Positions 1-64,000 of a DNA stretch of 64,000 nt are shown in pieces; the stretch's first letter is position 1; the number at the start of each line of letters is the position of its first letter. The notes under the pieces are model-generated. The model did no database searches. It was not told where the DNA came from and worked only from the letters and a program-made list of their open reading frames with translations. Made by a program: the position numbers and the translations under genes. Origin of the DNA: Sinomonas atrocyanea (GTDB taxonomy: Bacteria > Actinomycetota > Actinomycetes > Actinomycetales > Micrococcaceae); the NCBI RefSeq assembly GCF_030812675.1, contig NZ_JAUSTE010000009.1:62001-126000 (forward strand). Direction: 5' to 3'.

Positions 1-18
1 CGCATCAGCCAAAAACAA

Positions 19-42
19 GGCCCGTTTCACGTGAAACGGGCC
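19..42. promoter_or_regulatory. parS: parS centromere-like site
   Basis: A perfect 24-bp palindrome (12-bp arms) whose core at 24-37 is GTTTCACGTGAAAC, the canonical bacterial parS core. It lies 27 bp past the parB stop codon. ParB loads here as a CTP-dependent clamp for origin segregation. The long GC arms could also fold as the parB terminator hairpin, so the site may do both jobs. I saw no second copy of the core in the window. Confidence 0.92.
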
Positions 43-68
43 CTGTGCGATGTCAGCGAGCAAAAACG

Positions 69-1286
69 CTATTCCTCTTCGGGGCTGATCAGCGTCATGA
101 TGCGGTTGAGATCCTCCACGGAGGCAAACTCGATGCTGACCTTGCCCTTCCGTGCTCCGAGGGTGATCTTCACGTTCGTGTCGAGACGATCCGCCAGATT
201 CGAGGCCAAGAAGTCGAGCCGCTCGTGCCGGGCGTTGTTCCGCGTCGATGCGCGCCGCGCCTCCTGAGGCTCCTGATACAGGGCCACGGCTTCCTCGGTG
301 GCGCGCACCGACAGACCCTCGGCAACAATCTTCTGAGCGATGCGCTCCATTGCAGCGTCGTCAGGCAGGGACAGGAGTGCCCTCGCATGGCCGGCGCTGA
401 GCACGCCTGCGGCCACCCGACGCTGGACGAGCGGCGGAAGGCGGAGCAGCCGGATGGTGTTGGAGACCTGGGGCCGTGAGCGGCCGAGGCGATCCGCGAG
501 CTCCTCGTGCGTAGTTCCGAAGTCCTGGAGGAGCTGCTGGTAGGCAGCTGCCTCTTCAAGGGGGTTCAGCTGGCTCCGGTGGAGGTTCTCGAGGAGCGCG
601 TCGCGGAGCAGGGCGTCGTCACCTGTCTCGCGGACGATCGCCGGGATAGCGGTCAGTCCTGCGGCCTTCGCCGCCCGCCAGCGCCGCTCGCCCATGACGA
701 GTTCATAGCTTTCGCTACCGGGCTCGGTTGACTTCCTGACAACGATCGGCTGCAGGATCCCGATCTCACGCACTGAGTGCACGAGCTCCGCCATGTCGTC
801 CTCATCGAAGACCGTACGGGGCTGCTTCCGGTTGGGGTGGATGTCGTCCACGCCGACTTCGGCGAACTGGGCTCCCGGAACCTCGACGAGGTCGAGCTCG
901 TCCTCCGCCGGTGCGCGCTTTGCCCGGGAACGGCCCGCGCGTGGCTGAGGCTGCCCGGGGGCCGATGAGTCGACCGCGGGGCTGTCCTCCCCGGGATCGG
1001 CGTCTGCGTCGACAGAGGAGGGCCCGGAGGCAGGAAGATCCGCAGACGACGCAGAGGACCCCGCAGTGCCCCGACTGTCACGGTCACCGGTCGAGGCCTG
1101 CGCGTCATCCATGGTCTCGGCATCAGGAGTCTCCGCCTGCTCCTGCGACCCCTGAGCGGTCCGGCGCCCCGTGTCGGGGAAGAACAGGTCGACGGGGCGC
1201 GACGGCGTCGTCGAGCCGCTAGCCGGGGCCGTGCTCGGGATGAGGGCTCCCAAGCCCCGGCCGAGTCCTCGGCGCTTCTCGCTCAT
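69..1286 (-). CDS. parB: Chromosome partitioning protein ParB
   Basis: 405 aa. ParB binds parS, slides as a CTP-gated clamp and stimulates ParA. Residues 3-16 carry the conserved N-terminal ParA-interaction motif ([14 protein letters not shown]). Residues about 17-130 are an acidic, Ser/Pro/Ala-rich linker. The core starts near 134, with the CTP-binding GERRWRA motif near 199 and the parS-reading helix-turn-helix ([20 protein letters not shown]) near 261-280. A C-terminal dimerisation domain follows. The ATG at 1286 was chosen because GGGAGGA lies 8 bp upstream and the conserved motif begins at once; a longer in-frame start at 1412 would add 42 non-conserved residues inside parA. It lies downstream of parA on the same strand and next to parS. 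Confidence 0.95.
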
Positions 1287-1365
1287 AGCGGTTTCCTCCC
1301 TTGAGCCCGATCGCCCGGGCACTGGCTGTTCACAGGTGGTGCGAGACGGATGACCCGCCGACGAG

Positions 1366-2412
1366 CTAGCGTTCCGCGATCTCTGCCGCGGCCTCGAGGT
1401 ACGACAATGCACCCGTCGACGTCGGATCGTAGGTCAGCACCGTCTGCTGGTAGCTGGGGGCTTCGGAAATCCGCACGGAACGCGGCACCACGGCCTCCAG
1501 GACCTGCTCGGGGAAATGCTCGCGCACCTCTGCCGCTACCTGGGCAGCGAGGTTCGTCCGACCGTCGTACATCGTCAGGAGGATCGTCGAGACGCGCAGG
1601 TCGGCGTTGAGGTGCTTCTGGATCATCTCGATGTTCTTGAGCAACTGGCTCAGTCCCTCGAGGGCGTAGTACTCGCACTGGATCGGGATCAGGACCTCGG
1701 TCGCAGCACAGAAGGCATTGACGGTGAGGAGGCCGAGGCTCGGCGGGCAGTCGATGAAGATGTAGTCGAGGCGTTCGAGGCCGGCCTTCTCACGCTCGGC
1801 GGCGTAGTTGTCGATGGCGCGGCGCAGACGCTGCTCGCGCGCCACCAGCGAGACCAGCTCGATCTCGGCACCTGCCAGGTGGATGGTCGCCGGCGCGCAG
1901 ACCAGGTTCTCCACGTCGGGGCACGGGGCGACGACGTCCTTCAGCGGGGCATCGTTGATGAGGACGTCGTAGATGCTCTCGACTTCTGAGTGGTGCTCGA
2001 TGCCGAGGGCGGTCGACGCGTTCCCCTGGGGGTCGATGTCGATCACGAGGACCTGCATCCCCGCGGAGGCCAGCGCCGCAGCAATGTTGACCGTGGTCGT
2101 GGTCTTCCCGACCCCGCCCTTCTGGTTGGACACGGTGAAGACGCGAGTTCGGTCCGGGCGGCGGAGCGTGCGTCCGCTAAGCCTCTCGCGGCGGCGCGCC
2201 TCGCTCGCGAGCTGGCTCGCGATCGGGCTGCCCTCGTCCAGGTTCTGGAGGAAGGACTGGGCATCGCCCCTCGGCGCGGCCAGGAGCTCTGCCGGAGCTG
2301 ACGGTGGCTGAGGACCCACTTCCGCGGCTCCGCCGGCCGTGGCGCGCGCAGACCCCAGCGTCAAAAAGGGAGGTATGCGCTGGGCCGACGTCTCGCCACT
2401 GGTCACTGTCAA
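1366..2412 (-). CDS. parA: Chromosome partitioning ATPase ParA
   Basis: 348 aa. A Walker-type ATPase that moves ParB-parS complexes over the nucleoid. The deviant Walker A motif KGGVGKTT is at residues 98-105, followed by DIDPQGNAS and the Walker B-like stretch [12 protein letters not shown]. There is an N-terminal extension of about 88 Pro/Ala-rich residues before the ATPase fold, longer than in Bacillus Soj but common in actinobacteria. The chosen start is TTG at 2412 with a weak GAGAGTGAG ahead of it; no better start sits before the ATPase fold. It is followed after 79 bp by parB and preceded by rsmG on the same strand. Confidence 0.94.
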
Positions 2413-2479
2413 CTCACTCTCGATTCGCGTCGATTGCCTCTCCCTAGACTAGCCGCTCAACCCGTCCTCCCGCGGGAGT

Positions 2480-3157
2480 TCAGGCCTCGCCGACGTCGAT
2501 CCTCACAACGGTGGTCGGCTCTTCCAGCAGGCTCTCGCCCACGGTGTGCACGTCTACGGAATGGCCCCTGAACTTCCGGATGGCCTTGGCGGCCTTCTCC
2601 ACTTCCTCCGCCGCGCTGCGCCCCTTGATCGCCACGAGGGTCCCGGACCCCCGCAGCAGCGGGAGCGTCATCGGCACCAGCGTGGAAAGCGCGGACACGG
2701 CACGGGCGGTGACGAAGCCGGCCTCCACCTCACCAGCCACCTGCTCGGCGCGCCCCCTCAGCACCGTGACGTTGCCAAGGCCCAGGTCGGCGACGACCTC
2801 TTCGAGCCACAGCACGCGCCGCTCGAGCGGCTCGATGAGCGTCAGGTGCAGATCGGGGCGCGCGATGGCGAGGCACAGGCCGGGAAGCCCTGCCCCGCTC
2901 CCGACATCTGCGACCCGGGCCCCCGGAGGGAACTCGGACTCGATGACGGCACAGTTGAGCACATGCCTGCTCCACAGTCGCGGGACCTCCCGCGGGCCGA
3001 TCAGGCCGCGCTCGAGGCCGGACGTGGCGAGGTGGTCCACATAGCGGCGCGCGAGGTCGAGGCGGTCACCGAACAGGTGCTCGGCGGCGGCCAGATCGCG
3101 CCCGGCCAGTTCGGGCACACCGCCGACTGCGGCCTCAGCGGACGACTTCTCGGCCAC
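2480..3157 (-). CDS. rsmG: 16S rRNA (guanine527-N7)-methyltransferase
   Basis: 225 aa. A SAM-dependent methyltransferase that modifies G527 of 16S rRNA; loss of this enzyme is a known route to low-level streptomycin resistance. The SAM-binding motif I (VADVGSGAGLPGL) is at residues 82-94, after the family's N-terminal helical region with the LWSRHVLN motif. Length is normal. The start is GTG, 5 bp past the jag stop codon, so it is probably co-transcribed and perhaps translationally coupled in the rpmH-rnpA-yidD-yidC-jag-rsmG string. Confidence 0.93.
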   Translation of the reverse strand: MAEKSSAEAAVGGVPELAGRDLAAAEHLFGDRLDLARRYVDHLATSGLERGLIGPREVPRLWSRHVLNCAVIESEFPPGARVADVGSGAGLPGLCLAIARPDLHLTLIEPLERRVLWLEEVVADLGLGNVTVLRGRAEQVAGEVEAGFVTARAVSALSTLVPMTLPLLRGSGTLVAIKGRSAAEEVEKAAKAIRKFRGHSVDVHTVGESLLEEPTTVVRIDVGEA

Positions 3158-3162
3158 GGCGT

Positions 3163-3702
3163 TCAGTCGGCGGAGACGACGATGTGCCGCGCGGCGCCCT
3201 CGCCCTCCGACTCGCTCGTGAATCCGAGGTCTGCCACGGCGTCGTGCACGATCTTGCGCTCATACGAGCTCATCGGCTCGAGGTGGACGGTCGGCTCGCC
3301 GGCCTTGACCCGCTCGACGGCCTGCTCGGCGAGCTCCTGCAGGCGCACCGACCGCTCGCCGCGGTAGCCGTTGATGTCCAGGACGAGCCGCGAGCGGTTG
3401 CCGGTGGCGGAGAGCACGGACAGGCGGGTGAGCTCCTGGAGGGCCTCCAGGACCTCGCCGTCAGCCCCCACGAGCGTGTCGAGGCCCTCGGCCTCGTCGT
3501 CGCCGACCACCGAAAGGTAAGTCCGGCCGTTGCGGACCTCGATGTCGATGTCACCGTCGATATCGGCGATGTCGAGGAGTTCTTCAAGGTAGTCGGCGGC
3601 GACGTCGCCCTCCTCCTCGAGCCGGCTGAGCGGCGTCTCGGAGCCGGCGGCCTCGGCGTCGTGGTCCTCGGGAAGGTTCACGGCAGTGCTCTCGGAGGTC
3701 AT
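3163..3702 (-). CDS. jag: Jag/KhpB-family KH-R3H RNA-binding protein
   Basis: 179 aa. RNA-binding protein of the Jag/KhpB (SpoIIIJ-associated) family, linked in other bacteria to cell elongation and envelope control. The acidic N-terminus (1-35) is followed by a Jag-type/KH-like region with LVGADGEVLEALQELTRL at 77-94, and an R3H domain at about 142-178 with the signature Arg149-x3-His153. The ATG overlaps the yidC stop codon as ATGA, which shows coupling and sets the start; longer in-frame starts would lie inside yidC. Position right after yidC is the conserved arrangement. Confidence 0.93.
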   Translation of the reverse strand: MTSESTAVNLPEDHDAEAAGSETPLSRLEEEGDVAADYLEELLDIADIDGDIDIEVRNGRTYLSVVGDDEAEGLDTLVGADGEVLEALQELTRLSVLSATGNRSRLVLDINGYRGERSVRLQELAEQAVERVKAGEPTVHLEPMSSYERKIVHDAVADLGFTSESEGEGAARHIVVSAD

Positions 3703-4664
3703 GACTTCTTCTTCCTGTTCTTCCGCTGCGGCTGCTGGCGCTGCGTCTTGGGCTCCGGCGGGGGCGGGATGTCCTCGGGACGCATGACCTTGCCCGTGGT
3801 GACGTCGATCGGGGCGAGGCCCTTCGCAGCCCGGCGCTCGTTGAGGGCGCGCGCCGCCGGGGAACCGGGAGCGGGCATCCGGCGGATCACGTAGAACTGC
3901 TGGCCCATGGTCCACAGGTTGGAGATCGTCCAGTAGATCAGGACGCCGATCGGGAAGTTGATGCCGCCGATGCCGAAGACGAGCGGGAGGATGTAGAGCA
4001 GGATCTTCTGCTGGCGCATGAACGGGCTGGCCATGGCCGCATCGGACATGTTCTTCGCCATGATCTGCTTCTGGGTGATGAACTGCGAGGCCGTCATCGC
4101 CACGATCATCAGGATCGAGAGGATGGCCACGGCGACCGCGTCGCCGCCGCCCCCGTGCAGCAGCGAGGCGGAGAGCGGTGCCCCCAGGATGCTCGAGTTG
4201 TGGAACTGCTCGACCTGGTCGTGGGTCATCGCACCGATGCCCGTGTTGTTCGCCTGCGCGTTGCTGATCCCCGAGAGCACGCGGAAGAGCCCGAAGAAGA
4301 ACGGCATCTGGATCAGCATGGGCAGGCAGGCCGAGAACGGGTTGGTCCCGTGCTGCTTGTAGAGCGCCATCTGCTCCTGGGCCATGGCCTGCCGCGAGAG
4401 CTGGTCGGTCTTGCCCTTGTACTTCGCCTGGAGCTTCTGGAGGTCGGGCTGCAGGAGCTGCATGCCCCGCTGAGCCTTGATCTGCTTGACGAAGACCGGG
4501 ATCAGTGCGCCGCGGATCACCAGGACGAGCCCGATGATGGAGAACGTCCACGTCCAGCCGCTCGCTGCGGGCAGGCCGATGAAGGACAGGGCCTCGTGGA
4601 AGGCCACCATGACGAAGGAGACCAGCCACTCGAAGGGCAGAAGTATTGTCCCTAGAGGGTCCAT
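3699..4664 (-). CDS. yidC: Membrane protein insertase YidC
   Basis: 321 aa. Inserts and folds membrane proteins alone or with SecYEG. Hydrophobic segments lie at about 8-30, 38-60, 110-132 and in two to three further stretches to about residue 245, fitting the five-helix core. The conserved positively charged groove residue is Arg51 (LVIRGALIPVF), and the cytoplasmic coiled hairpin about 62-100 carries QRGMQLLQPDLQKLQAKYKG. The C-tail is basic and ends KNRKKKS. It has the short actinobacterial form without the large periplasmic domain of E. coli. The stop overlaps the jag ATG. Confidence 0.95.
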   Translation of the reverse strand: MDPLGTILLPFEWLVSFVMVAFHEALSFIGLPAASGWTWTFSIIGLVLVIRGALIPVFVKQIKAQRGMQLLQPDLQKLQAKYKGKTDQLSRQAMAQEQMALYKQHGTNPFSACLPMLIQMPFFFGLFRVLSGISNAQANNTGIGAMTHDQVEQFHNSSILGAPLSASLLHGGGGDAVAVAILSILMIVAMTASQFITQKQIMAKNMSDAAMASPFMRQQKILLYILPLVFGIGGINFPIGVLIYWTISNLWTMGQQFYVIRRMPAPGSPAARALNERRAAKGLAPIDVTTGKVMRPEDIPPPPEPKTQRQQPQRKNRKKKS

Positions 4665-4685
4665 GCGTTTTCCCTGTTCCTCATG

Positions 4686-5102
4686 TCAATTGCTCGTGTC
4701 ATTGGGGCGCGGACCCTCAGGGCCAGCGTCGGTCCAGAAGCGGTCCGGGTGGTTCAGCACGACGATCCGCGGGATGCGGTCGTCGGGCCAGTGGCGATGG
4801 CCTTCCGGGACCGGATCGATGCCCCCGGCGTTCCAGGGATGGCATCGGACCAGCCGGCGCACCGCCAGATACGATCCTCGCACAGCGCCGTGCACCGTGA
4901 CGGCCTCGAGCGCGTACGCCGAGCAGGAGGGGAAGAACCGGCACACCTGCCCGTACAGCGGGGACACGATGGCGCGGTAGGCCTTCAGCAGCAGGATGAG
5001 CGCGTGCTGCGGGAGGGTCCAGACGAAACGGCCGACGGCGGCCGCCCACCTCAGGAGCACAGCTCGCCGCGCGCCGGCGGGCATCTCAGCCACCGCTGCC
5101 AT
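4686..5102 (-). CDS. yidD: Membrane protein insertion efficiency factor YidD
   Basis: 138 aa. A small amphipathic membrane-associated protein that helps YidC-dependent insertion. The family signature is clear: [20 protein letters not shown], then [20 protein letters not shown] and [20 protein letters not shown], with three conserved Cys. The roughly 30-residue N-terminal extension and the C-terminal tail beyond the signature are poorly conserved in the family. The start overlaps the end of rnpA by 17 bp, the usual rnpA-yidD linkage. Confidence 0.94.
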
Positions 5103-5487
5103 CCGCTGTCCTCTCCCGCCCGGCGGCCCCGTCGGGGCTGGTGCCCCGATCGAGGCGGCGCAGGGCTGCGCCGAGCGCCGATTCGTAGTCCGTGCTGAGG
5201 TCGTCCCAGCTCGCCGTCGACGATGCGGGCAGTGCGCGCACGACGACGTCGAGCCCCACGGGCCGCCCGCGTACCGTCGAGGCAGCAGCCTCCCTCAGCC
5301 TCCGTTTAACGAGGTTGCGGGTGACTGCGTTCCCCACGGCCTTGGACACGATGAAGCCGAACCGGCTCGCCCGTCCATCGTTGGGGGCCGCATACAGCAC
5401 GACGTTCCGGCGCCCTTGGCGGACGCCGGAACGTACGGTATGCGTAAAGTCCGCGCCGGAGCGCAGGCGATGGGCCGCGGCGAGCAT
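5086..5487 (-). CDS. rnpA: Ribonuclease P protein component
   Basis: 133 aa. Protein subunit of RNase P, which matures tRNA 5' ends with the M1 RNA (rnpB, not in this window). The signature stretch [18 protein letters not shown] is at about 50-67, preceded by [12 protein letters not shown]. The C-terminus runs about 15 residues past the usual fold as a Gly/Asp-rich tail inside the overlap with yidD. Lies 49 bp downstream of rpmH. Confidence 0.95.
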
Positions 5488-5536
5488 CAGTCCGCCATCA
5501 GCGCGTGCCCGCGATCCGACCCGGCCGAGTCAGGAC

Positions 5537-5674
5537 TCAGGCCGAGAGCTCAACGCGGCCCTTGGACCGGCGCGCAGCCAGGATGGCGCGGCCGGCGCGG
5601 GTGCGCATCCGCAGACGGAAGCCGTGCTTCTTGGCACGACGGCGGTTGTTCGGCTGAAAAGTCCGCTTGCTCAC
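5537..5674 (-). CDS. rpmH: 50S ribosomal protein L34
   Basis: 45 aa, the standard L34 length. Reads [20 protein letters not shown] at the N-terminus and ends KGRVELSA; both ends match the family. Start is GTG at 5674 with GAGTGAGA 5-6 bp upstream. It heads the rpmH-rnpA-yidD-yidC-jag-rsmG transcription unit, which runs away from dnaA; a possible promoter with TACATA as -10 lies in the region around 5730. Confidence 0.96.
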
Positions 5675-6275
5675 TTCTCTCACTCCAGTAGATCGAGCGC
5701 GTCTGCCGGACGGGTCGAAGTGCTGGCGGACGCTATGTATTCAGGGCCTGCCGCCCCCGCCGCGCCTCATGCCGGCATCCGCAGCACGAGCACCCGATGA
5801 AGGGCTGTGCGTGGGGCGTGCCGAGGGCATGCGACAGGAGAAGTAGGCAGACACAAAGGACTTAACGACGTTAGGGCACGGCAAGGGGCGGCGTCAATTC
5901 GCCGTACCAGTCCTCGGCGGCGCCAGCGCAGCCGGACTCCTCGTGGGGAGGTTGTCCCCAGCTGTGGCCAACTCCACTCACAGGCCTGTGGACAGCGCCC
6001 TTGCGCGGCCCCCGCGGAGAACTTCACCAGTGTAATTCCTCGGCCCGCCGATGCCAGCTATCTTCTGGGTTGTCCCATCCTCTAGTCTGTTCGAGCGCCC
6101 TCCTCCACGCCTGTGGGTATCCCTGTGGATGAAACAAGCGGTTCAGAGGATGCCGGCGCACTGACGGGGGTGAAACGCCTCCCTGCCCGCGTCCGGTTCG
6201 CCCCCGGTCATCGTCGCGTCACGGACGCCGGGGCAGCGACGGCGTGAGAAGCGAAGCAGGCAGGTAGAGGAGCAC
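5675..6275. other. rpmH-dnaA intergenic region with scattered DnaA-box-like sites
   Basis: 601 bp with no convincing gene. It must carry the divergent promoters of rpmH and dnaA. DnaA-box-like nonamers are TTGTCCCCA at 5952-5960, CTGTCCACA (minus strand) at 5987-5995 and TCATCCACA (minus strand) at 6124-6132. In actinobacteria DnaA boxes here often serve dnaA autoregulation. Two overlapping open frames near 5770-6085 lack family features and were not called. Confidence 0.6.
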
Positions 6276-7700
6276 ATGGGACCAGAGGAAGCCAACGAAG
6301 CCAACACCCTTGGCAGTTCGTGGCGCCGCGTGGTGCGCCTCCTCGAGGAGGATGACCGGGTCTCGCCGCGCCAGCGCGGATTCGTCTCGCTGGCGCAGGC
6401 GCAGGGGCTCATCGGCTCAACCCTCCTCGTCGCCGTCCCCAACGAGCTCACCCGCGAGGTCCTGCAGGGCCAGATCAAGTCCGCCCTCGACGACGCCCTC
6501 CGGTCCGTCTTCTCCGAGGACATCCGGTGCGCGATCGACGTCGACACCGATCTGGTCCCGGTGCGCGCCGAGACGTTCGAGCCGGTCAAGCGGCCTGAGA
6601 TCCGGGAGGCCATCCGCGAGGAGCTGCGCCCGGCGCCGACGCCGCCGAGCACGTCCCAGGAGGTCAGTCGCCTCAACCCGAAGTACGTGTTCGACACGTT
6701 CGTGATCGGCGCCTCCAACCGCTTCGCGCATGCGGCGGCGGTCGCGGTGGCGGAGGCACCGGCCAAGGCGTACAACCCGCTGTTCATCTACGGCGACTCC
6801 GGCCTCGGCAAGACACACCTGCTGCACGCGATCGGCCACTATGCCCGCCGCCTCTACAACGGCATCCGCGTGCGGTATGTGAACTCCGAGGAGTTCACGA
6901 ACGACTTCATCAACTCCATCCGCGACGACGAGGGCACGAGCTTCAAGACCACGTACCGGAACGTGGACCTGCTCCTGATCGACGACATCCAGTTCCTCGC
7001 CGGCCGCACGGGGACCATGGAGGAGTTCTTCCACACGTTCAACGCCCTGCACAACAGCAACAAGCAGGTCGTCATCACCTCGGACCAGCCCCCCAAGGCC
7101 CTGCACGGCTTCGAGGACCGGATGAAGTCCCGCTTCGAGTGGGGCCTCCTGACCGACATCCAGCCGCCGGACCTCGAGACCCGTATCGCGATCCTCCGCA
7201 AGAAGGCCAACAGCGAGGGCCTCTCCGCGCCGGACGACGCGCTCGAGTACATCGCGTCGCGCATCTCGGCGAACATCCGCGAGCTCGAGGGCGCCCTGAT
7301 CCGCGTGACGGCCTTTGCGAGCCTGAACAAGCAGCCGGTCGACGTCGCGCTGGCCGAGATGGTCCTCAAGGACCTCATCACCGACGAGTCCGCCCTGGAG
7401 ATCACGGCAGAGCAGATCCTGACGGAGACCGCGGCGTACTTCAAGCTCACGGTCGACGAGCTCAACAGCAAGTCCCGCACGCGCACACTCGTCACGGCCC
7501 GCCAGATCGCGATGTACCTGTGCCGCGAGCTCACAGACATGTCGCTGCCGAAGATCGGGCAGGTCCTCGGCGGCCGCGACCACACCACTGTCATCCACGC
7601 CGACCGGAAGATCCGGGAGCTGATGGCCGAGCGGCGCGCGATCTACAACCAGGTGACGGAACTGACGAACAAGATCAAGCAGGCCCAGCGGGGTCTGTAG
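6276..7700 (+). CDS. dnaA: Chromosomal replication initiator DnaA
   Basis: 474 aa. AAA+ initiator that binds DnaA boxes and opens oriC. Domain I is about 1-100. The linker domain II is short (about 105-132), unlike the long linker of Streptomyces. Walker A (GDSGLGKT) is at 173-180 and Walker B (LLLIDDIQFL) at 231-240. Domain IV carries GGRDHTTVIHADRKI from residue 432, the DnaA-box reading helix-turn-helix. Start ATG with GAGGAG 5 bp upstream. Confidence 0.97.
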   Translation: MGPEEANEANTLGSSWRRVVRLLEEDDRVSPRQRGFVSLAQAQGLIGSTLLVAVPNELTREVLQGQIKSALDDALRSVFSEDIRCAIDVDTDLVPVRAETFEPVKRPEIREAIREELRPAPTPPSTSQEVSRLNPKYVFDTFVIGASNRFAHAAAVAVAEAPAKAYNPLFIYGDSGLGKTHLLHAIGHYARRLYNGIRVRYVNSEEFTNDFINSIRDDEGTSFKTTYRNVDLLLIDDIQFLAGRTGTMEEFFHTFNALHNSNKQVVITSDQPPKALHGFEDRMKSRFEWGLLTDIQPPDLETRIAILRKKANSEGLSAPDDALEYIASRISANIRELEGALIRVTAFASLNKQPVDVALAEMVLKDLITDESALEITAEQILTETAAYFKLTVDELNSKSRTRTLVTARQIAMYLCRELTDMSLPKIGQVLGGRDHTTVIHADRKIRELMAERRAIYNQVTELTNKIKQAQRGL

Positions 7701-8215
7701 CCGGCGGGGGCCTCGCGCCTGCGCGTGCCTTATTAACAGGCACCTGTGGACAAGGCTGTGGATGGTTAAGTGCACATCCTGCCGGCATGGGCTTAAAACC
7801 CTCAGGACCGCTGTGGAGAGTCGGAATGACACGAATCCGGGCGTCCACAGCCCACCCTCAGGCTCTCCGCTCTGGATCAACACCGGATGAACAGGCCAGT
7901 TCCGCGGCCGTCCGCGGCCAGAGCCGGTTATCCACAGTTTCCACAGCACTTATTAACACCACCAATTACAAGAATCTTCAGGCAGTTAGCCAACAGTTGC
8001 CCTTCCCCGCCCGGACGGCACTCCCCTGGGGCCAGCCACCCAGCCGAGCCGGGTCCAGGCCGGCTTGAATCCGTGAGCACCCATGGGGCTAAGCTGTGCT
8101 CAACGCTTGCTGTGGGTCCGCAGCCTCGAACCGAGGCCTTCGCCGGGCCCGGCCGGCACCCCTGAACGTGTGCCCCCGCGGCCAATGAGACAGCGATGAA
8201 AGGCGGAACGCGTCC
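7701..8215. other. oriC: Putative chromosomal origin oriC (dnaA-dnaN gap)
   Basis: 515 bp without a gene between dnaA and dnaN, the usual actinobacterial oriC place. DnaA boxes: TTGTCCACA (minus) 7745-7753, CCATCCACA (minus) 7757-7765, GCGTCCACA 7841-7849, TTATCCACA 7928-7936 and GTTTCCACA 7937-7945, plus weaker ones. The 10-mer CTTATTAACA occurs twice, at 7729-7738 and 7949-7958, flanking the box field; the stretch 7946-8000 is unusually AT-rich for this DNA and is the best candidate unwinding element. Leading-strand gene orientation on both sides agrees. Confidence 0.8.
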
Positions 8216-9340
8216 GTGAAGTTCCGAGTCGAACGGGATGTCCTCACCGAGGCCGTGAGCTGGGCGGCCCGCTCGCTCTCTCCGCGTCCCCCTGTGCCCG
8301 TCCTGGCCGGCCTGCTGCTCAAGGCACACGACGGCGTCGTGAGCCTCAGCAGCTTCGACTACGAGACGTCCGCCCGCCTCGAGATCCCGGCCGAGATCCG
8401 CGAGGAGGGCACCATCCTCGTCTCCGGCCGGCTCCTCGCGGACATCTGCCGCAGCCTTCCCGCCGCCCCGGTGGATGTCGAGACCGACGGCACCAAGGTC
8501 ACCCTCACGTGCCGCCGCAGCTCGTTCCACCTCGCCACGATGCCCGAGGCCGAGTACCCGCCCCTGCCGGGGCTCCCCGCCATCCTCGGATCCGTCTCGG
8601 GTGACACGTTCGCGAAGGGCGTGGCCCAGGTGACCATCGCCGCGAGCAAGGACGACACCCTGCCCATCCTCACCGGCGTGCGGATGGAGATCGAGAACGA
8701 GCTCATCACCCTGCTCGCCACCGACCGCTACCGCCTCGCAATGCGCGAGATCCCGTGGAAGCCCGCTAGCCCCGGGACCTCCACCGCCGCCCTCGTGAAG
8801 GCCAAGACGCTCAGCGAGGTCGCCAAGACGCTGGGCGGCTCCGGCGAGCTGAACCTCGCCCTGGCGGACGACGACTCCCGGCTCATCGGCTTCGAGAGCG
8901 GCGGCCGCACCACCACCTCGCTCCTGGTCGACGGCGACTACCCGAAGATCCGGTCGCTCTTCCCGGAGTCCACCCCGATCCACGCCGTGGTCGCGACGCA
9001 GGAGCTCGTCGAGGCCGTGCGCCGCGTCTCGCTCGTGGCGGAGCGGAACACCCCGGTCCGCCTCGCGTTCACGGACGGTCTCGTGACCCTCGACGCCGGG
9101 ACCGGCGAAGACGCCCAGGCCTCGGAGGAGCTCGAGGCGAAGCTCGACGGCGAGGCGATCACCGTCGCCTTCAACCCGCACTACCTCATCGAAGGCCTGG
9201 CCGTCATCGAGACGCCGTTCGTGCGCTTCTCGTTCACGAGTGCCCCGAAGCCTGCGATGATCACCGCCCAGCGTGAGCTCGACGGCGACGACGAGATCGA
9301 CTACCGGTACCTCGTCATGCCCGTGCGCCTGCCGAACTGA
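8216..9340 (+). CDS. dnaN: DNA polymerase III sliding clamp (beta subunit)
   Basis: 374 aa, the normal length for the three-domain beta clamp that encircles DNA and tethers polymerase III. The N-terminal KFRVERDVLTEAVSWAARSL and the C-terminal PKPAMITAQ followed by DYRYLVMPVRLPN are typical; the latter forms part of the hydrophobic cleft that binds polymerase peptides. Start is GTG at 8216 with GAAAGGCGG 8-10 bp upstream. It lies directly downstream of the oriC gap. Confidence 0.97.
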   Translation: MKFRVERDVLTEAVSWAARSLSPRPPVPVLAGLLLKAHDGVVSLSSFDYETSARLEIPAEIREEGTILVSGRLLADICRSLPAAPVDVETDGTKVTLTCRRSSFHLATMPEAEYPPLPGLPAILGSVSGDTFAKGVAQVTIAASKDDTLPILTGVRMEIENELITLLATDRYRLAMREIPWKPASPGTSTAALVKAKTLSEVAKTLGGSGELNLALADDDSRLIGFESGGRTTTSLLVDGDYPKIRSLFPESTPIHAVVATQELVEAVRRVSLVAERNTPVRLAFTDGLVTLDAGTGEDAQASEELEAKLDGEAITVAFNPHYLIEGLAVIETPFVRFSFTSAPKPAMITAQRELDGDDEIDYRYLVMPVRLPN

Positions 9341-9400
9341 CCGGGTCCGGCAGCCCCCGCCGCTCACGACGACCACAGCCCCACGAAGGGAGACCCGGCT

Positions 9401-10285
9401 ATGCACATCGGACTCATCGGCCTCGGCAAGATGGGCTTCAACATGCGCGAGCGGCTCCGCCGCGCGGGCATCGAGGTCACCGGCTTCGACCGCAACCCCG
9501 AGGTCTCGGACGCCGCATCCGTCGACGAGCTCGTGACCGCACTGCCGACGCCGCGCATCGTGTGGGTCATGGTGCCCTCCGGCACTGTCACCGACGCCGT
9601 CGTGGCCGACCTCGCCGAGAAGCTCCAGGCGGGCGACCTCGTCATCGACGGGGGCAACTCGCGCTTCACGGAGGACCAGCGGCACGCCGAGCAGCTCGCG
9701 CAGAAGGGGATCCGCTTCCTCGACTGCGGCGTCTCCGGCGGCGTGTGGGGACTCGAGAACGGCTACGGGCTCATGGTCGGCGGCGATGCGGCGGATGTCG
9801 AGCGGGCGCTTCCGGTCTTCGACGCGCTCCGTCCGGAGGGCGAGCGGGCCGATGGCTTCGTCCATGTGGGCGGCACGGGGGCGGGCCACTACGCCAAGAT
9901 GGTCCACAACGGCATCGAGTACGGGCTCATGCAGTCCTACGCAGAGGGCTACCAGCTGCTGGCCGCCAAGGACATCATCACCGACCTGCCGGGGACCTTC
10001 CGGGCATGGCAGAAGGGCACCGTGGTGCGCTCGTGGCTGCTCGACCTGCTGGTCAAGGCGCTCGAGGAGGACCCAGGCCTGGCGAACATCGACGACTACG
10101 TCGAGGATTCGGGCGAGGGCCGCTGGACGGTCGAGGAGGCGATCGCCAACGCGGTGCCTGCCCCCGCGATCACCGCGGCGCTCTTCGCGCGCTTCGAGTC
10201 CCGTGAGGACTCCTCCCCCGCGATGAAGATGGTCTCGGCCCTCCGCCACCAGTTCGGCGGGCACGCGACGCGCCCGGCGAAGTAG
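9401..10285 (+). CDS. gnd: 6-phosphogluconate dehydrogenase (short form)
   Basis: 294 aa. Oxidatively decarboxylates 6-phosphogluconate to ribulose 5-phosphate in the pentose phosphate pathway. The N-terminal Rossmann motif is GLIGLGKMG (residues 4-12). [16 protein letters not shown] and [20 protein letters not shown] are the substrate-site signatures. It is the roughly 300-residue form, which is often NAD-linked, not the 470-residue E. coli type; cofactor preference is inferred. Insertion between dnaN and recF is a usual Micrococcales arrangement. Start ATG with GAAGGGAG upstream. Confidence 0.93.
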
Positions 10286-10304
10286 AGCGGAGCCCCGCCG
10301 ACCG

Positions 10305-11591
10305 GTGTACGCCGAACGCCTCTCCCTGACCGACTTCCGCTCCTACGCCCAGCTCGACCTCGAGCTGTCCCCAGGTGCGACGGTCCTCGTGGGCCAGAAC
10401 GGGGTCGGCAAGACCAACCTCGTGGAAGCGCTCGGGATGCTCTCGACGCTCAGCTCCCACCGGGTCAGCTCGGACGCTCCCCTCGTGCGCTTCGGCGCCG
10501 AGCGCGCACTGGTCCGCGCCGCCTTCGTGCGGGGAACCCAGCGCTCGGCGCTCGAACTCGAGATCAACCCCGGGCGCGCCAACCGCGGCCGCATCAACCG
10601 CGGGGCCACGATCCGCGCCAGGGACCTCCTCGGGATCGCCCGCACCGTCCTGTTCGCCCCCGAGGACCTCGCGCTCGTCAAGGGCGACCCCTCGTCCCGG
10701 CGCCGCTTCCTCGACGAGCTCCTCACGGTGCTCCTGCCCCACCTCGCGGGGACGCGCGCGGACTACGACCGCGTGCTCAAACAGCGCAACGCGCTCCTGA
10801 AGAGCGCCCGGGCCGCGAGGTTCTCGCGCCGGGGCGGCCCCGACGCCCGTGACGCCTCGGGCGGGGCCAGCGTCGAGTCGACGCTCGAGGTGTGGGACAC
10901 GCACTTGGCCCAGGCCGGAGCACGCCTGCTGGCGGCACGGGTCGCGCTCGTCGGACGCCTCGCCCCGCACCTCGATGCCGCCTACGCCCAGCTGACGGAC
11001 GGATCGAAGGTGACCCGCGCCGTCTACCGCTCGAGCGTCGAGGGTGCGGTCCCCGACGCGGAGGAGGATGCGGACGACGCCGGCCACGCGCCGTCGTCCT
11101 TCGGGGAACCGCCGGCGGCGGGCGGCTCCCCGGGTCTCGCCGGCCTCGGCGTCGACGAGATCGCCGAGCGCTTCCTCGCCGCCCTGGCGGCGGCGCGCCC
11201 ACGCGAGCTCGAGCGGGGCCTGACGCTCGTGGGCCCGCACCGCGACGACCTCGAGCTCCTTCTGGGTGAGGCGCCCGCGAAGGGGTTCGCCTCCCACGGC
11301 GAGACCTGGTCGTTCGCGCTCGCGCTGCGCCTCGCCTCCTACTACGTGATGCTCGACGACTCGGCCGTGCCGGGAGACGAGCCCATCCTCATCCTCGACG
11401 ACGTGTTCGCCGAGCTCGACGCGACGCGGAGGGCCCGGCTCGCCGCGATCGTGGCGAAGGCGGAGCAGGTCCTCGTCACGGCCGCGGTCGACGCCGACAT
11501 TCCGCCCGAGCTGGGCGGGCGGCGGATCCGCGTGTTCCCCGGCGCTGTCGACGACGGCGACGCCGCGCGCCCGGAGCACGGGGATGCCTGA
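10305..11591 (+). CDS. recF: DNA replication and repair protein RecF
   Basis: 428 aa. SMC-like ATPase that helps load RecA at gaps through RecOR. Walker A is GQNGVGKT at residues 30-37, preceded by [14 protein letters not shown]. The C-terminal ABC-type Walker B is [12 protein letters not shown], after the [15 protein letters not shown] region. About residues 245-285 form an acidic Gly/Pro-rich insert that lengthens it beyond the usual 370-390 residues. Start is GTG, 19 bp after gnd. The end overlaps the DUF721 start by 8 bp. Confidence 0.96.
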
Positions 11592-12123
11592 GGAGACGGG
11601 CCCCGGGCTCCCCGACGGGATCGATGCCGCCCGCACCGCCCTCAACCGGGTGCGCCAGGCCGCCCAGGCGCGTGGCGAGGTCCGCGTCCGTGCCACGGGC
11701 CCGCTCGTGGCGGATCCCAACGCCCCCCGGCCGCGGACCCGTCAGCGGCCGGCGGCCGGCTACAGCGGGCGCGACCCGCAGGGACTCGGCAGCGTGGTCA
11801 GCCGCATGGTCGCCGAGCGCGGCTGGAACTCCCCCGTGTCCGTCGGGTCGGTCATGTCCCGGTGGGCGCAGCTCGTGGGGCCGGAGATCTCGGCGCACTG
11901 CACGCCGGAGAGCTTCGAGGGCACCGAGCTGCGCGTCCGCTGCGACTCCACGGCGTGGGCCACCCAGCTCCGCCTCCTGGCCCCCCGCCTCATGGACCGC
12001 TTCCGGCGCGAGCTCGGGGACGGGATCGTCACGAAGATCCATGTGCTGGGCCCCTCGGCGCCGAGCTGGCGGAAGGGACCCCGCCATGTCCGCGGGCGAG
12101 GACCACGCGACACGTACGGGTGA
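11584..12123 (+). CDS. DUF721 (DciA-like) protein
   Basis: 179 aa. The DUF721 domain spans about 70-165 ([20 protein letters not shown], then [20 protein letters not shown] and [20 protein letters not shown]). DUF721 members called DciA load the replicative helicase in bacteria lacking DnaC, and mycobacterial DciA is essential, so a replication role is likely but inferred. The N-terminal 65 residues are basic and Pro/Ala-rich. Start overlaps recF by 8 bp, consistent with coupling. Conserved place between recF and gyrB. Confidence 0.9.
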
Positions 12124-12329
12124 GGAGGGGCGGATCCCGTGGACGGCGCGTATGGCGCTCGGCAGCCCGGGACCCGCACTCCCCCTTGGAAGGCCTCCAT
12201 TGCGAGTCGCCACGAGCCGCTTGCGCGCCTCCCAGAGGCAATCGGGGTGCCGTTGTCGGCCCCCGCGCGCGGGAACCGGTAGAATTGACACGTTAAGCCT
12301 GCCGAACGGAAGAGGGGTCGAGAACGCCT

Positions 12330-14438
12330 GTGGCTGACGAGAGTCCAGTGGACCCAAACACCCAGCAGAACGAGTACGAGCCCAGCGGGCAGCAGGTTCC
12401 ATCGCAGCCCTCCGGATCCAGCCCCGAAACCCGTGAATACGGGGCGAGCAGCATCACCGTGCTCGAAGGCCTCGAAGCCGTCCGCAAGCGGCCGGGCATG
12501 TACATCGGCTCCACCGGGCCCCGTGGCCTCCACCACCTCGTGTACGAGGTCGTGGACAACTCGGTCGACGAGGCGCTGGCCGGGTACTGCGACCACATCC
12601 AGGTCACGCTCCAGGACGACGGCGGCGTGCGGGTCGAGGACAACGGCCGCGGCATCCCCGTCGACATCCATCCCACCGAGGGCAGGCCCACCGTCGAGGT
12701 CGTCATGACGATCCTGCACGCCGGCGGCAAGTTCGGCGGCGGCGGGTACAGCGTCTCCGGCGGCCTCCACGGCGTCGGCATCTCCGTGGTCAACGCGCTC
12801 TCGACCCGTGTGGAGACCGAGGTGCGGCGGCAGGGCCACGCCTGGCGCATGTCCTTCCGCGATGGAGGCCACCCGGTCGGCGACCTCATCGAGGGCGAGG
12901 CGACGGACTCCACCGGAACCATCCAGACCTTCTACCCGGATCCGTCGATCTTCGAGAGCACGGAATTCGACTTCGAGACCCTCCGCGCCCGGTTCCAGCA
13001 GATGGCCTTCCTCAACAAGGGCCTGCGCATCACCCTCACGGACGAGCGGCGTGGCGAGGAGGAGGAGAGCGAGGTCGCCGGCGAGAGCGCCGAGGCCGGC
13101 ATCCCCGCCGAGGAGGCCAAGTCCACTCCCACCCGCCGGGTGGTCGACTACAAGTACGACGACGGCCTGCTCGACTACGTCAAGCACCTGAACTCCTCGA
13201 AGAAGATCGAGGTGATCCACGAGGAGGTCATCGCGTTCGAGAGCACGGACCACGAGCGCAAGATGGCCCTCGAGGTCGCGATGCAGTGGACCACCGCCTA
13301 CGCGGAGTCGGTGCACACGTACGCGAACACGATCAACACCCACGAGGGCGGCACCCACGAGGAGGGCTTCCGCGCGGCGATGACCTCGCTCGTGAACCGC
13401 TACGCGCGCGAGAAGGGCATCCTCAAGGACAAGGACGACAACCTCAGCGGCGAGGACGTGCGCGAGGGCCTCACCGCCGTGGTCAGCATCAAGCTCGCCG
13501 AGCCGCAGTTCGAGGGCCAGACCAAGACCAAACTCGGGAACTCCGAGGCCAAGGGCTTCGTCCAGCGCGTGGTGACCGACCAGCTCGGCGACTGGCTCGA
13601 GCGCAACCCGGGCCCCGCCAAGGACGTGATCCGCAAGGCCATCCAGGCTTCACAGGCCCGCATGGCCGCCCGGAAGGCCCGCGACAACGCCCGCCGCAAG
13701 AGCCCGCTCGAGTCCTTCGGGATGCCGGGCAAGCTCTCGGACTGCTCGAGCAAGGACCCCTCGCGCTGCGAGGTCTACATCGTGGAGGGCGACTCGGCCG
13801 GCGGCTCCGCCAAGCGCGGGCGCAACCCCGAGACCCAGGCGATCCTGCCGCTGCGCGGCAAGATCCTCAACGTGGAGCGCGCGCGCCTCGACAAGGCGCT
13901 CGGCAACGCCGAGGTCCAGTCGATGATCACCGCGTTCGGCTCGGGGATCGGCGAGGACTTCGACATCGCCAAGCTCCGCTACCACAAGATCGTGCTCATG
14001 GCCGATGCCGACGTGGACGGCCAGCACATCACCACGCTGCTGCTGACCCTGCTGTTCCGGTACATGCGCCCGCTCATCGACAACGGCTACGTCTACCTCG
14101 CGCAGCCGCCGCTCTACCGCATCAAGTGGTCCAACCACGCCCACGACTACGTGTTCAGCGACCGGGAGCGGGACGAGGCGATCCGGACGGGCCTAGCCAA
14201 CGGCCAGCGGCTGCCCAAGGAGAACGGCATCCAGCGCTACAAGGGCCTCGGCGAGATGGACTACACCGAGCTGTGGGACACCACCATGGACCCCGACCGG
14301 CGCACGCTGCTGCAGGTGACCATGGAGGACGCCGCAGCCGCGGACCAGACCTTCACCGTCCTGATGGGCGACGACGTCGAGTCCCGGCGCCACTTCATCC
14401 AGCAGAACGCCAAGGACGTCCGCTTCCTGGACATCTGA
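12330..14438 (+). CDS. gyrB: DNA gyrase subunit B
   Basis: 702 aa. ATPase/TOPRIM subunit of gyrase, which introduces negative supercoils. GHKL motifs follow an acidic 45-residue leader: [27 protein letters not shown] and [15 protein letters not shown]. The TOPRIM domain has [17 protein letters not shown] and [12 protein letters not shown] roughly 35-residue acidic insert after [11 protein letters not shown] is usual in actinobacteria. Start GTG; the ribosome site is weak (GAGGGG about 13 bp away). A TAGAAT -10-like hexamer at 12280-12285 in the 206-bp upstream gap is the best promoter candidate. Confidence 0.97.
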
Positions 14439-14472
14439 TCTCGGGTCGGAAAGCAATTAGAGGAGAGAATCT

Positions 14473-17129
<2,657 letters not shown>

Positions 17130-17133
<4 letters not shown>

Positions 17134-17747
17134 GCACGCCCGAGAACACGCCGTCGTCCGGGGGCTATCCGCAGGCCGCGTCCCCGTCACGGCCGCCGCA
17201 GCGTCCCACGGTGCCGCCCCAGTCGGCGAACTCCGCGGGACAGCGGCCGGGAGGCCGCCCCGCGGAGCGTCCGCTCACCGCGGCCGCGGCGCAGCGTGCC
17301 GCCACCGCGCAGCAGCGCCCCGTCGGCCCGGGCCAGCGTCCCGGCCAGGCAGGCCTCGTCCGGCCGGCGCCGAAGGCCAAGCAGCGCCGTGCGCGCCTGA
17401 TCGTGAGCAAGGTCGACACGTGGTCCGTGCTCAAGATGTCCTTCCTGCTCTCGGTGGCGCTCGGCATCGTCACGGTCGTCGCATCGATCGTGCTGTGGAT
17501 GGTCCTCGACGTCACCGGCATCTTCGACAAGATCAACGGCCTCCTGGGCGAGATCGGCGGCTCGGAGAGCGGCGGCGCCCTCGACCTGAAGAAGATCGCC
17601 TCGCTCGGCCAGGTGGCCTCGTTCGCGACCATCATCGCCGTGGTCAACGTGGTGCTGCTGACCGCGCTGTCGATGCTCACGGCCGTGCTGTACAACATCT
17701 CGGCCACCCTCGTGGGCGGCGTCGGAGTGACCCTCACCGACGACTGA
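17130..17747 (+). CDS. DUF3566 membrane protein
   Basis: 205 aa. Residues 1-85 are Pro/Gln/Ala-rich and cytoplasmic by prediction. The DUF3566 domain follows from about 88, with two membrane helices at about 105-127 ([20 protein letters not shown]) and 168-195. The family is found next to gyrA across actinobacteria; its function is not known to me. GTG start overlaps the gyrA stop, so it is coupled to gyrA translation. Confidence 0.88.
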
Positions 17748-17809
17748 GGGGGATTTGGCCGCGGGCCGAGGTGTGCTGTAGAGTCATATCTCGGCCCGAG
17801 GGCCACTGA

Positions 17810-17883
17810 GGGCGTATAGCTCAGGCGGTTAGAGCGCTTCGCTGATAACGAAGAGGTCCCAGGTTCAAGTCCTGGTACGCCCA
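17810..17883 (+). tRNA. tRNA-Ile (GAT)
   Basis: 74-nt cloverleaf. The acceptor stem GGGCGTA pairs with TACGCCC, and the T-arm has GGTTCAAGTCC. The anticodon GAT is at 17844-17846 in loop CTGATAA, flanked by a CTTCG/CGAAG stem. The discriminator is A and CCA is not encoded. A promoter TTGGCC-N18-TAGAGT (17755-17784) lies just upstream. First of the tRNA-Ile/tRNA-Ala pair usual after gyrA in this group. Confidence 0.97.
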
Positions 17884-17917
17884 CGGATCCTGGTATCCGA
17901 ACCATGTGGAGGTGCCC

Positions 17918-18037
17918 GTGAAGAGACTGATTGCGATCGCAGTCGCTGCTCTCGCGGGTGCCTTCCTGTATCGGAAGGCCAAGGAGTCCGAGGCCCAGAA
18001 GGGCATCTGGAGCGGCTCGACGGACAAGGTCGAGTAG
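17918..18037 (+). CDS. DLW-39 family small protein
   Basis: 39 aa. Begins MKRLIAIAVAALAGAFLYRK: a single hydrophobic N-terminal helix followed by a charged tail with the family-like site KGIWSG. The DLW-39 family is a 39-residue actinobacterial protein encoded in this place near gyrA and tRNA-Ile; its role is unknown to me. GTG start with GGAGGT 6 bp upstream supports translation. Confidence 0.88.
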   Translation: MKRLIAIAVAALAGAFLYRKAKESEAQKGIWSGSTDKVE

Positions 18038-18055
18038 CACCGCTCCAGAGAACAC

Positions 18056-18128
18056 GGGGGCATGGCGCAATTGGTAGCGCACCTGCTTTGCAAGCAGGGG
18101 GTTAGGGGTTCGAGTCCCCTTGCCTCCA
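18056..18128 (+). tRNA. tRNA-Ala (TGC)
   Basis: 73-nt cloverleaf. The acceptor GGGGGCA pairs with TGCCTCC (one G-U), and the T-arm has GGTTCGAGTCC. The anticodon TGC is at 18089-18091 within loop TTTGCAA on a CCTGC/GCAGG stem. CCA is not encoded. It follows the DLW-39 gene by 18 bp and probably shares its transcript. Confidence 0.97.
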
Positions 18129-18143
18129 CCGTGAGATGAAGAG

Positions 18144-18182
18144 AGGAAGCCAGGCGTTCTGAACGCCTGGCTTCCTTTTTTT
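18144..18182 (+). terminator. Rho-independent terminator after tRNA-Ala
   Basis: Perfect 16-bp inverted repeat (arms 18144-18159 and 18161-18176) followed by a run of seven T. Strongest classical terminator in the window; it ends the gyrA / DUF3566 / tRNA stretch. Confidence 0.93.
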
Positions 18183-18296
18183 CCGCTGGACCTGTGCCAC
18201 AGCCGTGACGTGCGTCCGGCCGCACCCGCGGGAGGCCCGAGTCGGCCGCGTCTATCGCCGATGGCCCCCCCCAGAGCACCACGATGCGACGAGTGC

Positions 18297-18325
18297 TTGC
18301 CTCCGCTCGTCACCTGTTCTATAAC
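18297..18325 (+). promoter_or_regulatory. Promoter of the gntR-DUF1648 operon
   Basis: TTGCCT, a 17-bp spacer, then TATAAC, ending 29 bp before the GntR ATG. The following TCCTATATC makes a loose dyad with TATAAC and could be the GntR operator. Nothing else is seen in 18183-18296. Confidence 0.55.
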
Positions 18326-18354
18326 TCCTATATCAAAGGCGGAAGGCGGGAGCG

Positions 18355-18747
18355 ATGATCCTCACCGTCGACCTCGACAGCGAGGTGCCGATCTATCAGC
18401 AGCTCCGCGACCAGATCGTCGAGGCGATCGCACGGGGCGTGCTGACCGAGGGCAGCTCACTGCCGTCCACGCGAGCGCTCGCCGCGGACTTCGGGATCAA
18501 CTTCCACACGGTGAACAAGGCCTACGACCTCCTGCGCCAGCAGGGCCTGATCCGGCTCAACCGCAAGACCGGTGCGGTCGTGGCTCTGACCGACGCGGGC
18601 GCGCCGTTCCGCACAGAGTGGACCGCGAGGGCGCGGACCTTGCTGGCAGAGGCCATCGCCAGGGGATTGCCGGCCGAGGAGGTCCTCGCGACCTGTCGGT
18701 CCGTGCTCGATTCGTTCGGTTCCACCCCGCCAGAGGAGATGCCATGA
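18355..18747 (+). CDS. GntR-family regulator, YtrA type
   Basis: 130 aa. A winged helix-turn-helix occupies 10-75 (PIYQQLRDQIVEAIARGVLT, SLPSTRALAADFGINFHTVN, KAYDLLRQQGLIRLNRKTGA), with only a short helical C-terminus, as in the YtrA subfamily, which has no large ligand domain and usually controls a linked membrane protein or ABC transporter. ATG with GGCGGGAG upstream. The stop overlaps the next gene as ATGA, so it very likely regulates its own operon with the DUF1648 membrane protein. Confidence 0.88.
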   Translation: MILTVDLDSEVPIYQQLRDQIVEAIARGVLTEGSSLPSTRALAADFGINFHTVNKAYDLLRQQGLIRLNRKTGAVVALTDAGAPFRTEWTARARTLLAEAIARGLPAEEVLATCRSVLDSFGSTPPEEMP

Positions 18748-19826
18748 CCATTGCCATCGTCCTGAGCTCGGTGCTGTCGGCACTGGTGCTGGCAGTCGCC
18801 CTCGCGCTTCCCTCGATCAACAGTCCGACGGTGCCCTTCGGCGTGCGGGTGCCGGTGCACCATGCCGACGACCCGACGGTGCAGCGGCAGACCCGCATCT
18901 ACCGATGGCGGGTATCGGCCAGCTGGATCGTCGCGGCCGCGGTCGGCGTCGCCCTCTACAGCCTGACAGGCGAGACACTCACACTGTCGCTGTCGGTGCT
19001 GCTTCTCGTCGGATTCTGGTACGGCTGCTTCTTCCTGGCCAATCGCGAGATCCGTGCGGCCAAGGCTGCCGAGGGATGGTACGAGGGCCTTCACCAGGGC
19101 ATCGCCGTGGACACCGGACTGCGGACCGCCCCTCCGCGGTTTCCGTGGCTCTGGTTGGCGCCCGCACTGATCGTCACGGTGGCAACCGTGGTGATCGGTG
19201 TGCTCAGCTACCCGTCTATGCCTGAGGTGCTCGCCGTGCACTACGCGAAGGGCGTGCCCAACCGGTTGGCGTCCAAATCGGTGGGCGCAGCCTTCTCGCT
19301 GGTGTTCGTGCAGATCGGCATTACCGCACTGCTCGCCGGTATGGCAGGGGCCATCATCTTCCGCAGCCGTCCGGACATCGACCCAGCACACCCGAGCGGG
19401 TCCGCGCGCTGGCACCGCCACTACGTGGTGCTGGGCGCCAGGGCCCTGCTCGGGCTGGCCGCGATGATCGACGTCGGGATGCTGGGATCATCGTTGCTGA
19501 TGTGGACCGGGACGGCCACCCCATGGGCGCATGCTGTGGTCGCACTCCCGATCCTGGCCGCTGTCGCGGTGGCCGCCGTGGTCCTGGCCCGGAACAATCG
19601 CGAGCCGGATGCGGGCGACGAGGACACCGGCCTATCCCACCGGGACGATGACAGGTACTGGCGCGGCGGACTGTTCTACATCAACCGCGAAGACCCCGCG
19701 CTGATGGTTCCTCGCCGGTTCGGTCTGGGGTGGACGCTCAATTTCGGCAATCCCACGACAGCGATGCTCGCGGCCGGCGTGGTCGCGCTGATTGGCCTCG
19801 TGATCACGCTCCGTTTCGAGGGTTGA
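18744..19826 (+). CDS. DUF1648/DUF5808 membrane protein
   Basis: 360 aa. Start ATG at 18744 overlaps the gntR stop; a much longer open frame upstream lies inside gntR and is not used. Membrane helices at about 4-24, 58-75, 78-98, 136-156, 184-207, 225-250, 260-280 and 338-357. The DUF1648 motif is in PEVLAVHYAKGVPNRLASKS, and the C-terminal DUF5808 motif is in DDRYWRGGLFYINREDPALM. Such proteins occur with YtrA-type regulators in Firmicutes and actinobacteria and may respond to envelope stress; the function is unproven. Confidence 0.8.
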   Translation: MTIAIVLSSVLSALVLAVALALPSINSPTVPFGVRVPVHHADDPTVQRQTRIYRWRVSASWIVAAAVGVALYSLTGETLTLSLSVLLLVGFWYGCFFLANREIRAAKAAEGWYEGLHQGIAVDTGLRTAPPRFPWLWLAPALIVTVATVVIGVLSYPSMPEVLAVHYAKGVPNRLASKSVGAAFSLVFVQIGITALLAGMAGAIIFRSRPDIDPAHPSGSARWHRHYVVLGARALLGLAAMIDVGMLGSSLLMWTGTATPWAHAVVALPILAAVAVAAVVLARNNREPDAGDEDTGLSHRDDDRYWRGGLFYINREDPALMVPRRFGLGWTLNFGNPTTAMLAAGVVALIGLVITLRFEG

Positions 19827-19886
19827 CCCCGGCAGGTCACCTGGGTCACGCGCGGCTGCCATACCGCCCGGCACTAGAGTGGGCTG

Positions 19887-20792
19887 GTGATCCCCCTCCT
19901 CGTGGTGCTCGGAGTGCTCGGCGTCTCTGCCTCCGGCCCGCTCATCGCCGGAACGCTCGCGGGAACCTCGGTCACCGCGCTCGCCATCGCGTTCTGGCGC
20001 AACGCGATCGCCTCACTCGTCATGGCGGCGCCGGTCGCCGTGCGGAGCCCGGGCCAGTTCCGCCGGCTCACCCGCAGGGACCTGCTCTGGTCCTCCCTGG
20101 CCGGCGTGGCGCTCGCCTTCCACTTCGTGTGCTTCATCGTGTCCTTGACGCTGACATCGGTCGCGGCGTCCACGGCCCTCGTGTGCCTCCAGTCGGGGTG
20201 GATCGCGGTCTTCTCGGTGCTGCGCGGCCGCAAGCTCCCCGTGCCCGTGCTTGCAGGACTCGGGCTCGCGTTCCTCGGCGTTGTCGCCATCACGGGGCTG
20301 GACCTCGGCTCCTCCCACGAGGCGGCACTCGGAGACCTCCTCGCGGTCGCGGGAGGCATCCTCGCCGGCCTCTACACGATGGCCGGCGGCAAGGCCCGGC
20401 AGACCATGGGCACGGGAACCTACACGGCGCTCTGCTATGGGGTGTGCGCCGCGCTCGTGGCCGTCATGGCCCTCGCGACCGGCGAGCGGCTCACCGGATT
20501 CGAGCCCGCGGGGTGGGCGGGCATCCTCGCGATCACGGCCGCCGCCCAGCTGGTCGGCCACACGGCGTTCAACCACCTCGTCGCAACCCTGAGCCCGCTC
20601 GTCGTCTCGATGTTCATCCTGCTCGAGATCCCCGGCGCGGCGCTCCTGGCCGCCGTGTTCCTCGGGGAGGTGCTGCCGGGCGGGACCTACGCGGGGCTGG
20701 GGCTCATCCTCGCAGGGCTCGCCGTCGTCGTCTCCGGCCAGCGGCGCACCCGGCGCGAGCCGCGGGTCGCGCCGGAGCTCGGGGCGGACTGA
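19887..20792 (+). CDS. EamA/DMT-superfamily permease
   Basis: 301 aa. About ten hydrophobic helices arranged as two five-helix EamA repeats (3-140 and about 150-285). The substrate cannot be read from sequence; relatives export amino acids or metabolites. The GTG start lies 6 bp after TAGAGT (19875-19880), the layout of a leaderless transcript, and there is no ribosome site. The stop is 2 bp from the convergent glycosyltransferase stop. Confidence 0.85.
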   Translation: MIPLLVVLGVLGVSASGPLIAGTLAGTSVTALAIAFWRNAIASLVMAAPVAVRSPGQFRRLTRRDLLWSSLAGVALAFHFVCFIVSLTLTSVAASTALVCLQSGWIAVFSVLRGRKLPVPVLAGLGLAFLGVVAITGLDLGSSHEAALGDLLAVAGGILAGLYTMAGGKARQTMGTGTYTALCYGVCAALVAVMALATGERLTGFEPAGWAGILAITAAAQLVGHTAFNHLVATLSPLVVSMFILLEIPGAALLAAVFLGEVLPGGTYAGLGLILAGLAVVVSGQRRTRREPRVAPELGAD

Positions 20793-20794
20793 CG

Positions 20795-21664
20795 CTAGAC
20801 GCCACCGCGCTTGACCGGCGGCTGGTTGGCCGAGTGGATGGCGCGCAGGAGCTTGGCCGGGTAGTACACCGAGAAGATCACCGCCATGGGGGCGCGCAGC
20901 GCGATCTTCTTGATGTTGTGCGCCTTGTACGTCCGGTCGAAGCGCTGCACGTAGTACCGGTAGTCCTTGGGCGAGTCCTCGAGGCGCCGGGCAGACATCC
21001 CCGAGACCATGTCGGGCCAGTACTGGATCTTGAGCCCACGCTCCGCGAGGTGCAGGGACAGGTCGATGTCCTCGTGCATCTCGTCCTTCTCGTCCCGGCA
21101 CGTCGAGTCCCGGATGGACTCCCACGCCGTGCGCCGGATGGCCATGTTGGAGCCGAACAGGAAGTGGTACTCGTGCCGCGAGAGCTTCAGGAGCAGCTGG
21201 CGCACCTTGTCGTCGGCCTTGAGGCCGAACCGCCGCATCGGCATGTCGTAGTAGATCACGGGGCCCGTCGCCGCCTGGACCGTGCTGTCCATGAAGGCCC
21301 GCTGGACCTCCTCGACCCAGTCCGGCTCGAGGAGCGAGTCAGCATCGATGCGGCCGATGACGTCCCCCGTGGCCGCGTCGAGGCCGAAGTTGCGGGTCGG
21401 GATGAGCCCCTGATCGCGGTCCTGGGTGAGGAGGATGATCCGGGACTCCGGGTACTCGGACTGCAGCTGGCACACGATCTGCGCCGTCGAGTCCTTCGAC
21501 ATGTTGTCGACCACGATGATCTCGTGCGCCGGGACGGACTGGTAGATGGCCGCCGTGACGCACTGGCGGATCACGCTCTCCTCGTTGTACGCCGGCACGA
21601 CGATGGACACGCTCGGCGGTTCGGGAGCAGCCGTCGTGGCGGGGAGCGCAGGGTCCTGGGACAT
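20795..21664 (-). CDS. Family 2 glycosyltransferase
   Basis: 289 aa. GT-A fold: SVSIVVPAYNEESVIRQCV, VVDNMSKDSTAQI, the metal-binding DxD-like IGRIDADSLLEPDWV and the acid motif DEMHEDIDLSLHL. It transfers a sugar from a nucleotide donor to an unknown acceptor, probably an envelope lipid or glycan. ATG 21664 was chosen because TAGATT lies 7 bp upstream (leaderless layout) and the fold starts soon after; longer in-frame starts run through a non-conserved stretch. The C-terminal AVIFSVYYPAKLLRAI may be a short membrane-associated helix. Confidence 0.87.
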   Translation of the reverse strand: MSQDPALPATTAAPEPPSVSIVVPAYNEESVIRQCVTAAIYQSVPAHEIIVVDNMSKDSTAQIVCQLQSEYPESRIILLTQDRDQGLIPTRNFGLDAATGDVIGRIDADSLLEPDWVEEVQRAFMDSTVQAATGPVIYYDMPMRRFGLKADDKVRQLLLKLSRHEYHFLFGSNMAIRRTAWESIRDSTCRDEKDEMHEDIDLSLHLAERGLKIQYWPDMVSGMSARRLEDSPKDYRYYVQRFDRTYKAHNIKKIALRAPMAVIFSVYYPAKLLRAIHSANQPPVKRGGV

Positions 21665-21751
21665 CACCACAAATCTAGCAAAGGGCTCCGGCGCCAGGGG
21701 GGCGCGCCCGGCGTGCCGCCCCTGGATGACGGCGGCCCGGCAGGGCATGGA

Positions 21752-21795
21752 AAACGGGCACGGGAGACGCGATCATGCGTCTCCCGCGCCCGTTT
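21752..21795 (-). terminator. Hairpin terminator after the 11-residue-repeat gene
   Basis: Nearly perfect 19-bp inverted repeat (21752-21770 and 21777-21795, one mismatch) with a 6-nt loop. Read on the minus strand it is followed by TTTT. It lies 20 bp past the stop of the minus-strand gene at 21816. Confidence 0.8.
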
Positions 21796-21815
21796 CAGCC
21801 GGTGGGAAGCGGACG

Positions 21816-22862
21816 TCAGGCGCCCGGCGTCTCCTTGTCCTCGCCGCCGTTGGACGCGGCGTGGATGTTCTTCATCGCCGTCGTGGCATCGGGGGCGACA
21901 TGCTTGCCCTCGCCGGCCGCGGCCTTCTCGGCGGCGTCCTTCTCAGCGGCCTCCTCGCCTGCCTTCTCACCCTCGAGGACGGCGGCCTGGCCGGCGTCGA
22001 GCGTGGCGGCGGCCTCAGCCTCGGCCGCATCCGGAGCCTCGTCCACCGGCTTCTCAGCCGTGACGACCCGATCCGTGGCGGGCCCGCTGCTGGCGGGGAC
22101 CGGGGAGGGGGTCGCGGCGCTGCCGGTGGACGTCGAGGCCGTCGGTTCGGCCGGCTTGGGGGCCGGTGTCACCGGGGCGGGAGTCTTCCACGGGTCCTCG
22201 ACCGGCTTGGCGGCCTTCCAGGCCGCAATGCCGGCAGCGACCGCGGCCGTGATGACGCCGAAGATCAGCAGGCCGCGGCCCTTCTTCTTCGGGGCCGGGC
22301 CGGAGACCTCCTTCGCGGCCTTGCGGACCGCCTGCTGGGCGGTGCTCACCGCCTCCTTCGCGGCGGCGTCGGCCTGGCGCACCACGCCCGAGTCGGCGAG
22401 CCTCTGCGCGACGGCGTCGACCCGCCCCGGGGCGGTGGAGAGGCCCCGGTTGACGGAGTCCGCTGCATGGGCGATGCCCTCCGAGATCTTCGGCAGGTAC
22501 TCGTCGGCTGCATCCTTGATCGCCGGCACCGCCTTGTCCACAGCCTGGTGGAGGCGCGGGGCGGCGCTGTCCACCACATCGGTGATCCGCGGCGCGAGCT
22601 GGGAGAGGCCGTCCTGGATCTTCGGCGTCACGGTGGCCACGCCCTCGGCGAGGTTGTGCGCTGCGGACTTGAGGCCCTCCTGGATCCGCGGCGAGGCCGT
22701 GTCCAGCCCCTGCTGGATCCTCGGGACGGCCCACTGCACTGCAGCGTCGACACGGGGTTGGGCCCAGTCGCGTGCGCTCTCGACGCCCGCGCTCACATTC
22801 TGCTGGACGTCGCGGGCGAGCGACTCGGACGCGTTCAGGCTCTTCTCGACTGGTTTCTTCAC
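21816..22862 (-). CDS. Membrane protein with eleven 11-residue amphipathic repeats
   Basis: 348 aa; no family recognised. Residues 36-156 are eleven contiguous 11-residue repeats with consensus P-[RK]-[IV]-x-x-[GA]-[LV]-x-x-A-x, e.g. PRIQQGLDTAS, PRIQEGLKSAA, PKIQDGLSQLA, PRITDVVDSAA, PRLHQAVDKAV, PKISEGIAHAA. An Ala-rich helix (157-187), a basic patch PKKKGRG and one membrane helix (196-216) follow. The tail 217-348 is disordered, rich in Ala, Pro, Thr and Glu. The repeat is like apolipoprotein, synuclein or LEA-type hendecads that lie on lipid surfaces. GTG start with GGAGGT 4 bp upstream. Function unknown; an envelope-associated amphipathic belt is only a guess. Confidence 0.8.
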   Translation of the reverse strand: MKKPVEKSLNASESLARDVQQNVSAGVESARDWAQPRVDAAVQWAVPRIQQGLDTASPRIQEGLKSAAHNLAEGVATVTPKIQDGLSQLAPRITDVVDSAAPRLHQAVDKAVPAIKDAADEYLPKISEGIAHAADSVNRGLSTAPGRVDAVAQRLADSGVVRQADAAAKEAVSTAQQAVRKAAKEVSGPAPKKKGRGLLIFGVITAAVAAGIAAWKAAKPVEDPWKTPAPVTPAPKPAEPTASTSTGSAATPSPVPASSGPATDRVVTAEKPVDEAPDAAEAEAAATLDAGQAAVLEGEKAGEEAAEKDAAEKAAAGEGKHVAPDATTAMKNIHAASNGGEDKETPGA

Positions 22863-22902
22863 GGCTACCTCCGGGAGTCTGCTGGGCCAACGCCAGCCTA
22901 CG

Positions 22903-22916
22903 TGCCACGCGTGGCA
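22903..22916. promoter_or_regulatory. Perfect 14-bp palindrome, possible operator
   Basis: TGCCACGCGTGGCA in the 164-bp gap between two divergent genes (start at 22862 minus, start at 23027 plus). No recognised regulator uses this sequence. It is flanked by AGCCTA and TAGGCT, which extend the symmetry imperfectly. Confidence 0.4.
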
Positions 22917-23026
22917 TAGGCTACGGTCACACGGCCGGAGTGCCCCCGCCGTTCCCGGATTTCACCGAGCGCGGAACCGCCGCCGCACCCGGGGAGCCCC
23001 CGGCGCCCCGTGGAAGAATGGCCGCC

Positions 23027-23572
23027 ATGAGCGCAATCGCAACTGCCAAGGCAACCATCCACACGAACCACGGCGACATCGTGGTCAACCTCTTCGGCAA
23101 CCACGCACCGAAGACGGTCAAGAACTTCGTGGGCCTCGCGACCGGCGAGCAGGCCTGGACGCACCCCGAGACCGGCGAGGAGAAGACGGGCACCCCGCTC
23201 TACAACGGCACCGTGTTCCACCGCATCATCAAGGACTTCATGATCCAGGGCGGCGATCCGCTCGGCAAGGGCATCGGCGGCCCGGGCTACCGGTTCGACG
23301 ACGAGATCCACCCCGAGCTGAACTTCAAGGAGCCCTACAAGCTCGCCATGGCGAACGCAGGCATCCAGGGCGGCAAGGGCACCAACGGGTCCCAGTTCTT
23401 CATCACGACGGTGGACACCAGCTGGCTCTACGGCAAGCACACGATCTTCGGCGAGGTCGCCGACGACGCGTCGAAGAAGGTCGTCGACGACATCGAGGCC
23501 GTCCGCACGGGCATGCAGGACCGCCCCGTCGAGGACGTCGTCATCAGCTCGATCGACGTCGAGCAGCTCTGA
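23027..23572 (+). CDS. ppiA: Cyclophilin-type peptidyl-prolyl isomerase
   Basis: 181 aa. Cyclophilin that catalyses proline cis-trans isomerisation; no signal peptide, so cytoplasmic. Signatures: FHRIIKDFMIQGGDPLGKG, LAMANAG, and NGSQFFITTVDTSWLYGKHT, including the catalytic Arg in FHRI. ATG 23027 was preferred over ATG 23018 because GGAAG (23012-23016) is then 10 bp away instead of 1 bp. It is followed closely by the rhomboid gene, an arrangement usual in actinobacteria. Confidence 0.93.
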   Translation: MSAIATAKATIHTNHGDIVVNLFGNHAPKTVKNFVGLATGEQAWTHPETGEEKTGTPLYNGTVFHRIIKDFMIQGGDPLGKGIGGPGYRFDDEIHPELNFKEPYKLAMANAGIQGGKGTNGSQFFITTVDTSWLYGKHTIFGEVADDASKKVVDDIEAVRTGMQDRPVEDVVISSIDVEQL

Positions 23573-23581
23573 CCCGCTGAC

Positions 23582-24463
23582 GTGACTGAAGGAAGCCCGG
23601 CGGCCGGCCCCGAAGCCGTCCCCGTCTGCCCCCGCCACCCTGACCGCGTCTCCTACGTGACGTGCCAGCGCTGCGGGCGGCCGGCGTGCCCCGAATGCCA
23701 GCGGCCGGCCGCCGTGGGCTTCCAGTGCGTGGACTGCGTCCGCGAGCTCTCCGGCAGTGCTCGGGCCACCCGGACGGTCTACGGGGGCCGGGCGCGGCCC
23801 GGCAGCCGGCCCGCGGTGACCATCGGCATCATCGCCGTGTGCGCGCTCGTGTACGCGCTGCAGTGGATCATCCCCGGCAGCGCCGTCTACGCGGACTTCG
23901 CCTACGCGAACTCGGCCACGCTGACCGCGGCCGAGCCGTGGCGCATGCTCACGAGCGCGTTCCTCCATTCCCAGGGCTTCGTGCTCCACATCGTCCTGAA
24001 CATGTACATGCTGTGGCTGTTCGGACAGGCCCTCGAGCCGCTGCTGGGCAGGGCCCGGTTCCTGGCGGTGTACCTGCTCTCGGCGATCGGGGGATCGGTC
24101 GGATTCCTGCTGCTCGCCCCGGGCCAGCCCGTCGCCGTGATCGGGGCCTCCGGGGCGATCTTCGGCCTGTTCGGAGGCCTGTTCGTGGTGCAGCGCCAGC
24201 GCGGCGGCGACGTCCGCCAGCTCGTCGTGCTGATCGCGATCAACGCCGTGCTCGGCTTCGTGGTCCCGGGCATCGCCTGGCAGGCGCACTTGGGCGGCCT
24301 CGTCACCGGGGCCCTGGCGACGGCGGTCATCGCCTACGCACCGGGCGGCCGGGCCCGCCTCGCGGTCCAGGCCGGCGGGCTCGTGGCCGTCGCCGTCCTC
24401 CTGGCGCTCGCTACGGTCGTGAAGGTCTCGAGCGTGCCCGCCCTCGGGGGAATCTCCCTGTAG
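23582..24463 (+). CDS. Rhomboid-family intramembrane serine protease with N-terminal zinc ribbon
   Basis: 293 aa. Residues 17-55 hold a Cys-rich ribbon (CPRHPDRVSYVTCQRCGRPA, CPECQRPA, CVDC). The rhomboid domain of six helices runs about 80-270. Catalytic serine is in GASGAIFG and histidine in AHLGGLVTG, with the oxyanion residues HIVLNMY. It cleaves membrane proteins inside the bilayer; substrate unknown. GTG start at 23582, 10 bp after ppiA. The zinc ribbon is a known companion in actinobacterial rhomboids. Confidence 0.92.
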   Translation: MTEGSPAAGPEAVPVCPRHPDRVSYVTCQRCGRPACPECQRPAAVGFQCVDCVRELSGSARATRTVYGGRARPGSRPAVTIGIIAVCALVYALQWIIPGSAVYADFAYANSATLTAAEPWRMLTSAFLHSQGFVLHIVLNMYMLWLFGQALEPLLGRARFLAVYLLSAIGGSVGFLLLAPGQPVAVIGASGAIFGLFGGLFVVQRQRGGDVRQLVVLIAINAVLGFVVPGIAWQAHLGGLVTGALATAVIAYAPGGRARLAVQAGGLVAVAVLLALATVVKVSSVPALGGISL

Positions 24464-24487
24464 CGCGGTGGCAGGCGCACCCTCTGG

Positions 24488-24522
24488 AACCCCCTGTGGA
24501 GAGCCTTCTCCACAGGGGTTTT
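24488..24522 (+). terminator. Terminator after the rhomboid gene
   Basis: Imperfect hairpin with about 14 paired bases around a GCCT loop (24488-24520), one bulged C, followed by TTTT. The arms contain TGTGGA/TCCACA, so it also resembles a DnaA-box half-site pair. Confidence 0.7.
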
Positions 24523-24678
24523 CCACATCTGTGCACAAACTGAGCTCTGCGCGCGCCGGCCTGCGCCGCCGCCGTCCCGGGCCGCGACAGGCCTTCCGGA
24601 CGCGAGCGGCGGGCTGTAGGAGGACCCGGTCCCCAGCCTGTGGACAAGATGGGGCCGACGCTGTGGACGGCTGTGGAT
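24519..24678. repeat. DnaA-box-like cluster A
   Basis: Intergenic stretch with TTTTCCACA (24519-24527), TTGTCCACA on the minus strand (24639-24647), and near matches at 24662-24670 and 24672-24680. It resembles elements B (25685) and C (27304) in box content but lacks their shared core. No gene seen. Confidence 0.5.
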
Positions 24679-25167
24679 TCAGGCGGCTCCCGACGCGAGC
24701 AGCTCGTCGAGCCGCTGGTAGCCCTCGTTCATGCCCTCGGTCATCCCGGCGGCGAGCATCGCGTCCCGCGCCTCGACCGTCTGGAAGGACGAGTGGACGC
24801 GGAGCCGGCAGCGGCCCCCGTCGAGGTCCTCGAGGACGGCGGCGTCGAGGGAGACGTGCCCGGGCGCGCCCTCGAACTCGAAGGTCTGGACCATGCGCCG
24901 CGGTGCGGTCAGCTCGTGGAACGACCCGTGGAAGCTGTAGCTCGCGCCCTCGGCACCGGTCTGGGTGAAGCGGTACGAACCGCCACTGCGGGCGTCGAAG
25001 TGGTCGATCACCGTGGTGTAGGCCCGGGGACCGATCCACTGGGCGAAGAGCGCGGGGTCGGTGTGGGCGCGGAACACGCGGTCGGCGGGAGCGTCGAATT
25101 CGCGGACGACGTCGACGAACGGCAGGCCTGGTTCGGCGGTCACGGTCGAGGTCTGGGTGGCGGTCAT
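24679..25167 (-). CDS. SRPBCC/AHSA1-domain protein
   Basis: 162 aa. START-like Bet v 1 fold of the activator-of-Hsp90 homolog 1 type: VREFDAPADRVFRAHTDPAL, FAQWIGPRAY, GGSYRFTQTGAEGASYSFHG and a C-terminal helix. Ligand or reaction unknown. Its ATG overlaps the stop of the upstream ArsR gene as ATGA, so the two are one operon; ArsR-AHSA1 pairs are common and the regulator probably controls this gene. Longer in-frame starts lie inside the ArsR gene and were rejected. Confidence 0.88.
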   Translation of the reverse strand: MTATQTSTVTAEPGLPFVDVVREFDAPADRVFRAHTDPALFAQWIGPRAYTTVIDHFDARSGGSYRFTQTGAEGASYSFHGSFHELTAPRRMVQTFEFEGAPGHVSLDAAVLEDLDGGRCRLRVHSSFQTVEARDAMLAAGMTEGMNEGYQRLDELLASGAA

Positions 25168-25571
25168 GGCTGGTGTCCTCTCTGCTGCGCGGCCGTCTGG
25201 GCCGCGTCCTGCTCCCCGCCGAGGTCCGGCTCGGCCGCGAGGACCGCGTCGAGGCGCCTGTACTTCTCCTCGGTGCGCTCCCGGTAGGCATCGATCCATG
25301 CGGCCAGCGGGCCGAAGGCGGTGGGGTCCAAGTGGCAGGGGCGGCGCTGGGCGTCGCGGCTGCGGGTGATCAGGCCGGCACCCTCGAGCACCCTCAGGTG
25401 CTTCGAGACGGCCTGGACGGTCACGGCGAACGGCGCCGCGAGCTCGTTGACCGTGGCATCCCCCAAGGCGAGGCGTGCCACCAGCTTCCTCCGGAGGGGA
25501 TCGGACAGCGCGGCGAACGCGCGGTTGAGCCGGTCTTCCTCGGTCTCCGTGGCGGGTGGGGCGGAGCTCAT
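25164..25571 (-). CDS. ArsR-family winged-helix regulator
   Basis: 135 aa. The winged helix spans about 15-95: RAFAALSDPLRRKLVARLAL, TVNELAAPFAVTVQAVSKHL, RVLEGAGLITRSRDAQRRPC. A single Cys near the end of the wing and no CxC metal site argue against metal sensing. The C-terminus DAYRERTEEKYRRLDAVL is the tail usual in ArsR regulators paired with AHSA1 proteins. ATG at 25571 has GGAGGT 9 bp upstream. Translationally coupled to the AHSA1 gene. Confidence 0.88.
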   Translation of the reverse strand: MSSAPPATETEEDRLNRAFAALSDPLRRKLVARLALGDATVNELAAPFAVTVQAVSKHLRVLEGAGLITRSRDAQRRPCHLDPTAFGPLAAWIDAYRERTEEKYRRLDAVLAAEPDLGGEQDAAQTAAQQRGHQP

Positions 25572-25906
25572 CGGCGCTGGACCTCCGTGCGGCGTCCGGA
25601 TCCGGACGCTATTCAATGGTCCGGTTGTTCAACTAAATGGTTGAATATACTCACGCTACGCCCGTCCCCCGCGGCGGTCAAGGGTTCCTGTCCACAGGAG
25701 ATGTCCACAGTGTGCGTAACTTACAGGCGTGTAGTTCGCGGCGCGCGCCGCGTGCAGGCGCGCCCGAGGAGCGCTTTCACCGGCCCGTTCCCCCAGCCTT
25801 GTCCCCAGCCTGTGGACAACTCTGGGCATAACGCTGTTGACAACCCCCCGGGCTCCTCCCCGATGTCGGCGCCCGGGCGTAGGCTCGGGCCAAGGAGGTA
25901 GCTGGC
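25572..25906. other. 335-bp intergenic region upstream of pirin-GNAT
   Basis: No gene seen. It holds the AT-richer promoter region of the minus-strand arsR gene (25605-25660, with GGTTGTTCAACTAAATGGTT as an imperfect dyad that may be the ArsR operator) and DnaA-box-rich element B. Confidence 0.6.
25685..25848. repeat. DnaA-box-rich intergenic element B
   Basis: Boxes: CTGTCCACA 25688-25696, ATGTCCACA 25701-25709, TTGTCCCCA 25799-25807, TTGTCCACA (minus) 25811-25819, TTGTCAACA (minus) 25835-25843. A 21-bp core at 25716-25736 (GTAACTTACA...TGTAGTT) is shared with element C at 15 of 21 positions. The flanking box order is shared as well, so B and C are copies of one element. Confidence 0.7.
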
Positions 25907-27301
25907 GTGAGCAATCTTGAACTCGACCCGGCCGAGACACTCTGCGCGGACGAGCCCGCCGCCCAGGGAATCGAGGTCATCGAACCCCGCGACGTGCCCC
26001 TCGGAGGACCGCGGGCGATGCCCGTGCGCCGGACGCTCCCATCCCGGCAGCGCTCCCTCGTGGGCGCCTGGTGCTTCCTCGACCACTACGGTCCCGACGA
26101 CGTCTCCTCCACCGGCGGCATGCGCGTCCCGCCGCACCCGCACACCGGCCTGCAGACCGTGAGCTGGCTCTTCACGGGCGAGATCGAGCACCGTGACAGC
26201 GCGGGCCACCAGGCGAGGGTCCGCCCTGGGGAGCTCAACCTCATGACCGCGGGGCGGGGCATCAACCACTCCGAGTACTCGACGCCCGAGACGACCACGC
26301 TGCACGGCGTCCAGCTGTGGACAGCGCTGCCCGGGCCGTTCCGCTCCGCCCCTCCGGGGTTCGAGCGGTACGTGCCGCCCGCCGTCGGGCTCCACGATCG
26401 GAACGGGGCCCGCGCGGGCGAGCTGCGGGTGTTCCTCGGTTCGCTGCACGGGTCGTCCTCCCCCGTCCGCACGTACACGGCACTGCTCGGAGCCGAGGCC
26501 GTCCTCGACCCGGGAGGCGAGGCGCTCCTGGAGGTCGCGGAGGAGTTCGAGCACGCGATTCTCGCCGACGGTGGGGCGCTCGAGGTCGAGGGCACCGCGC
26601 TGGCCGAGGCGCACCTGGCCTTCCTCGCCCCGGGACGCGGCCGCATCCGGCTCGCCAATCAGGGACCCCGCCCGGTGCGCGCGGTGATCCTCGGCGGCCC
26701 GCCGTTCCCCGAGGAGATCACCATGTGGTGGAACTTCGTGGGCCGCTCCCACGAGGAGGTCGTGGCCTTCCGCGACGCGTGGAACGGGCAGCTGGCGGGG
26801 CAGGGACCGACGGACGACGGCGCACCGTTCGGTCCCGTCGTCGAGCTCACCGGGGGCGAGCCGGCGCTGCCCGCTCCCCCGCTGCCCAACGTCAGGCTCC
26901 GCCCACGGCCGAGCGCGCACACGCCGCACGGCACTGCAGGAACAGCCGAGAAGGAGGGACCCATGACCGTGCAGGAATCCGAGAGGCAGTCTGGGAAGAC
27001 GGAGTTCGTCCACGCGGACCAGAAGCACCGCTACGAGGTGCACGTTGGAGGGGTGGTTGCCGGCTTCACCCAGTACCGGGAGAAGGAGGGCGGCTCCGTC
27101 TACGCGTTCGACCACACCGAGGTGGCCGACGGCTACTCGGGCATGGGGCTCGCGAGCAGGCTCGTCACCTACGCGCTCGACGACGTGCGTGCGGCGGGAC
27201 GCCGGATCCGCCCGTACTGCCCCTATGTCCGGGCCTTCCTCAAGCGGCACCCCGACTATGCGGACCTCGTCGAGGAGGGCTTCGTGATAGACGAGGACTG
27301 A
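25907..27301 (+). CDS. Pirin-family protein fused to a GNAT-type acetyltransferase domain
   Basis: 464 aa in one uninterrupted frame. Residues about 20-300 are a pirin double cupin: GAWCFLDHYGP, the metal-ligand motifs PPHPHTGLQTVSWLFTGE and GRGINHSEYS, then a second cupin. Some pirins are quercetinases, others regulators. Residues 353-464 form a short GNAT-like domain: the hydrophobic RYEVHVGGVVAGFTQY strand, HTEVADGYSGMGLASRLVTY (acetyl-CoA loop) and RPYCPYVRAFLKRHPDY, as in stand-alone 100-residue GCN5-related proteins. A strong internal ribosome site and ATG precede that domain, so two products are possible. GTG start for the long form, with GGAGG about 10 bp upstream. Confidence 0.85.
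   Translation: MSNLELDPAETLCADEPAAQGIEVIEPRDVPLGGPRAMPVRRTLPSRQRSLVGAWCFLDHYGPDDVSSTGGMRVPPHPHTGLQTVSWLFTGEIEHRDSAGHQARVRPGELNLMTAGRGINHSEYSTPETTTLHGVQLWTALPGPFRSAPPGFERYVPPAVGLHDRNGARAGELRVFLGSLHGSSSPVRTYTALLGAEAVLDPGGEALLEVAEEFEHAILADGGALEVEGTALAEAHLAFLAPGRGRIRLANQGPRPVRAVILGGPPFPEEITMWWNFVGRSHEEVVAFRDAWNGQLAGQGPTDDGAPFGPVVELTGGEPALPAPPLPNVRLRPRPSAHTPHGTAGTAEKEGPMTVQESERQSGKTEFVHADQKHRYEVHVGGVVAGFTQYREKEGGSVYAFDHTEVADGYSGMGLASRLVTYALDDVRAAGRRIRPYCPYVRAFLKRHPDYADLVEEGFVIDED
26951..26965 (+). promoter_or_regulatory. Internal ribosome site and ATG for the GNAT domain
   Basis: AAGGAGGG at 26951-26958 followed after 4 bp by ATG at 26963, in frame with the surrounding pirin-GNAT reading frame (Met353). 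Such a match inside a gene suggests separate translation of a 112-residue GNAT protein. Confidence 0.65.
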
Positions 27302-27303
27302 GG

Positions 27304-27430
27304 TTTGTCCACAGGGTTGTCCACGCCGTGGATAACTCACACTGATGTAGTTCCCCGCAGCGGGCCGGTATCCACCGACTTTCCCACACCCTGTGGATAA
27401 CTCGGCCGGCGCTGTGCACACCCCGTGTAC
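27304..27430. repeat. DnaA-box-rich intergenic element C
   Basis: Boxes: TTGTCCACA 27305-27313, TTGTCCACG 27317-27325, TTATCCACG (minus) 27327-27335, TTATCCACA (minus) 27392-27400, and TTGTACACG (minus) near 27422. The core at 27332-27352 (ATAACTCACA...TGTAGTT) matches element B. Together B and C bracket the pirin-GNAT gene in the same orientation. Confidence 0.7.
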
Positions 27431-27444
27431 AACCTCGCTCCCCC

Positions 27445-27522
27445 GTTCCGGGTACGGATCTCGGCGTCGATGCGGCGTTCCGGGTACGGATCTCGGCGCC
27501 GCTCCCGCCCTCCGGGTACGGG
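27445..27522 (+). repeat. 32-bp-period tandem repeat, array 1
   Basis: Copies begin at 27445, 27477 and 27509 (third truncated). Each starts GTTCCGGGTACGGATCTCGG and is followed by a 10-bp variable spacer. It lies just before the promoter of the SDR gene at 27543. Same family as the arrays at 39835 and 43003. Confidence 0.85.
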
Positions 27523-27542
27523 AGCGCCGTTAGCATGGCCGA

Positions 27543-28337
27543 ATGGAGCCCACCGTGGATGGACCCGTCCCGACAGACGGGGATCGGCCCCTCGCGCTCG
27601 TCACGGGGGTAGGACGCACCGTCGGTATCGGCGCGGGCATCGCCCGCGAGCTCGCGCGCCAGGGGTGGGACCTTGCCCTCTCGTTCTGGCGCCCCTACGA
27701 CAGCCGCATGCCCTGGGGTGTACAGGCCGCCGACGCCGAGGCCATCGCCGAGGAACTGCGCGGGCTCGGGGCCTCCGTCGCGACGATCGAGGCAGACCTC
27801 GCCGACCCCGCAGCCCCGGAACGACTCCTGGCGGAGGCGGGAGGCGAGCGGCCCGTCAGGGCGCTCGTGCTCAGCCATGCGGAGTCCGTCGATTCGGCGC
27901 TGCTGGACACGGGGCTCGAATCTTTCGACCGGCATTTCGCGGTGAACGTCCGGGCCTCCTGGCTCCTCGTCCGCGCCTACGCCCGGCAGTTCCCGGCCGA
28001 GTGGCACGGTGCGGGGCGCATCGTGGCGCTCACCTCCGACCACACGGTGGGGAACATGCCCTACGGGGCAAGCACGGGCGCACTCGACCGCATCGTCACT
28101 GCGGCGGCACGGGAGCTGGCTCCGCAGGGCATCGCTGCCAACGTCGTCAACCCGGGGCCCGTCGACACCGGCTGGATGGATGACGACACCCGCGCAGCCC
28201 TGGCCGCCCGGCAGCCTTGGGGGCGCCTCGGCACCCCGGCGGACATTGCCGGCGTGGTGGCCTTCCTCCTCAGCGGCCCGGGCGGCTGGGTCAACGGCCA
28301 GCTCCTCCACGCCGACGGAGGCTTCTCGGCTCCCTGA
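27543..28337 (+). CDS. SDR-family oxidoreductase with altered active site
   Basis: 264 aa. Rossmann-fold short-chain dehydrogenase related to 3-ketoacyl-ACP reductases. The nucleotide loop is changed to TGVGRTVGIGAGIA (15-34 region), and the usual NNAG is SHAE. The catalytic YxxxK reads YGAST: Tyr174 is present but Thr178 (ACG) replaces Lys. The nearest Ser (165) is 9 residues ahead rather than 12-13. It ends with GGWVNGQLLHADGGFSAP as in active relatives. The ATG lies 6 bp after TAGCAT (27531-27536), the leaderless layout. Substrate unknown; activity doubtful. Confidence 0.85.
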   Translation: MEPTVDGPVPTDGDRPLALVTGVGRTVGIGAGIARELARQGWDLALSFWRPYDSRMPWGVQAADAEAIAEELRGLGASVATIEADLADPAAPERLLAEAGGERPVRALVLSHAESVDSALLDTGLESFDRHFAVNVRASWLLVRAYARQFPAEWHGAGRIVALTSDHTVGNMPYGASTGALDRIVTAAARELAPQGIAANVVNPGPVDTGWMDDDTRAALAARQPWGRLGTPADIAGVVAFLLSGPGGWVNGQLLHADGGFSAP

Positions 28338-28378
28338 GCTTGGATCCCCTCAACGGAATATTCCGGGCAGGGAAAGTA

Positions 28379-29902
28379 TCAGACAGCCTGCCGCGGCTCC
28401 GAGGGTGCGGCATGCGGCTCAGACGGGCCCTGGTCCCCCGCCTCCTCCGCAGGCCGGTTCCGGAGGAAGGCAGCAAGCACGATCGCGGCGACCCCGGCCA
28501 CGGCCGCGACGAGGAACGCCGCGCGGAATCCTGCCATCGCGGCGGCCGCCGCGGGCATGCTCGCCCGGGCCGCCTGCGCCGTGCCGGCCATGACCGCGAC
28601 GAGCAGCGCCGTCCCCGCCGCGCCCGCCACCTGCTGCAGGGTGCTCAGGATGGCCGAGCCGTGGCTGTAGAGGCGCGGCGGCAGCGGATTCAGCCCGCTC
28701 GTGAACGTCGGGGTGAACAGGAAGGCGAGCCCGAGCGACAGGACGATGTGCAGGCCCATGACGAGCCACACCGACGTCTCCGCGGTGATGAACGCCAGCG
28801 CCCCGAGCACGGCGGTGATGAGGGACGTTCCCGTCAGGGTCAGCGGCACCGGGCCGACTCGGTCGAACCACCGGCCGACGGTGGGCGCGAGCAGCCCCAT
28901 GACGAGGCCGCCCGGCAGGAGGAGCAGACCCGTACCGAGCGTGTCGAGCCCGCGAAGCTGCTGGAGGTAGAGCGGCAGGAGGATGACGACCCCGAAGAGG
29001 GCCATCATCCCGACCATGAGCAGCGCCGTCGCGATCGTGTACATCGGATACGCGAACGCGCGCAGATCCAGCAGCGGCGAGCCGGAGCGCTGGAGCGCAA
29101 GCTGCCGCAGCACGAAGGCCGCCAGCGCCGCGGCCCCGACCAGCAGCGGCACGACCGGGCCGAGTCCGCCCGATCCCTCCCCGCCCAGCTGGCTGAGCCC
29201 GTACACCACGCCGCCGAAGGCCGGCACCGAGAGCAGCACCGAGAGTGCATCGAGGGCGCTGCGCTCCCCGCCGGAGGCCCCGCGCAGCTTCGCGGCACCG
29301 AACAGCAGTGCGGCGACCGCGATCGGCAGCACCGTGAGGAACATGAACCGCCACGAGAAGAACTGGAGGATCAGCCCGGAGAGGGTGGGACCCACGGCGG
29401 GTGCCACGGAGATGACGATGCTGACGGTGCCCATGACCTGCCCCCGGCGCGGCACGGGAATGAGGTTCAGCACGCTCGTCATCAGCAGCGGCATCATGAT
29501 CGCCGTGCCGGAGGCCTGGACCACGCGCGCGAGCAGCAGCACCCCGAAGCCCGGCGCGAGCGCGGCGAGCAGCGTGCCGGTGCTGAACAGGCTCATCGCC
29601 AGGATGTACACGGCGCGGGTCGAGAGCCGCTGGAGGAGGAAGCCCGTGGTCGGGATGACCACCGACATCGTCAGCATGAACGCGGTGGAGAGCCACTGGA
29701 CCGTGGGCGCGTCGATGTGCAGCTCGGCCATCAGGCGGGGCAGGGCGACGTTCATGATCGTCTCGTTGAGGATCACCACGAAGGCGGCGACGACCAGCAC
29801 GGTCACGACGAGCCGGTTCTCCGGGCTGATGGGGTGCGCCTCGCGCGGCGTCGCGGCGCGCGGGGCGGCCGACGGCGAGGGGTGCTCGGATGCGGGAGGC
29901 AA
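28379..29902 (-). CDS. MFS transporter, DHA2 (EmrB/QacA-type)
   Basis: 507 aa with about 14 membrane helices, typical of the DHA2 drug:proton antiporters. Signatures: FVVILNETIMNVALPRLMAE (helix 1), the loop after helix 2 and motif C-like VAPAVGPTLSGLILQ in helix 5. It probably exports hydrophobic or cationic compounds. The TTG at 29902 is chosen as start because CAGGAGA lies 6 bp upstream and the transporter begins soon after; ATG at 30028 would add 42 unlike residues. No linked regulator. Confidence 0.85.
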   Translation of the reverse strand: MPPASEHPSPSAAPRAATPREAHPISPENRLVVTVLVVAAFVVILNETIMNVALPRLMAELHIDAPTVQWLSTAFMLTMSVVIPTTGFLLQRLSTRAVYILAMSLFSTGTLLAALAPGFGVLLLARVVQASGTAIMMPLLMTSVLNLIPVPRRGQVMGTVSIVISVAPAVGPTLSGLILQFFSWRFMFLTVLPIAVAALLFGAAKLRGASGGERSALDALSVLLSVPAFGGVVYGLSQLGGEGSGGLGPVVPLLVGAAALAAFVLRQLALQRSGSPLLDLRAFAYPMYTIATALLMVGMMALFGVVILLPLYLQQLRGLDTLGTGLLLLPGGLVMGLLAPTVGRWFDRVGPVPLTLTGTSLITAVLGALAFITAETSVWLVMGLHIVLSLGLAFLFTPTFTSGLNPLPPRLYSHGSAILSTLQQVAGAAGTALLVAVMAGTAQAARASMPAAAAAMAGFRAAFLVAAVAGVAAIVLAAFLRNRPAEEAGDQGPSEPHAAPSEPRQAV

Positions 29903-30210
29903 GGGGTTCTCCTGAGGTGCTTTCAGGGAAGGACAAGGGGAGGGTGCGGCGCGCCGGGGCGCGCCCGGCGCAGGACCGGTGTCGAGTCCAACGCGGGGAA
30001 GGCTCCCATTCTTCCAGAAGGCGGGCACATCGGACAGGCGCGGGACGGCTCAGCCCCCGCGGATGCTCCGCACGCGGTAGCCGAGGAATCCGCAGCGGGG
30101 AGGGCCGCCGTGATGGCGAGGATCCACGCGACCGGTGCCCAGCCGGAGTCGGCCGCTGTGACCCAGAGGATCAGGTGGAACGAACCGGTGCCCAGGAGCC
30201 TTTCCGGCGG
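29903..30210. other. 308-bp gap upstream of the MFS gene
   Basis: Contains a GC-rich stretch at 29941-29985 and, next to the GNAT gene, a possible decayed membrane-protein fragment (30050-30195). No promoter of the MFS gene stood out. Confidence 0.4.
30050..30195 (-). pseudogene. Possible remnant of a small membrane protein (frameshifted)
   Basis: Read on the minus strand, one frame gives LGTGSFHLILWVTAADSGWA and on to AWILAITAAL, and a shift of one base joins it to CGFLGYRVRSIRGG and a stop. Together they look like the C-terminal half of a two-helix membrane protein, but there is no start codon next to the acetyltransferase stop and the frame is broken. Weak evidence; it could be chance. 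Confidence 0.25.
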
Positions 30211-30654
30211 TCAGGCCAGGTCGTAGACGGCGACGGTAGTCCCGGGTTCGAGACGGGCCCCGGTAGAGCGGTAGGTGGCCAGGGCCGCCTGGTTGTCCTG
30301 CTCGGTGGCCGTCCACATGCCGTAGCACCCGGCCTCCCGGGCGATCTCGGCGAGGGCATTGACGAGGTGGGAGCCCACGCCGCGGCGCCGCCAGCCCTCG
30401 GCCACGGCGATCTCGTAGAGGAACATCTCGGTGCCCTTGTCCGGGTGGGCCGTCTCGACGCCGCTCACGAAGCCGACCGCCCGGCCCCCTGCATCCTCGG
30501 CGAGCAGCAGGTGGTGTCCCGGCTTGGCCAGGAACTCGCGGGCCCCCGCGTCCGTGACAGGGGCGTCGAACAGATCCGAGGCGGCCGTGAGCCGGCCGGC
30601 GTCGTGCGGGCCGAGGCGGCGGAGTGTGATGTTGGGCGCGTTGTCCGCATCCAC
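30211..30654 (-). CDS. GNAT acetyltransferase similar to AAC(3)-I
   Basis: 147 aa. GNAT fold with TEMFLYEIAVAEGWRRRGVG as beta4 and the acetyl-CoA loop, then SHLVNALAEIAREAGCYGMW and a C-terminal DNQAALATYRSTGARL. The N-terminal stretch AASDLFDAPVTDAGAREFLA and the LYEIAV core resemble the AAC(3)-I group (gentamicin/fortimicin acetyltransferases) more than generic GNATs. Whether it acts on aminoglycosides is unproven. The GTG start is 6 bp after TAAGCT on the minus strand, a leaderless layout. Confidence 0.8.
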   Translation of the reverse strand: MDADNAPNITLRRLGPHDAGRLTAASDLFDAPVTDAGAREFLAKPGHHLLLAEDAGGRAVGFVSGVETAHPDKGTEMFLYEIAVAEGWRRRGVGSHLVNALAEIAREAGCYGMWTATEQDNQAALATYRSTGARLEPGTTVAVYDLA

Positions 30655-30838
30655 GGCCCGAGCTTACGCGCTCCGCCAGGGAAGGTGAACGGCGGGCGAC
30701 CTCAGGCCCAACTGCAGCTTGCTACACTCGGACAGCTGAGCCACCCACGGCTCGCCACCCCACGACAGCCCGACACGGACGCAGCCCCCCTTCGCGCCCG
30801 GAACGGCGTGCGCCCGAAAAGAGGAGATCCCCGACCTC

Positions 30839-32239
30839 ATGACCGCTTTGGCCGAGCCCGACTACTACGACGACTTCGACTCCGACTTCCGCTCCGAGCT
30901 CGACGCGAAGTACGAGGAGGGGTTCGGCTACAGCCCCCACATGGAGGACGAGGACGACGACCGCCTGGACGACCTCTTCGCGGGGCTCTTCGACGCCTCC
31001 GACGAGGATGACGACGACGCGGAGCCCCTGAGGCCCACGGCCGCGCCCAAGAAGGCGGCAGCCAAGGCATCCTCGGGATCGCCCGCGCCGAAGAAGGCCA
31101 CCGCGAAGGGCACCCCCGCCGCGTCCGAGGTGGTCGTGACGAGCATCGCCGAGCGCCGTGCCGCCGCAGGCGTGGACCTGGCCGCTCCTGTTGCGGCGCC
31201 TGCTGCCGCCCTTGCTGTTGCCGCTCCGGTGGCCGAGCCTGCGCCCGCTCCGGTGGCCGACCTGCCGCGGACCACCGCCGCCGACGAGGTTGCCGCCGCC
31301 GCCCGCCGCGCTGCGGAGAGGGCCCGGGCGGCCGCCGATGAGGCCGCCGCCGCGGCGAAGCAGGCGGTGGCGCACGCCGTCGCCAAGGCCGCTGCCGCGA
31401 AGGCTGCCGCCGCCGAGGCGTCCGCCGCCGAGCAGGCTGCCCAGGCTGCGCTCGACGCCTCGACGGCCGCCGAACAGGATGCCGTGCGCGCTGCCGAGCA
31501 GCTCGAGCTCGTGCTCGCCGCGCCCCCCGGGGTGACCTCGGGCGCTGGCGAGGTGACCTCGGCGCAGGAGGAGCCCGCGCAGAAGGAGGAGCTGGTCCAG
31601 GCCGAGGAGGCGCCCGCCGCCCCCGCCGGGAACCCGCCGGCCTCCGACCCGAACTTCGCGCCCCACATCGCCCCGGTCAACCAGCACGTGGAGTTCCTGC
31701 GCAAGCTGCGCCCGGGCTTCGAGGTCCCGTACGTCGACCCCATGCACTCGGTCGACGAGTGCCGGATCGTGAGCCTGTTCTCCAACACCGGCGAGGCCAG
31801 CCCGCGCGGCTACGTCTGGGCCGGCGACGACGCCGCCGCGACGCGCCTGCTCGGGCTCCAGTACCAGCTGGGCCTGCGGCCGGAGTGGATCATGCCCTGG
31901 AACGCCTACCCCTGGTTCACCCCGGGCGAGGCCAACGGCAAGCTCACGCCCGAGCAGCTGCACGCTGGCCTCAAGCCGCTGCTCACCTTCCTCAAGACTG
32001 TCCCGAGGGTGTCGGCGATCGTGGCCCACGGCACCGAGGCGAACCGCCTCGCGCAGATGCTCCTCAAGACGGACAACCCCCTCATCTGGCGCCGCGGGCT
32101 CAAGGTCTACAAGGCCCGCGCCCTGCACGGGCGCGCGTTCGCCGGCTCGAAGGAGCGCCAGACCGAGTGGCTCATCGAGATGGGCCGCGCGTACGCCGAC
32201 GCGATGGCCCGCGCGGGCCTGCAGGCCGGCCGCGCCTAG
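30839..32239 (+). CDS. Uracil-DNA-glycosylase-like protein with long acidic/Ala-rich N-terminus
   Basis: 466 aa. Residues 1-62 are strongly acidic (DDFDSDF, EDEDDDRLDD). Residues 63-100 are Lys/Ala/Pro-rich. Residues about 145-235 are an Ala-rich helical stretch with regularly spaced Arg/Lys/Glu. The C-terminal domain (about 275-460) resembles the actinobacterial uracil-DNA glycosylase superfamily: PYVDPMHSVDECRIVSLFSN, RGYVWAGDDAAATRLLGLQY, WNAYPWF, VSAIVAHGTEANRLAQMLL and ALHGRAF. Repair activity is inferred. The leader could bind DNA or scaffold. ATG 30839 with GAGGAG 12-14 bp upstream. Confidence 0.65.
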   Translation: MTALAEPDYYDDFDSDFRSELDAKYEEGFGYSPHMEDEDDDRLDDLFAGLFDASDEDDDDAEPLRPTAAPKKAAAKASSGSPAPKKATAKGTPAASEVVVTSIAERRAAAGVDLAAPVAAPAAALAVAAPVAEPAPAPVADLPRTTAADEVAAAARRAAERARAAADEAAAAAKQAVAHAVAKAAAAKAAAAEASAAEQAAQAALDASTAAEQDAVRAAEQLELVLAAPPGVTSGAGEVTSAQEEPAQKEELVQAEEAPAAPAGNPPASDPNFAPHIAPVNQHVEFLRKLRPGFEVPYVDPMHSVDECRIVSLFSNTGEASPRGYVWAGDDAAATRLLGLQYQLGLRPEWIMPWNAYPWFTPGEANGKLTPEQLHAGLKPLLTFLKTVPRVSAIVAHGTEANRLAQMLLKTDNPLIWRRGLKVYKARALHGRAFAGSKERQTEWLIEMGRAYADAMARAGLQAGRA

Positions 32240-32272
32240 CGCACGGAGCCTGGGCAGCACCCCAGAGGCACG

Positions 32273-32314
32273 GAAGCGGACGACGGCGGCCACCCGGCCG
32301 GCGTCGTCCGCTTC
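32273..32314. terminator. Shared hairpin between convergent genes
   Basis: Inverted repeat of 13 bp (32273-32285 and 32302-32314) between the convergent stops at 32239 and 32331. It has no long T-run. It could end transcription in both directions. Confidence 0.6.
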
Positions 32315-32330
32315 CGTTGCGTGAGGGTGC

Positions 32331-32477
32331 CTACTTGCTGCGGGGCTTGCGCAGGTGCGCCACCGGATCGGCGTCGAGGGAGACCGCCCTCTTGGCCTTC
32401 TTCGCCGCGCGCTGCTCCTTGATGGTCTTCGACGGCTTCTTGTGGGTCTCGGGCTGGTGAGGCTGCTTGTCAGGCAT
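32331..32477 (-). CDS. Small basic protein, 48 aa
   Basis: Begins MPDKQPHQPETHKKPSKTIK and ends VAHLRKPRSK; about one third Lys/Arg/His, no hydrophobic helix. AAAGGAG 7 bp before the ATG gives strong support that it is translated. Similar short Lys-rich proteins are annotated as hypothetical in Arthrobacter relatives; the role is unknown. Nucleic-acid binding is possible from charge alone. Confidence 0.75.
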   Translation of the reverse strand: MPDKQPHQPETHKKPSKTIKEQRAAKKAKRAVSLDADPVAHLRKPRSK

Positions 32478-32540
32478 GTCAGAGCTCCTTTGATCGTCCC
32501 CCGATTCACATGACGATACGCCGGTAGGATGCTGGGCACC

Positions 32541-32939
32541 ATGCCTCCTTCCAATGCACCTGCATCGTCCCCCTCAGCGGTGAGGATCGACTCCTGGCTG
32601 TGGGCCGTGCGCGCCTTCAAGACGCGCTCCGCCGCCACCGCCGCCTGCCGGGCGGGGCACGTCCGGCTCAACGGCAACCCGGTCAAGGCCTCGCAGACGG
32701 TGGTCCCGGGAGACACGATCCGGCTCCGCCAGCCCGGGTTCGAGCGCATCCTCGAGGTGCACGTGCTGATCGTCAAGCGCGTGGGCGCCGAGGCCGCGTC
32801 TCGGTGCTACACGGACCACACGCCCGAGCGGCCGCCGGTTCCGTTCCTCGGCCTGCCGCAGCGCGACCGCGGGGCGGGGCGGCCCACCAAGAAGGACCGG
32901 CGCGAGATGGAACGGCTGCGCGGGCAGCAGGCTGAGTAG
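32541..32939 (+). CDS. S4-domain RNA-binding protein, Hsp15 type
   Basis: 132 aa. The S4 domain spans about 12-75 (VRIDSWLWAVRAFKTRSAAT, ACRAGHVRLNGNPVKASQTV, GDTIRL). The C-terminus is rich in Arg/Lys (GRPTKKDRREMERLRGQQ). Hsp15/HslR binds 50S subunits that carry stalled nascent chains. ATG at 32541 is chosen; an in-frame ATG 12 bp earlier overlaps a TAGGAT -10-like hexamer. The start is therefore moderately sure. Confidence 0.88.
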   Translation: MPPSNAPASSPSAVRIDSWLWAVRAFKTRSAATAACRAGHVRLNGNPVKASQTVVPGDTIRLRQPGFERILEVHVLIVKRVGAEAASRCYTDHTPERPPVPFLGLPQRDRGAGRPTKKDRREMERLRGQQAE

Positions 32940-32981
32940 TCGCCTGAAAGTCTTCCCGGAAGGATCTGACAGGATCGGAGG

Positions 32982-33983
32982 ATGACCTGCACTCCTCGAA
33001 CGATCGCCGGAACCGGTGTGGGGCCCGTGGGCTTCGGCTGGATGAACCTGAGTCAGTCCTATGGCCCCCTGCCGTCCCGCGAGGACGCCGCCAAGCTCCT
33101 CCTGCACGCGCTCGACGCCGGCGTGACCCACTTCGACACCGCCACCATCTACGGTGCGACCGCCAACGAGACCCTCCTCGGCGAGACGCTCGCGGGCCGC
33201 CGCGACGAGTTCTTCCTCGCCTCCAAGGGCGGCATGTCCTCCCACGACGGGCGCCGCGTCATCGACGGCCGGCCCGAGACGCTCCGCGCGCACGTCGAGG
33301 CCTCGCTCGCCCGCCTGCGCACCGAGAAGATCGACCTCTACTACCTCCACCGCTGGGACCGCTCTGTGCCGATCGAGGAGTCCGTCGGAGCACTCGGCGA
33401 GCTCGAGCGCGAGGGCAAGATCGGCGCCGTCGGCCTCTCCGAGATCGGCGCGGACACGCTGCGCCGCGCCCACGCCGAGCACCCCGTCGCCGCGCTGCAG
33501 AACGAGTACTCCCCGTGGACGCGCAACCCCGAACTGGGCACGCTGGAGGCGTGCCGCGAGCTGGGCATCGCGTTCGTCGCCTTCAGCCCCGTGGGCCGCG
33601 GCGCCTTCGGCGGGGTGCTGCGCGACCCCTCGGGGCTGCCGGACTGGGACCTGCGCCGGTCGATGCCGCGCTTCGCTGCCGAGCACTGGGCCGCCAACCT
33701 CTCCCTCCTGGACCGCTTCGCCGGGCTCGCGCGCGGCGCCGGCTGCTCGCCCGCGCAGCTCGCGATCGCCTGGGTCCTCTCCCGCGGCGAGCACGTCATC
33801 GCGCTGCCCGGCACGCGCAGCGCGGCCCACCTCGACGAGGACTTCGCGGCGGGGTCCCTCGGTCTCCCCGTCGAGGTGCTCGCCTCCGTGGACGAGCTGG
33901 TCAACGAGCGCACCGTCTCCGGCGGCCGGTACTCCCAGGCCGCGCAGGCCGACGTCGACACCGAGGAGTTCCAGACCGCCTGA
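32982..33983 (+). CDS. Aldo/keto reductase
   Basis: 333 aa. TIM-barrel NAD(P)H-dependent reductase. The catalytic tetrad is visible: Asp in THFDTATIYG, Tyr in the same motif, Lys in ASKGG and His in YLHRWD. The NADPH-binding tail has ALPGTRSAAHLDEDF. It resembles YajO/YghZ-like general stress AKRs; substrate not predictable. ATG with CGGAGG directly upstream. Stand-alone gene. Confidence 0.9.
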   Translation: MTCTPRTIAGTGVGPVGFGWMNLSQSYGPLPSREDAAKLLLHALDAGVTHFDTATIYGATANETLLGETLAGRRDEFFLASKGGMSSHDGRRVIDGRPETLRAHVEASLARLRTEKIDLYYLHRWDRSVPIEESVGALGELEREGKIGAVGLSEIGADTLRRAHAEHPVAALQNEYSPWTRNPELGTLEACRELGIAFVAFSPVGRGAFGGVLRDPSGLPDWDLRRSMPRFAAEHWAANLSLLDRFAGLARGAGCSPAQLAIAWVLSRGEHVIALPGTRSAAHLDEDFAAGSLGLPVEVLASVDELVNERTVSGGRYSQAAQADVDTEEFQTA

Positions 33984-34009
33984 GCGGCCCTCGGATTCGC
34001 AGGGCACCT

Positions 34010-34029
34010 GCAGGGGACTTCTCCCCTGC
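34010..34029 (+). terminator. Short hairpin after the aldo/keto reductase
   Basis: GCAGGGGA, loop CTTC, TCCCCTGC: perfect 8-bp stem 26 bp past the stop. No T-run, so only a candidate terminator. Confidence 0.45.
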
Positions 34030-34095
34030 TCGCGGACGACGGCGTTGCGTACGCTGGCGTTGTCGGCCCACGGGGCCGCGCGGAGGGGGATTGTC

Positions 34096-35589
34096 GTGGG
34101 ACGGTTCGTGGGGGGCGCCGTGCGGGCGCTCGTGGCCGGGGGCTCTGCCCTGCTGCTCGTCGTCGGCTGGCTCGCCGTCGCCTCCGGGGCGCTGCTCGCG
34201 TCCGCGCCAGCGGCGCTGGCGGACCCGCCCACCCAGGTGGTGGTCGAGGACACCGCGGGAGCCCTGTACCGCCCGCAGCTGGATCAGGCCCTCGCGAAGA
34301 TCTCGTTCTACGAGCCCACGAAGGTCGTGGTCTTCACGCGCGCCGGCACGGCGGCGGACAACCTCAACGAGGAGGTCCTGCGGTACGCGAGGGCCAACCA
34401 CCCCGAGTGGATCAGCGCCGACGGGCAGAAGTGGGCGGACGGGCTGTTCATCTTCGCCCTCGACACGACCGGGCGGCATGTCGGGACCTACTTCGGCGAG
34501 GACCGCAAGGTGAGCCTCGACGAGCAGAAGGCCATCCAGGACGACACCAAGGACCTCTTCCGTGCGGCCCAGTGGACGGACGGGACCATCGCCGGTGTGG
34601 AGTCCGCGGCGTCCCGGATCGGGCGCCCCTGGTACCTCTCCCCCGCGTTCCTGATCGGCGGCGGGATCGCCGGCATCGTGGTGCTCGGCGGCGCGGGGAC
34701 GTGGGCCGGCATGCGGGCTCGGCGGCGGCGGAAGTTCGCGGAGGCGCTCGCCTCCGGGGACCGGTCCTACTCCTCGGTCACCCTCGCGCTCGAGGAGACC
34801 GAGCTCAACGCCTCCACCATCCCGGCCTCGTCCTCCTATGGAGGCCTGGTCCTCGAGCGGTGGGAGGGCTTCCGGGCCAAGCACCGCGAGGCCACGCGGC
34901 TCCGGGACCGCCTCACCCCCATGCCGGCGCGGGAGCGCTCGAGGTCGGCGAGCCTGAAGGAGGCCCGCAGATACGAGGAGCTCGCCCAGACCCTCGACGG
35001 GCTCGACGATGCGATCGCGGACACCAACTCGATCCTGAACCGGGGCGCGAGCTGGCGCTCCGCGTGGCAGCGCCAGACGGGTGACCTCACCGGCCAGCTC
35101 GACGGGGTGGACGCCATGCTCGCGGCCGCGACGACCGCTGGCGCCCCCGAGAGCGCCAAGGCGCTCGAGTCCGGCGTCGCCCTCGCCCGGGTCGAGATCG
35201 AGCGGCTCGGGGGCGGTCTCGAGGACGGATCCCTCACCCCGGAGGCGGCACTCGACGGCCTCAAGGCCCAGCGCGAGCGCATCGGCGAGCTCCTCGGGGC
35301 GCACGCGCAGGCCGTGATCGACGCGCACGCCAAGAACGCCAAGGAGCGGGACCTCATGCACCGCAAGCTCGAGGCGTCCACGCGGTCCTGGCGCAGCACG
35401 CACCGGACCCAGGGCAGCATCCTCGACGTCGCCTACCCGCAGCTGCCCGTGGTCAGCATCATGAGCTTCAACACCGGCATCGCCGCCGGCTATTCGGCCG
35501 TGGACTCCGCCCGCTCGTCCTCCTCGAGCACCGGCTACGGCAGCAGCGGGGGGAGCTTCTCCGGCTCCGGCAGCTCGTCCGGCTTCTGA
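34096..35589 (+). CDS. Secreted/membrane-anchored protein, TPM-like (DUF5129-type)
   Basis: 497 aa. A signal sequence of about 40 residues with cleavage likely near SAPAALA-DPP. Residues about 45-170 resemble the TPM phosphatase-like fold (DTAGALYRPQLDQALAKISF, VVVFTRAG, WADGLFIFALDTTGRHVGTY). One membrane helix lies at about 193-215, followed by basic RARRRRK. A long helical cytoplasmic region and a Ser/Gly-rich end (SGGSFSGSGSSSGF) complete it, as in TPM family proteins. Start GTG with GAGGGGG 6-8 bp upstream; an in-frame extension far upstream lies inside the previous gene. Function unknown. Confidence 0.75.
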   Translation: MGRFVGGAVRALVAGGSALLLVVGWLAVASGALLASAPAALADPPTQVVVEDTAGALYRPQLDQALAKISFYEPTKVVVFTRAGTAADNLNEEVLRYARANHPEWISADGQKWADGLFIFALDTTGRHVGTYFGEDRKVSLDEQKAIQDDTKDLFRAAQWTDGTIAGVESAASRIGRPWYLSPAFLIGGGIAGIVVLGGAGTWAGMRARRRRKFAEALASGDRSYSSVTLALEETELNASTIPASSSYGGLVLERWEGFRAKHREATRLRDRLTPMPARERSRSASLKEARRYEELAQTLDGLDDAIADTNSILNRGASWRSAWQRQTGDLTGQLDGVDAMLAAATTAGAPESAKALESGVALARVEIERLGGGLEDGSLTPEAALDGLKAQRERIGELLGAHAQAVIDAHAKNAKERDLMHRKLEASTRSWRSTHRTQGSILDVAYPQLPVVSIMSFNTGIAAGYSAVDSARSSSSSTGYGSSGGSFSGSGSSSGF

Positions 35590-35590
35590 C

Positions 35591-36805
35591 TCAGGCGCCC
35601 TGGAAGCGCAGGATCCGCTCGATGGCCGCCTCGACCGCCGGCTGGCCCGCCGCGAAGGAGAGGCGGACCGCGCGGGATCCGTGGACCGCATCGAAGTCGG
35701 TGCCCGGCACGAGTGCCACCCCCTCGGCCTCGAGCAGCGCCCGGGCGTACTCGCGGGAATCTCCGAACCGGGCGAGCTGGTCGCCGAGCTCGGCGTAGAG
35801 GTAGAACGCGCCGTCGGCCGGTGCGGCCGGCCCCCACCCCAGGGCAGGCAGCGCGTCGAGCAGCGTCTGCCGGGTGCGGGCGTAGCCGGCGACCCACGCG
35901 TCGGCCTCGGCGTAGGACTCGAGGGAGAAGGCCTCGACCGCCGCGAGCTGGGACGGGGCCGGCGGGCACAGGGCGACGTTGCCGGCGAGGGCGTCCACCG
36001 CCCCGACCAGCTCCTCCGGCACGAGCATCCAGCCGAGCCGCCACCCCGTCATGCCCCAGTACTTCGAGAAGCTCGAGATCACGACCGCTTCCCGGTCCAG
36101 CTCCCACGCGCACACCCCGCGCGGGCTGTGCACATCGGAGGCCGTGCCCGCCCCCGGGTAGGTGATGCCGTGGTAGATCTCGTCGCTCACGAGCCGGACG
36201 CTGTTCGCCGCGCACCAGTCGCTCAACGCGGTCAGCTCGTCCCGGTCGACCATGGTCCCCGTCGGGTTCGCGGGCGAGGCGAGCACGAGGCCGGCGAGGG
36301 GCCCGCGCTCGGAGGCGGCGGCATCGAGCATCGCTGGGGTGGGCTGGAAGCGCGACTCGGGGCCGGCGTCGAGCTCGACCACCTCGCACCCGAGCGCGGC
36401 GAGGATGTTCCGGTACGCCGGGTAGCCCGGGAGGGCGAGCGCCACCCGGTCCCCGGCCTCGAAGGCGGCGAGGAACGAGAGCAGGAAGGCACCCGAGGAC
36501 CCCGTGGTGACGGCGACCTGGGCGGGATCCACCGCGAGGCCGTACCACCGGCGGTAGTGGTCGGCGATCGCCGCGCGGAGCTCCGCCGTGCCCAGTGACG
36601 GGGTGTACGTCAGGGCCCGGCCCGAGGCGTGGATCTGCGCGGCCTTGGCAGAGACCGCGGAGGGCGCGCCTCCGGAGGGCTCTCCCGCGCACAGGCTCAC
36701 GACGTCGCGGCCCTGGGACCGCAGCCCGTCGACGCGGGCGAGGATGTCCATGACCGCGAACGGCGGCACCTGCGAGCGGGACGAGGCGGCGAAGCGGGAG
36801 CTCAT
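35591..36805 (-). CDS. Class I pyridoxal-phosphate aminotransferase
   Basis: 404 aa. AAT-like fold type I. PLP-lysine is in SSFSKYWGMTGWRLGW; LASPANPTGTMVDRDEL holds the Asn, SDEIYHGITY the Asp/Tyr, and the C-terminal AVRLSFAAG the substrate-carboxylate Arg. The substrate may be aspartate/aromatic or another amino acid; it cannot be fixed here. ATG at 36805; CAAGCT 7 bp upstream is a weak leaderless-type -10. Its stop is one base from the convergent gene's stop. Confidence 0.9.
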   Translation of the reverse strand: MSSRFAASSRSQVPPFAVMDILARVDGLRSQGRDVVSLCAGEPSGGAPSAVSAKAAQIHASGRALTYTPSLGTAELRAAIADHYRRWYGLAVDPAQVAVTTGSSGAFLLSFLAAFEAGDRVALALPGYPAYRNILAALGCEVVELDAGPESRFQPTPAMLDAAASERGPLAGLVLASPANPTGTMVDRDELTALSDWCAANSVRLVSDEIYHGITYPGAGTASDVHSPRGVCAWELDREAVVISSFSKYWGMTGWRLGWMLVPEELVGAVDALAGNVALCPPAPSQLAAVEAFSLESYAEADAWVAGYARTRQTLLDALPALGWGPAAPADGAFYLYAELGDQLARFGDSREYARALLEAEGVALVPGTDFDAVHGSRAVRLSFAAGQPAVEAAIERILRFQGA

Positions 36806-36868
36806 GCGCTCCAGCTTGTCACACGCGCGGCGCCGGGCGGCCGGCGGCTCGGCGGAGGGGTCGGGGCC

Positions 36869-37126
36869 TCAGGCGAGGCTGAGGAACATCTTCTCGAGCT
36901 CGGCCACGTCGCCGCCGCGCTCAGGGTTGGCGAGGCACTGCTGCAGGTTCGTGGCGATGATGCTGAATCCGGCCTTGTCCACGGCGCTCGAGACGGCGGA
37001 GAGCTGCGTGACGATCGCCTTGCAGTCCTGGCCCTCCTCGAGCATGCGCACCACGGCGTTGAGCTGGCCCTGGGCACGCTTGAGGCGGTTGATCGCAGCC
37101 CTCATGGACTCCGGCTCGACATTCAT
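36869..37126 (-). CDS. CsoR/CstR-family (DUF156) regulator
   Basis: 85 aa, all-helical tetrameric repressor family. The fingerprint is Cys35 (QDCKAIVTQL), Asn60 and Cys64 (TNLQQCL). Copper-sensing CsoR has Cys-His-Cys; here the His is Asn, which fits the persulfide sensor CstR or another dithiol sensor better than Cu(I). No rhodanese, thiosulfate or copper pump gene adjoins it. ATG with AGGAGG 5 bp upstream. Two matching operators lie 47-85 bp upstream of the start, so it is probably self-regulated. Confidence 0.88.
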   Translation of the reverse strand: MNVEPESMRAAINRLKRAQGQLNAVVRMLEEGQDCKAIVTQLSAVSSAVDKAGFSIIATNLQQCLANPERGGDVAELEKMFLSLA

Positions 37127-37172
37127 GGTGTTCCTCCTTCTGGCACGCCCTTCGCGACAGGCACCTTCCAGT

Positions 37173-37211
37173 GTACCCCTCTGGGTATCCGCTTCATACC
37201 CCGTCGGGTAT
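37173..37211. promoter_or_regulatory. Twin CsoR-family operators
   Basis: Two dyads of the same design, 6-4-6: GTACCC-CTCT-GGGTAT at 37173-37188 and the perfect ATACCC-CGTC-GGGTAT at 37196-37211, 23 bp apart centre to centre. This G/C-tract dyad with flanking AT is the known DUF156 operator form. They lie upstream of the minus-strand csoR-like gene; no plus-strand gene starts nearby. Confidence 0.8.
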
Positions 37212-37328
37212 CATGGATACGGGGCGATGCGGAAGCCGGCCCGGCGGAACAGGCGGCGGCCGCGCCGTCCCGGCTGACGGTTTCCATAGTTACTGTTGGG
37301 TAAATTGGCGGTACCGCGAGGCGCCGAG

Positions 37329-37358
37329 CCATGGTGGGAGCCCCCCTTCCCACCATGG
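37329..37358. terminator. Hairpin after the quinone-oxidoreductase gene
   Basis: Perfect 11-bp inverted repeat (CCATGGTGGGA ... TCCCACCATGG) with an 8-nt GC-rich loop, 36 bp past the stop of the minus-strand gene ending at 37394. No T-run. It could also insulate the csoR promoter. Confidence 0.5.
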
Positions 37359-37393
37359 CCCGGGGCCCCCACGGTCCCTCCGCGCGGCGCCCG

Positions 37394-38383
37394 TCAGCGT
37401 GCCACGACGATGCGCCCGCGGACCGCGCGGCCCTCCTGCAGCGCGTGGGCCTCGGCGGCGTCGTCGAGCCTCAGCGTGGCGGCGGTGCGGACTACCGGCC
37501 GGCCCCGGGCCATGAGCCGGTTGACCGCGCGCGCCGCGGCCGCGAGGTCGTCCACCGAGGCGTTGCTGATCGCGAAGCCGCGGACGCTGGCGTCGCGCGT
37601 GTAGAGCGCGCCCACCGGCAGCGGCGTCTGGGCCGCAAGCCCCGCCATGACCACGATGGTTCCCCCGGGCCGCAGGAGGGGCACCGCCGTGGGCAGGTCG
37701 TGGTGCTCGCTCGTGTCGAGCCAGACGTCGACCCCTTCCGGCGCGGCATCCCGGATCAGCGCGGGCAGCTCCGGATCCCGGTAGTCGAGGACCAGGGCCG
37801 CTCCGCACGAGGCCGCCCACTGGTGGTCCCTGCGTGCAGCGGTGGCGATGACACGTGCCCCCGCGGCCGCCGCCAGCTGGACTGCTGCGCTGCCCACGGC
37901 TCCGCCCGCGCCGCCCACGAGCACCGTGTCCCCGGCGGTGAGCTGGGCCCGGCGGAACAGCCCGAGGTACGCCGTGGCCGTCGGGTGGAGCGCCGCCGCG
38001 GCGTCTCCGGCATCGACGTCCGGGGGAAGGTGGTAGAGCCTCTCCGAGGCGACCACGGCGTACTCGGACCAGGCGCCCTGCCGGCCCGCGTGGCCGAGGC
38101 TGTTGGTCCACACCCGGTCGCCCAGGGCGAATCCCGGCGCGCCCGGGCCTGCTGTCGCGACGGTGCCCACGAGGTCCCGTCCGATCACGAACGGGAAGGC
38201 CAGCGGGGTCCGGTAGGCCCCCGACCGGACGAACGTGTCGACGTGGTTGACCGCACTCGCCTGGAACTGCACGACGACGTCGGTGGGCCCGGGGCGGGGC
38301 GTGGGGAGCTCGCCGACCTCGATCCGGTCCGTGCCCCCGGTCTCGCGGATGAACGCGGCGCGCATCGTCGCGGGCAGATCCAT
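37394..38383 (-). CDS. Quinone-oxidoreductase-like MDR protein (zinc-free)
   Basis: 329 aa. Medium-chain dehydrogenase/reductase: GroES-like N-domain (AVNHVDTFVRSGAYRTPLAF, VIGRDLVGTVATAGPG) and Rossmann domain with GGAGGAVGSAAVQLAAAAGA at about 150. The zinc-ligand Cys/His set of alcohol dehydrogenases is absent, as in quinone oxidoreductases. NADPH use is likely. ATG with AAAGGAC 6-8 bp upstream; longer in-frame starts overlap the divergent SDR gene. Divergent from that gene with only 40 bp between starts. Confidence 0.87.
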   Translation of the reverse strand: MDLPATMRAAFIRETGGTDRIEVGELPTPRPGPTDVVVQFQASAVNHVDTFVRSGAYRTPLAFPFVIGRDLVGTVATAGPGAPGFALGDRVWTNSLGHAGRQGAWSEYAVVASERLYHLPPDVDAGDAAAALHPTATAYLGLFRRAQLTAGDTVLVGGAGGAVGSAAVQLAAAAGARVIATAARRDHQWAASCGAALVLDYRDPELPALIRDAAPEGVDVWLDTSEHHDLPTAVPLLRPGGTIVVMAGLAAQTPLPVGALYTRDASVRGFAISNASVDDLAAAARAVNRLMARGRPVVRTAATLRLDDAAEAHALQEGRAVRGRIVVAR

Positions 38384-38423
38384 GGCGTGTCCTTTCGACG
38401 CTGCCTCAGGGTAGCGTGGCGGC

Positions 38424-39242
38424 ATGCAGGTTGCTCTCGTCACAGGCGCTTCGAGCGGGATCGGCGAGGCCACCGTGCGCGCCCTCCTCGGGGCGGGATA
38501 CACGGTCTACGCCGCGGCCCGGCGCGTGGAGCGCATGGAGGACCTCGCGCACGACGGCGCGCGCCTCCTCGCGCTCGACGTCACCGAGGACGCCTCGCTC
38601 ACCGACGCCGTCCGGAAGGTCCTCGGTGAGACGGGCCGCATCGATGTGCTCGTCAACAACGCCGGCTACGGCTCTTTCGGCGCCCTCGAGGAGGTCCCGC
38701 TCGAGGAGGCGCGGCGCCAGTTCGAGGTCAACGTCTTCGGCCTGGCCCGCCTGACCCAGCTGGTCCTGCCGGGCATGCGGGAACGCCGCTCGGGGACGAT
38801 CGTGAATGTCTCCTCGATGGGCGGACAGTTCTACGAGCCGCTCGGCTCGTGGTACCACGCGACCAAGTTCGCCGTGGAGGGCCTCTCCGACTCGCTGCGG
38901 ATCGAGCTGCGTCCCTTCGGTGTGCGCGTCGTGGTCATCCAGCCGGGCGCCATCCGGTCCGAGTGGAGTTCGATCGCCCGCGGCTCGCTCCTCGCCGTGT
39001 CGGGGAACGGCCCCTACGCCAAGGGGGCACGGCGGGTGGCCGGGGTCATGAAGGCGGCCTACCTGCCCGGGATGGCATCCCCTCCGGAGGCCGTGGCTGG
39101 GGCCATCCTCCAGGCCGTCGAGTCAGCCCGGCCCCATGCACGCTACCGCGTCGGTGCCGGGGCCCGGCCGCTCCTGGCGCTCCGCAAGGTCCTCCCCGAC
39201 CGGCTGTTCGACGGGATAGTCCGCGCGATCTACCGGCACTGA
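38424..39242 (+). CDS. SDR-family oxidoreductase
   Basis: 272 aa. Classical SDR: TGASSGIGEATVRAL at 7-21, LVNNAGYG, catalytic Ser in NVSSMGG and YHATK (Tyr and Lys intact). The C-terminus with SEWSSIARGS, RYRVGAGARPLLALRKVLPD and LFDGIVRAIYRH resembles SDRs acting on retinol-like or acyl substrates. The ATG lies 6 bp after TAGCGT (38412-38417), a leaderless layout, and there is no ribosome site. Confidence 0.9.
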   Translation: MQVALVTGASSGIGEATVRALLGAGYTVYAAARRVERMEDLAHDGARLLALDVTEDASLTDAVRKVLGETGRIDVLVNNAGYGSFGALEEVPLEEARRQFEVNVFGLARLTQLVLPGMRERRSGTIVNVSSMGGQFYEPLGSWYHATKFAVEGLSDSLRIELRPFGVRVVVIQPGAIRSEWSSIARGSLLAVSGNGPYAKGARRVAGVMKAAYLPGMASPPEAVAGAILQAVESARPHARYRVGAGARPLLALRKVLPDRLFDGIVRAIYRH

Positions 39243-39302
39243 GGCGTGCCCGGCGCGGGGGTGCCGCCTGTATTCGTTTTGAGGCATGTTACGGAGCACG
39301 AC

Positions 39303-39824
39303 ATGGAAGAGCTCGACGGACAGTACGCCGAGATCGAGGGACGCGGTCTCGTGACGTTCATCCGCTCCTACGAGGCCAGCGCCGGTCAGCTGTGGGCGGC
39401 CGTCGCCACGCCCGAGGGGCTTGGCGCATGGTTCCCCTCGCAGGTCGCCCTGGATCCCGGGGCCGGAACCGTGTCCTTCAGCGGCGACCCGCGAGCGGAG
39501 CCGAGCACCGGCAGGATCCTCGACTGGGAGCCGCCGACCCGGTGGGCGTTCAGCTGGGGCGGCGACCTCCTGGAGTTCGCCGTCGAGGGCACCGAGGCCG
39601 CGGCTGAGCTCACCCTGCGGAACTGGCTCGCCGATTCGACGGCTGCCGCGCGGAACGCCGCCGGCTGGCATCTCTGCCTCGGTGCACTGGAGAGGGCGCT
39701 CGGAGGGCCTCCCGGCGCGGGGCCGCGGGCCGGGTCTGGCCCGCTCGAGTGGCAGACGCTCTACGACGGCTATGTCGCCGCGGGGCTCCCGTGCGGCGCG
39801 CCCATTCCGGGCCAGACCCCGTAG
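39303..39824 (+). CDS. SRPBCC/AHSA1-domain protein
   Basis: 173 aa. Bet v 1-like fold: TFIRSYEASAGQLWAAVATP, GAWFPSQVALDPGAGTVSFS, PTRWAFSWGGDLLEF, ELTLRNWL and a C-terminal helix with GWHLCLGALERALGG. Function unknown. ATG at 39303 has GGAG about 7 bp upstream; an earlier in-frame start at 39246 lies at the end of the SDR gene and lacks support. Its 3' end is directly followed by repeat array 2. Confidence 0.83.
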   Translation: MEELDGQYAEIEGRGLVTFIRSYEASAGQLWAAVATPEGLGAWFPSQVALDPGAGTVSFSGDPRAEPSTGRILDWEPPTRWAFSWGGDLLEFAVEGTEAAAELTLRNWLADSTAAARNAAGWHLCLGALERALGGPPGAGPRAGSGPLEWQTLYDGYVAAGLPCGAPIPGQTP

Positions 39825-39834
39825 CTCCCCTCCC

Positions 39835-39911
39835 GTTTCGGGTACGCATCTCGTCGCCCCTCCGCCGTTTCGGGTACGCATCTCGCCGGGAAATCGGCGA
39901 CTCGGGTACGC
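39835..39911 (+). repeat. 32-bp-period tandem repeat, array 2
   Basis: Copies start at 39835, 39867 and 39899 (third truncated). They begin GTTTCGGGTACGCATCTCGT; 22 conserved bases alternate with 10-bp spacers of different sequence. Lies between two convergent genes, so it is unlikely to be a promoter array. Confidence 0.88.
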
Positions 39912-39933
39912 CCGGGAGGCGGCTGGCCTTCCG

Positions 39934-41280
39934 CTACCCGCCGGAGCCCTGCGGCGGTGCCTGGTGGGGCCGCTTCTCCTTGCCCTTGGCCTTCCCCGGC
40001 TGCGGGGCGGGTACGGTCGCGGCGCCCGGGGACGTCAGGGTCGGGTCGGTGGCGGCCGGCCCCACGGAGCCGCCGGGAGCAGGTGCGGCGGGTGAGGCCG
40101 GAGCGGGCTGCACCGGCGCCGACGGCAGCATGGCCGCCCGGAGGGCCAACGGCACGACGACCAGGAGCACCGCGATGATCCCGACGACGACCGCGGCCCT
40201 CTTCAGGGTCCGGCCCTGAGTCCGCGTCCGCCCGCCAGTCCTCGTGGTTGTGGGCTTCGCCGGGCGGGTGAACGGCGCGCCGCCCCGGGGGGCTGCGGAC
40301 GCACCCTGGCCGACGACCGGAGTCCGGGCGGTTGTGGGGCGCGTTTCTTCGGCGGGGAGCAGGCGCGTCGGTGAGGAGGGGGCGGCGTGAAGGAGGACCT
40401 CGGTGGCCCCACCCTGCACCGGGCCGGGCCCGGCGGCAGGAAGCTCACCGCGGAGGATGCCCAGGACCTCGGCTGCGGTGGGACGGTCTGCCGCTTCGCG
40501 GGCCGTCATGCGCGCCAGCAGGGGGCCCCACGGTTCGCCCAGTTCCTCGGGGATCTTGGGGGAGCGCAGAAGGCGGGCGACGGCGGCTTCCACGGCGCCG
40601 CCGGTGAATTCCATCGAGCCCTTGAGGCATTCGAGCAGCACCAGGCCGAGGGAGTAGATGTCCGAAGCCGGTCCGACCTTTTCGCCGCGCGCCTGCTCGG
40701 GGCTGAGGTAGTTGGCAGTGCCGATCGTCGTGTTGGTGACGGTGAGCCGCGAGGCGTCGGTGAGGCGGGCGATACCGAAGTCAGTCAGCTTCGCGGGCCG
40801 GCGCCGGCCCGGTCCCGGATCGGGGACCAGGATATTGGCAGGCTTGATGTCTCGGTGCACGATCCCCAGGGCATGGACGCAGGCCAGCGCTCCGGCGAGG
40901 TCGAGACCGAGCTGCCGGACGTCGTCGTGCGTGAGCGGACCGGAGGCGAGCCGCTTGCGGAGGTCGGTGCCGTGCACGAACTCCATGACGAGATAGGCCA
41001 CGTGGTGGGTGCCGTCGTCCTGCGCATCGGTGCCGGCGTCGTAGAGACGCACGAGGCTGGGGTGGTTGAGGCGGGCGAGGACCTGCATCTCGCTCCGCCG
41101 GCGCTCCTCCCGACGGGGGTCGGAGGCGTGGGCACGGAAGGTCTTCACGGCAACGTCGCGGCCCAGGACTTCGTCGCGGGCCCGGTGGACCGTGGCCATC
41201 GCACCGCTCCCGGCCAGCTCGAGGAGACGGTACCTGCCGCCGACGAGGACGGGGTCCGGCCCCGTGTCGCTCTCGGCCAC
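39934..41280 (-). CDS. Membrane-anchored Ser/Thr protein kinase
   Basis: 448 aa. Hanks-type kinase domain at about 14-270: Gly loop LAGSGAMATVHRA, Lys in DVAVKTF, catalytic HRDIKPANIL, DFGIARL, activation loop TVTNTTIGTANYLSPEQARG and DIYSLGLVLLE. A Pro/Thr-rich juxtamembrane region, one helix at about 370-392 (AAVVVGIIAVLLVVVPLAL) and a short Pro/Ala/Lys-rich outer tail follow. There are no PASTA repeats, so it is not PknB. GTG start at 41280 with AAGGAGGGG 6-8 bp upstream; a longer ATG start lacks this. No partner phosphatase nearby. Confidence 0.92.
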   Translation of the reverse strand: MAESDTGPDPVLVGGRYRLLELAGSGAMATVHRARDEVLGRDVAVKTFRAHASDPRREERRRSEMQVLARLNHPSLVRLYDAGTDAQDDGTHHVAYLVMEFVHGTDLRKRLASGPLTHDDVRQLGLDLAGALACVHALGIVHRDIKPANILVPDPGPGRRRPAKLTDFGIARLTDASRLTVTNTTIGTANYLSPEQARGEKVGPASDIYSLGLVLLECLKGSMEFTGGAVEAAVARLLRSPKIPEELGEPWGPLLARMTAREAADRPTAAEVLGILRGELPAAGPGPVQGGATEVLLHAAPSSPTRLLPAEETRPTTARTPVVGQGASAAPRGGAPFTRPAKPTTTRTGGRTRTQGRTLKRAAVVVGIIAVLLVVVPLALRAAMLPSAPVQPAPASPAAPAPGGSVGPAATDPTLTSPGAATVPAPQPGKAKGKEKRPHQAPPQGSGG

Positions 41281-41367
41281 GTTGTGCCCCTCCTTGCCCT
41301 GCCGTATCCGGTACATCAAGCCTAGTGGACTGGGCTGCTCGGGCGCCTCCTTCGCGGGGACGGCGGC

Positions 41368-41396
41368 GAGGGCGCCGACGTGGCATCGGCGCCCTC
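41368..41396. terminator. Hairpin between aldehyde dehydrogenase and kinase genes
   Basis: Perfect 11-bp inverted repeat (GAGGGCGCCGA ... TCGGCGCCCTC, 7-nt loop). On the minus strand it lies 61 bp past the aldehyde dehydrogenase stop and upstream of the kinase start. No T-run. Confidence 0.55.
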
Positions 41397-41456
41397 ACCT
41401 TCCGGAAATATGAAATCGAACCATACTTCTATCGATACATGCCGCGACAGGAATGC

Positions 41457-42878
41457 CTACCCGTGGATCACCTGGGGTTGGCCGAGGGCCTTGAGTCCCT
41501 CGGCGCCGAATTCGAGGCCGTAGCCGGACTGCTTGGCGCCGCCGAAGGGGGCCATGGGGTGGACGGTGCCGTGGGCGTTGATCCAGACGCTGCCGGCCTC
41601 GAGGCGCTGGGCGACCTGGCGGGCGGCGTGGGGGTCGGCGGACCAGACGGAGGCGCCGAGGCCGACCTCGAGGCCGTTGGCCATCTGGATGGCGTCCTCG
41701 ACGGTGGAGTACTTGATGATGGGCAGGGCGGGGCCGAACTGCTCCTCGGCCACGAGGGGGTTGTTGTTGTCGATGTCCGCGACGAGGGTGGTGGGGTAGA
41801 AGTAGCCGGGCCTGGTCTCGTCGGGGTCGCCGCCGAGCAGGACGCGGGCGCCGGAGGCCTTGGCGGCCTCGACCAGGCGGGCGACGATCTCGTACTGGGC
41901 CCTGTTCTGCAGCGGGCCCAGGACGTTCTGCTCGTCCAGTCCCACGCCCATGGGGACGTTCTTCGCGTACTCGGTGAGCGCGTCGCAGACCTGGTCGTAG
42001 ATGTCCTCGTGGACGTAGAGGCGCTTGAGGGCGGCGCAGGTCTGGCCGGTGTTGATGAACGCGCCCCAGAAGAGGCCTTCGGCGATCGGGGCAGGGTCGG
42101 CGTCGGGCAGGACAATGCCGGCGTCATTGCCGCCGAGCTCGAGGGTGAGCCGCTTCACGGTGTCAGCGCTGGAGCGGATGATGGCCTTGCCCGTGGCCGT
42201 GGAGCCGGTGAACATGACCTTGCCGATGGCGGGGTGCTCGGCGAGGGCCTCCCCGACCTCGCGGCCGCCGGCGACGACGGTGAGCAGGCCCTCGGGGACG
42301 GCAGCGTTGATGACCTTGACCAGGGCCAGGACGGACAAGGGGGTGTACTCGCTCGGCTTGACGATGACGGCGTTGCCCATGCGCAGCGCCGGGGCGATCT
42401 GCCAGACGGTGATCATCAGGGGCCAGTTCCAGGGGCCGATCGCCCCGACGAGGCCGATGGGCCGGTACTGGAGCACGGCGCGGGTGCTGCCGTCGTCGAC
42501 GACGGTCTCGGGCTCGAGCTCCGTGGCGGCGGCGGTGCGCAGCCAGGCGGCGCAGGCGCCGACCTCGAAGCGGGCGTTGGGGCCGTTGAGGGGCTTGCCC
42601 TGCTCGCGGGAGAGGATCCGGGCGAGCTCCTCGGCGTGGGCCTCGACCGCCTCTGCCGCAGCCACCAGCGCGGCGGAGCGGGCCTGGTGCCCGGCGGCGG
42701 CCCAGGTTGGCTGCGCCGCCTTCGCGGCCGAGATGGCGGCCTCGAGCTCGGCCAGCCCGTGCACCGGGGCGACGCCGACGAGCTCGCCCGTGGCCGGGTC
42801 GAACAGCTCGGTGCCGGGCGCGCCCGGTGCCGGAGCGATCGCTTCCAGCAGGGAATCCGTGGTCTGCAGGGTCTCCAT
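41457..42878 (-). CDS. Aldehyde dehydrogenase
   Basis: 473 aa, usual ALDH length. Oxidises aldehydes to acids with NAD(P). IGPWNWPLM and KPSEYTPLSVLALV form the cofactor pocket, MFTGSTATGKAI is the Rossmann stretch, and LELGGNDAGIVL holds the catalytic Glu. The nucleophile is Cys in FINTGQTCAALKRLYVHED. EEQFGPALPIIKY and FGGAKQSGYGLEFG are typical. Substrate unknown. ATG with GAGGAGGAC about 5-8 bp upstream. Confidence 0.93.
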   Translation of the reverse strand: METLQTTDSLLEAIAPAPGAPGTELFDPATGELVGVAPVHGLAELEAAISAAKAAQPTWAAAGHQARSAALVAAAEAVEAHAEELARILSREQGKPLNGPNARFEVGACAAWLRTAAATELEPETVVDDGSTRAVLQYRPIGLVGAIGPWNWPLMITVWQIAPALRMGNAVIVKPSEYTPLSVLALVKVINAAVPEGLLTVVAGGREVGEALAEHPAIGKVMFTGSTATGKAIIRSSADTVKRLTLELGGNDAGIVLPDADPAPIAEGLFWGAFINTGQTCAALKRLYVHEDIYDQVCDALTEYAKNVPMGVGLDEQNVLGPLQNRAQYEIVARLVEAAKASGARVLLGGDPDETRPGYFYPTTLVADIDNNNPLVAEEQFGPALPIIKYSTVEDAIQMANGLEVGLGASVWSADPHAARQVAQRLEAGSVWINAHGTVHPMAPFGGAKQSGYGLEFGAEGLKALGQPQVIHG

Positions 42879-43002
42879 CGAGTCCTCCTCGTCGAGTGCT
42901 GTGTCCTTCCCAGAGTGCGTTCGCGTCCCGGGCCGCGGCTTGGCTTGCCGTGATCGCCGCTTGTCCATCGGTGCACGCTTGGGCGGGCGGCGTGCAGGGC
43001 CT

Positions 43003-43078
43003 CGTACCCGGAACGCCGAATCGGCGACGAGATGCGTACCCGGAACCGGGAGTGGGCGACGAGATGCGTACCCGAAAC
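43003..43078 (-). repeat. 32-bp-period tandem repeat, array 3 (inverse orientation)
   Basis: Same unit as arrays 1 and 2 on the other strand; full copies at 43025-43046 and 43057-43078 and a partial ending at 43014, so the copy ends are 32 bp apart. On the plus strand the unit begins CGACGAGATGCGTACCCG. It lies just upstream of the SRPBCC gene at 43101; the rest of the 222-bp gap (42879-43002) shows nothing clear. Confidence 0.88.
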
Positions 43079-43100
43079 GGGGGAGGGGTAGCGTGGGCGC

Positions 43101-43523
43101 GTGTCCGAGTTCCGCCACCTGAGCGTCCCCATCGGCCTGTCCCCGCGCGTCGTGTCCGCGTTCGCGGGCGACCCCGCCAACCTCCCCCGCTGGGCGGCGG
43201 GACTGGCCGCCGGAATCGGCGAGGAGCGCGGGCGGTGGCTCGCCGATTCGCCCCTGGGCGCGGTCGAGGTGCGCTTCGTCGGCGACACCTCGGCCGGGAT
43301 CCTCGACCACGAGGTCCTGTTCCCGGACGGCACCACCGTGCTGAACCAGTTCCGCATCCTGGCCGACGGGCCGCACAGCCTCGCTGTCTTCCACCTCCGC
43401 CGCGAGGAGGGCACGACCGACGAGGCGTTCGAGTCCGATGCGGCCGCCGTCCAGGCCGACCTCGACGCCCTGCGCCGGCTGCTGGAGGACGGCGCGTGTG
43501 TTCCCCCGGGCGGCAGCGGGTAG
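43101..43523 (+). CDS. SRPBCC-domain protein (polyketide cyclase-like)
   Basis: 140 aa. Small Bet v 1-like fold: IGLSPRVVSAFAGDPANLPR, WAAGLAAGIGEERG, VRFVGDTSAGILDHEV and a C-terminal helix DAAAVQADLDALRRLLED. Function unknown. GTG start 6 bp after TAGCGT (43089-43094), a leaderless layout. It is followed after 39 bp by the lactonase gene on the same strand. Confidence 0.82.
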   Translation: MSEFRHLSVPIGLSPRVVSAFAGDPANLPRWAAGLAAGIGEERGRWLADSPLGAVEVRFVGDTSAGILDHEVLFPDGTTVLNQFRILADGPHSLAVFHLRREEGTTDEAFESDAAAVQADLDALRRLLEDGACVPPGGSG

Positions 43524-43562
43524 CAGCGGGAGGACAGCATCCGACCACGGAAAGGGCCGACC

Positions 43563-44600
43563 GTGACCCAGCAGACCTCCCTCGTTGCCGTCGCGTGCGC
43601 CGACGCCGGCGCCGTGGACCTCCTCACCCTCGATGCGCAGACCGGGCAGCTCGAGCCGTCGCGGCGAATCGGCGGCCTCGACGGCGCCGCGGCCCTCGCC
43701 TTCGGGCCTGACGGCATGCTCTACGCCGGGTGCAACGGGGACCGGCCGCGCGCCGTCGTCCTCGACTCCGACGGCAGGATCGGGGAGGAGCGCCCCCTTC
43801 CCGCGTCGACCTGCTTCATCGCGGCAGCCCCGGACGGCCGCGGGCTGTTCAGCGCCTCGTACGGCGAGGGCCGCCTGGACCTCGTCCCCCTTCCAGGAGC
43901 CGCGGACGACGCCGGCCACCTCACCTACGCGACCGGGCGCAACACGCACTGCGCTGCCGTCAGCCCCGACGGGCGCTTCCTCTACGCGACGTCCCTCGGG
44001 GACGACAGGGTGAGCTGGTTTCCGATGGACGCGGACGGCTCGGGCCCGGGCACGCGCGAGCCCAGCGGGCATGTCGCGGCGGAGCCCGGGTCCGGTCCCC
44101 GGTACCTGCGGCTCAACCGGGCGGGGGATCGGGCGTACGTGGTGCACGAGCTCTCCGGGGACGTCGCCGTGTATGCCAGGGAGGCCGGGAGCGGCCGGCT
44201 CGAGCTCCTCCAGCGGGCCTCCGCCGTGGCCGGGCTGGGCCTGGGGCCGGGAGTCGTCCGCTCGGCGACCACGCCGGACCCGGGACCCGGCGTGGTCTGG
44301 GCCGCGGACCTCAGGATCACCCCGGACGAGCGCTTCCTCTACACGACCGAGCGGTCATCGGGGACCCTGGCGTGCTTCGCGCTCCGGGAGGGCCTGCTCG
44401 AGTTCCTCAGCCGGATCGAGACCGAGCAGGTGCCCGGGAGCGCGGCGATCGATCCGGCGGGGCAGTTCCTCCTCGTGTCTGGCGAGGCCTCGCACGCCGT
44501 GACGAGCTACCTGATCAACGAGGACGGCTCGCTTTCTCCGGTCTCGAGGGCCCGGACGAGCGCCGGCCCGGTCGCCCTCGACTGCGGCCCGGCCGCCTGA
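43563..44600 (+). CDS. Lactonase-family seven-bladed beta-propeller protein
   Basis: 345 aa. Repeated blade motifs typical of the Pgl/YbhE lactonase family: SPDGRFLYATSLGDDRVSWF, RNTHCAAVSPDG, TPDERFLYTTERSSGTLACF, DPAGQFLLVSGEASHAVTSY and LINEDGSLSPV. YbhE hydrolyses 6-phosphogluconolactone; many relatives have unknown substrates. It could serve gnd's pathway, though it is far away. GTG start with AAAGG about 6 bp upstream. Confidence 0.87.
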   Translation: MTQQTSLVAVACADAGAVDLLTLDAQTGQLEPSRRIGGLDGAAALAFGPDGMLYAGCNGDRPRAVVLDSDGRIGEERPLPASTCFIAAAPDGRGLFSASYGEGRLDLVPLPGAADDAGHLTYATGRNTHCAAVSPDGRFLYATSLGDDRVSWFPMDADGSGPGTREPSGHVAAEPGSGPRYLRLNRAGDRAYVVHELSGDVAVYAREAGSGRLELLQRASAVAGLGLGPGVVRSATTPDPGPGVVWAADLRITPDERFLYTTERSSGTLACFALREGLLEFLSRIETEQVPGSAAIDPAGQFLLVSGEASHAVTSYLINEDGSLSPVSRARTSAGPVALDCGPAA

Positions 44601-44714
44601 GCGCTCGGGCCGCGCCGCCCGGCGGCCACCGTGGCGGCGAGGCCCTGGCCCCATCCCCGAGGAGAAGGGCGAGGAGGGCAAACGCCGGCCCGAGCGGTGC
44701 AGTTCCTGGCGGCG

Positions 44715-45344
44715 TCAGCCCCCGAAGGCGAGCAGCGCGGCGAGGGCGAGCATGAGCGCCGCGACGCACCCGTCCAGCACCCGCCACGCCGCGGGCCGGG
44801 CGAAGAACCCGCTCAGCGCCCGCGCCCCGTAGCCGATGAGCGGGAACCACAGGGCGCTCGCGGAGGCGGCTCCGGACCCGAACGCCCAGCGTCCCGCACC
44901 CTGCGCATTGGCGAGCGAGCCGAGGAGCACGAGGGTGTCGAGGTAGACGTGCGGGTTGAGCCAGGTCAGCGCGAGGACCGTCGTGAGCGTGGCCCCGAGG
45001 CCCGCCGGACCGGCCCCTCGGGCGGCGTGGAGAGTGCCGGGATGGAGCGCGCGCTTGGCGGCGAAGAACCCGTAGGCCACGAGGAAGGCCGCCCCGATCC
45101 AGCGGATCGCCTGCAGGAGGAGGGGCGCGCCCTGGACGGCCGCGCCGATCCCGGCCACTCCGGCGAAGATCAGCACCGCGTCGCTCAGGGCGCACAGCAC
45201 CACCACGGGGAGCACCCACTCGCGCTTGATCCCCTGCCGGAGCACGAACGCGTTCTGCGCGCCGATCACCACGATCAGGCCGAGGCTGGCGCCGAATCCG
45301 GCGAGGTAGGAGAGGAACACCCTTCGACGGTACGGGCGCCCCAT
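44715..45344 (-). CDS. lysE: LysE/ArgO-family amino acid exporter
   Basis: 209 aa with six hydrophobic helices. The family signature is GASLGLIVVIGAQNAFVLRQ near the N-terminus, and TWLNPHVYLDTLVLLGS carries the conserved NP. Exports lysine/arginine in relatives. ATG at 45344 has no ribosome site; a GTG at 45320 is the alternative and would remove the basic stretch MGRPYRRR. It is divergent from a LysG/ArgP-type regulator with a 45-bp gap, the classical lysE-lysG arrangement. Confidence 0.88.
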   Translation of the reverse strand: MGRPYRRRVFLSYLAGFGASLGLIVVIGAQNAFVLRQGIKREWVLPVVVLCALSDAVLIFAGVAGIGAAVQGAPLLLQAIRWIGAAFLVAYGFFAAKRALHPGTLHAARGAGPAGLGATLTTVLALTWLNPHVYLDTLVLLGSLANAQGAGRWAFGSGAASASALWFPLIGYGARALSGFFARPAAWRVLDGCVAALMLALAALLAFGG

Positions 45345-45389
45345 ATGAAGATCAACTAACCGTATCTACAGAGGCATTAGGATCTCTTC

Positions 45390-46292
45390 ATGGACTTGGA
45401 GCAGCTGAGGGCCCTCGCCGCCGTGGTGGACCAGGAGACGTTCGAGGCCGCCGCCGACGAGCTGCGCATCACCCCCTCCGCCGTGAGCCAGCGGATCAAG
45501 GCCCTCGAGCGCTCGGTGGGCAGCGTGCTGGTGCGCCGGCTCAAGCCCGTGGTCCCCACCCCGGCGGGGGAGCGCCTCCTGCGTTCGGCCCGCCAGCTGC
45601 TCCTGCTCGCCGACGAGGCGCTGCTCGCCCTCCGCTCGGAGCAGGCGCACGACGCCGCCCGGCCGGGTTCCGCCGGCGGCGTCACCGAGCTGCTGCGGGT
45701 CCCGATCGTGGCCAATGCCGACTCGATCGCCACCTGGCTGCCCCCCGCGATCCGCGAGGTGGCACTGGGAGGCCGGATCGCCGTCGAGCTCCTGCGCGAC
45801 GACGAGCACGCGACGGCGGACCTCCTCCGCTCCGGCGACGCGGTCGGCGCCGTCACCGCGGATCCCCGGCCCGTCCAGGGCTGCAGCGTGCGCCCGCTCG
45901 GGACCATGGTGTACCGGGCGAAGGCCTCGGCGGAGTTCGCCGCGCGGTGGTTCCCACGCGGGGCCACGGCCCAGGCGCTCGGGGCGGCGCCCGTCATGCA
46001 GTATGACCGCAAGGACAGCCACCAGCTCGCCCTCCTGGCCCGGGTGGCGCCGGAGGCGACGCCGCCGCAGCACTTCATCCCGGACTCCGTGCAGTACGTC
46101 GAGGCCGTGCACGCCGGGCTCGGCTGGGGCATGGTGCCGGATCAGCAGGACCCCCGCGGCGACCTCGTGGAGCTGGCCCCGGACTGGCGGGAGGACCTCA
46201 GGCTCTACTGGCAGTCGTGGACGCTCGACTCGCCCGGCCTCGCGGAGGTGGGCGACGCCGTGGTGCGCGCCGCCGCCGTGCTGCGGCGGTGA
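45390..46292 (+). CDS. lysG: LysR-family regulator, LysG/ArgP type
   Basis: 300 aa. Helix-turn-helix at about 3-60 (LEQLRALAAVVDQETFEAAA, DELRITPSAVSQRIKALERS) and effector domain with VANADSIATWLPPAI, YRAKASAEFAARWFP and GLGWGMVPDQQ, all ArgP/LysG hallmarks. It senses basic amino acids and activates lysE. The ATG follows TAGGAT (45378-45383) by 6 bp: either a leaderless start or AGGA used as ribosome site. Confidence 0.9.
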   Translation: MDLEQLRALAAVVDQETFEAAADELRITPSAVSQRIKALERSVGSVLVRRLKPVVPTPAGERLLRSARQLLLLADEALLALRSEQAHDAARPGSAGGVTELLRVPIVANADSIATWLPPAIREVALGGRIAVELLRDDEHATADLLRSGDAVGAVTADPRPVQGCSVRPLGTMVYRAKASAEFAARWFPRGATAQALGAAPVMQYDRKDSHQLALLARVAPEATPPQHFIPDSVQYVEAVHAGLGWGMVPDQQDPRGDLVELAPDWREDLRLYWQSWTLDSPGLAEVGDAVVRAAAVLRR

Positions 46293-46309
46293 GGCGCGCC
46301 TCCGGCGGC

Positions 46310-46765
46310 TCAGTCGTTGAGCGGGATGCCGTGGGCGTCCACGCGGAAGTAGTCCGTGCGGGCGAGGATCAGGATGCCCTCGATGAAGCCCCAGATGCCG
46401 ATCGCGAAGCTGAGGATGCCCAGCGAGAACAGGCCGAGGAAGAGGCAGCCGAGGAGCTGGATGAGGCCGATCGCCGTGTAGCCCAGGTAGAAGCGGTGGA
46501 TGCCCAGCCCACCGAGGAAGATGCCGAACAGGCCTGCCGCGACCCTCGACTTGGGCTGGCGCTGGACGACGACCTGGGGGTAGGGAGGCGGGTAGGACTG
46601 GGGTGCGTAGCCCTGGCCGCCCTGCTGCGGCTGCGCCTGGGGGTACTGCTGGGGGTACGGCTGGGGCGCCGGCTGGCCCTGCAGGTGGGCGTCGGGCCCC
46701 TGCGGTCCGTAGGGTGAGGGCCGAGTGCCCTTGTTCTGGGCGTGGTCGGGGTACTGCTCGCTCAT
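46310..46765 (-). CDS. TM2-domain protein
   Basis: 151 aa. Residues 1-70 are Pro/Gln/Tyr-rich and disordered. The TM2 domain (about 72-140) has two helices joined by a short turn: AAGLFGIFLGGLGIHRFYLG, YTAIGLIQLLGCLFLGLFSL, with the DRF-like HRFYLG motif. A C-terminal ILARTDYFRVDAHG ends it. TM2 proteins are widespread; function unknown. ATG with GAAAGG 6-8 bp upstream. Confidence 0.88.
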   Translation of the reverse strand: MSEQYPDHAQNKGTRPSPYGPQGPDAHLQGQPAPQPYPQQYPQAQPQQGGQGYAPQSYPPPYPQVVVQRQPKSRVAAGLFGIFLGGLGIHRFYLGYTAIGLIQLLGCLFLGLFSLGILSFAIGIWGFIEGILILARTDYFRVDAHGIPLND

Positions 46766-46864
46766 GGCGGACCTTTCGTGCGTCAGACTGTGGGACCGCG
46801 TCCGGCACCCCTCCCCCCAGAGAGCACGGACAGGCTTGCATGGCGCGGCAGCACGATCGTGTCA

Positions 46865-46880
46865 TTTGGACATGTCCAAA
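46865..46880. promoter_or_regulatory. Perfect 16-bp palindrome, possible operator
   Basis: TTTGGACATGTCCAAA, AT-rich at both ends, 100 bp upstream of the TM2 gene start and 19 bp past the ABC permease stop. The design suits a dimeric repressor (TetR, MarR or GntR-like). No binding protein can be named. Confidence 0.5.
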
Positions 46881-46898
46881 GCAAGCCGTCGCGGCACG

Positions 46899-47750
46899 CT
46901 AGAGCCGCCGCCCGAACCCCCGCACGGCGAGGGCGAGGAACACGACCGCGAACACCACAGTGATCGCCAGCTCGGTCCAGATCGAGAGGGTCCAGCCGAA
47001 CATCGTCACGTCGCTGGGGAAGCGGGCCAGCGCCGCGGCCGGCAGGTTCTGGGCCCCGAAGACGACCGACCGCAGCGGCGCGACCGCGTACGTCAGCGGA
47101 TTGAGCCGGGTGAGGATCTCCAGCCAGAGCGGCAGCCCGGCGAGCGGGAACAGGGCGCCCGAGAGGAAGATCATGGGCAGCAGCACGAGCTGCATGACCA
47201 TCTGGAAGCCCTCCATCCGGGTGATGCGGCTTGCCACGAAGACCCCGAACGCCGTGAGCGCGGCGGCCATGACGAACTCGATGGCGATCACCGCCGCGAT
47301 GGTCAGGAACGTCAGGTCCACCCCGACGAGCGGCGCGAGCACGAGCATGATGGTGCCCTGCCCCGTGGCCACCGTCGCGCCGCCCGCCGTCTTGCCCAGC
47401 ACGAGCGCCCAGCGCGGCACCGGAGCCACGAGCATCTCGCGCAGGAACCCGAACTCCCGGTCCCACACGATGGAGATCGCGCTGAAGATCGACGTCGACA
47501 CGACGCTCATTGCCACGATCCCGGGGAACACGAACTTGCGGAAGTCCAGCCCTCCCGTGGTCCCGACGAGGCTGCCCATGCCGTACCCGAGGACAAAGAG
47601 GAACAGCAGCGGCTGGGCGAGGCCGGTGAAGATGCGCGACGGCGTGCGCACGTACCTCAGCAGCTCGCGCTGCCAGACCATGCCGATCGTGCCGAGGGAG
47701 ACCGTGCTGGCGGAGACCCTGCCGCGGGCGACCGCCCGGGTGCCGGACAT
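46899..47750 (-). CDS. ABC-2 type permease (DrrB-like)
   Basis: 283 aa with six membrane helices. ABC-2 signature region: WDREFGFLREMLVAPVPRWA, LVLGKTAGG, LTAFGVFVASRITRMEGFQM and PMIFLSGALFPLAGLPLWLE. It exports a lipid-like or drug-like molecule with the ATPase encoded upstream. ATG 47750 has AGGAGG 5 bp upstream; the in-frame GTG at 47771 is inside that site. It follows the ATPase gene by 2 bp. Confidence 0.9.
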   Translation of the reverse strand: MSGTRAVARGRVSASTVSLGTIGMVWQRELLRYVRTPSRIFTGLAQPLLFLFVLGYGMGSLVGTTGGLDFRKFVFPGIVAMSVVSTSIFSAISIVWDREFGFLREMLVAPVPRWALVLGKTAGGATVATGQGTIMLVLAPLVGVDLTFLTIAAVIAIEFVMAAALTAFGVFVASRITRMEGFQMVMQLVLLPMIFLSGALFPLAGLPLWLEILTRLNPLTYAVAPLRSVVFGAQNLPAAALARFPSDVTMFGWTLSIWTELAITVVFAVVFLALAVRGFGRRL

Positions 47751-47752
47751 GG

Positions 47753-48724
47753 CTACCTCCTGCTCCTCCACGCGGGCGAGAACGCCTGCTGCTGCTCGCC
47801 CTGGTCGCGGATCTGCCGGCCCGTGTAGTGCAGGAACATGTCATCCAGGGAGGGCTCGTGGATCTGGGCTGAGAGGACGCCCCCGCCGAGCAGGGCGATC
47901 ACCGCGGGCAGCTCCGTCGCGGCATGCGCGGCCTCGACCGCGAGCCGGCCGCCGTCCTGCGTGCAGCGGTAGCCGGACGCCTCGAGCGTGAGCCGCGCCG
48001 CGGCGTCGTCCGCCGTCTGCAGGAGGATGCTCTCCGCCCCGGCAGCCGCCCTGAGCTCCTCGGGGGTGCCGAGCGCGATGAGCCGGCCGTGGTCGATGAT
48101 CCCGATCCGGTCGGCGACCTCGGCCTCGTCCATGTAGTGGGTCGTGAGGAACACCGTCACCCCCTCGTCCCGGCGCAGGGTGAGGATGTCCTCCCACATG
48201 ACCGACCGGGTCTGCGGGTCGAGGCCGATCGTGGGCTCGTCGAGGAAGAGGACCGCCGGCGTGTGCAGCATGGCCCGGGCGATCTCGAGCCGCCGGGCCA
48301 TGCCCCCGGAGAACGTCGCCACCAGATGCCTGCGGCGTGCCGAGAGGCCCACGAGTTCGAGGACATGGGCGATCCTCGCGGCCCGCTGCACCCGCGGGAC
48401 CCCGTAGAGGACGGCGTGGAAGCGGAGGTTCTCCTCGGCCGTGAGCTGCTTGTCCAGCGTCGTCTCCTGGAACACGGGGCCGATGTGGGCGCGGACCTCG
48501 TGGGGGTCGGCGACCACGTCGAATCCGGCCACGCTCGCCGTCCCCGAGGTGGGTGCGGCGAGGGTGCACAGGACGTTGATCGCTGTCGACTTCCCGGCGC
48601 CGTTCGGCCCGAGGAAGGCGAACACCTCGCCGGCCGCGACGTCGAAGCTCAGACGGTCGACGGCGGTGACCTCACCGAACGCCTTGACCAGGTCGCGGAC
48701 GCGGATGGCTGGCGCAGCGTCCAT
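47753..48724 (-). CDS. ABC transporter ATPase (DrrA-like)
   Basis: 323 aa. Walker A LGPNGAGKST at about 39-48, Q-loop PVFQETTLD, signature FSGGMARRLEIARAM, Walker B AVLFLDEPTIGLDPQ and H-loop LTTHYMDEA. The roughly 90-residue C-terminal domain with a final SLDDMFLHYTGRQIRD matches daunorubicin-resistance DrrA-type ATPases. The ATG lies 6 bp after TAGCCT on the minus strand, a leaderless layout. Operon with the ABC-2 permease. Confidence 0.93.
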   Translation of the reverse strand: MDAAPAIRVRDLVKAFGEVTAVDRLSFDVAAGEVFAFLGPNGAGKSTAINVLCTLAAPTSGTASVAGFDVVADPHEVRAHIGPVFQETTLDKQLTAEENLRFHAVLYGVPRVQRAARIAHVLELVGLSARRRHLVATFSGGMARRLEIARAMLHTPAVLFLDEPTIGLDPQTRSVMWEDILTLRRDEGVTVFLTTHYMDEAEVADRIGIIDHGRLIALGTPEELRAAAGAESILLQTADDAAARLTLEASGYRCTQDGGRLAVEAAHAATELPAVIALLGGGVLSAQIHEPSLDDMFLHYTGRQIRDQGEQQQAFSPAWRSRR

Positions 48725-48756
48725 ACTGCGAGGCTACGCAGGCGCCCCCGGCGGCG

Positions 48757-50043
48757 TCAGGGCCGATGGGCCCGGGGCCCCTCTGCCGAGGCGGCCTGCG
48801 GCAGCCGCGCACCGGGCGCCCCCGACGCCTCAGCGGCTGCGGGGGTCCGCGCCCGGACGGCGGAACCGGCCAGGACGACCAGCGCCAGGACGACGATCAT
48901 CCCGCAGTAGCCCATCGCGGTGGGGGTGAGCCCGATCCCCTGGGCGAGGGCGCCGGCGGCGACCGCCGGAACGCTGTTCGCCAGGTAGCTGACCACGTAG
49001 ACCGCCGAGAGCAGGCCCGCGCGCTCGTGGGGGGCAGCCTGGGGCATCAGGATCCTCAGGACCGCGAGGAAGCCGGCACCGAAGCCGACGCCGGCGACCA
49101 CCGTGGCGGCGAAGTACAGCCCGGTGGAGCCGAGCGCCAGCGCCGCCACCGTGCCGCCCATGCCCGCGATCAGGGCGGCCATGCCGAGACCGAGCACGGC
49201 GGAAGGGCGGGCCGAGCCCAGCAGCAGGGTGGCCACGCCGCCGGTGCCGGTCAGGGCGGCGACGACGAGCCCGGTGAGGAGCACGGCCTGCGGACCGGCC
49301 AGGGACCGGACGAGGCTCGGGCCCAGGGAGAGGATCAGGCCGCCCAGCGACCAGGTGGCCACGGCGGCGGGGAGCACCCACAGCGCGGTCCGGCGCGTGG
49401 CCCGGGGGAACCGCACCTTCGGCACGAGGGAGGCCAGCGCTCCCGGCTCCCGGGCGGTGGTCTCCGGGCCCAGCACGGTGGCCACGAGCTGCAGGGCCAG
49501 CACCGCGCCCAGGACCACGTAGACCAGCTGGACGGAGCCCGGGGCCGCTGCGACCAGCAGGCTTGAGCCGACCGCGCCGAGAGCCAGCCCCAGGCCCGGG
49601 CCGGCGCCGTTGAACACCGTGCCCAGCCCCGGGCGCACCGCGTGCTCGAGATCGATCAGATAGGCACCCAAAGTGCCGACAGCCGCCCCAGTGGCCAGCC
49701 CCTGCAGCAGCCGCGCCAGGATCAGCGCCGCCGGGCCGTCCGCGCCGATGAACACCAGCATCGCCACGAGCTCCAGGGCCAGGGCTGCGAGGAGGACCGG
49801 GCGCCGGCCCAGATGGTCCGAGAGCGAGCCCGCGACGAGGAGCGCGACGAGCAGGGCCAGCACGTAGGCGGCGAAGATGACCGTCAGCACCACCGGCGGG
49901 AAGGCCCACATTGCCTGGTAGAGGGGATAGAGCGGGCTGGGTGCACTGGAGGCGGCCATCAGGACCACGAGCACGGACGCCTGGATCCAGAACGCGGTGC
50001 GCTCGGAGAGGAGGGGACGGAGACGCCGACGCAGGGACGACAT
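48757..50043 (-). CDS. MFS transporter under TetR control
   Basis: 428 aa, 12 predicted helices. Helix 1 has SSAPSPLYPLYQ; motif A is GSLSDHLGRRPVLLAALALE. It resembles small-molecule or drug exporters of actinobacteria. The C-terminal 30 residues are Ala/Pro-rich. ATG at 50043 has GAAAGG 5-7 bp upstream; a longer ATG at 50109 would put both operator copies inside the gene. Divergent from a TetR gene with 95 bp between starts. Confidence 0.87.
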   Translation of the reverse strand: MSSLRRRLRPLLSERTAFWIQASVLVVLMAASSAPSPLYPLYQAMWAFPPVVLTVIFAAYVLALLVALLVAGSLSDHLGRRPVLLAALALELVAMLVFIGADGPAALILARLLQGLATGAAVGTLGAYLIDLEHAVRPGLGTVFNGAGPGLGLALGAVGSSLLVAAAPGSVQLVYVVLGAVLALQLVATVLGPETTAREPGALASLVPKVRFPRATRRTALWVLPAAVATWSLGGLILSLGPSLVRSLAGPQAVLLTGLVVAALTGTGGVATLLLGSARPSAVLGLGMAALIAGMGGTVAALALGSTGLYFAATVVAGVGFGAGFLAVLRILMPQAAPHERAGLLSAVYVVSYLANSVPAVAAGALAQGIGLTPTAMGYCGMIVVLALVVLAGSAVRARTPAAAEASGAPGARLPQAASAEGPRAHRP

Positions 50044-50067
50044 GCGGGCCTTTCGCAGAGACGGAAG

Positions 50068-50128
50068 AACGCGAAGATTTTGCGTTTGAGCGTAGTCCTC
50101 GTTCGCCATAACGCAAAATATTCGCGTT
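50068..50128. promoter_or_regulatory. Twin TetR operators
   Basis: Two 19-bp near-palindromes: AACGCGAAGATTTTGCGTT at 50068-50086 and, on the other strand, AACGCGAATATTTTGCGTT at 50110-50128. They differ at one base. The first sits 25 bp before the MFS start; the second abuts the TATCCT -10-like element (50128-50133) of the TetR gene. This layout would let the TetR protein repress both genes. Confidence 0.85.
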
Positions 50129-50138
50129 ATCCTGAGGG

Positions 50139-50687
50139 GTGTCCACTCCCGATCCCCGTCCCGGCGGCCGCGCCGCCCGCGTCCAGCAGGCCGTCCACGA
50201 TGCGGTGCGCGCCCTGCGGGCGGAGGAGGGCGGCGACGCCATCACGGTGCCCCGGATCGCCGCCAAGGCGGGCGTTGCGCCCTCGACGATCTACCGCCGC
50301 TGGGGAGGCCTCGGCGGGCTGTTCGCCGACGTGGCCGTCGCCAGGCTCCGGCCCCAGGGACCCCCGGACACGGGCTCGGTCCGCGGGGACCTCACGGTTT
50401 GGGCCGAGGAGTACATCGAGGAGGCCGCTTCCCCTACCGGACGGAAGTTCATGCGCGACATGGTCTCCGGCGGCACCGACGGTGCCAGCGCCGTCCGCGG
50501 GGGCGCCTACGCCCGGGAGCGGGTCGAGACGATGCTCGGGCGCGCGCGCCAGCGTGGCGAGGCGGCCCCGGAACTCGAGGATGTCCTCGACGTGGTGCTC
50601 GCGCCGATCGTCTACCGCATCCTCTTCGAGCCCGGCGACCTGTCCCCGGAGCTCGCCCCCAGACTGGTCGGCCGCCTCTTCGGTTAG
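50139..50687 (+). CDS. TetR-family regulator
   Basis: 182 aa. Helix-turn-helix at about 15-62 (VQQAVHDAVRALRAEEGGDA, ITVPRIAAKAGVAPSTIYRR) with a TetR_C-type ligand domain. It probably represses the divergent MFS gene and itself through the twin operators; its ligand is likely a substrate of that exporter. GTG start 5 bp after TATCCT, so the transcript is likely leaderless or nearly so. Confidence 0.9.
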   Translation: MSTPDPRPGGRAARVQQAVHDAVRALRAEEGGDAITVPRIAAKAGVAPSTIYRRWGGLGGLFADVAVARLRPQGPPDTGSVRGDLTVWAEEYIEEAASPTGRKFMRDMVSGGTDGASAVRGGAYARERVETMLGRARQRGEAAPELEDVLDVVLAPIVYRILFEPGDLSPELAPRLVGRLFG

Positions 50688-50750
50688 CCCACGCGCAGGC
50701 ACCCCGGCCTTCCTTCGCCCCCGGAGGGCTGTCCGCGACCCGGGGTGGTC

Positions 50751-51815
50751 CTATCCGGAGGCGACGGCGAAGAGTCCTACCACGCCCGCCAGGTAGAGGA
50801 CCAGCACGATGAAGGAGTCGGCACCCATGCCCACGATCCGGCGCTTCGGGCGGAAGATCAGGCTCATGACGTAGACGAGCGTCAGCAGGATGGCCAGGGC
50901 AGTGAGGTAGATGTCGGTGTTGTGGGCCTGGGGCAGCACCGGCTGGCCCGAGATGAGCACTGCGACGAGGAAGAGCACGGGCAGGAAGGCATTTCCGCCG
51001 AAGATGTCGCTGACGGCGAGCCTGTAGTCGCCCTGCTTGACGGACGCCAGGCCGGTGGAGATCTCGGGCAGGGAGGTGGCCAGCGCCAGGATCGTGGCGC
51101 CGAAGAGCACGCCCGAGAGCCCGATGTGACCGGCGATCGCGTCGCCGCTGCGCTCGAGCGCGACACCGGCGAGGAGCGTGGCCACGGCTGCCACGGTGAA
51201 GATGAGGGCGGCCCGGCCTGTGCTGGCCTTGGCGCCCTTGCTGCCGTCCCCCGAGTCCTTGCTGTGCCCCTTCGGCTCGGCCTGGGACCCGGGGGCGTTG
51301 CCCTGCTCGTGCCAGGGAAGGCCCTTCTGGCTGCGCTGGACGGCGAGGAGGCCGACGACCCACACGGCCGTGATCAGGACGGCGGCGGGGGTCAGGCGGA
51401 AGGCGACCAGGCTCGAGGGCATCTGGCTGCCGGCGACGACGACTCCCAGGACCCCCACGACGGTGACCGCCTCGATGACGAGCGTCAGGGAGGACGCCCG
51501 GTACATGAGGGGTTCCCCTTTCCGCGTGCCGAAGGCATCCAGGACAACGAGGACCACGGTCTGGACCGCAATGCCGCCGAGGATGTTGCCGACGGCGACG
51601 CCCAGGTTGCCCGAGAGCGCCGCGCTGACCGTGATGGCGATCTCGGGCAGGTTGGTGGCGACGGCGAGCAGGATCAGGCCGCCCAGTGCCGAGCCGAGGT
51701 GCAGCCGTGCGTCGAGGACGTCGGTCTGTTTCGAGAGCTGGATCCCCGCTACCCAGACCACCGCGGCTGCGGCGACGAAGAGCAGCAGGAGCGCCCAGAG
51801 CGGCCATGATGACAT
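50751..51815 (-). CDS. CaCA-family cation/Ca2+ antiporter
   Basis: 354 aa, ten to eleven hydrophobic helices in two inverted halves. The alpha repeats are LAVATNLPEIAITVSAALSG (about 50-69) and LALATSLPEISTGLASVKQG, each followed by the GN(I/A) helix (NILGGIA; FGGNAFLP). A cytoplasmic Lys/Ser-rich loop (about 170-200) joins the halves. It exchanges Na+ or H+ for Ca2+. ATG with GAGGAGG about 7 bp upstream; a much longer open frame upstream covers the sigma gene's antisense strand and was rejected. Confidence 0.88.
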   Translation of the reverse strand: MSSWPLWALLLLFVAAAAVVWVAGIQLSKQTDVLDARLHLGSALGGLILLAVATNLPEIAITVSAALSGNLGVAVGNILGGIAVQTVVLVVLDAFGTRKGEPLMYRASSLTLVIEAVTVVGVLGVVVAGSQMPSSLVAFRLTPAAVLITAVWVVGLLAVQRSQKGLPWHEQGNAPGSQAEPKGHSKDSGDGSKGAKASTGRAALIFTVAAVATLLAGVALERSGDAIAGHIGLSGVLFGATILALATSLPEISTGLASVKQGDYRLAVSDIFGGNAFLPVLFLVAVLISGQPVLPQAHNTDIYLTALAILLTLVYVMSLIFRPKRRIVGMGADSFIVLVLYLAGVVGLFAVASG

Positions 51816-52070
51816 CCGTGATCCTCCTCGCCTCCAAGGCCCTGGGGCAGGAGAGCCGCCGGGCCGACGCCTGACCTCCTTCCCGCTCATTGCGCGAGCC
51901 AAACAATTGCATCGGCGCAATCGTTGCTCTAACATCACGGCTAAAGCGGACCGGCACCGCTGCGGATGGACTCGCCTGGGAGACAGGCGGAGACGGCGCA
52001 GGCGCGTGAGGGCTCCTGCTTCCCCTGGCCGCCACGATCTGATCGGCGTCATCCGGCAAGGAGGTCCGGC

Positions 52071-52811
52071 ATGAAGAGCACCCGCAATCCGCCCCGACAG
52101 GCCGCCGAGGGGTCCACTGACCTCGCGGCCGAGTACGTGGGGCTCGCCGATGCGCTCGCCCACCGCTTCAGGTGCCCGACCCATGACCAGGAGGATCTGC
52201 GCCAGGTGGCCCGGCTGGCCCTGGTGAAGGCTGCGAGGAGGTATCGCGAGGACCTGGGCCACGGCTTCGTGCCCTACGCGGTGGTGAGCATCGAGGGGGA
52301 GATCAAGCACTACCTGCGGGACCAGAGCTGGATGGTCAGGCCGCCCCGTGCTGTCCTGGACCTGCGGCTCAGGATCCGCTCCGTCACGCCCCGGCTCCAG
52401 CAGCGGCTGGGCCGCGAGCCAACGACGCAGGAGGTGGCGGACGAGATGCACGTCTCGGTGGAGAGGATCATCGAGGCGAACGTGGCGGACTCCGCCAGGA
52501 TGGCACCGTCAATCGAGGTGCTCGATCGGGAGGAGGAGGGCGCCGAGGGGCCTCCCGTGAGGATCGCGGCCTGCGAGGACCCCGGATTCGCCCAGGTGGA
52601 AGCCGCCCAGACCGTGGCCGCCGCCCTCGCGGACGCGTCACCCGAGGACCTCGAGCTCCTCCGCCTGCGCTTCGGGCTCGAGCTGACCCAGGCCGAGATC
52701 GCGCGCCGGCTCGGGACGAATCAGATGAATGTCTCGCGCTGCCTGAACCGGCTGTTCACGAGGCTCCGCCCGCGCGTGGGCGTCGACGCCTCGGAGTGGG
52801 GCGGCGCCTAG
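52071..52811 (+). CDS. SigB/SigF-type RNA polymerase sigma factor
   Basis: 246 aa. Region 2 has DQEDLRQVARLALVKAARRY and GFVPYAVVSIEGEIKHYLRD followed by QSWMVRPPRAV, the hallmark of SigB/F/G sigmas. Region 3 has LGREPTTQEVADEMHVSVER, and region 4 LTQAEIARRLGTNQMNVSRC. Such sigmas are normally held by an RsbW-like anti-sigma encoded next door; none is here. AAGGAGGT 5 bp before ATG 52071 fixes the start. The 255-bp upstream gap contains the dyad ATTGC-N6-GCAAT at 51906-51921 and no other recognised signal. Confidence 0.9.
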   Translation: MKSTRNPPRQAAEGSTDLAAEYVGLADALAHRFRCPTHDQEDLRQVARLALVKAARRYREDLGHGFVPYAVVSIEGEIKHYLRDQSWMVRPPRAVLDLRLRIRSVTPRLQQRLGREPTTQEVADEMHVSVERIIEANVADSARMAPSIEVLDREEEGAEGPPVRIAACEDPGFAQVEAAQTVAAALADASPEDLELLRLRFGLELTQAEIARRLGTNQMNVSRCLNRLFTRLRPRVGVDASEWGGA

Positions 52812-53107
52812 GCCGGCCGGCCGGGCCCGCGCGAGTGGCGGCCCACGAGCCGGAACCGTCGCTCAGCGGAGCGTCCGAGGCCGCCGAGGATGGCCAGCAC
52901 GGTGGTGCAGGGCCAGCGCTCGAGGCAGTCCCCGCACGGCGATCCGACCTCTTCGCCCGCTGGGGCATGGATCTGAAGGAGCAGCTCGCAGTCCCCCAGC
53001 GAGTACGTGCCGTGGGACATCCCGCGCCTGCGGGCCTCGGGGATCATCTCGAGCATCGTCACGTGCAGCGACGAGGCCGTATCGGGGAGGGGCATGTCTG
53101 GGAACAT
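52808..53107 (-). CDS. Small Cys-containing protein, unknown
   Basis: 99 aa. No family recognised with confidence. Five Cys or Cys-pair positions stand out in GDCELLLQIHAPAGEEVG followed by CGDCLERWPC, which might bind a metal or form disulfides; the pattern recalls short actinobacterial proteins with CxxC and WPC motifs. The start is uncertain: ATG 53107 or ATG 53095, neither with a good ribosome site. Its stop overlaps the sigma-factor stop as CTAG. Relation to the sigma factor is unknown. Confidence 0.55.
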   Translation of the reverse strand: MFPDMPLPDTASSLHVTMLEMIPEARRRGMSHGTYSLGDCELLLQIHAPAGEEVGSPCGDCLERWPCTTVLAILGGLGRSAERRFRLVGRHSRGPGRPA

Positions 53108-53165
53108 ACCCGGCCGGCAGGACGGGGAAACCGAGAGTGGTCGAATCGGTTGTGTGCAGGCGGCG

Positions 53166-53198
53166 GTGCCCGCCCTGCGCGTCGCGCAGGGCGGGCAC
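53166..53198 (-). terminator. Hairpin terminator after catA
   Basis: Perfect 15-bp inverted repeat (GTGCCCGCCCTGCGC ... GCGCAGGGCGGGCAC) with a 3-nt loop, 24 bp past the catA stop. No T-run; GC-rich stem-only terminators are usual in actinobacteria. Confidence 0.75.
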
Positions 53199-53221
53199 GT
53201 CACCTGCCGGTCCGGGACGGG

Positions 53222-54079
53222 TCAGTCCTCGGGATCGAGGACGAAGTCGTAGACCATCTCCTCGCCGTGGCCGTCCGCTGCCGGCTTGGGATCGAGGATG
53301 AGCTCGGGCTTGACCGCCGAGGCGATGTCGTCGTCGTTGTGCGCGTCGCCCGGGAAGTACAGCTGCGCCGTGATCTGCTGGTGCCCGGGCGCCGAGACCT
53401 TCACGTGGATGTGGGCGGGCCGCCATGCGTGCCAGCCGGCCGCGGCGATGAGCTTGCCGCATGCGCCGTCCGTGGGGATCTGGTACGGCGCGGGACGCAT
53501 GGTCTGGATCTCGAAGGTGCCGTCCTCGTCGGCCAGCACCGTTCCGCGCAGGTTCCACTCGGGCAGGCCCGGGGCGTACTGCGAGTAGAAGCCGGCACCG
53601 TCGGCGTGCCAGATCTCCACCTTGCCGGGCAGGCCCTTGCCGTCGAGGCCGCGGATCTGGCCCTTCCAGGTCAGCTCGGTGCCGGGCTCGTCGTCCCGGC
53701 GCGGCAGACGGGCCGGCGTGGGCTGCTCGGGGGAGTCCGGGACGTAGTACGGGCCCTCGATCGTGCCCTTGGAGCCCTTGCGGTCCTCGGTGGCGACCTC
53801 CTCGACCACGTGCTCGACCCACACGTCGAGGAAGAGCGGCCACTCGCCGTCCTCGCCCACGCCGATGAGCCACTCCTTGAGGGCGTTGTACTCGTCGTAG
53901 GTCACCTTGTGCTCGCGGATCGTGGCGTAGACGGCCTCGAGGACCTCGCGGGCCAGAAGCGAGACGCGCTCCTTCGGGACCTCCAGGCGGTTGCGCTTGC
54001 CGCTCTCCTTGAAGCGCTCGGTGGCCTTGCTGCCCGATTCGGCAGCCTTCGCGTCGAATTCGCTCAGGGTCTGGCTCAT
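53222..54079 (-). CDS. catA: Catechol 1,2-dioxygenase
   Basis: 285 aa. Intradiol Fe(III) dioxygenase that opens catechol to cis,cis-muconate. Iron ligands are visible: Tyr in IEGPYYVPDSPEQ, Tyr in GAGFYSQYAPGLPEWNLRG, and two His in GWHAWRPAHIHVKVSAPGHQ. The N-terminal helical dimerisation domain is present. ATG at 54079 is chosen because AGGAGG is 6 bp away; the in-frame ATG at 54085 directly abuts it. Divergent from benA. Confidence 0.96.
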   Translation of the reverse strand: MSQTLSEFDAKAAESGSKATERFKESGKRNRLEVPKERVSLLAREVLEAVYATIREHKVTYDEYNALKEWLIGVGEDGEWPLFLDVWVEHVVEEVATEDRKGSKGTIEGPYYVPDSPEQPTPARLPRRDDEPGTELTWKGQIRGLDGKGLPGKVEIWHADGAGFYSQYAPGLPEWNLRGTVLADEDGTFEIQTMRPAPYQIPTDGACGKLIAAAGWHAWRPAHIHVKVSAPGHQQITAQLYFPGDAHNDDDIASAVKPELILDPKPAADGHGEEMVYDFVLDPED

Positions 54080-54336
54080 GGTCATCCTCCTCGATGATGT
54101 GGCTTGGGAAAAGTGGTGATGTGCGGCACAGGGGCTCGCCTTGGCCTTCACGCTACGAGCCGCCATTGCGTCGGCACAAATACCTAGTTCCATTCAATTG
54201 ATATGCCCAACGTTTCAAAAGCACCCTTGGCCGACCCTAGGCAAAACTCCGGTGTGATCCACCCCACTCCTTGGAAGGATCGATCAAGCCCGCAACGAGG
54301 ATGTCGCGGGCAGCCTGAAGGCAGAGGGAGGAAACC
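54080..54336. promoter_or_regulatory. catA-benA divergent control region
   Basis: 257 bp with a locally AT-rich stretch at 54175-54260, unlike its surroundings, where the two promoters must lie. CAATTG at 54195-54200 is a small palindrome. Regulator sites for the LuxR-type BenR-like and LysR-type CatR proteins are expected here but I cannot mark them. GGGAGGAAAC precedes the benA ATG. Confidence 0.6.
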
Positions 54337-55686
54337 ATGACGGAAGCCCTGGACCACGTCCGCGACCAGCTCTCCGACGCGCTCATCGAGGACGCATCGA
54401 CCGGCACCTACCGCGCCAAGCGCAGCATCTTCACCGATGAGGAGCTGTTCGAGCTCGAGATGAAGTACATCTTCGAGGGCAACTGGGTCTACCTGGCCCA
54501 CGAGAGCCAGATCCCCAACGTCGGGGACTACTTCACCACGTACATCGGCCGCCAGCCGGTCGTCATCTCGCGGGCCAAGGACGGCGAGCTGCACGCCCAC
54601 ATCAACGCGTGCAGCCACCGCGGGGCCATGCTGTGCCGCCGCAAGACGGACAACCGCACCACCTTCACGTGCCCCTTCCACGGGTGGACCTTCTCGAACA
54701 ACGGCAAGCTGCTCAAGGTCAAGGACTCCAAGGGGGCCGGCTACCCGGAGCAGTTCAACACGGAGGGCTCCCACGACCTCACCAAGGTGGCCCGGTTCGA
54801 GAGCTACCGCGGATTCCTCTTCGGCAGCATCAACCCGGAGGTGAAGCCCCTCGCAGAGCATCTCGGCGAGGCCGCAAAGGTCATCGACCTCATCGTGGAC
54901 CAGTCGCCGGAGGGCCTCGAAGTGCTCCGCGGCGCCTCGACCTACACCTATGACGGCAACTGGAAGGTCCAGGCCGAGAACGGCGCGGACGGCTACCACG
55001 TCTCCGCGACCCACTGGAACTACGCCGCGACCACCGCCCGCCGCGGCACCGGGGAATCCGCCAACGAGACCAAGGCCATGGACGCCGGCACGTGGGGCAA
55101 GCAGGGCGGCGGCTACTACTCGTTCGAGCATGGCCACCTCCTGCTGTGGATGTGGTGGGGCAACCCGCAGGACCGCCCGAACTTCGACAAGCGCGAGGAG
55201 TGGACCGAGCAGTTCGGGGCCGAGCGCGCGGAGTTCATGATCGGCGCATCCCGGAACCTGTGCCTCTACCCCAACGTCTACCTCATGGACCAGTTCAGCT
55301 CGCAGATCCGGCACTTCCGCCCGATCTCCGTGGACAAGACCGAGGTGACCATCTACTGCATCGCCCCCAAGGGCGAGTCGGCCGATGCCCGCGCGAACCG
55401 CATCCGCCAGTACGAGGACTTCTTCAACGCCACCGGCATGGCCACCCCGGACGACCTCGAGGAGTTCCGCTCCTGCCAGAAGACCTATCTCGCCACCGCC
55501 GCCCCGTGGAACGACATGAGCCGCGGCGCCGCCCACCAGATCACCGGGCCTGACGAGACGGCGAAGGGCCTGGGCCTGAACCCGATCTCGAGCGGCGTCA
55601 GGACCGAGGACGAGGGACTCTACCCGATCCAGCACGGCTACTGGCGCGAGCGCATGCGCGCCGCCGTCGACGCCGAGTCCAACTGA
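54337..55686 (+). CDS. benA: Benzoate 1,2-dioxygenase large (alpha) subunit
   Basis: 449 aa. Rieske non-heme iron oxygenase that dihydroxylates benzoate to 1,6-dihydroxycyclohexa-2,4-diene-1-carboxylate. The Rieske cluster is [20 protein letters not shown] followed by CPFHGW at about 90-115. The mononuclear iron site follows in [16 protein letters not shown]. Ends with the LITR-type benzoate/toluate dioxygenase C-terminus. First gene of benABCD; ATG with GGGAGG about 6 bp upstream. Confidence 0.95.
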
Positions 55687-55711
55687 CCCGCAGGCACAGA
55701 AGGAGACCCCC

Positions 55712-56230
55712 ATGACGCTGATGACCACGATCGTGCCCGGGACCATCGGGCTCGAGGACGTCCGCCAGTTCCTCTACCGCGAGGCCAGCTTCCTCGACGA
55801 CCGCGAGTTCGACCGCTGGGTGGACTGCTACCACCCCGAGGCCGAATTCTGGATGCCCGCCTGGGCCGACGACGACACGCTCACCGAGGACCCGCAGCGC
55901 GAGATCTCGCTCATCTACTACCCCAACCGCGGCGGCCTCGAGGACCGCGTCTTCCGCATCAAGACCGAGCGCTCCGGCGCCACGAGCCTGCCCGACCCGC
56001 GCACCGGGCACAACATCACCAACGTCGAGATCCTGCGCCAGGAGGGCGACGTCGTCGACGTCCGCTTCAACTGGTTCACCCTCTACTACCGCTACAACAC
56101 GGTGGACACCTACTTCGGAGTCTCGTTCTACACGATCGACTTCTCCGGCACCCAGCCGGTCATCACCAAGAAGAAGGTCGTCCTCAAGAACGACTACATC
56201 CACCACGTCGTGGACATCTACCACATCTGA
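55712..56230 (+). CDS. benB: Benzoate 1,2-dioxygenase small (beta) subunit
   Basis: 172 aa. Structural beta subunit of the aromatic-ring dioxygenase (cystatin-like fold): VRQFLYREASFLDDREFDRW, YHPEAEFWMPAWADDDTLTE, SGATSLPDPRTGHNITNVEI and a C-terminal KKKVVLKNDYIHHVVDIYHI. Full length. ATG with AAGGAG 7 bp upstream, 25 bp after benA. Confidence 0.95.
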   Translation: MTLMTTIVPGTIGLEDVRQFLYREASFLDDREFDRWVDCYHPEAEFWMPAWADDDTLTEDPQREISLIYYPNRGGLEDRVFRIKTERSGATSLPDPRTGHNITNVEILRQEGDVVDVRFNWFTLYYRYNTVDTYFGVSFYTIDFSGTQPVITKKKVVLKNDYIHHVVDIYHI

Positions 56231-56251
56231 GAAGGCCTTCAGGAGGACTCC

Positions 56252-57316
56252 ATGACTGACACGAACCACTCCGTTGCCCTCGCCTTCGAGGACGGCGTCA
56301 CCCGCTTCATCACGGTTGCATCCGGCCAGACGGTCGCCGATGCCTCCTACAGCGCCCGGATCAACATCCCCCTGGACTGCCGCGACGGCGCGTGCGGCAC
56401 GTGCAAGGCCTTCTGCGAGAGCGGAAAGTATGACGGCGGCGACTACATCGAGGACGCGCTGACCGACGACGAGGCCGAGGCAGGCTACTGCCTCCCGTGC
56501 CAGATGACCCCCGAGAGCGACCTCGTCCTGCGGATCTCCGGCACGGCCGAGATGGCCAAGAGCGGCATCGGCACGTTCCAGGCGACCATCGTCAAGCTCC
56601 ACTGGTACGCCGACAACACCGCGGGCCTGACCCTCGCCGTCGAGGACCGCGAGAGGCTGGCCTACCTGCCCGGCCAGTACATGAACGTCCAGGTCCCGGG
56701 CACCGACCAGGAGCGCAGCTACTCCTTCTCGAGCGGGCCCGACGCCGAGCAGCTCACCTTCCTGGTCCGCACCGCGCCGGACGGCGCGATGACCACCTAC
56801 CTGAAGGAGCGGGCCGCCGAGGGCGACACCCTGACGCTCGAGGGCCCCAAGGGCAGCTTCTTCCTCCGGGACGTCAAGCGCCCCGTGCTCATGCTCGCCG
56901 GCGGCACCGGGATCGCCCCCCAGCTGGCCATGCTCGAGAAGCTCTCCGCGGGGGCGGCCGCCGGCACCGTCCCCGCGTTCCCGATCCACCTCGCCTACGG
57001 CGCGACGTGGGACAAGGACCTCGTGGAGGTCGAGGCCCTCGAGCGCTACGCGGCGACGATCCCCGGCTTCACGTTCAGCACGATCGTGGCCGACGCGGAC
57101 TCGCAGCACCCGCGCAAGGGCTACGTCACCGGGCACCTGCTGCCCGAGCACCTCAACGACGGCGACGTGGACGTCTACCTGTGCGGTCCGCCGGCGATGG
57201 TCGATGCCGTGCGCCGCTACTTCGACGCCGAGGGCATCGAGCCGACGAACTTCTACTACGAGCGGTTCGCGGTCGGCGCGGCCGCCCCGGCCCTCGCTGG
57301 GGCGGGCGCGGCGTGA
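56252..57316 (+). CDS. benC: Benzoate 1,2-dioxygenase electron-transfer reductase
   Basis: 354 aa. Passes electrons from NADH to BenAB. A plant-type 2Fe-2S ferredoxin domain lies at 1-98 (CRDGACGTCKAFC plus the distal Cys in GYCLPCQM). The FAD domain has RSYSFSSGP (about 150), and the NAD domain has MLAGGTGIAPQLAMLEKL, YLCGPPAMVDAV and FYYERF at the end. ATG with AGGAG about 6 bp upstream. The stop overlaps benD as GTGA. Confidence 0.95.
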   Translation: MTDTNHSVALAFEDGVTRFITVASGQTVADASYSARINIPLDCRDGACGTCKAFCESGKYDGGDYIEDALTDDEAEAGYCLPCQMTPESDLVLRISGTAEMAKSGIGTFQATIVKLHWYADNTAGLTLAVEDRERLAYLPGQYMNVQVPGTDQERSYSFSSGPDAEQLTFLVRTAPDGAMTTYLKERAAEGDTLTLEGPKGSFFLRDVKRPVLMLAGGTGIAPQLAMLEKLSAGAAAGTVPAFPIHLAYGATWDKDLVEVEALERYAATIPGFTFSTIVADADSQHPRKGYVTGHLLPEHLNDGDVDVYLCGPPAMVDAVRRYFDAEGIEPTNFYYERFAVGAAAPALAGAGAA

Positions 57317-58161
57317 GCACTGCAGCGCGCGCAGCCACGGCAGACGCCGCCGAGGCCCCCGCCCCGTCCGTCCATGCCGGGCGGTTCGCCGGCAGGGCCG
57401 TGGTGGTCACCGGAGCGGCCCAGGGGATCGGCCGCGCCGTGGCCGAGAGGATCGCGGCCGAGGGCGGCGAGGTCACCCTCGTGGACCGCGCGGACCTCGT
57501 GCACGAGGTCGCGGAAGGCGTGCGCGGTGCCGTCGAGGGGGGCGGCACCGCGCACTCCGTCACCGCGGACCTCGAGACGTTCGACGGCGCGCTGGCGGCC
57601 GTCGAGGCCGCCGTCGCCGCGGCGGGGCGCATCGACGTCGTCATCAACAACGTGGGCGGGACGATCTGGGCCAAGCCCTACGAGCACTACACCCCGGAGG
57701 AGATCGAGAAGGAGGTGCGCCGCTCCCTGTTCCCCACGCTGTGGATGTGCCGGGCCGCCCTGCCGCACCTCATCGGCCAGGGCTCCGGGACCCTGGTCAA
57801 CGTCTCCTCGGTGGCCACCCGCGGCGTCAACCGCGTCCCGTACGCCGCCGCCAAGGGCGGGGTCCGCGCCATCACCACCGCGCTCGCGCTCGAGGCGGCT
57901 CCGCACGGCGTGCGCGTCGTCGCGACCGCCCCGGGCGGGACCGAGGCGCCGCCCCGCGCCGTGCAGCGCGGGCCGCTCCCCGCCTCGGAGCAGGAGAAGG
58001 AGTGGTACCGGCAGATCGTGGACCAGACGGTCGAGTCCTCGCTGATGAAGCGGTACGGCACGCTCGCCGAGCAGGCCGCTGCCATCTGCTTCCTCGCCTC
58101 GGACGAGGCCTCGTACATCACGGGCACCGTCCTGCCCGTGGCCGGGGGAGACCTGGGCTAG
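57313..58161 (+). CDS. benD: 1,6-dihydroxycyclohexa-2,4-diene-1-carboxylate dehydrogenase
   Basis: 282 aa. SDR that oxidises and decarboxylates the benzoate cis-diol to catechol with NAD. Signatures: VVVTGAAQGIGRAVAERIAA, INNVGGTIWAKPYEHY, catalytic Ser in NVSSVATRG, and YAAAKGG with Lys intact. The motif MKRYGTLAEQAAAICFLASD is typical of BenD. The GTG start overlaps the benC stop, marking translational coupling. An Ala-rich 25-residue leader precedes the fold. Confidence 0.95.
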   Translation: MSTAARAATADAAEAPAPSVHAGRFAGRAVVVTGAAQGIGRAVAERIAAEGGEVTLVDRADLVHEVAEGVRGAVEGGGTAHSVTADLETFDGALAAVEAAVAAAGRIDVVINNVGGTIWAKPYEHYTPEEIEKEVRRSLFPTLWMCRAALPHLIGQGSGTLVNVSSVATRGVNRVPYAAAKGGVRAITTALALEAAPHGVRVVATAPGGTEAPPRAVQRGPLPASEQEKEWYRQIVDQTVESSLMKRYGTLAEQAAAICFLASDEASYITGTVLPVAGGDLG

Positions 58162-58221
58162 CTGTACCCGGCCGGACGCCGTCCCCGGCGCCCGCGCGGG
58201 GTCCGCGCTAGCCTCGTAGGC

Positions 58222-61050
58222 ATGCTGAATCCCCACGAGGACGTGGTTGCGCGCGACCGGGAGCTGGCCGAGCTGGACAGCCTCCTGGCCGCCGGCCGCT
58301 GCGTGGTCATCGAGGGCCCGCCGGGCGTGGGTGCCACCGCGCTGGCCCGCGCGTCCGCCGCGCACCGCACCGGAGCCACGCTCCTCCGGGCGTCCGCGAC
58401 TCCCTGGGAGGAGGCGCTGGCGGGAGGCGTGCTCGCCCAGCTCGGCATCGCGCCCGCCCAGGACCGGCCGGGGCCGCCAGCCGAGCCGCCGCAGCACGCC
58501 GGCGGACAGCCCGAGTGGCTCCCCGCCGGCCGCGCGGCCCTCGAACACCTGGGGGCCCTCGCGGCCCGGGGTCCCCTCCTCGTGCTGCTCGACGGCATCG
58601 AGCACGCCGACGCGCTCTCCCTCGAGGCCCTCGCCTTTGCGCTGCGGCGCGCCCCCGGTCCCCTCCCGGTCCTGGCCACGTGCACCGCCGCGGGCACCCG
58701 GCCGGACAGCGCGGCGGCCGTGTTCGCCGACGCGGTGGGCGCGCGCCGGCTGCGGCTGGGGCCCCTCACCCGCGCGGGCCTCCGCGAGCTCGCCGAGGCC
58801 CGGCTCGGCACAGGCCTCGCTCCCACAGCACTCGAGGCCCTCTGGCGCGTGACCCGCGGGAACCCCGGGCTGGCTGTGACGGCCCTCGCGGAGGGAGTGG
58901 AGGAGCTCGGGGAGGCGGGATTCGCCGCGGAGGGTCCGCGCGGCGTCGTGCGGTCCCTCGCCGCCCGGACCGCCGCCGCGCTCGCGGCCCTTCCACCCCC
59001 GGCCCGCGCCCTGGTCGAGGCGATGAGCGTCCTGGGCGGGGCGGCCGGCGCGGCCGAGGCCGCGAGGCTGAGCGGGCTGCCGGACGACGCCGCCCTCCTC
59101 GCCGCCGCCGACGCCGCCTGGGCCGCCGGACTCCTCACGGTCCGCCGGGAGGACGGTGCCCTGCGGCTCGAGGCGGCGGATCCGCTCGCCCTCGAGGCCG
59201 TCCACGACGCCCTCGGCCCGCAGCGGCGTGCCGTCCTCCACGCCCGCGCCGCGGGGGCCGCCGCCGGGACGGCCGAGCGGGTCCGCCACCTCGTGGCCGC
59301 CGCGGTCCTGCCCGACGCCGCCCTCGCGGCCACCGTGGACGGCCTCGCCGAGGCAGAGGCGGCCGCCGGCGACTGGGGCGCCGCCGCGGATGCCCTCGTC
59401 GCGGCCGCGAGGCTCCACGTGGACCCCGCGCTGCGCGAGGACCGGCTCGTGCGGGCGGCGGAGGCGATGGTGGGCGCCGGCGACCTCGCCCGCGCCGCCC
59501 CCCTGGCCCGCCAGATCGAGTCGCTCCCGCAGAGTGCCGGACGTGACGCCGCGCTGGCCTACCATGCGATCCACACGGGCCAGGCGCGCCGGGCGGGCGT
59601 GCTGCTGGAGCGCGCCTGGGAGACCCGCCCCCCGACCGCCTCCGCCGACCTGTCCGCACGCATCGCCCAGTACCGCGTCCTCGACGCGCTCGGGAACTGG
59701 GACGGCCACGCCATGCTCGCGTGGACCGAAGCCACGGTGCGGCTCGCCGGCCCGGACAGCTCAGCGGGCATCGAGGCCCGCGCCATGCTGGGGCTCGCCC
59801 TCGGGTCCCTGGGGCGCCGGGATGAGGCGCGCCGCGCCTACGACGAGCTCTCCGCCTCCCCGCATCTCGCCGCCCGCGACCAGCGCCTGCACTTGGGCAG
59901 GGGGTGGCTCGCCCTGGCACTGGATGACCTCGACACCGCCCGGCTCGAGCTGCGCGCCGCGATCGCGCCCGCACCGCGGCCCGGATCCCTGCGCATCGGC
60001 CTCTGGGCCCATGCGTGGCTGGCGCGGGCCGAATTCGCCGTGGGCCGGTGGGACGATGCGCTCACGACGGCGCGCACCGGGCTCGCCCTCGATGGCCCCG
60101 TGGGGATGGACCTCGTCTCACCGCTTTTGCACCTGACCGTGGCCCAGATCAGCGCCCTGCGCGGGCAGCGCACCGTGGCGGCGCAGCAGAGCGCCCTCGC
60201 GCAGTGCGGCCCCGAGGCGTACCCGGTGATGCGGGTGGCCGCGGCCATGGCTGCCGCGGCCGTGGACGAGAGCGCCGGTGACTACGCCGGTGTGCTCCGC
60301 GCCTACGCGCCGCTCGTCGCCGACCGCCCGCCGGGGCTCGACGAGCCCGGATTCTGGCCGTGGCAGGACGTGTATGCGAATGCCCTCGTCATGGTCGGCG
60401 ACCTCGAGGCGGCGGATGCCTTCCTCACGCCACTCGAGGCGGCCGCCGAGGCGGTGGGGCACAGGAGCACCACGGCGCGCCTCGCCTCCGTGCGCGGCCG
60501 CCTCCTCGGTGCCCGCGGCGAGGTCGACGGCGCGGTCCGGGTCTTCGAGTCGGCGCTCGCGGCCCTCGAGGGCCTGACCTTCCCCTGGGGCGTCGCGCGG
60601 GTCCGCTTCGCCTACGGCCAGACGCTGCGGCGGGCCGGGCGGCGCCGGGACGCCACCGCCGTCCTCGCCGCCGCGAGGGACGCCTTCGCTGCGCTGGGTG
60701 CGAGCGTCTACGTGGCCCGGTGCGAGCGGGAGCTGCAGGCGGCCGGCACCGGAGCCTTCCGCACCCGCCCGGGGGCCGCCGGGACGTCCGACGCCGCCGC
60801 GCCAGCCCCGTACGCCCCCGCCCCGGCGGCCTTCACGTCCCAGGAGGAAGCGGTGGCGCGCCTCGTGGCCGCCGGCCACAGCAACCGCGAGGCGGCGCGC
60901 GAGCTGTTCGTCTCGGTCAAGACCGTCCAGTACCACCTCACCCGGATCTACGCGAAGCTCGGGATCGGGTCCCGCTCGGAACTCGCCGCCCTGTACCGGC
61001 GCGAGCCGCCCGCCGCTCCGGACCGATCAATATCCGAACAGTCTCAATAA
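58222..61050 (+). CDS. benR: Large LuxR-type (LAL-like) regulator, BenR candidate
   Basis: 942 aa. N-terminal STAND-like ATPase module, a long helical TPR-like middle (about 330-850) and a C-terminal LuxR helix-turn-helix at 871-925 (SNREAARELFVSVKTVQYHL, TRIYAKLGIGSRSELAAL). The Walker A motif reads GPPGVGAT at 32-39: the essential Lys is Ala38. The Walker B-like site is LLVLLDGIEHAD. In Corynebacterium glutamicum a LuxR-type BenR sits in the ben-cat cluster, so a role in ben/cat activation is inferred from context. The ATG is 7 bp after TAGCCT, a leaderless layout. Confidence 0.82.
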   Translation: MLNPHEDVVARDRELAELDSLLAAGRCVVIEGPPGVGATALARASAAHRTGATLLRASATPWEEALAGGVLAQLGIAPAQDRPGPPAEPPQHAGGQPEWLPAGRAALEHLGALAARGPLLVLLDGIEHADALSLEALAFALRRAPGPLPVLATCTAAGTRPDSAAAVFADAVGARRLRLGPLTRAGLRELAEARLGTGLAPTALEALWRVTRGNPGLAVTALAEGVEELGEAGFAAEGPRGVVRSLAARTAAALAALPPPARALVEAMSVLGGAAGAAEAARLSGLPDDAALLAAADAAWAAGLLTVRREDGALRLEAADPLALEAVHDALGPQRRAVLHARAAGAAAGTAERVRHLVAAAVLPDAALAATVDGLAEAEAAAGDWGAAADALVAAARLHVDPALREDRLVRAAEAMVGAGDLARAAPLARQIESLPQSAGRDAALAYHAIHTGQARRAGVLLERAWETRPPTASADLSARIAQYRVLDALGNWDGHAMLAWTEATVRLAGPDSSAGIEARAMLGLALGSLGRRDEARRAYDELSASPHLAARDQRLHLGRGWLALALDDLDTARLELRAAIAPAPRPGSLRIGLWAHAWLARAEFAVGRWDDALTTARTGLALDGPVGMDLVSPLLHLTVAQISALRGQRTVAAQQSALAQCGPEAYPVMRVAAAMAAAAVDESAGDYAGVLRAYAPLVADRPPGLDEPGFWPWQDVYANALVMVGDLEAADAFLTPLEAAAEAVGHRSTTARLASVRGRLLGARGEVDGAVRVFESALAALEGLTFPWGVARVRFAYGQTLRRAGRRRDATAVLAAARDAFAALGASVYVARCERELQAAGTGAFRTRPGAAGTSDAAAPAPYAPAPAAFTSQEEAVARLVAAGHSNREAARELFVSVKTVQYHLTRIYAKLGIGSRSELAALYRREPPAAPDRSISEQSQ

Positions 61051-61143
61051 GTCGTGATTGGGTATTTCTCCTGACCGAACGCTCGTCCTAACCTGAGGGG
61101 GAGGGTGGCCAGCGAGGCGCCCCGCGGCGCGACGAGGAGAGCA

Positions 61144-62097
61144 ATGGAGACCAGGCACCTGCGGTACTTCATCGCCGTCGCCGAGGAGCGCCACTTCGGG
61201 CGCGCCGCGCAGCGCCTGCACATGGCCCAGCCGCCCCTGTCCCAGCAGATCAGGCAGCTCGAGGAGCAGCTCGGCACCCAGCTGTTCGAACGGACCACGC
61301 GCAAGGTCGAGCTCACGCCCGCCGGCCTGCTCCTCCTCGACCGCGGCCGCCGCATCCTCCAGGACCTCGAGGAGCTCGAATCGGACGTCGCCGAGGTCGG
61401 CGCCGGCGCCGCCGGGGTCCTCAGGATCGGCCTCTCCGGCTCGGCCACCTACCGCCTCCTCCCGGCGCTCGTGGCCAAGGCCCGGACACACCTGCCCCAC
61501 CTCAAGCTGACCGTGCGCGGCGAGATGCTCACCCCCCAGATGGCCCTGGACCTCGAGGAGGGACGGCTCGACGTCGCGGTCCTGCGCCCGCCGGTCAGCT
61601 CGCCCGAGCTCGACCTCGCACCCCTGGAGCAGGACCGGCTCGTCGCCGCGCTGCCCGCAGGCTCCCCGCTCGCCCAGCGCCCGGAGCTCGACCTCGCCGA
61701 GCTCGCCGAGGAGGCCTTCGTGGGCTACCCCTCCGACTCCGTGGTCACGAGGACCTTCCGGCAGGCCTGCCGCGACGAGGGCTTCACCCCGCGGGTCGTG
61801 CAGGAGGCCGCCGAGACGTCCACCCTGCTCTCGCTCGTCGCCGCCGGCATGGGCGTGGCCCTCGTGCCGATGGAATCGCCCACCTTCGCGTTCGCCGGCA
61901 TCGTGTTCCGCCCGGTGCGGAACGCCCCCAGCATCGACCTCGCGGTCGCCTGGCGCGCGGGGGAGCAGTCGCCCCTCGTGCACCGGTTCCTCGAACTGTT
62001 CGACACCGTCCCGGCAGTCGGGCGGGGTCCACGCGGACCCCGCCCACTCGCCGTCGTCCGCTCCCCACTGCAGAAGGAGGCCGCGCGTGAAGATTGA
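61144..62097 (+). CDS. catR: LysR-family regulator of catechol genes
   Basis: 317 aa. Helix-turn-helix at 1-60 (METRHLRYFIAVAEERHFGR, AAQRLHMAQPPLSQQIRQLE) and a type-2 periplasmic-binding effector domain. The N-terminus is like CatR/BenM-type regulators, which sense cis,cis-muconate. ATG at 61144 has GAGGAGA 5 bp upstream. Unlike in Pseudomonas, it is co-directional with catB and overlaps it by 11 bp, so regulator and enzymes are probably one message. The upstream 93 bp hold an AT-richer stretch at 61020-61070. Confidence 0.9.
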   Translation: METRHLRYFIAVAEERHFGRAAQRLHMAQPPLSQQIRQLEEQLGTQLFERTTRKVELTPAGLLLLDRGRRILQDLEELESDVAEVGAGAAGVLRIGLSGSATYRLLPALVAKARTHLPHLKLTVRGEMLTPQMALDLEEGRLDVAVLRPPVSSPELDLAPLEQDRLVAALPAGSPLAQRPELDLAELAEEAFVGYPSDSVVTRTFRQACRDEGFTPRVVQEAAETSTLLSLVAAGMGVALVPMESPTFAFAGIVFRPVRNAPSIDLAVAWRAGEQSPLVHRFLELFDTVPAVGRGPRGPRPLAVVRSPLQKEAARED

Positions 62098-63190
62098 GCG
62101 CATCGAGGCCGTCCCCTACTCGATCCCCTACACCCACCCGCTGCGGTTCGCGAGCGGGGAGGTGCACGCCGCCGAGCACGTCCTGATCCGCGTCCACACC
62201 GACGACGGACTCGTGGGCGTCGCCGACGCCCCGCCGCGCCCGTACACCTACGGCGAGACGCAGGCGTCCATCATCGCCGCCGTGCGGGACCTGTTCGCGC
62301 CGCAGCTGGTGGGCCTGGACCCGCTGGACCGGGAGAAGGCGCAGCGGATCCTGGCGCGGACCGTCAACAACGCCACCGCCAAGGGCGCCGTGGACATCGC
62401 CCTGTGGGACCTCGTGGGGAAGTCCCTCGGGGTCCCCGTGCACCGGCTCCTGGGCGGGTACGCGGACGGCATGCGCATCTCCCACATGCTCGGCTTCCGG
62501 CCCGCCCCCGAGCTGCTCGAGGAGGCCCAGCGCTTCCGCGAGCACTACGGGGTCACCAGCTTCAAGCTCAAGACCGGCCGCCGCCCCCTCGCCCTCGATG
62601 TCGAGGCCGTGCGCGTGCTGCGGGAGGGACTCGGGGACGAGGTGGAGATCTACCTCGACGCCAACCGCGGATGGACCGCGAACGAGGCGATGGAGGTGCT
62701 GCGCCGCACGGAGGGGATGGGCCTGAGCGCACTCGAGGAGCCCTGCGACGCGGCCGAGGCCCTGGGCCGCCGGCGTCTCGTGCAGCATTCGGCCATCCCG
62801 ATCGTGGGCGACGAGTCCGTCCCCACCCCCGGGGACGTCTCCCGGGAGCTGCTCTCCGGCGGCTGCACGGCGATCTGCATCAAGACCGCCCGCAGCGGGT
62901 TCACCCAGGCCACCGAGATCCTCGGCCTCTGCACGGGCCTCGGCGTCGACGTGACCATGGGCAACCAGATCGACACCCAGATCGGCTCGCTCGCCACCGT
63001 GGCCTTCGGTGCAGCCCACGAGGCGAGCCAGCGCCGCGCCGGCGAGCTCTCCAACTTCCTCGACATGGCCGACGACCTCCTCGCCGAGCCGCTCGAGATC
63101 CGCGACGGCTCCCTGCGGGCCCGCGAGGTGCCCGGCGTGGGCGCCGAGATCGACGAGGCCAAGCTGGCCCGCTACCGCCAAGACGCCTAG
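62087..63190 (+). CDS. catB: Muconate cycloisomerase
   Basis: 367 aa. Enolase-superfamily enzyme that cyclises cis,cis-muconate to muconolactone. Base Lys in TSFKLKTGRRP (KxK), metal ligands Asp in IYLDANRGW, Glu in ALEEPCD and Asp/Glu in IVGDESV, and second Lys in CIKTARSGF. GTG start with AAGGAGG 7-9 bp upstream and inside the end of catR. Followed by catC after 9 bp. Confidence 0.95.
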   Translation: MKIERIEAVPYSIPYTHPLRFASGEVHAAEHVLIRVHTDDGLVGVADAPPRPYTYGETQASIIAAVRDLFAPQLVGLDPLDREKAQRILARTVNNATAKGAVDIALWDLVGKSLGVPVHRLLGGYADGMRISHMLGFRPAPELLEEAQRFREHYGVTSFKLKTGRRPLALDVEAVRVLREGLGDEVEIYLDANRGWTANEAMEVLRRTEGMGLSALEEPCDAAEALGRRRLVQHSAIPIVGDESVPTPGDVSRELLSGGCTAICIKTARSGFTQATEILGLCTGLGVDVTMGNQIDTQIGSLATVAFGAAHEASQRRAGELSNFLDMADDLLAEPLEIRDGSLRAREVPGVGAEIDEAKLARYRQDA

Positions 63191-63199
63191 GAGGCCCCG

Positions 63200-63478
63200 A
63201 TGCTGTACCTGGTCCGCATGGACGTCCGCCTGCCCGCGGACATGCCGCCCGCCGAGGCGGAGGAGATCAAGGCCCGCGAGAAGGCCTACTCGCAGTCCCT
63301 CCAGCGCGAGGGCCGCTGGCCGCACCTCTGGCGCGTCGCGGGGGAGTATGCGAACTACTCCGTCTTCGACGTGGGAAGCCATGACGAGCTGCACGGGCTC
63401 CTGACGAGCCTGCCGCTCTTCCCCTACATGGACATCGCCGTCACGCCCCTCGCCCAGCACCCCTCCGCCATCGCCTGA
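63200..63478 (+). CDS. catC: Muconolactone delta-isomerase
   Basis: 92 aa, the usual length of this decameric enzyme, which shifts the double bond to give 3-oxoadipate enol-lactone. Signatures: MLYLVRMDVRLPADMPP, the catalytic Glu in IKAREKAYSQSLQREGRWPH and LFPYMDIAVTPLAQHPSAI. ATG with AGGAG 8 bp upstream. Last visible gene of the cat operon; catD and later oxoadipate genes are not in the window. Confidence 0.95.
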   Translation: MLYLVRMDVRLPADMPPAEAEEIKAREKAYSQSLQREGRWPHLWRVAGEYANYSVFDVGSHDELHGLLTSLPLFPYMDIAVTPLAQHPSAIA

Positions 63479-63490
63479 AACCTGTGCCGC

Positions 63491-63512
63491 CGCAAGCTTT
63501 GCGCGCTCGCAA
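63491..63512. promoter_or_regulatory. Overlapping dyads upstream of the MarR gene
   Basis: CGCAA-N3-TTGCG-N4-CGCAA at 63491-63512: three alternating half-sites forming two overlapping inverted repeats, 22-44 bp before the MarR start and 12 bp after the catC stop. It looks like a MarR-type operator and suggests autoregulation. Confidence 0.6.
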
Positions 63513-63534
63513 GGGCAGGGCCGATACTGGGACG

Positions 63535-64000
63535 ATGGAGAAGATCGGGTTCCACACCCGCCGCGATCAGGTCGACGCCGTGATGAGGGCCGCCGACGTC
63601 CTCCTTCGTGTCGCCGCGACCTCCGTGGTCGAGGTCGAGGACCTCGTGACCACGCCGCAGCTGCGCGTCCTCGTGTTCCTGGGCTTCCGCGGCCCGCAGA
63701 ACCTCGGCGCCGTGGCGCGCGAGCTCGGCGTGCACGCCTCGAACGCGACGCGCACGTGCGATCGGCTGGTCGTCGCGGGGTTCGTGAGCCGCCGGGACGA
63801 TCCCGCCGACCGGCGGTTCCTCCAGCTGGACCTGACCCCCAAGGGGCGCGAGCTCGTGGAGACCGTGATCGAGCACCGCCGGCGCGCCATCGCGGACGTG
63901 ATCGGCAACGTGCCCCCCGGCTCCCGGGAGGCCGTGGCCACCGCGATGGCCGCCTTCGCCGACGCCGGCGGCGGCCTCGGCACCGAGGACGGCAGGTTCA
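63535..64000 (+). CDS. MarR-family regulator (cut by window end)
   Basis: 155 codons visible; the stop is beyond base 64000. Winged helix: VEDLVTTPQLRVLVFLGFRG, QNLGAVARELGVHASNATRT, CDRLVVAGFVSRRDDPADRR and FLQLDLTPKGRELV, the MarR fingerprint. ATG follows GATACT by 6 bp, close to a leaderless layout. It may regulate itself and genes past the window; a role in aromatic-acid control is a guess from position after catC. Confidence 0.85.
   Translation, partial: MEKIGFHTRRDQVDAVMRAADVLLRVAATSVVEVEDLVTTPQLRVLVFLGFRGPQNLGAVARELGVHASNATRTCDRLVVAGFVSRRDDPADRRFLQLDLTPKGRELVETVIEHRRRAIADVIGNVPPGSREAVATAMAAFADAGGGLGTEDGRF

Follow-up and report, generated by a model that had tools for sequence, protein, structure and literature searches.

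Three clusters of DnaA boxes lie close to the replication origin of a Sinomonas draft genome, and we propose that they represent one ancient control element, present in three copies, that lies near oriC, is bound by DnaA, and likely restrains reinitiation of replication, a reading to which we assign a probability of slightly below 60%. A preliminary description of the same DNA had singled out two of these clusters, B and C, for bracketing a gene for a pirin-GNAT fusion protein. That view appears too narrow: comparison with relatives indicates that the pair is how a far more widespread element appears at this locus and that its bracketing of the gene is incidental.

Three copies of one element downstream of oriC

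The window, i.e., the whole stretch of 64,000 nucleotides analyzed here, corresponds to positions 62001 to 126000 of the 192-kb contig C9 of the 4.12-Mb draft genome. From dnaN onward, the gene order is recF, gyrB, gyrA, a DUF3566 gene, the genes for tRNA-Ile and tRNA-Ala, the cyclophilin gene ppi, a rhomboid protease gene, and element A, followed by a minus-strand ArsR-SRPBCC pair, element B, the pirin-GNAT gene, element C, and an SDR gene. The features concerned are as follows, in window coordinates, with > and < giving the direction of individual boxes.

6019-6038, no strand: the same dyad upstream of dnaA, GAACTTCACCAGTGTAATTC, among DnaA-box-like sites; matrix scores of 21.4 and 22.9 in two scans
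6276-7700, plus strand: dnaA (Pfam Bac_DnaA)
7701-8215, no strand: oriC region, between dnaA and dnaN, assigned by gene context
8216, start: dnaN
23582-24463, plus strand: rhomboid protease gene (Pfam Rhomboid), the conserved upstream neighbor by synteny
24494-24680, plus strand: element A, with boxes at 24506>, 24519>, 24530<, and 24639< and a dyad that is decayed in the window
25688-25737, plus strand: left block of element B, with boxes at 25688>, 25701>, and 25711< plus the dyad; model match with an E value of 6e-15
25718-25737, no strand: dyad of element B, AACTTACAGGCGTGTAGTTC; matrix score of 28.3, the highest in the 584 kb of this genome scanned
25799-25843, plus strand: right block of element B, with facing boxes at 25799> and 25811< and weaker ones at 25823< and 25835<
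25907-27301, plus strand: pirin-GNAT gene, between B and C and outside the element (Pfam Pirin, Pirin_C, and Acetyltransf_CG)
27305-27353, plus strand: left block of element C, with boxes at 27305>, 27317>, and 27327< plus the dyad; model match with an E value of 4e-13
27334-27353, no strand: dyad of element C, AACTCACACTGATGTAGTTC; matrix score of 24.3
27380-27421, plus strand: right block of element C, with facing boxes at 27380> and 27392<, then 27412-27421

Given the positions of dnaA (6276 to 7700) and of the start of dnaN (8216), elements A to C lie 16 to 20 kb from oriC (17 to 20 kb in the preliminary description). The sequence bears out that B and C flank the gene at 25907 to 27301 and share an orientation. 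Their common ends, CCTGTGGA[CT]AACTC, were located at 25809 and 27390 and point the same way. The 21-bp core that the two were said to share (25717 and 27333) is real, with 16 of 21 identities rather than 15. Cluster A, previously set apart as weaker, is a genuine third member with the same anatomy, except that its dyad is decayed in this species.

The common layout consists of two head-to-tail DnaA boxes, a third box facing the second, a 20-bp dyad, and, farther on, another facing pair. Box starts in the left block are 13 and then 10 bp apart in B and 12 and then 10 bp apart in C, the gap between facing boxes 2 and 3 is 1 to 2 bp, and the third box runs into the dyad, which in B reads AACTTACAG-GCG-TGTAGTTC. 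Between the dyad and the right block is a spacer that measures 61 bp in B and 26 bp in C and is longer in most relatives; in the right block, the facing pair is followed by weaker boxes. All three elements are present at each of the 10 other Sinomonas loci (11 of 11 sequences with the window). In the A, B, and C alignments of these 11 sequences, the two blocks are conserved, with a mean identity of 0.86 to 0.97 over the best 21 columns, and the spacer bins are poorly conserved, down to 0.05 to 0.41. The dyad core of A is intact in nine of the 11, the two exceptions with a decayed core being the window and S. atrocyanea DS1018. Each of A, B, and C can be told apart by a signature that is constant from one Sinomonas species to the next, so that the triplication is older than the genus. 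Directly downstream of element C, we also observed a direct repeat, GTTCCGGGTACGGATCTCGGCG (27440 to 27500).

DnaA boxes are markedly enriched in this part of the chromosome. Allowing up to one mismatch, TTATCCACA has 11 matches in the window, against a mean of 1.48 in shuffled sequences, none of 100 shuffles reaching 11. In the genome as a whole there are 49 copies of TTNTCCACA, of which 16 are on C9 where 2.3 would be expected (binomial P of 4e-10); the uniform genome-wide scatter that the preliminary description had named as contrary to its reading was thus not found. Among the 49 copies listed, every place with at least two within 250 bp is on C9. TTGTCCACA is listed as the high-affinity box of the DnaA proteins of S. 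coelicolor and M. tuberculosis (PMC4285127). Judged by these motifs, the elements are clusters of several predicted DnaA boxes located outside oriC and near it. Contig C9 has further clusters of this kind: one at C9:59792-60234, about 8 kb upstream of dnaA and surrounded by six parS-like sites, GTTTCACGTGAAAC, at 58.2 to 62.0 kb of the contig, and another at C9:12283-12441, about 56 kb away on the side of dnaA opposite to elements A to C, in which no dyad of score 13 or more was found. On contig C2, near 43.1 kb, a short tandem repeat of several copies of GTTGAGGGGTCATGTCCCT adjoins a TGTGGATAACTC.

Phyletic spread of the element

The pattern GTGNNNAACTTACANNNNTGT has matches in 62 of 295 genomes of the family, from 11 of 32 genera, and the reversed pattern, used as a control, has none in the 295. 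R1, a model of the left block built on sequence alone from 70 examples (alignment A1), recovered this block in 291 of the 295 genomes and in all 32 genera at E values up to 1e-3, with exactly three matches in each of 15 same-genus genomes. In the genome under study, R1 retrieves B and C with E values below 1e-12 and A at 1e-4, the remaining matches (0.003 or worse) all being on C9. At the order level, 148 of 248 genomes have matches, many of them weak, and this count includes matches with E values of 1e-3 to 1e-5 that cover only model positions of about 5 to 45 and are often plain box pairs, to which we attach no weight. At the class level, R1 matches 83 of 296 genomes (E up to 1e-5), and a class model, R2, made from 48 sequences (alignment A2), matches 205 of 394 genomes, representing 78 of 138 genera, at E values up to 1e-4 and mostly once per genome; part of these 205 matches is expected, because some training sequences come from genomes also in the class search. 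No match was obtained at the thresholds used in 189 of the 394 class, 100 of the 248 order, and 4 of the 295 family genomes.

Because alignment A1 was picked by a pattern that fixes 14 positions, the invariance of those positions is by construction. Of 52 elements parsed from R1 matches, 35 do not fit the selection pattern, and all 35 have a recognizable dyad, a count to be read alongside the preference of R1 itself for the dyad. In the class alignment, the columns at boxes 1 and 2 are near invariant, and the dyad begins 31 or 32 bp into the left block in all 44 anchored sequences.

A conserved location between the rhomboid gene and crgA

Distances from dnaA were collected for 40 genomes chosen for R1 matches, mostly single-contig assemblies; for some of them the genome length is a rounded figure or the start of dnaA was extrapolated from an alignment covering part of the gene. 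Among the 64 matches with E values below 1e-6 in this sample, 51 sit 13 to 26 kb downstream of dnaA, 63 lie within 120 kb of it, and 60 have its orientation. At least one such copy is found at 13 to 26 kb in 32 of the 40 genomes; the other eight comprise four of another family, with copies at 30 to 52 kb, and four with copies 64 to 110 kb away. In two genomes (G241 and G124), copies are also found on the opposite side of dnaA. The former has two inverted copies about 60 kb upstream and one near +18 kb.

In 20 family loci from nine genera, drawn from pattern-positive genomes, the rhomboid gene is present in 17, its 3' end being within 0.75 kb of the listed core in 13 of these, and 17 of the 20 have a CrgA-like gene on the far side of the element. 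In L129 to L131 and L143, the core is 2.6 to 4.4 kb from the rhomboid gene, beside which there is another dyad, and L141 and L142 have neither rhomboid nor CrgA. A second set of 20 loci, picked from strong R1 matches (19 from the class-level search and one from the order-level search; 18 from the class outside the order and two from the order), has ppi and/or rhomboid adjoining the element in 18 cases. Here, a CrgA-like reading frame faces the element within 150 bp in 17 of 20 loci by visual inspection, and all three of the facing proteins checked against Pfam are CrgA. In L209, L223, and L227 the element is reversed, with its 3' side toward the rhomboid gene. The element is thus typically situated between the rhomboid gene and crgA.

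The pirin-GNAT gene is not part of this arrangement. Over the best segment, it is 91% identical to its counterpart in S. atrocyanea DS1018 and 66 to 76% identical to those of nine other Sinomonas genomes, which places the window in this genus. In other genera that keep the element by rhomboid/crgA, the gene was not found at the locus, the one exception in 20 being L141, in which a pirin relative lies at a distance of 3.3 kb from the core. In four of 10 Sinomonas relatives, B and the pirin gene are about 1.1 kb apart; the intervening stretch is a polysaccharide deacetylase gene by Pfam in three of these (L015, L017, and L018, at about 9.0 to 9.9 kb), and in L016 the frame examined had no Pfam match. 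The pairing of gene and element, which the preliminary description had suggested comparing among relatives, was not found outside Sinomonas in these loci. As for the gene itself, the pirin and GNAT parts form a single fused frame in the window and six of the 10 Sinomonas relatives and two abutting frames in the other four (L020, L021, L023, and L025), and in the window an AAGGAGG and an in-frame ATG precede the GNAT part.

The dyad and its recurrence near dnaA

The dyad has the consensus AACTTACACCCGTGTAATTC in the 44 of 48 A2 sequences that could be anchored and is a perfect palindrome, GAATTACACGCGTGTAATTC, in L209. The matrix used to search for it was built from 44 element sequences; the scores of the element dyads are thus partly by construction, which does not apply to its emptiness elsewhere. 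In 184 kb of C9, only four sites score 13 or more, namely, those of B (28.3) and C (24.3), the one at 6019 to 6038 upstream of dnaA (22.9), and one at L012 (16.0), and 400 kb sampled from six other contigs of the same genome contain none. The dyads of B, C, and 6019 to 6038 are accordingly the only sites scoring at least 17.6 in the 584 kb scanned. When 400 kb of a 1.24-Mb class member was sampled, the top match was the element (22.2), together with four unrelated sites at 13.4 to 17.6. Across the 40 loci, each scanned over up to 20 kb (789 kb), sites of 14 to 16 or more are located within an element or close to one, and the most distant (L143:14005) adjoins the rhomboid gene.

The site upstream of dnaA has counterparts elsewhere. 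In 13 of the dnaA/oriC regions of 21 genomes, a dyad stands near the dnaA promoter or oriC with scores of 19.7 to 26.6, against 14.5 for the best of 100 mononucleotide shuffles; two others have a weak one (12.5), and six have none above 9. The dyad lies 180 to 395 bp upstream of dnaA in 10 of the 13 regions, running into TTATCCACA in six, and directly after dnaA in four, one region having both placements. No dyad of 14 or more was found in six class loci covering the dnaA-dnaN gap. With one mismatch allowed, the half-site GTAACTTACA has six sites in the genome under study, including that of B, versus 14 for the reversed control, and therefore it is no common operator. We know of no regulator motif that fits the dyad, having considered those of ParB (parS), LexA, NrdR, BldD, MtrA, GlxR, and Rex.

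Predicted function and comparison with known systems

From these features, we infer that the element is bound by DnaA and by a second, putative dyad-binding protein and that its action is negative. DnaA would load on the two head-to-tail boxes and the facing third box, and a putative dimeric protein would bind the adjacent dyad as well as, in many relatives, the dyads found close to oriC or to the dnaA promoter. The element would then lower free or active DnaA right after initiation and prevent early reinitiation, following the logic of datA and DnaA-box clusters. This brake could operate via titration or stimulated inactivation, with the dyad-binding protein in the role that IHF has at datA. 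Negative action appears the most likely because the element, located 15 to 20 kb from oriC, is duplicated soon after initiation. The suggestion in the preliminary description that the boxes titrate DnaA or modulate initiation is favored in its direction by the conservation, the position next to oriC, and the box architecture. A brake on DnaA is the simplest reading, and the opposite sign is possible.

DnaA-box clusters were reportedly described in S. coelicolor by Smulczyk-Krawczyszyn in 2006, under the names H69, H24, and D78, and in B. subtilis by Okumura in 2012, as DBCs. Like the element, they are DnaA boxes clustered outside oriC, and the passages cited have them restraining initiation, in one case by repressing untimely initiation in both organisms (PMC5742627) and in the other with the role of the B. 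subtilis clusters also being played down (PMC5295017). Those passages, however, make no mention of the three-box-plus-dyad anatomy at the rhomboid/crgA gap. One of the S. coelicolor clusters might be the homologous locus. E. coli datA is also a noncoding cluster of DnaA boxes with a negative action, and it is copied shortly after oriC, from which it lies about 0.47 Mb away (PMC5742627). Its box order differs from that of the element. Moreover, datA has an IHF site between its essential boxes, whereas the IHF consensus WATCAANNNNTTR was found in none of the 11 Sinomonas sequences of A, B, or C; another bending protein could possibly take its place. Since an IHF consensus and a clearly AT-rich stretch are both absent, the element does not qualify as a textbook datA or as an origin. 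In E. coli, DnaA boxes accumulate toward oriC in a manner favorable to titration (Nat Commun 2025, PMC12371093), but this is presented in the part cited as a trend and not as a discrete conserved element with a second motif.

An opposite effect would follow if the element were a DARS-like site, where DnaA molecules on the facing boxes interact head to head and release ADP, so that DnaA is reactivated and initiation promoted. On its reverse strand, the left block has three boxes in the order > < <, which is the order and orientation of the triplets in the E. coli DARS1 and DARS2 regions. For this comparison, we took the DARS1 region to be that between bioD and uvrB and placed the DARS2 triplet beside a published deletion primer; on rescanning, box starts are 14 and 12 bp apart in both. 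The element has start-to-start distances of 10 to 11 and then 12 to 13 bp, and hence we do not claim DARS membership; its facing boxes are separated by 1 to 2 bp rather than 5 bp, and, unlike the DARS sites, it is oriC proximal and lacks an IHF consensus. The literature cited names the opposition of boxes I and II as the hallmark of DARS (PMC8682772, PMC5742627), but a facing pair also occurs near datA, so the topology is not exclusive. In the alignment with E. coli DnaA, the residues at the positions of Asp269 and Leu290 are conserved, as they probably are in most DnaA proteins. A position beside oriC fits a postinitiation brake better. We regard a DARS-like role as unlikely.

Another explanation is that the element regulates its neighbors (rhomboid, crgA, ArsR, or pirin) in cis, the DnaA boxes being coincidental parts of a promoter, operator, or terminator. 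Element B lies in the divergent ArsR/pirin gap, the element is close to the end of crgA in class loci, and the first part of A forms a strong hairpin just after the rhomboid gene (24481 to 24560, z of -3.15). At 24485 to 24525, we noted the hairpin CCCCTGTGGAGA/TCTCCACAGGGG followed by TTTT, so that this portion of A may serve as a terminator as well. However, with crgA facing the element in 17 of 20 class loci, the gap is convergent and no promoter is expected there, and the element stays when the neighbors change. Simple promoter and terminator scans of 24300 to 27700 found none, the hairpin of A also going unlisted, and Rfam gave no matches up to an E value of 1 in 24400 to 27600. When six left blocks were folded, only those of A and of one relative, L184 (z of -2.94, better than 200 of 200 shuffles), were clearly more stable than shuffled sequences; the other four, B and C included, showed no clear gain. 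As covariation between the dyad arms is slight and only two of six folds are stable, the dyad looks more like a DNA site bound by a dimer than an RNA stem. An RNA-structure or terminator reading is only partly excluded, with two of six left blocks beating shuffles and Rfam empty. Overall, we consider cis regulation of the neighbors improbable.

The near confinement of the dyad to the element and the dnaA/oriC neighborhood in the DNA scanned also suits a chromosome-organization site (for segregation, nucleoid occlusion, or an SMC-type function) that is read via the dyad, with DnaA only corecruited. The cell division gene crgA is close by, and so are parS-like sites. Yet boxes 1 and 2 are near invariant as well and the dyad keeps its offset of 31 or 32 bp in 44 of 44 sequences, while the parS-like sequences differ from the dyad and lie elsewhere; this makes such a site quite improbable. 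That B and C are remnants of a mobile cassette carrying pirin-GNAT, as the preliminary description had allowed from their resemblance around a single gene, is rejected by synteny and has a negligible chance of being right, since the element occupies the same place beside rhomboid/crgA in other genera, in loci where the gene was not found, and the signatures that distinguish A, B, and C are constant among Sinomonas species. A secondary origin, despite the several DnaA boxes in two blocks, can be dismissed with similar assurance, the richest 40 bp of A, B, and C being 0.50 AT in the window (0.47 to 0.62 across the 11 Sinomonas sequences) versus 0.65 in the oriC region, so that no AT-rich unwinding element was found.

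Implications for replication control in actinomycetes

Returning to the element as a brake on DnaA, we tentatively put forward a more specific version, which we hold to be slightly more doubtful than probable. It may be a dedicated actinomycete element in which a three-box DnaA array was fused to a 20-bp dyad, settled early in the history of the class in the gap from rhomboid to crgA, and bound by a putative dimeric regulator shared with the dnaA promoter/oriC in several lineages, such that one protein pair would control the supply of DnaA, origin firing, and a remote DnaA-processing site. A search of the open-license literature found no description of a conserved DnaA-box element at rhomboid/crgA. 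To our knowledge, actinomycetes lack several of the replication controls of E. coli, and the timing of their chromosome replication is poorly known. If the proposal is true, the element would be the actinomycete counterpart of datA/DARS. As a conserved noncoding element at one locus with a precise anatomy, it offers a deletable target, and its dyad could serve as bait for the putative regulator common to the element and the dnaA promoter. A datA/DARS-like cycle outside the proteobacteria would thereby become directly testable in laboratory actinomycetes.
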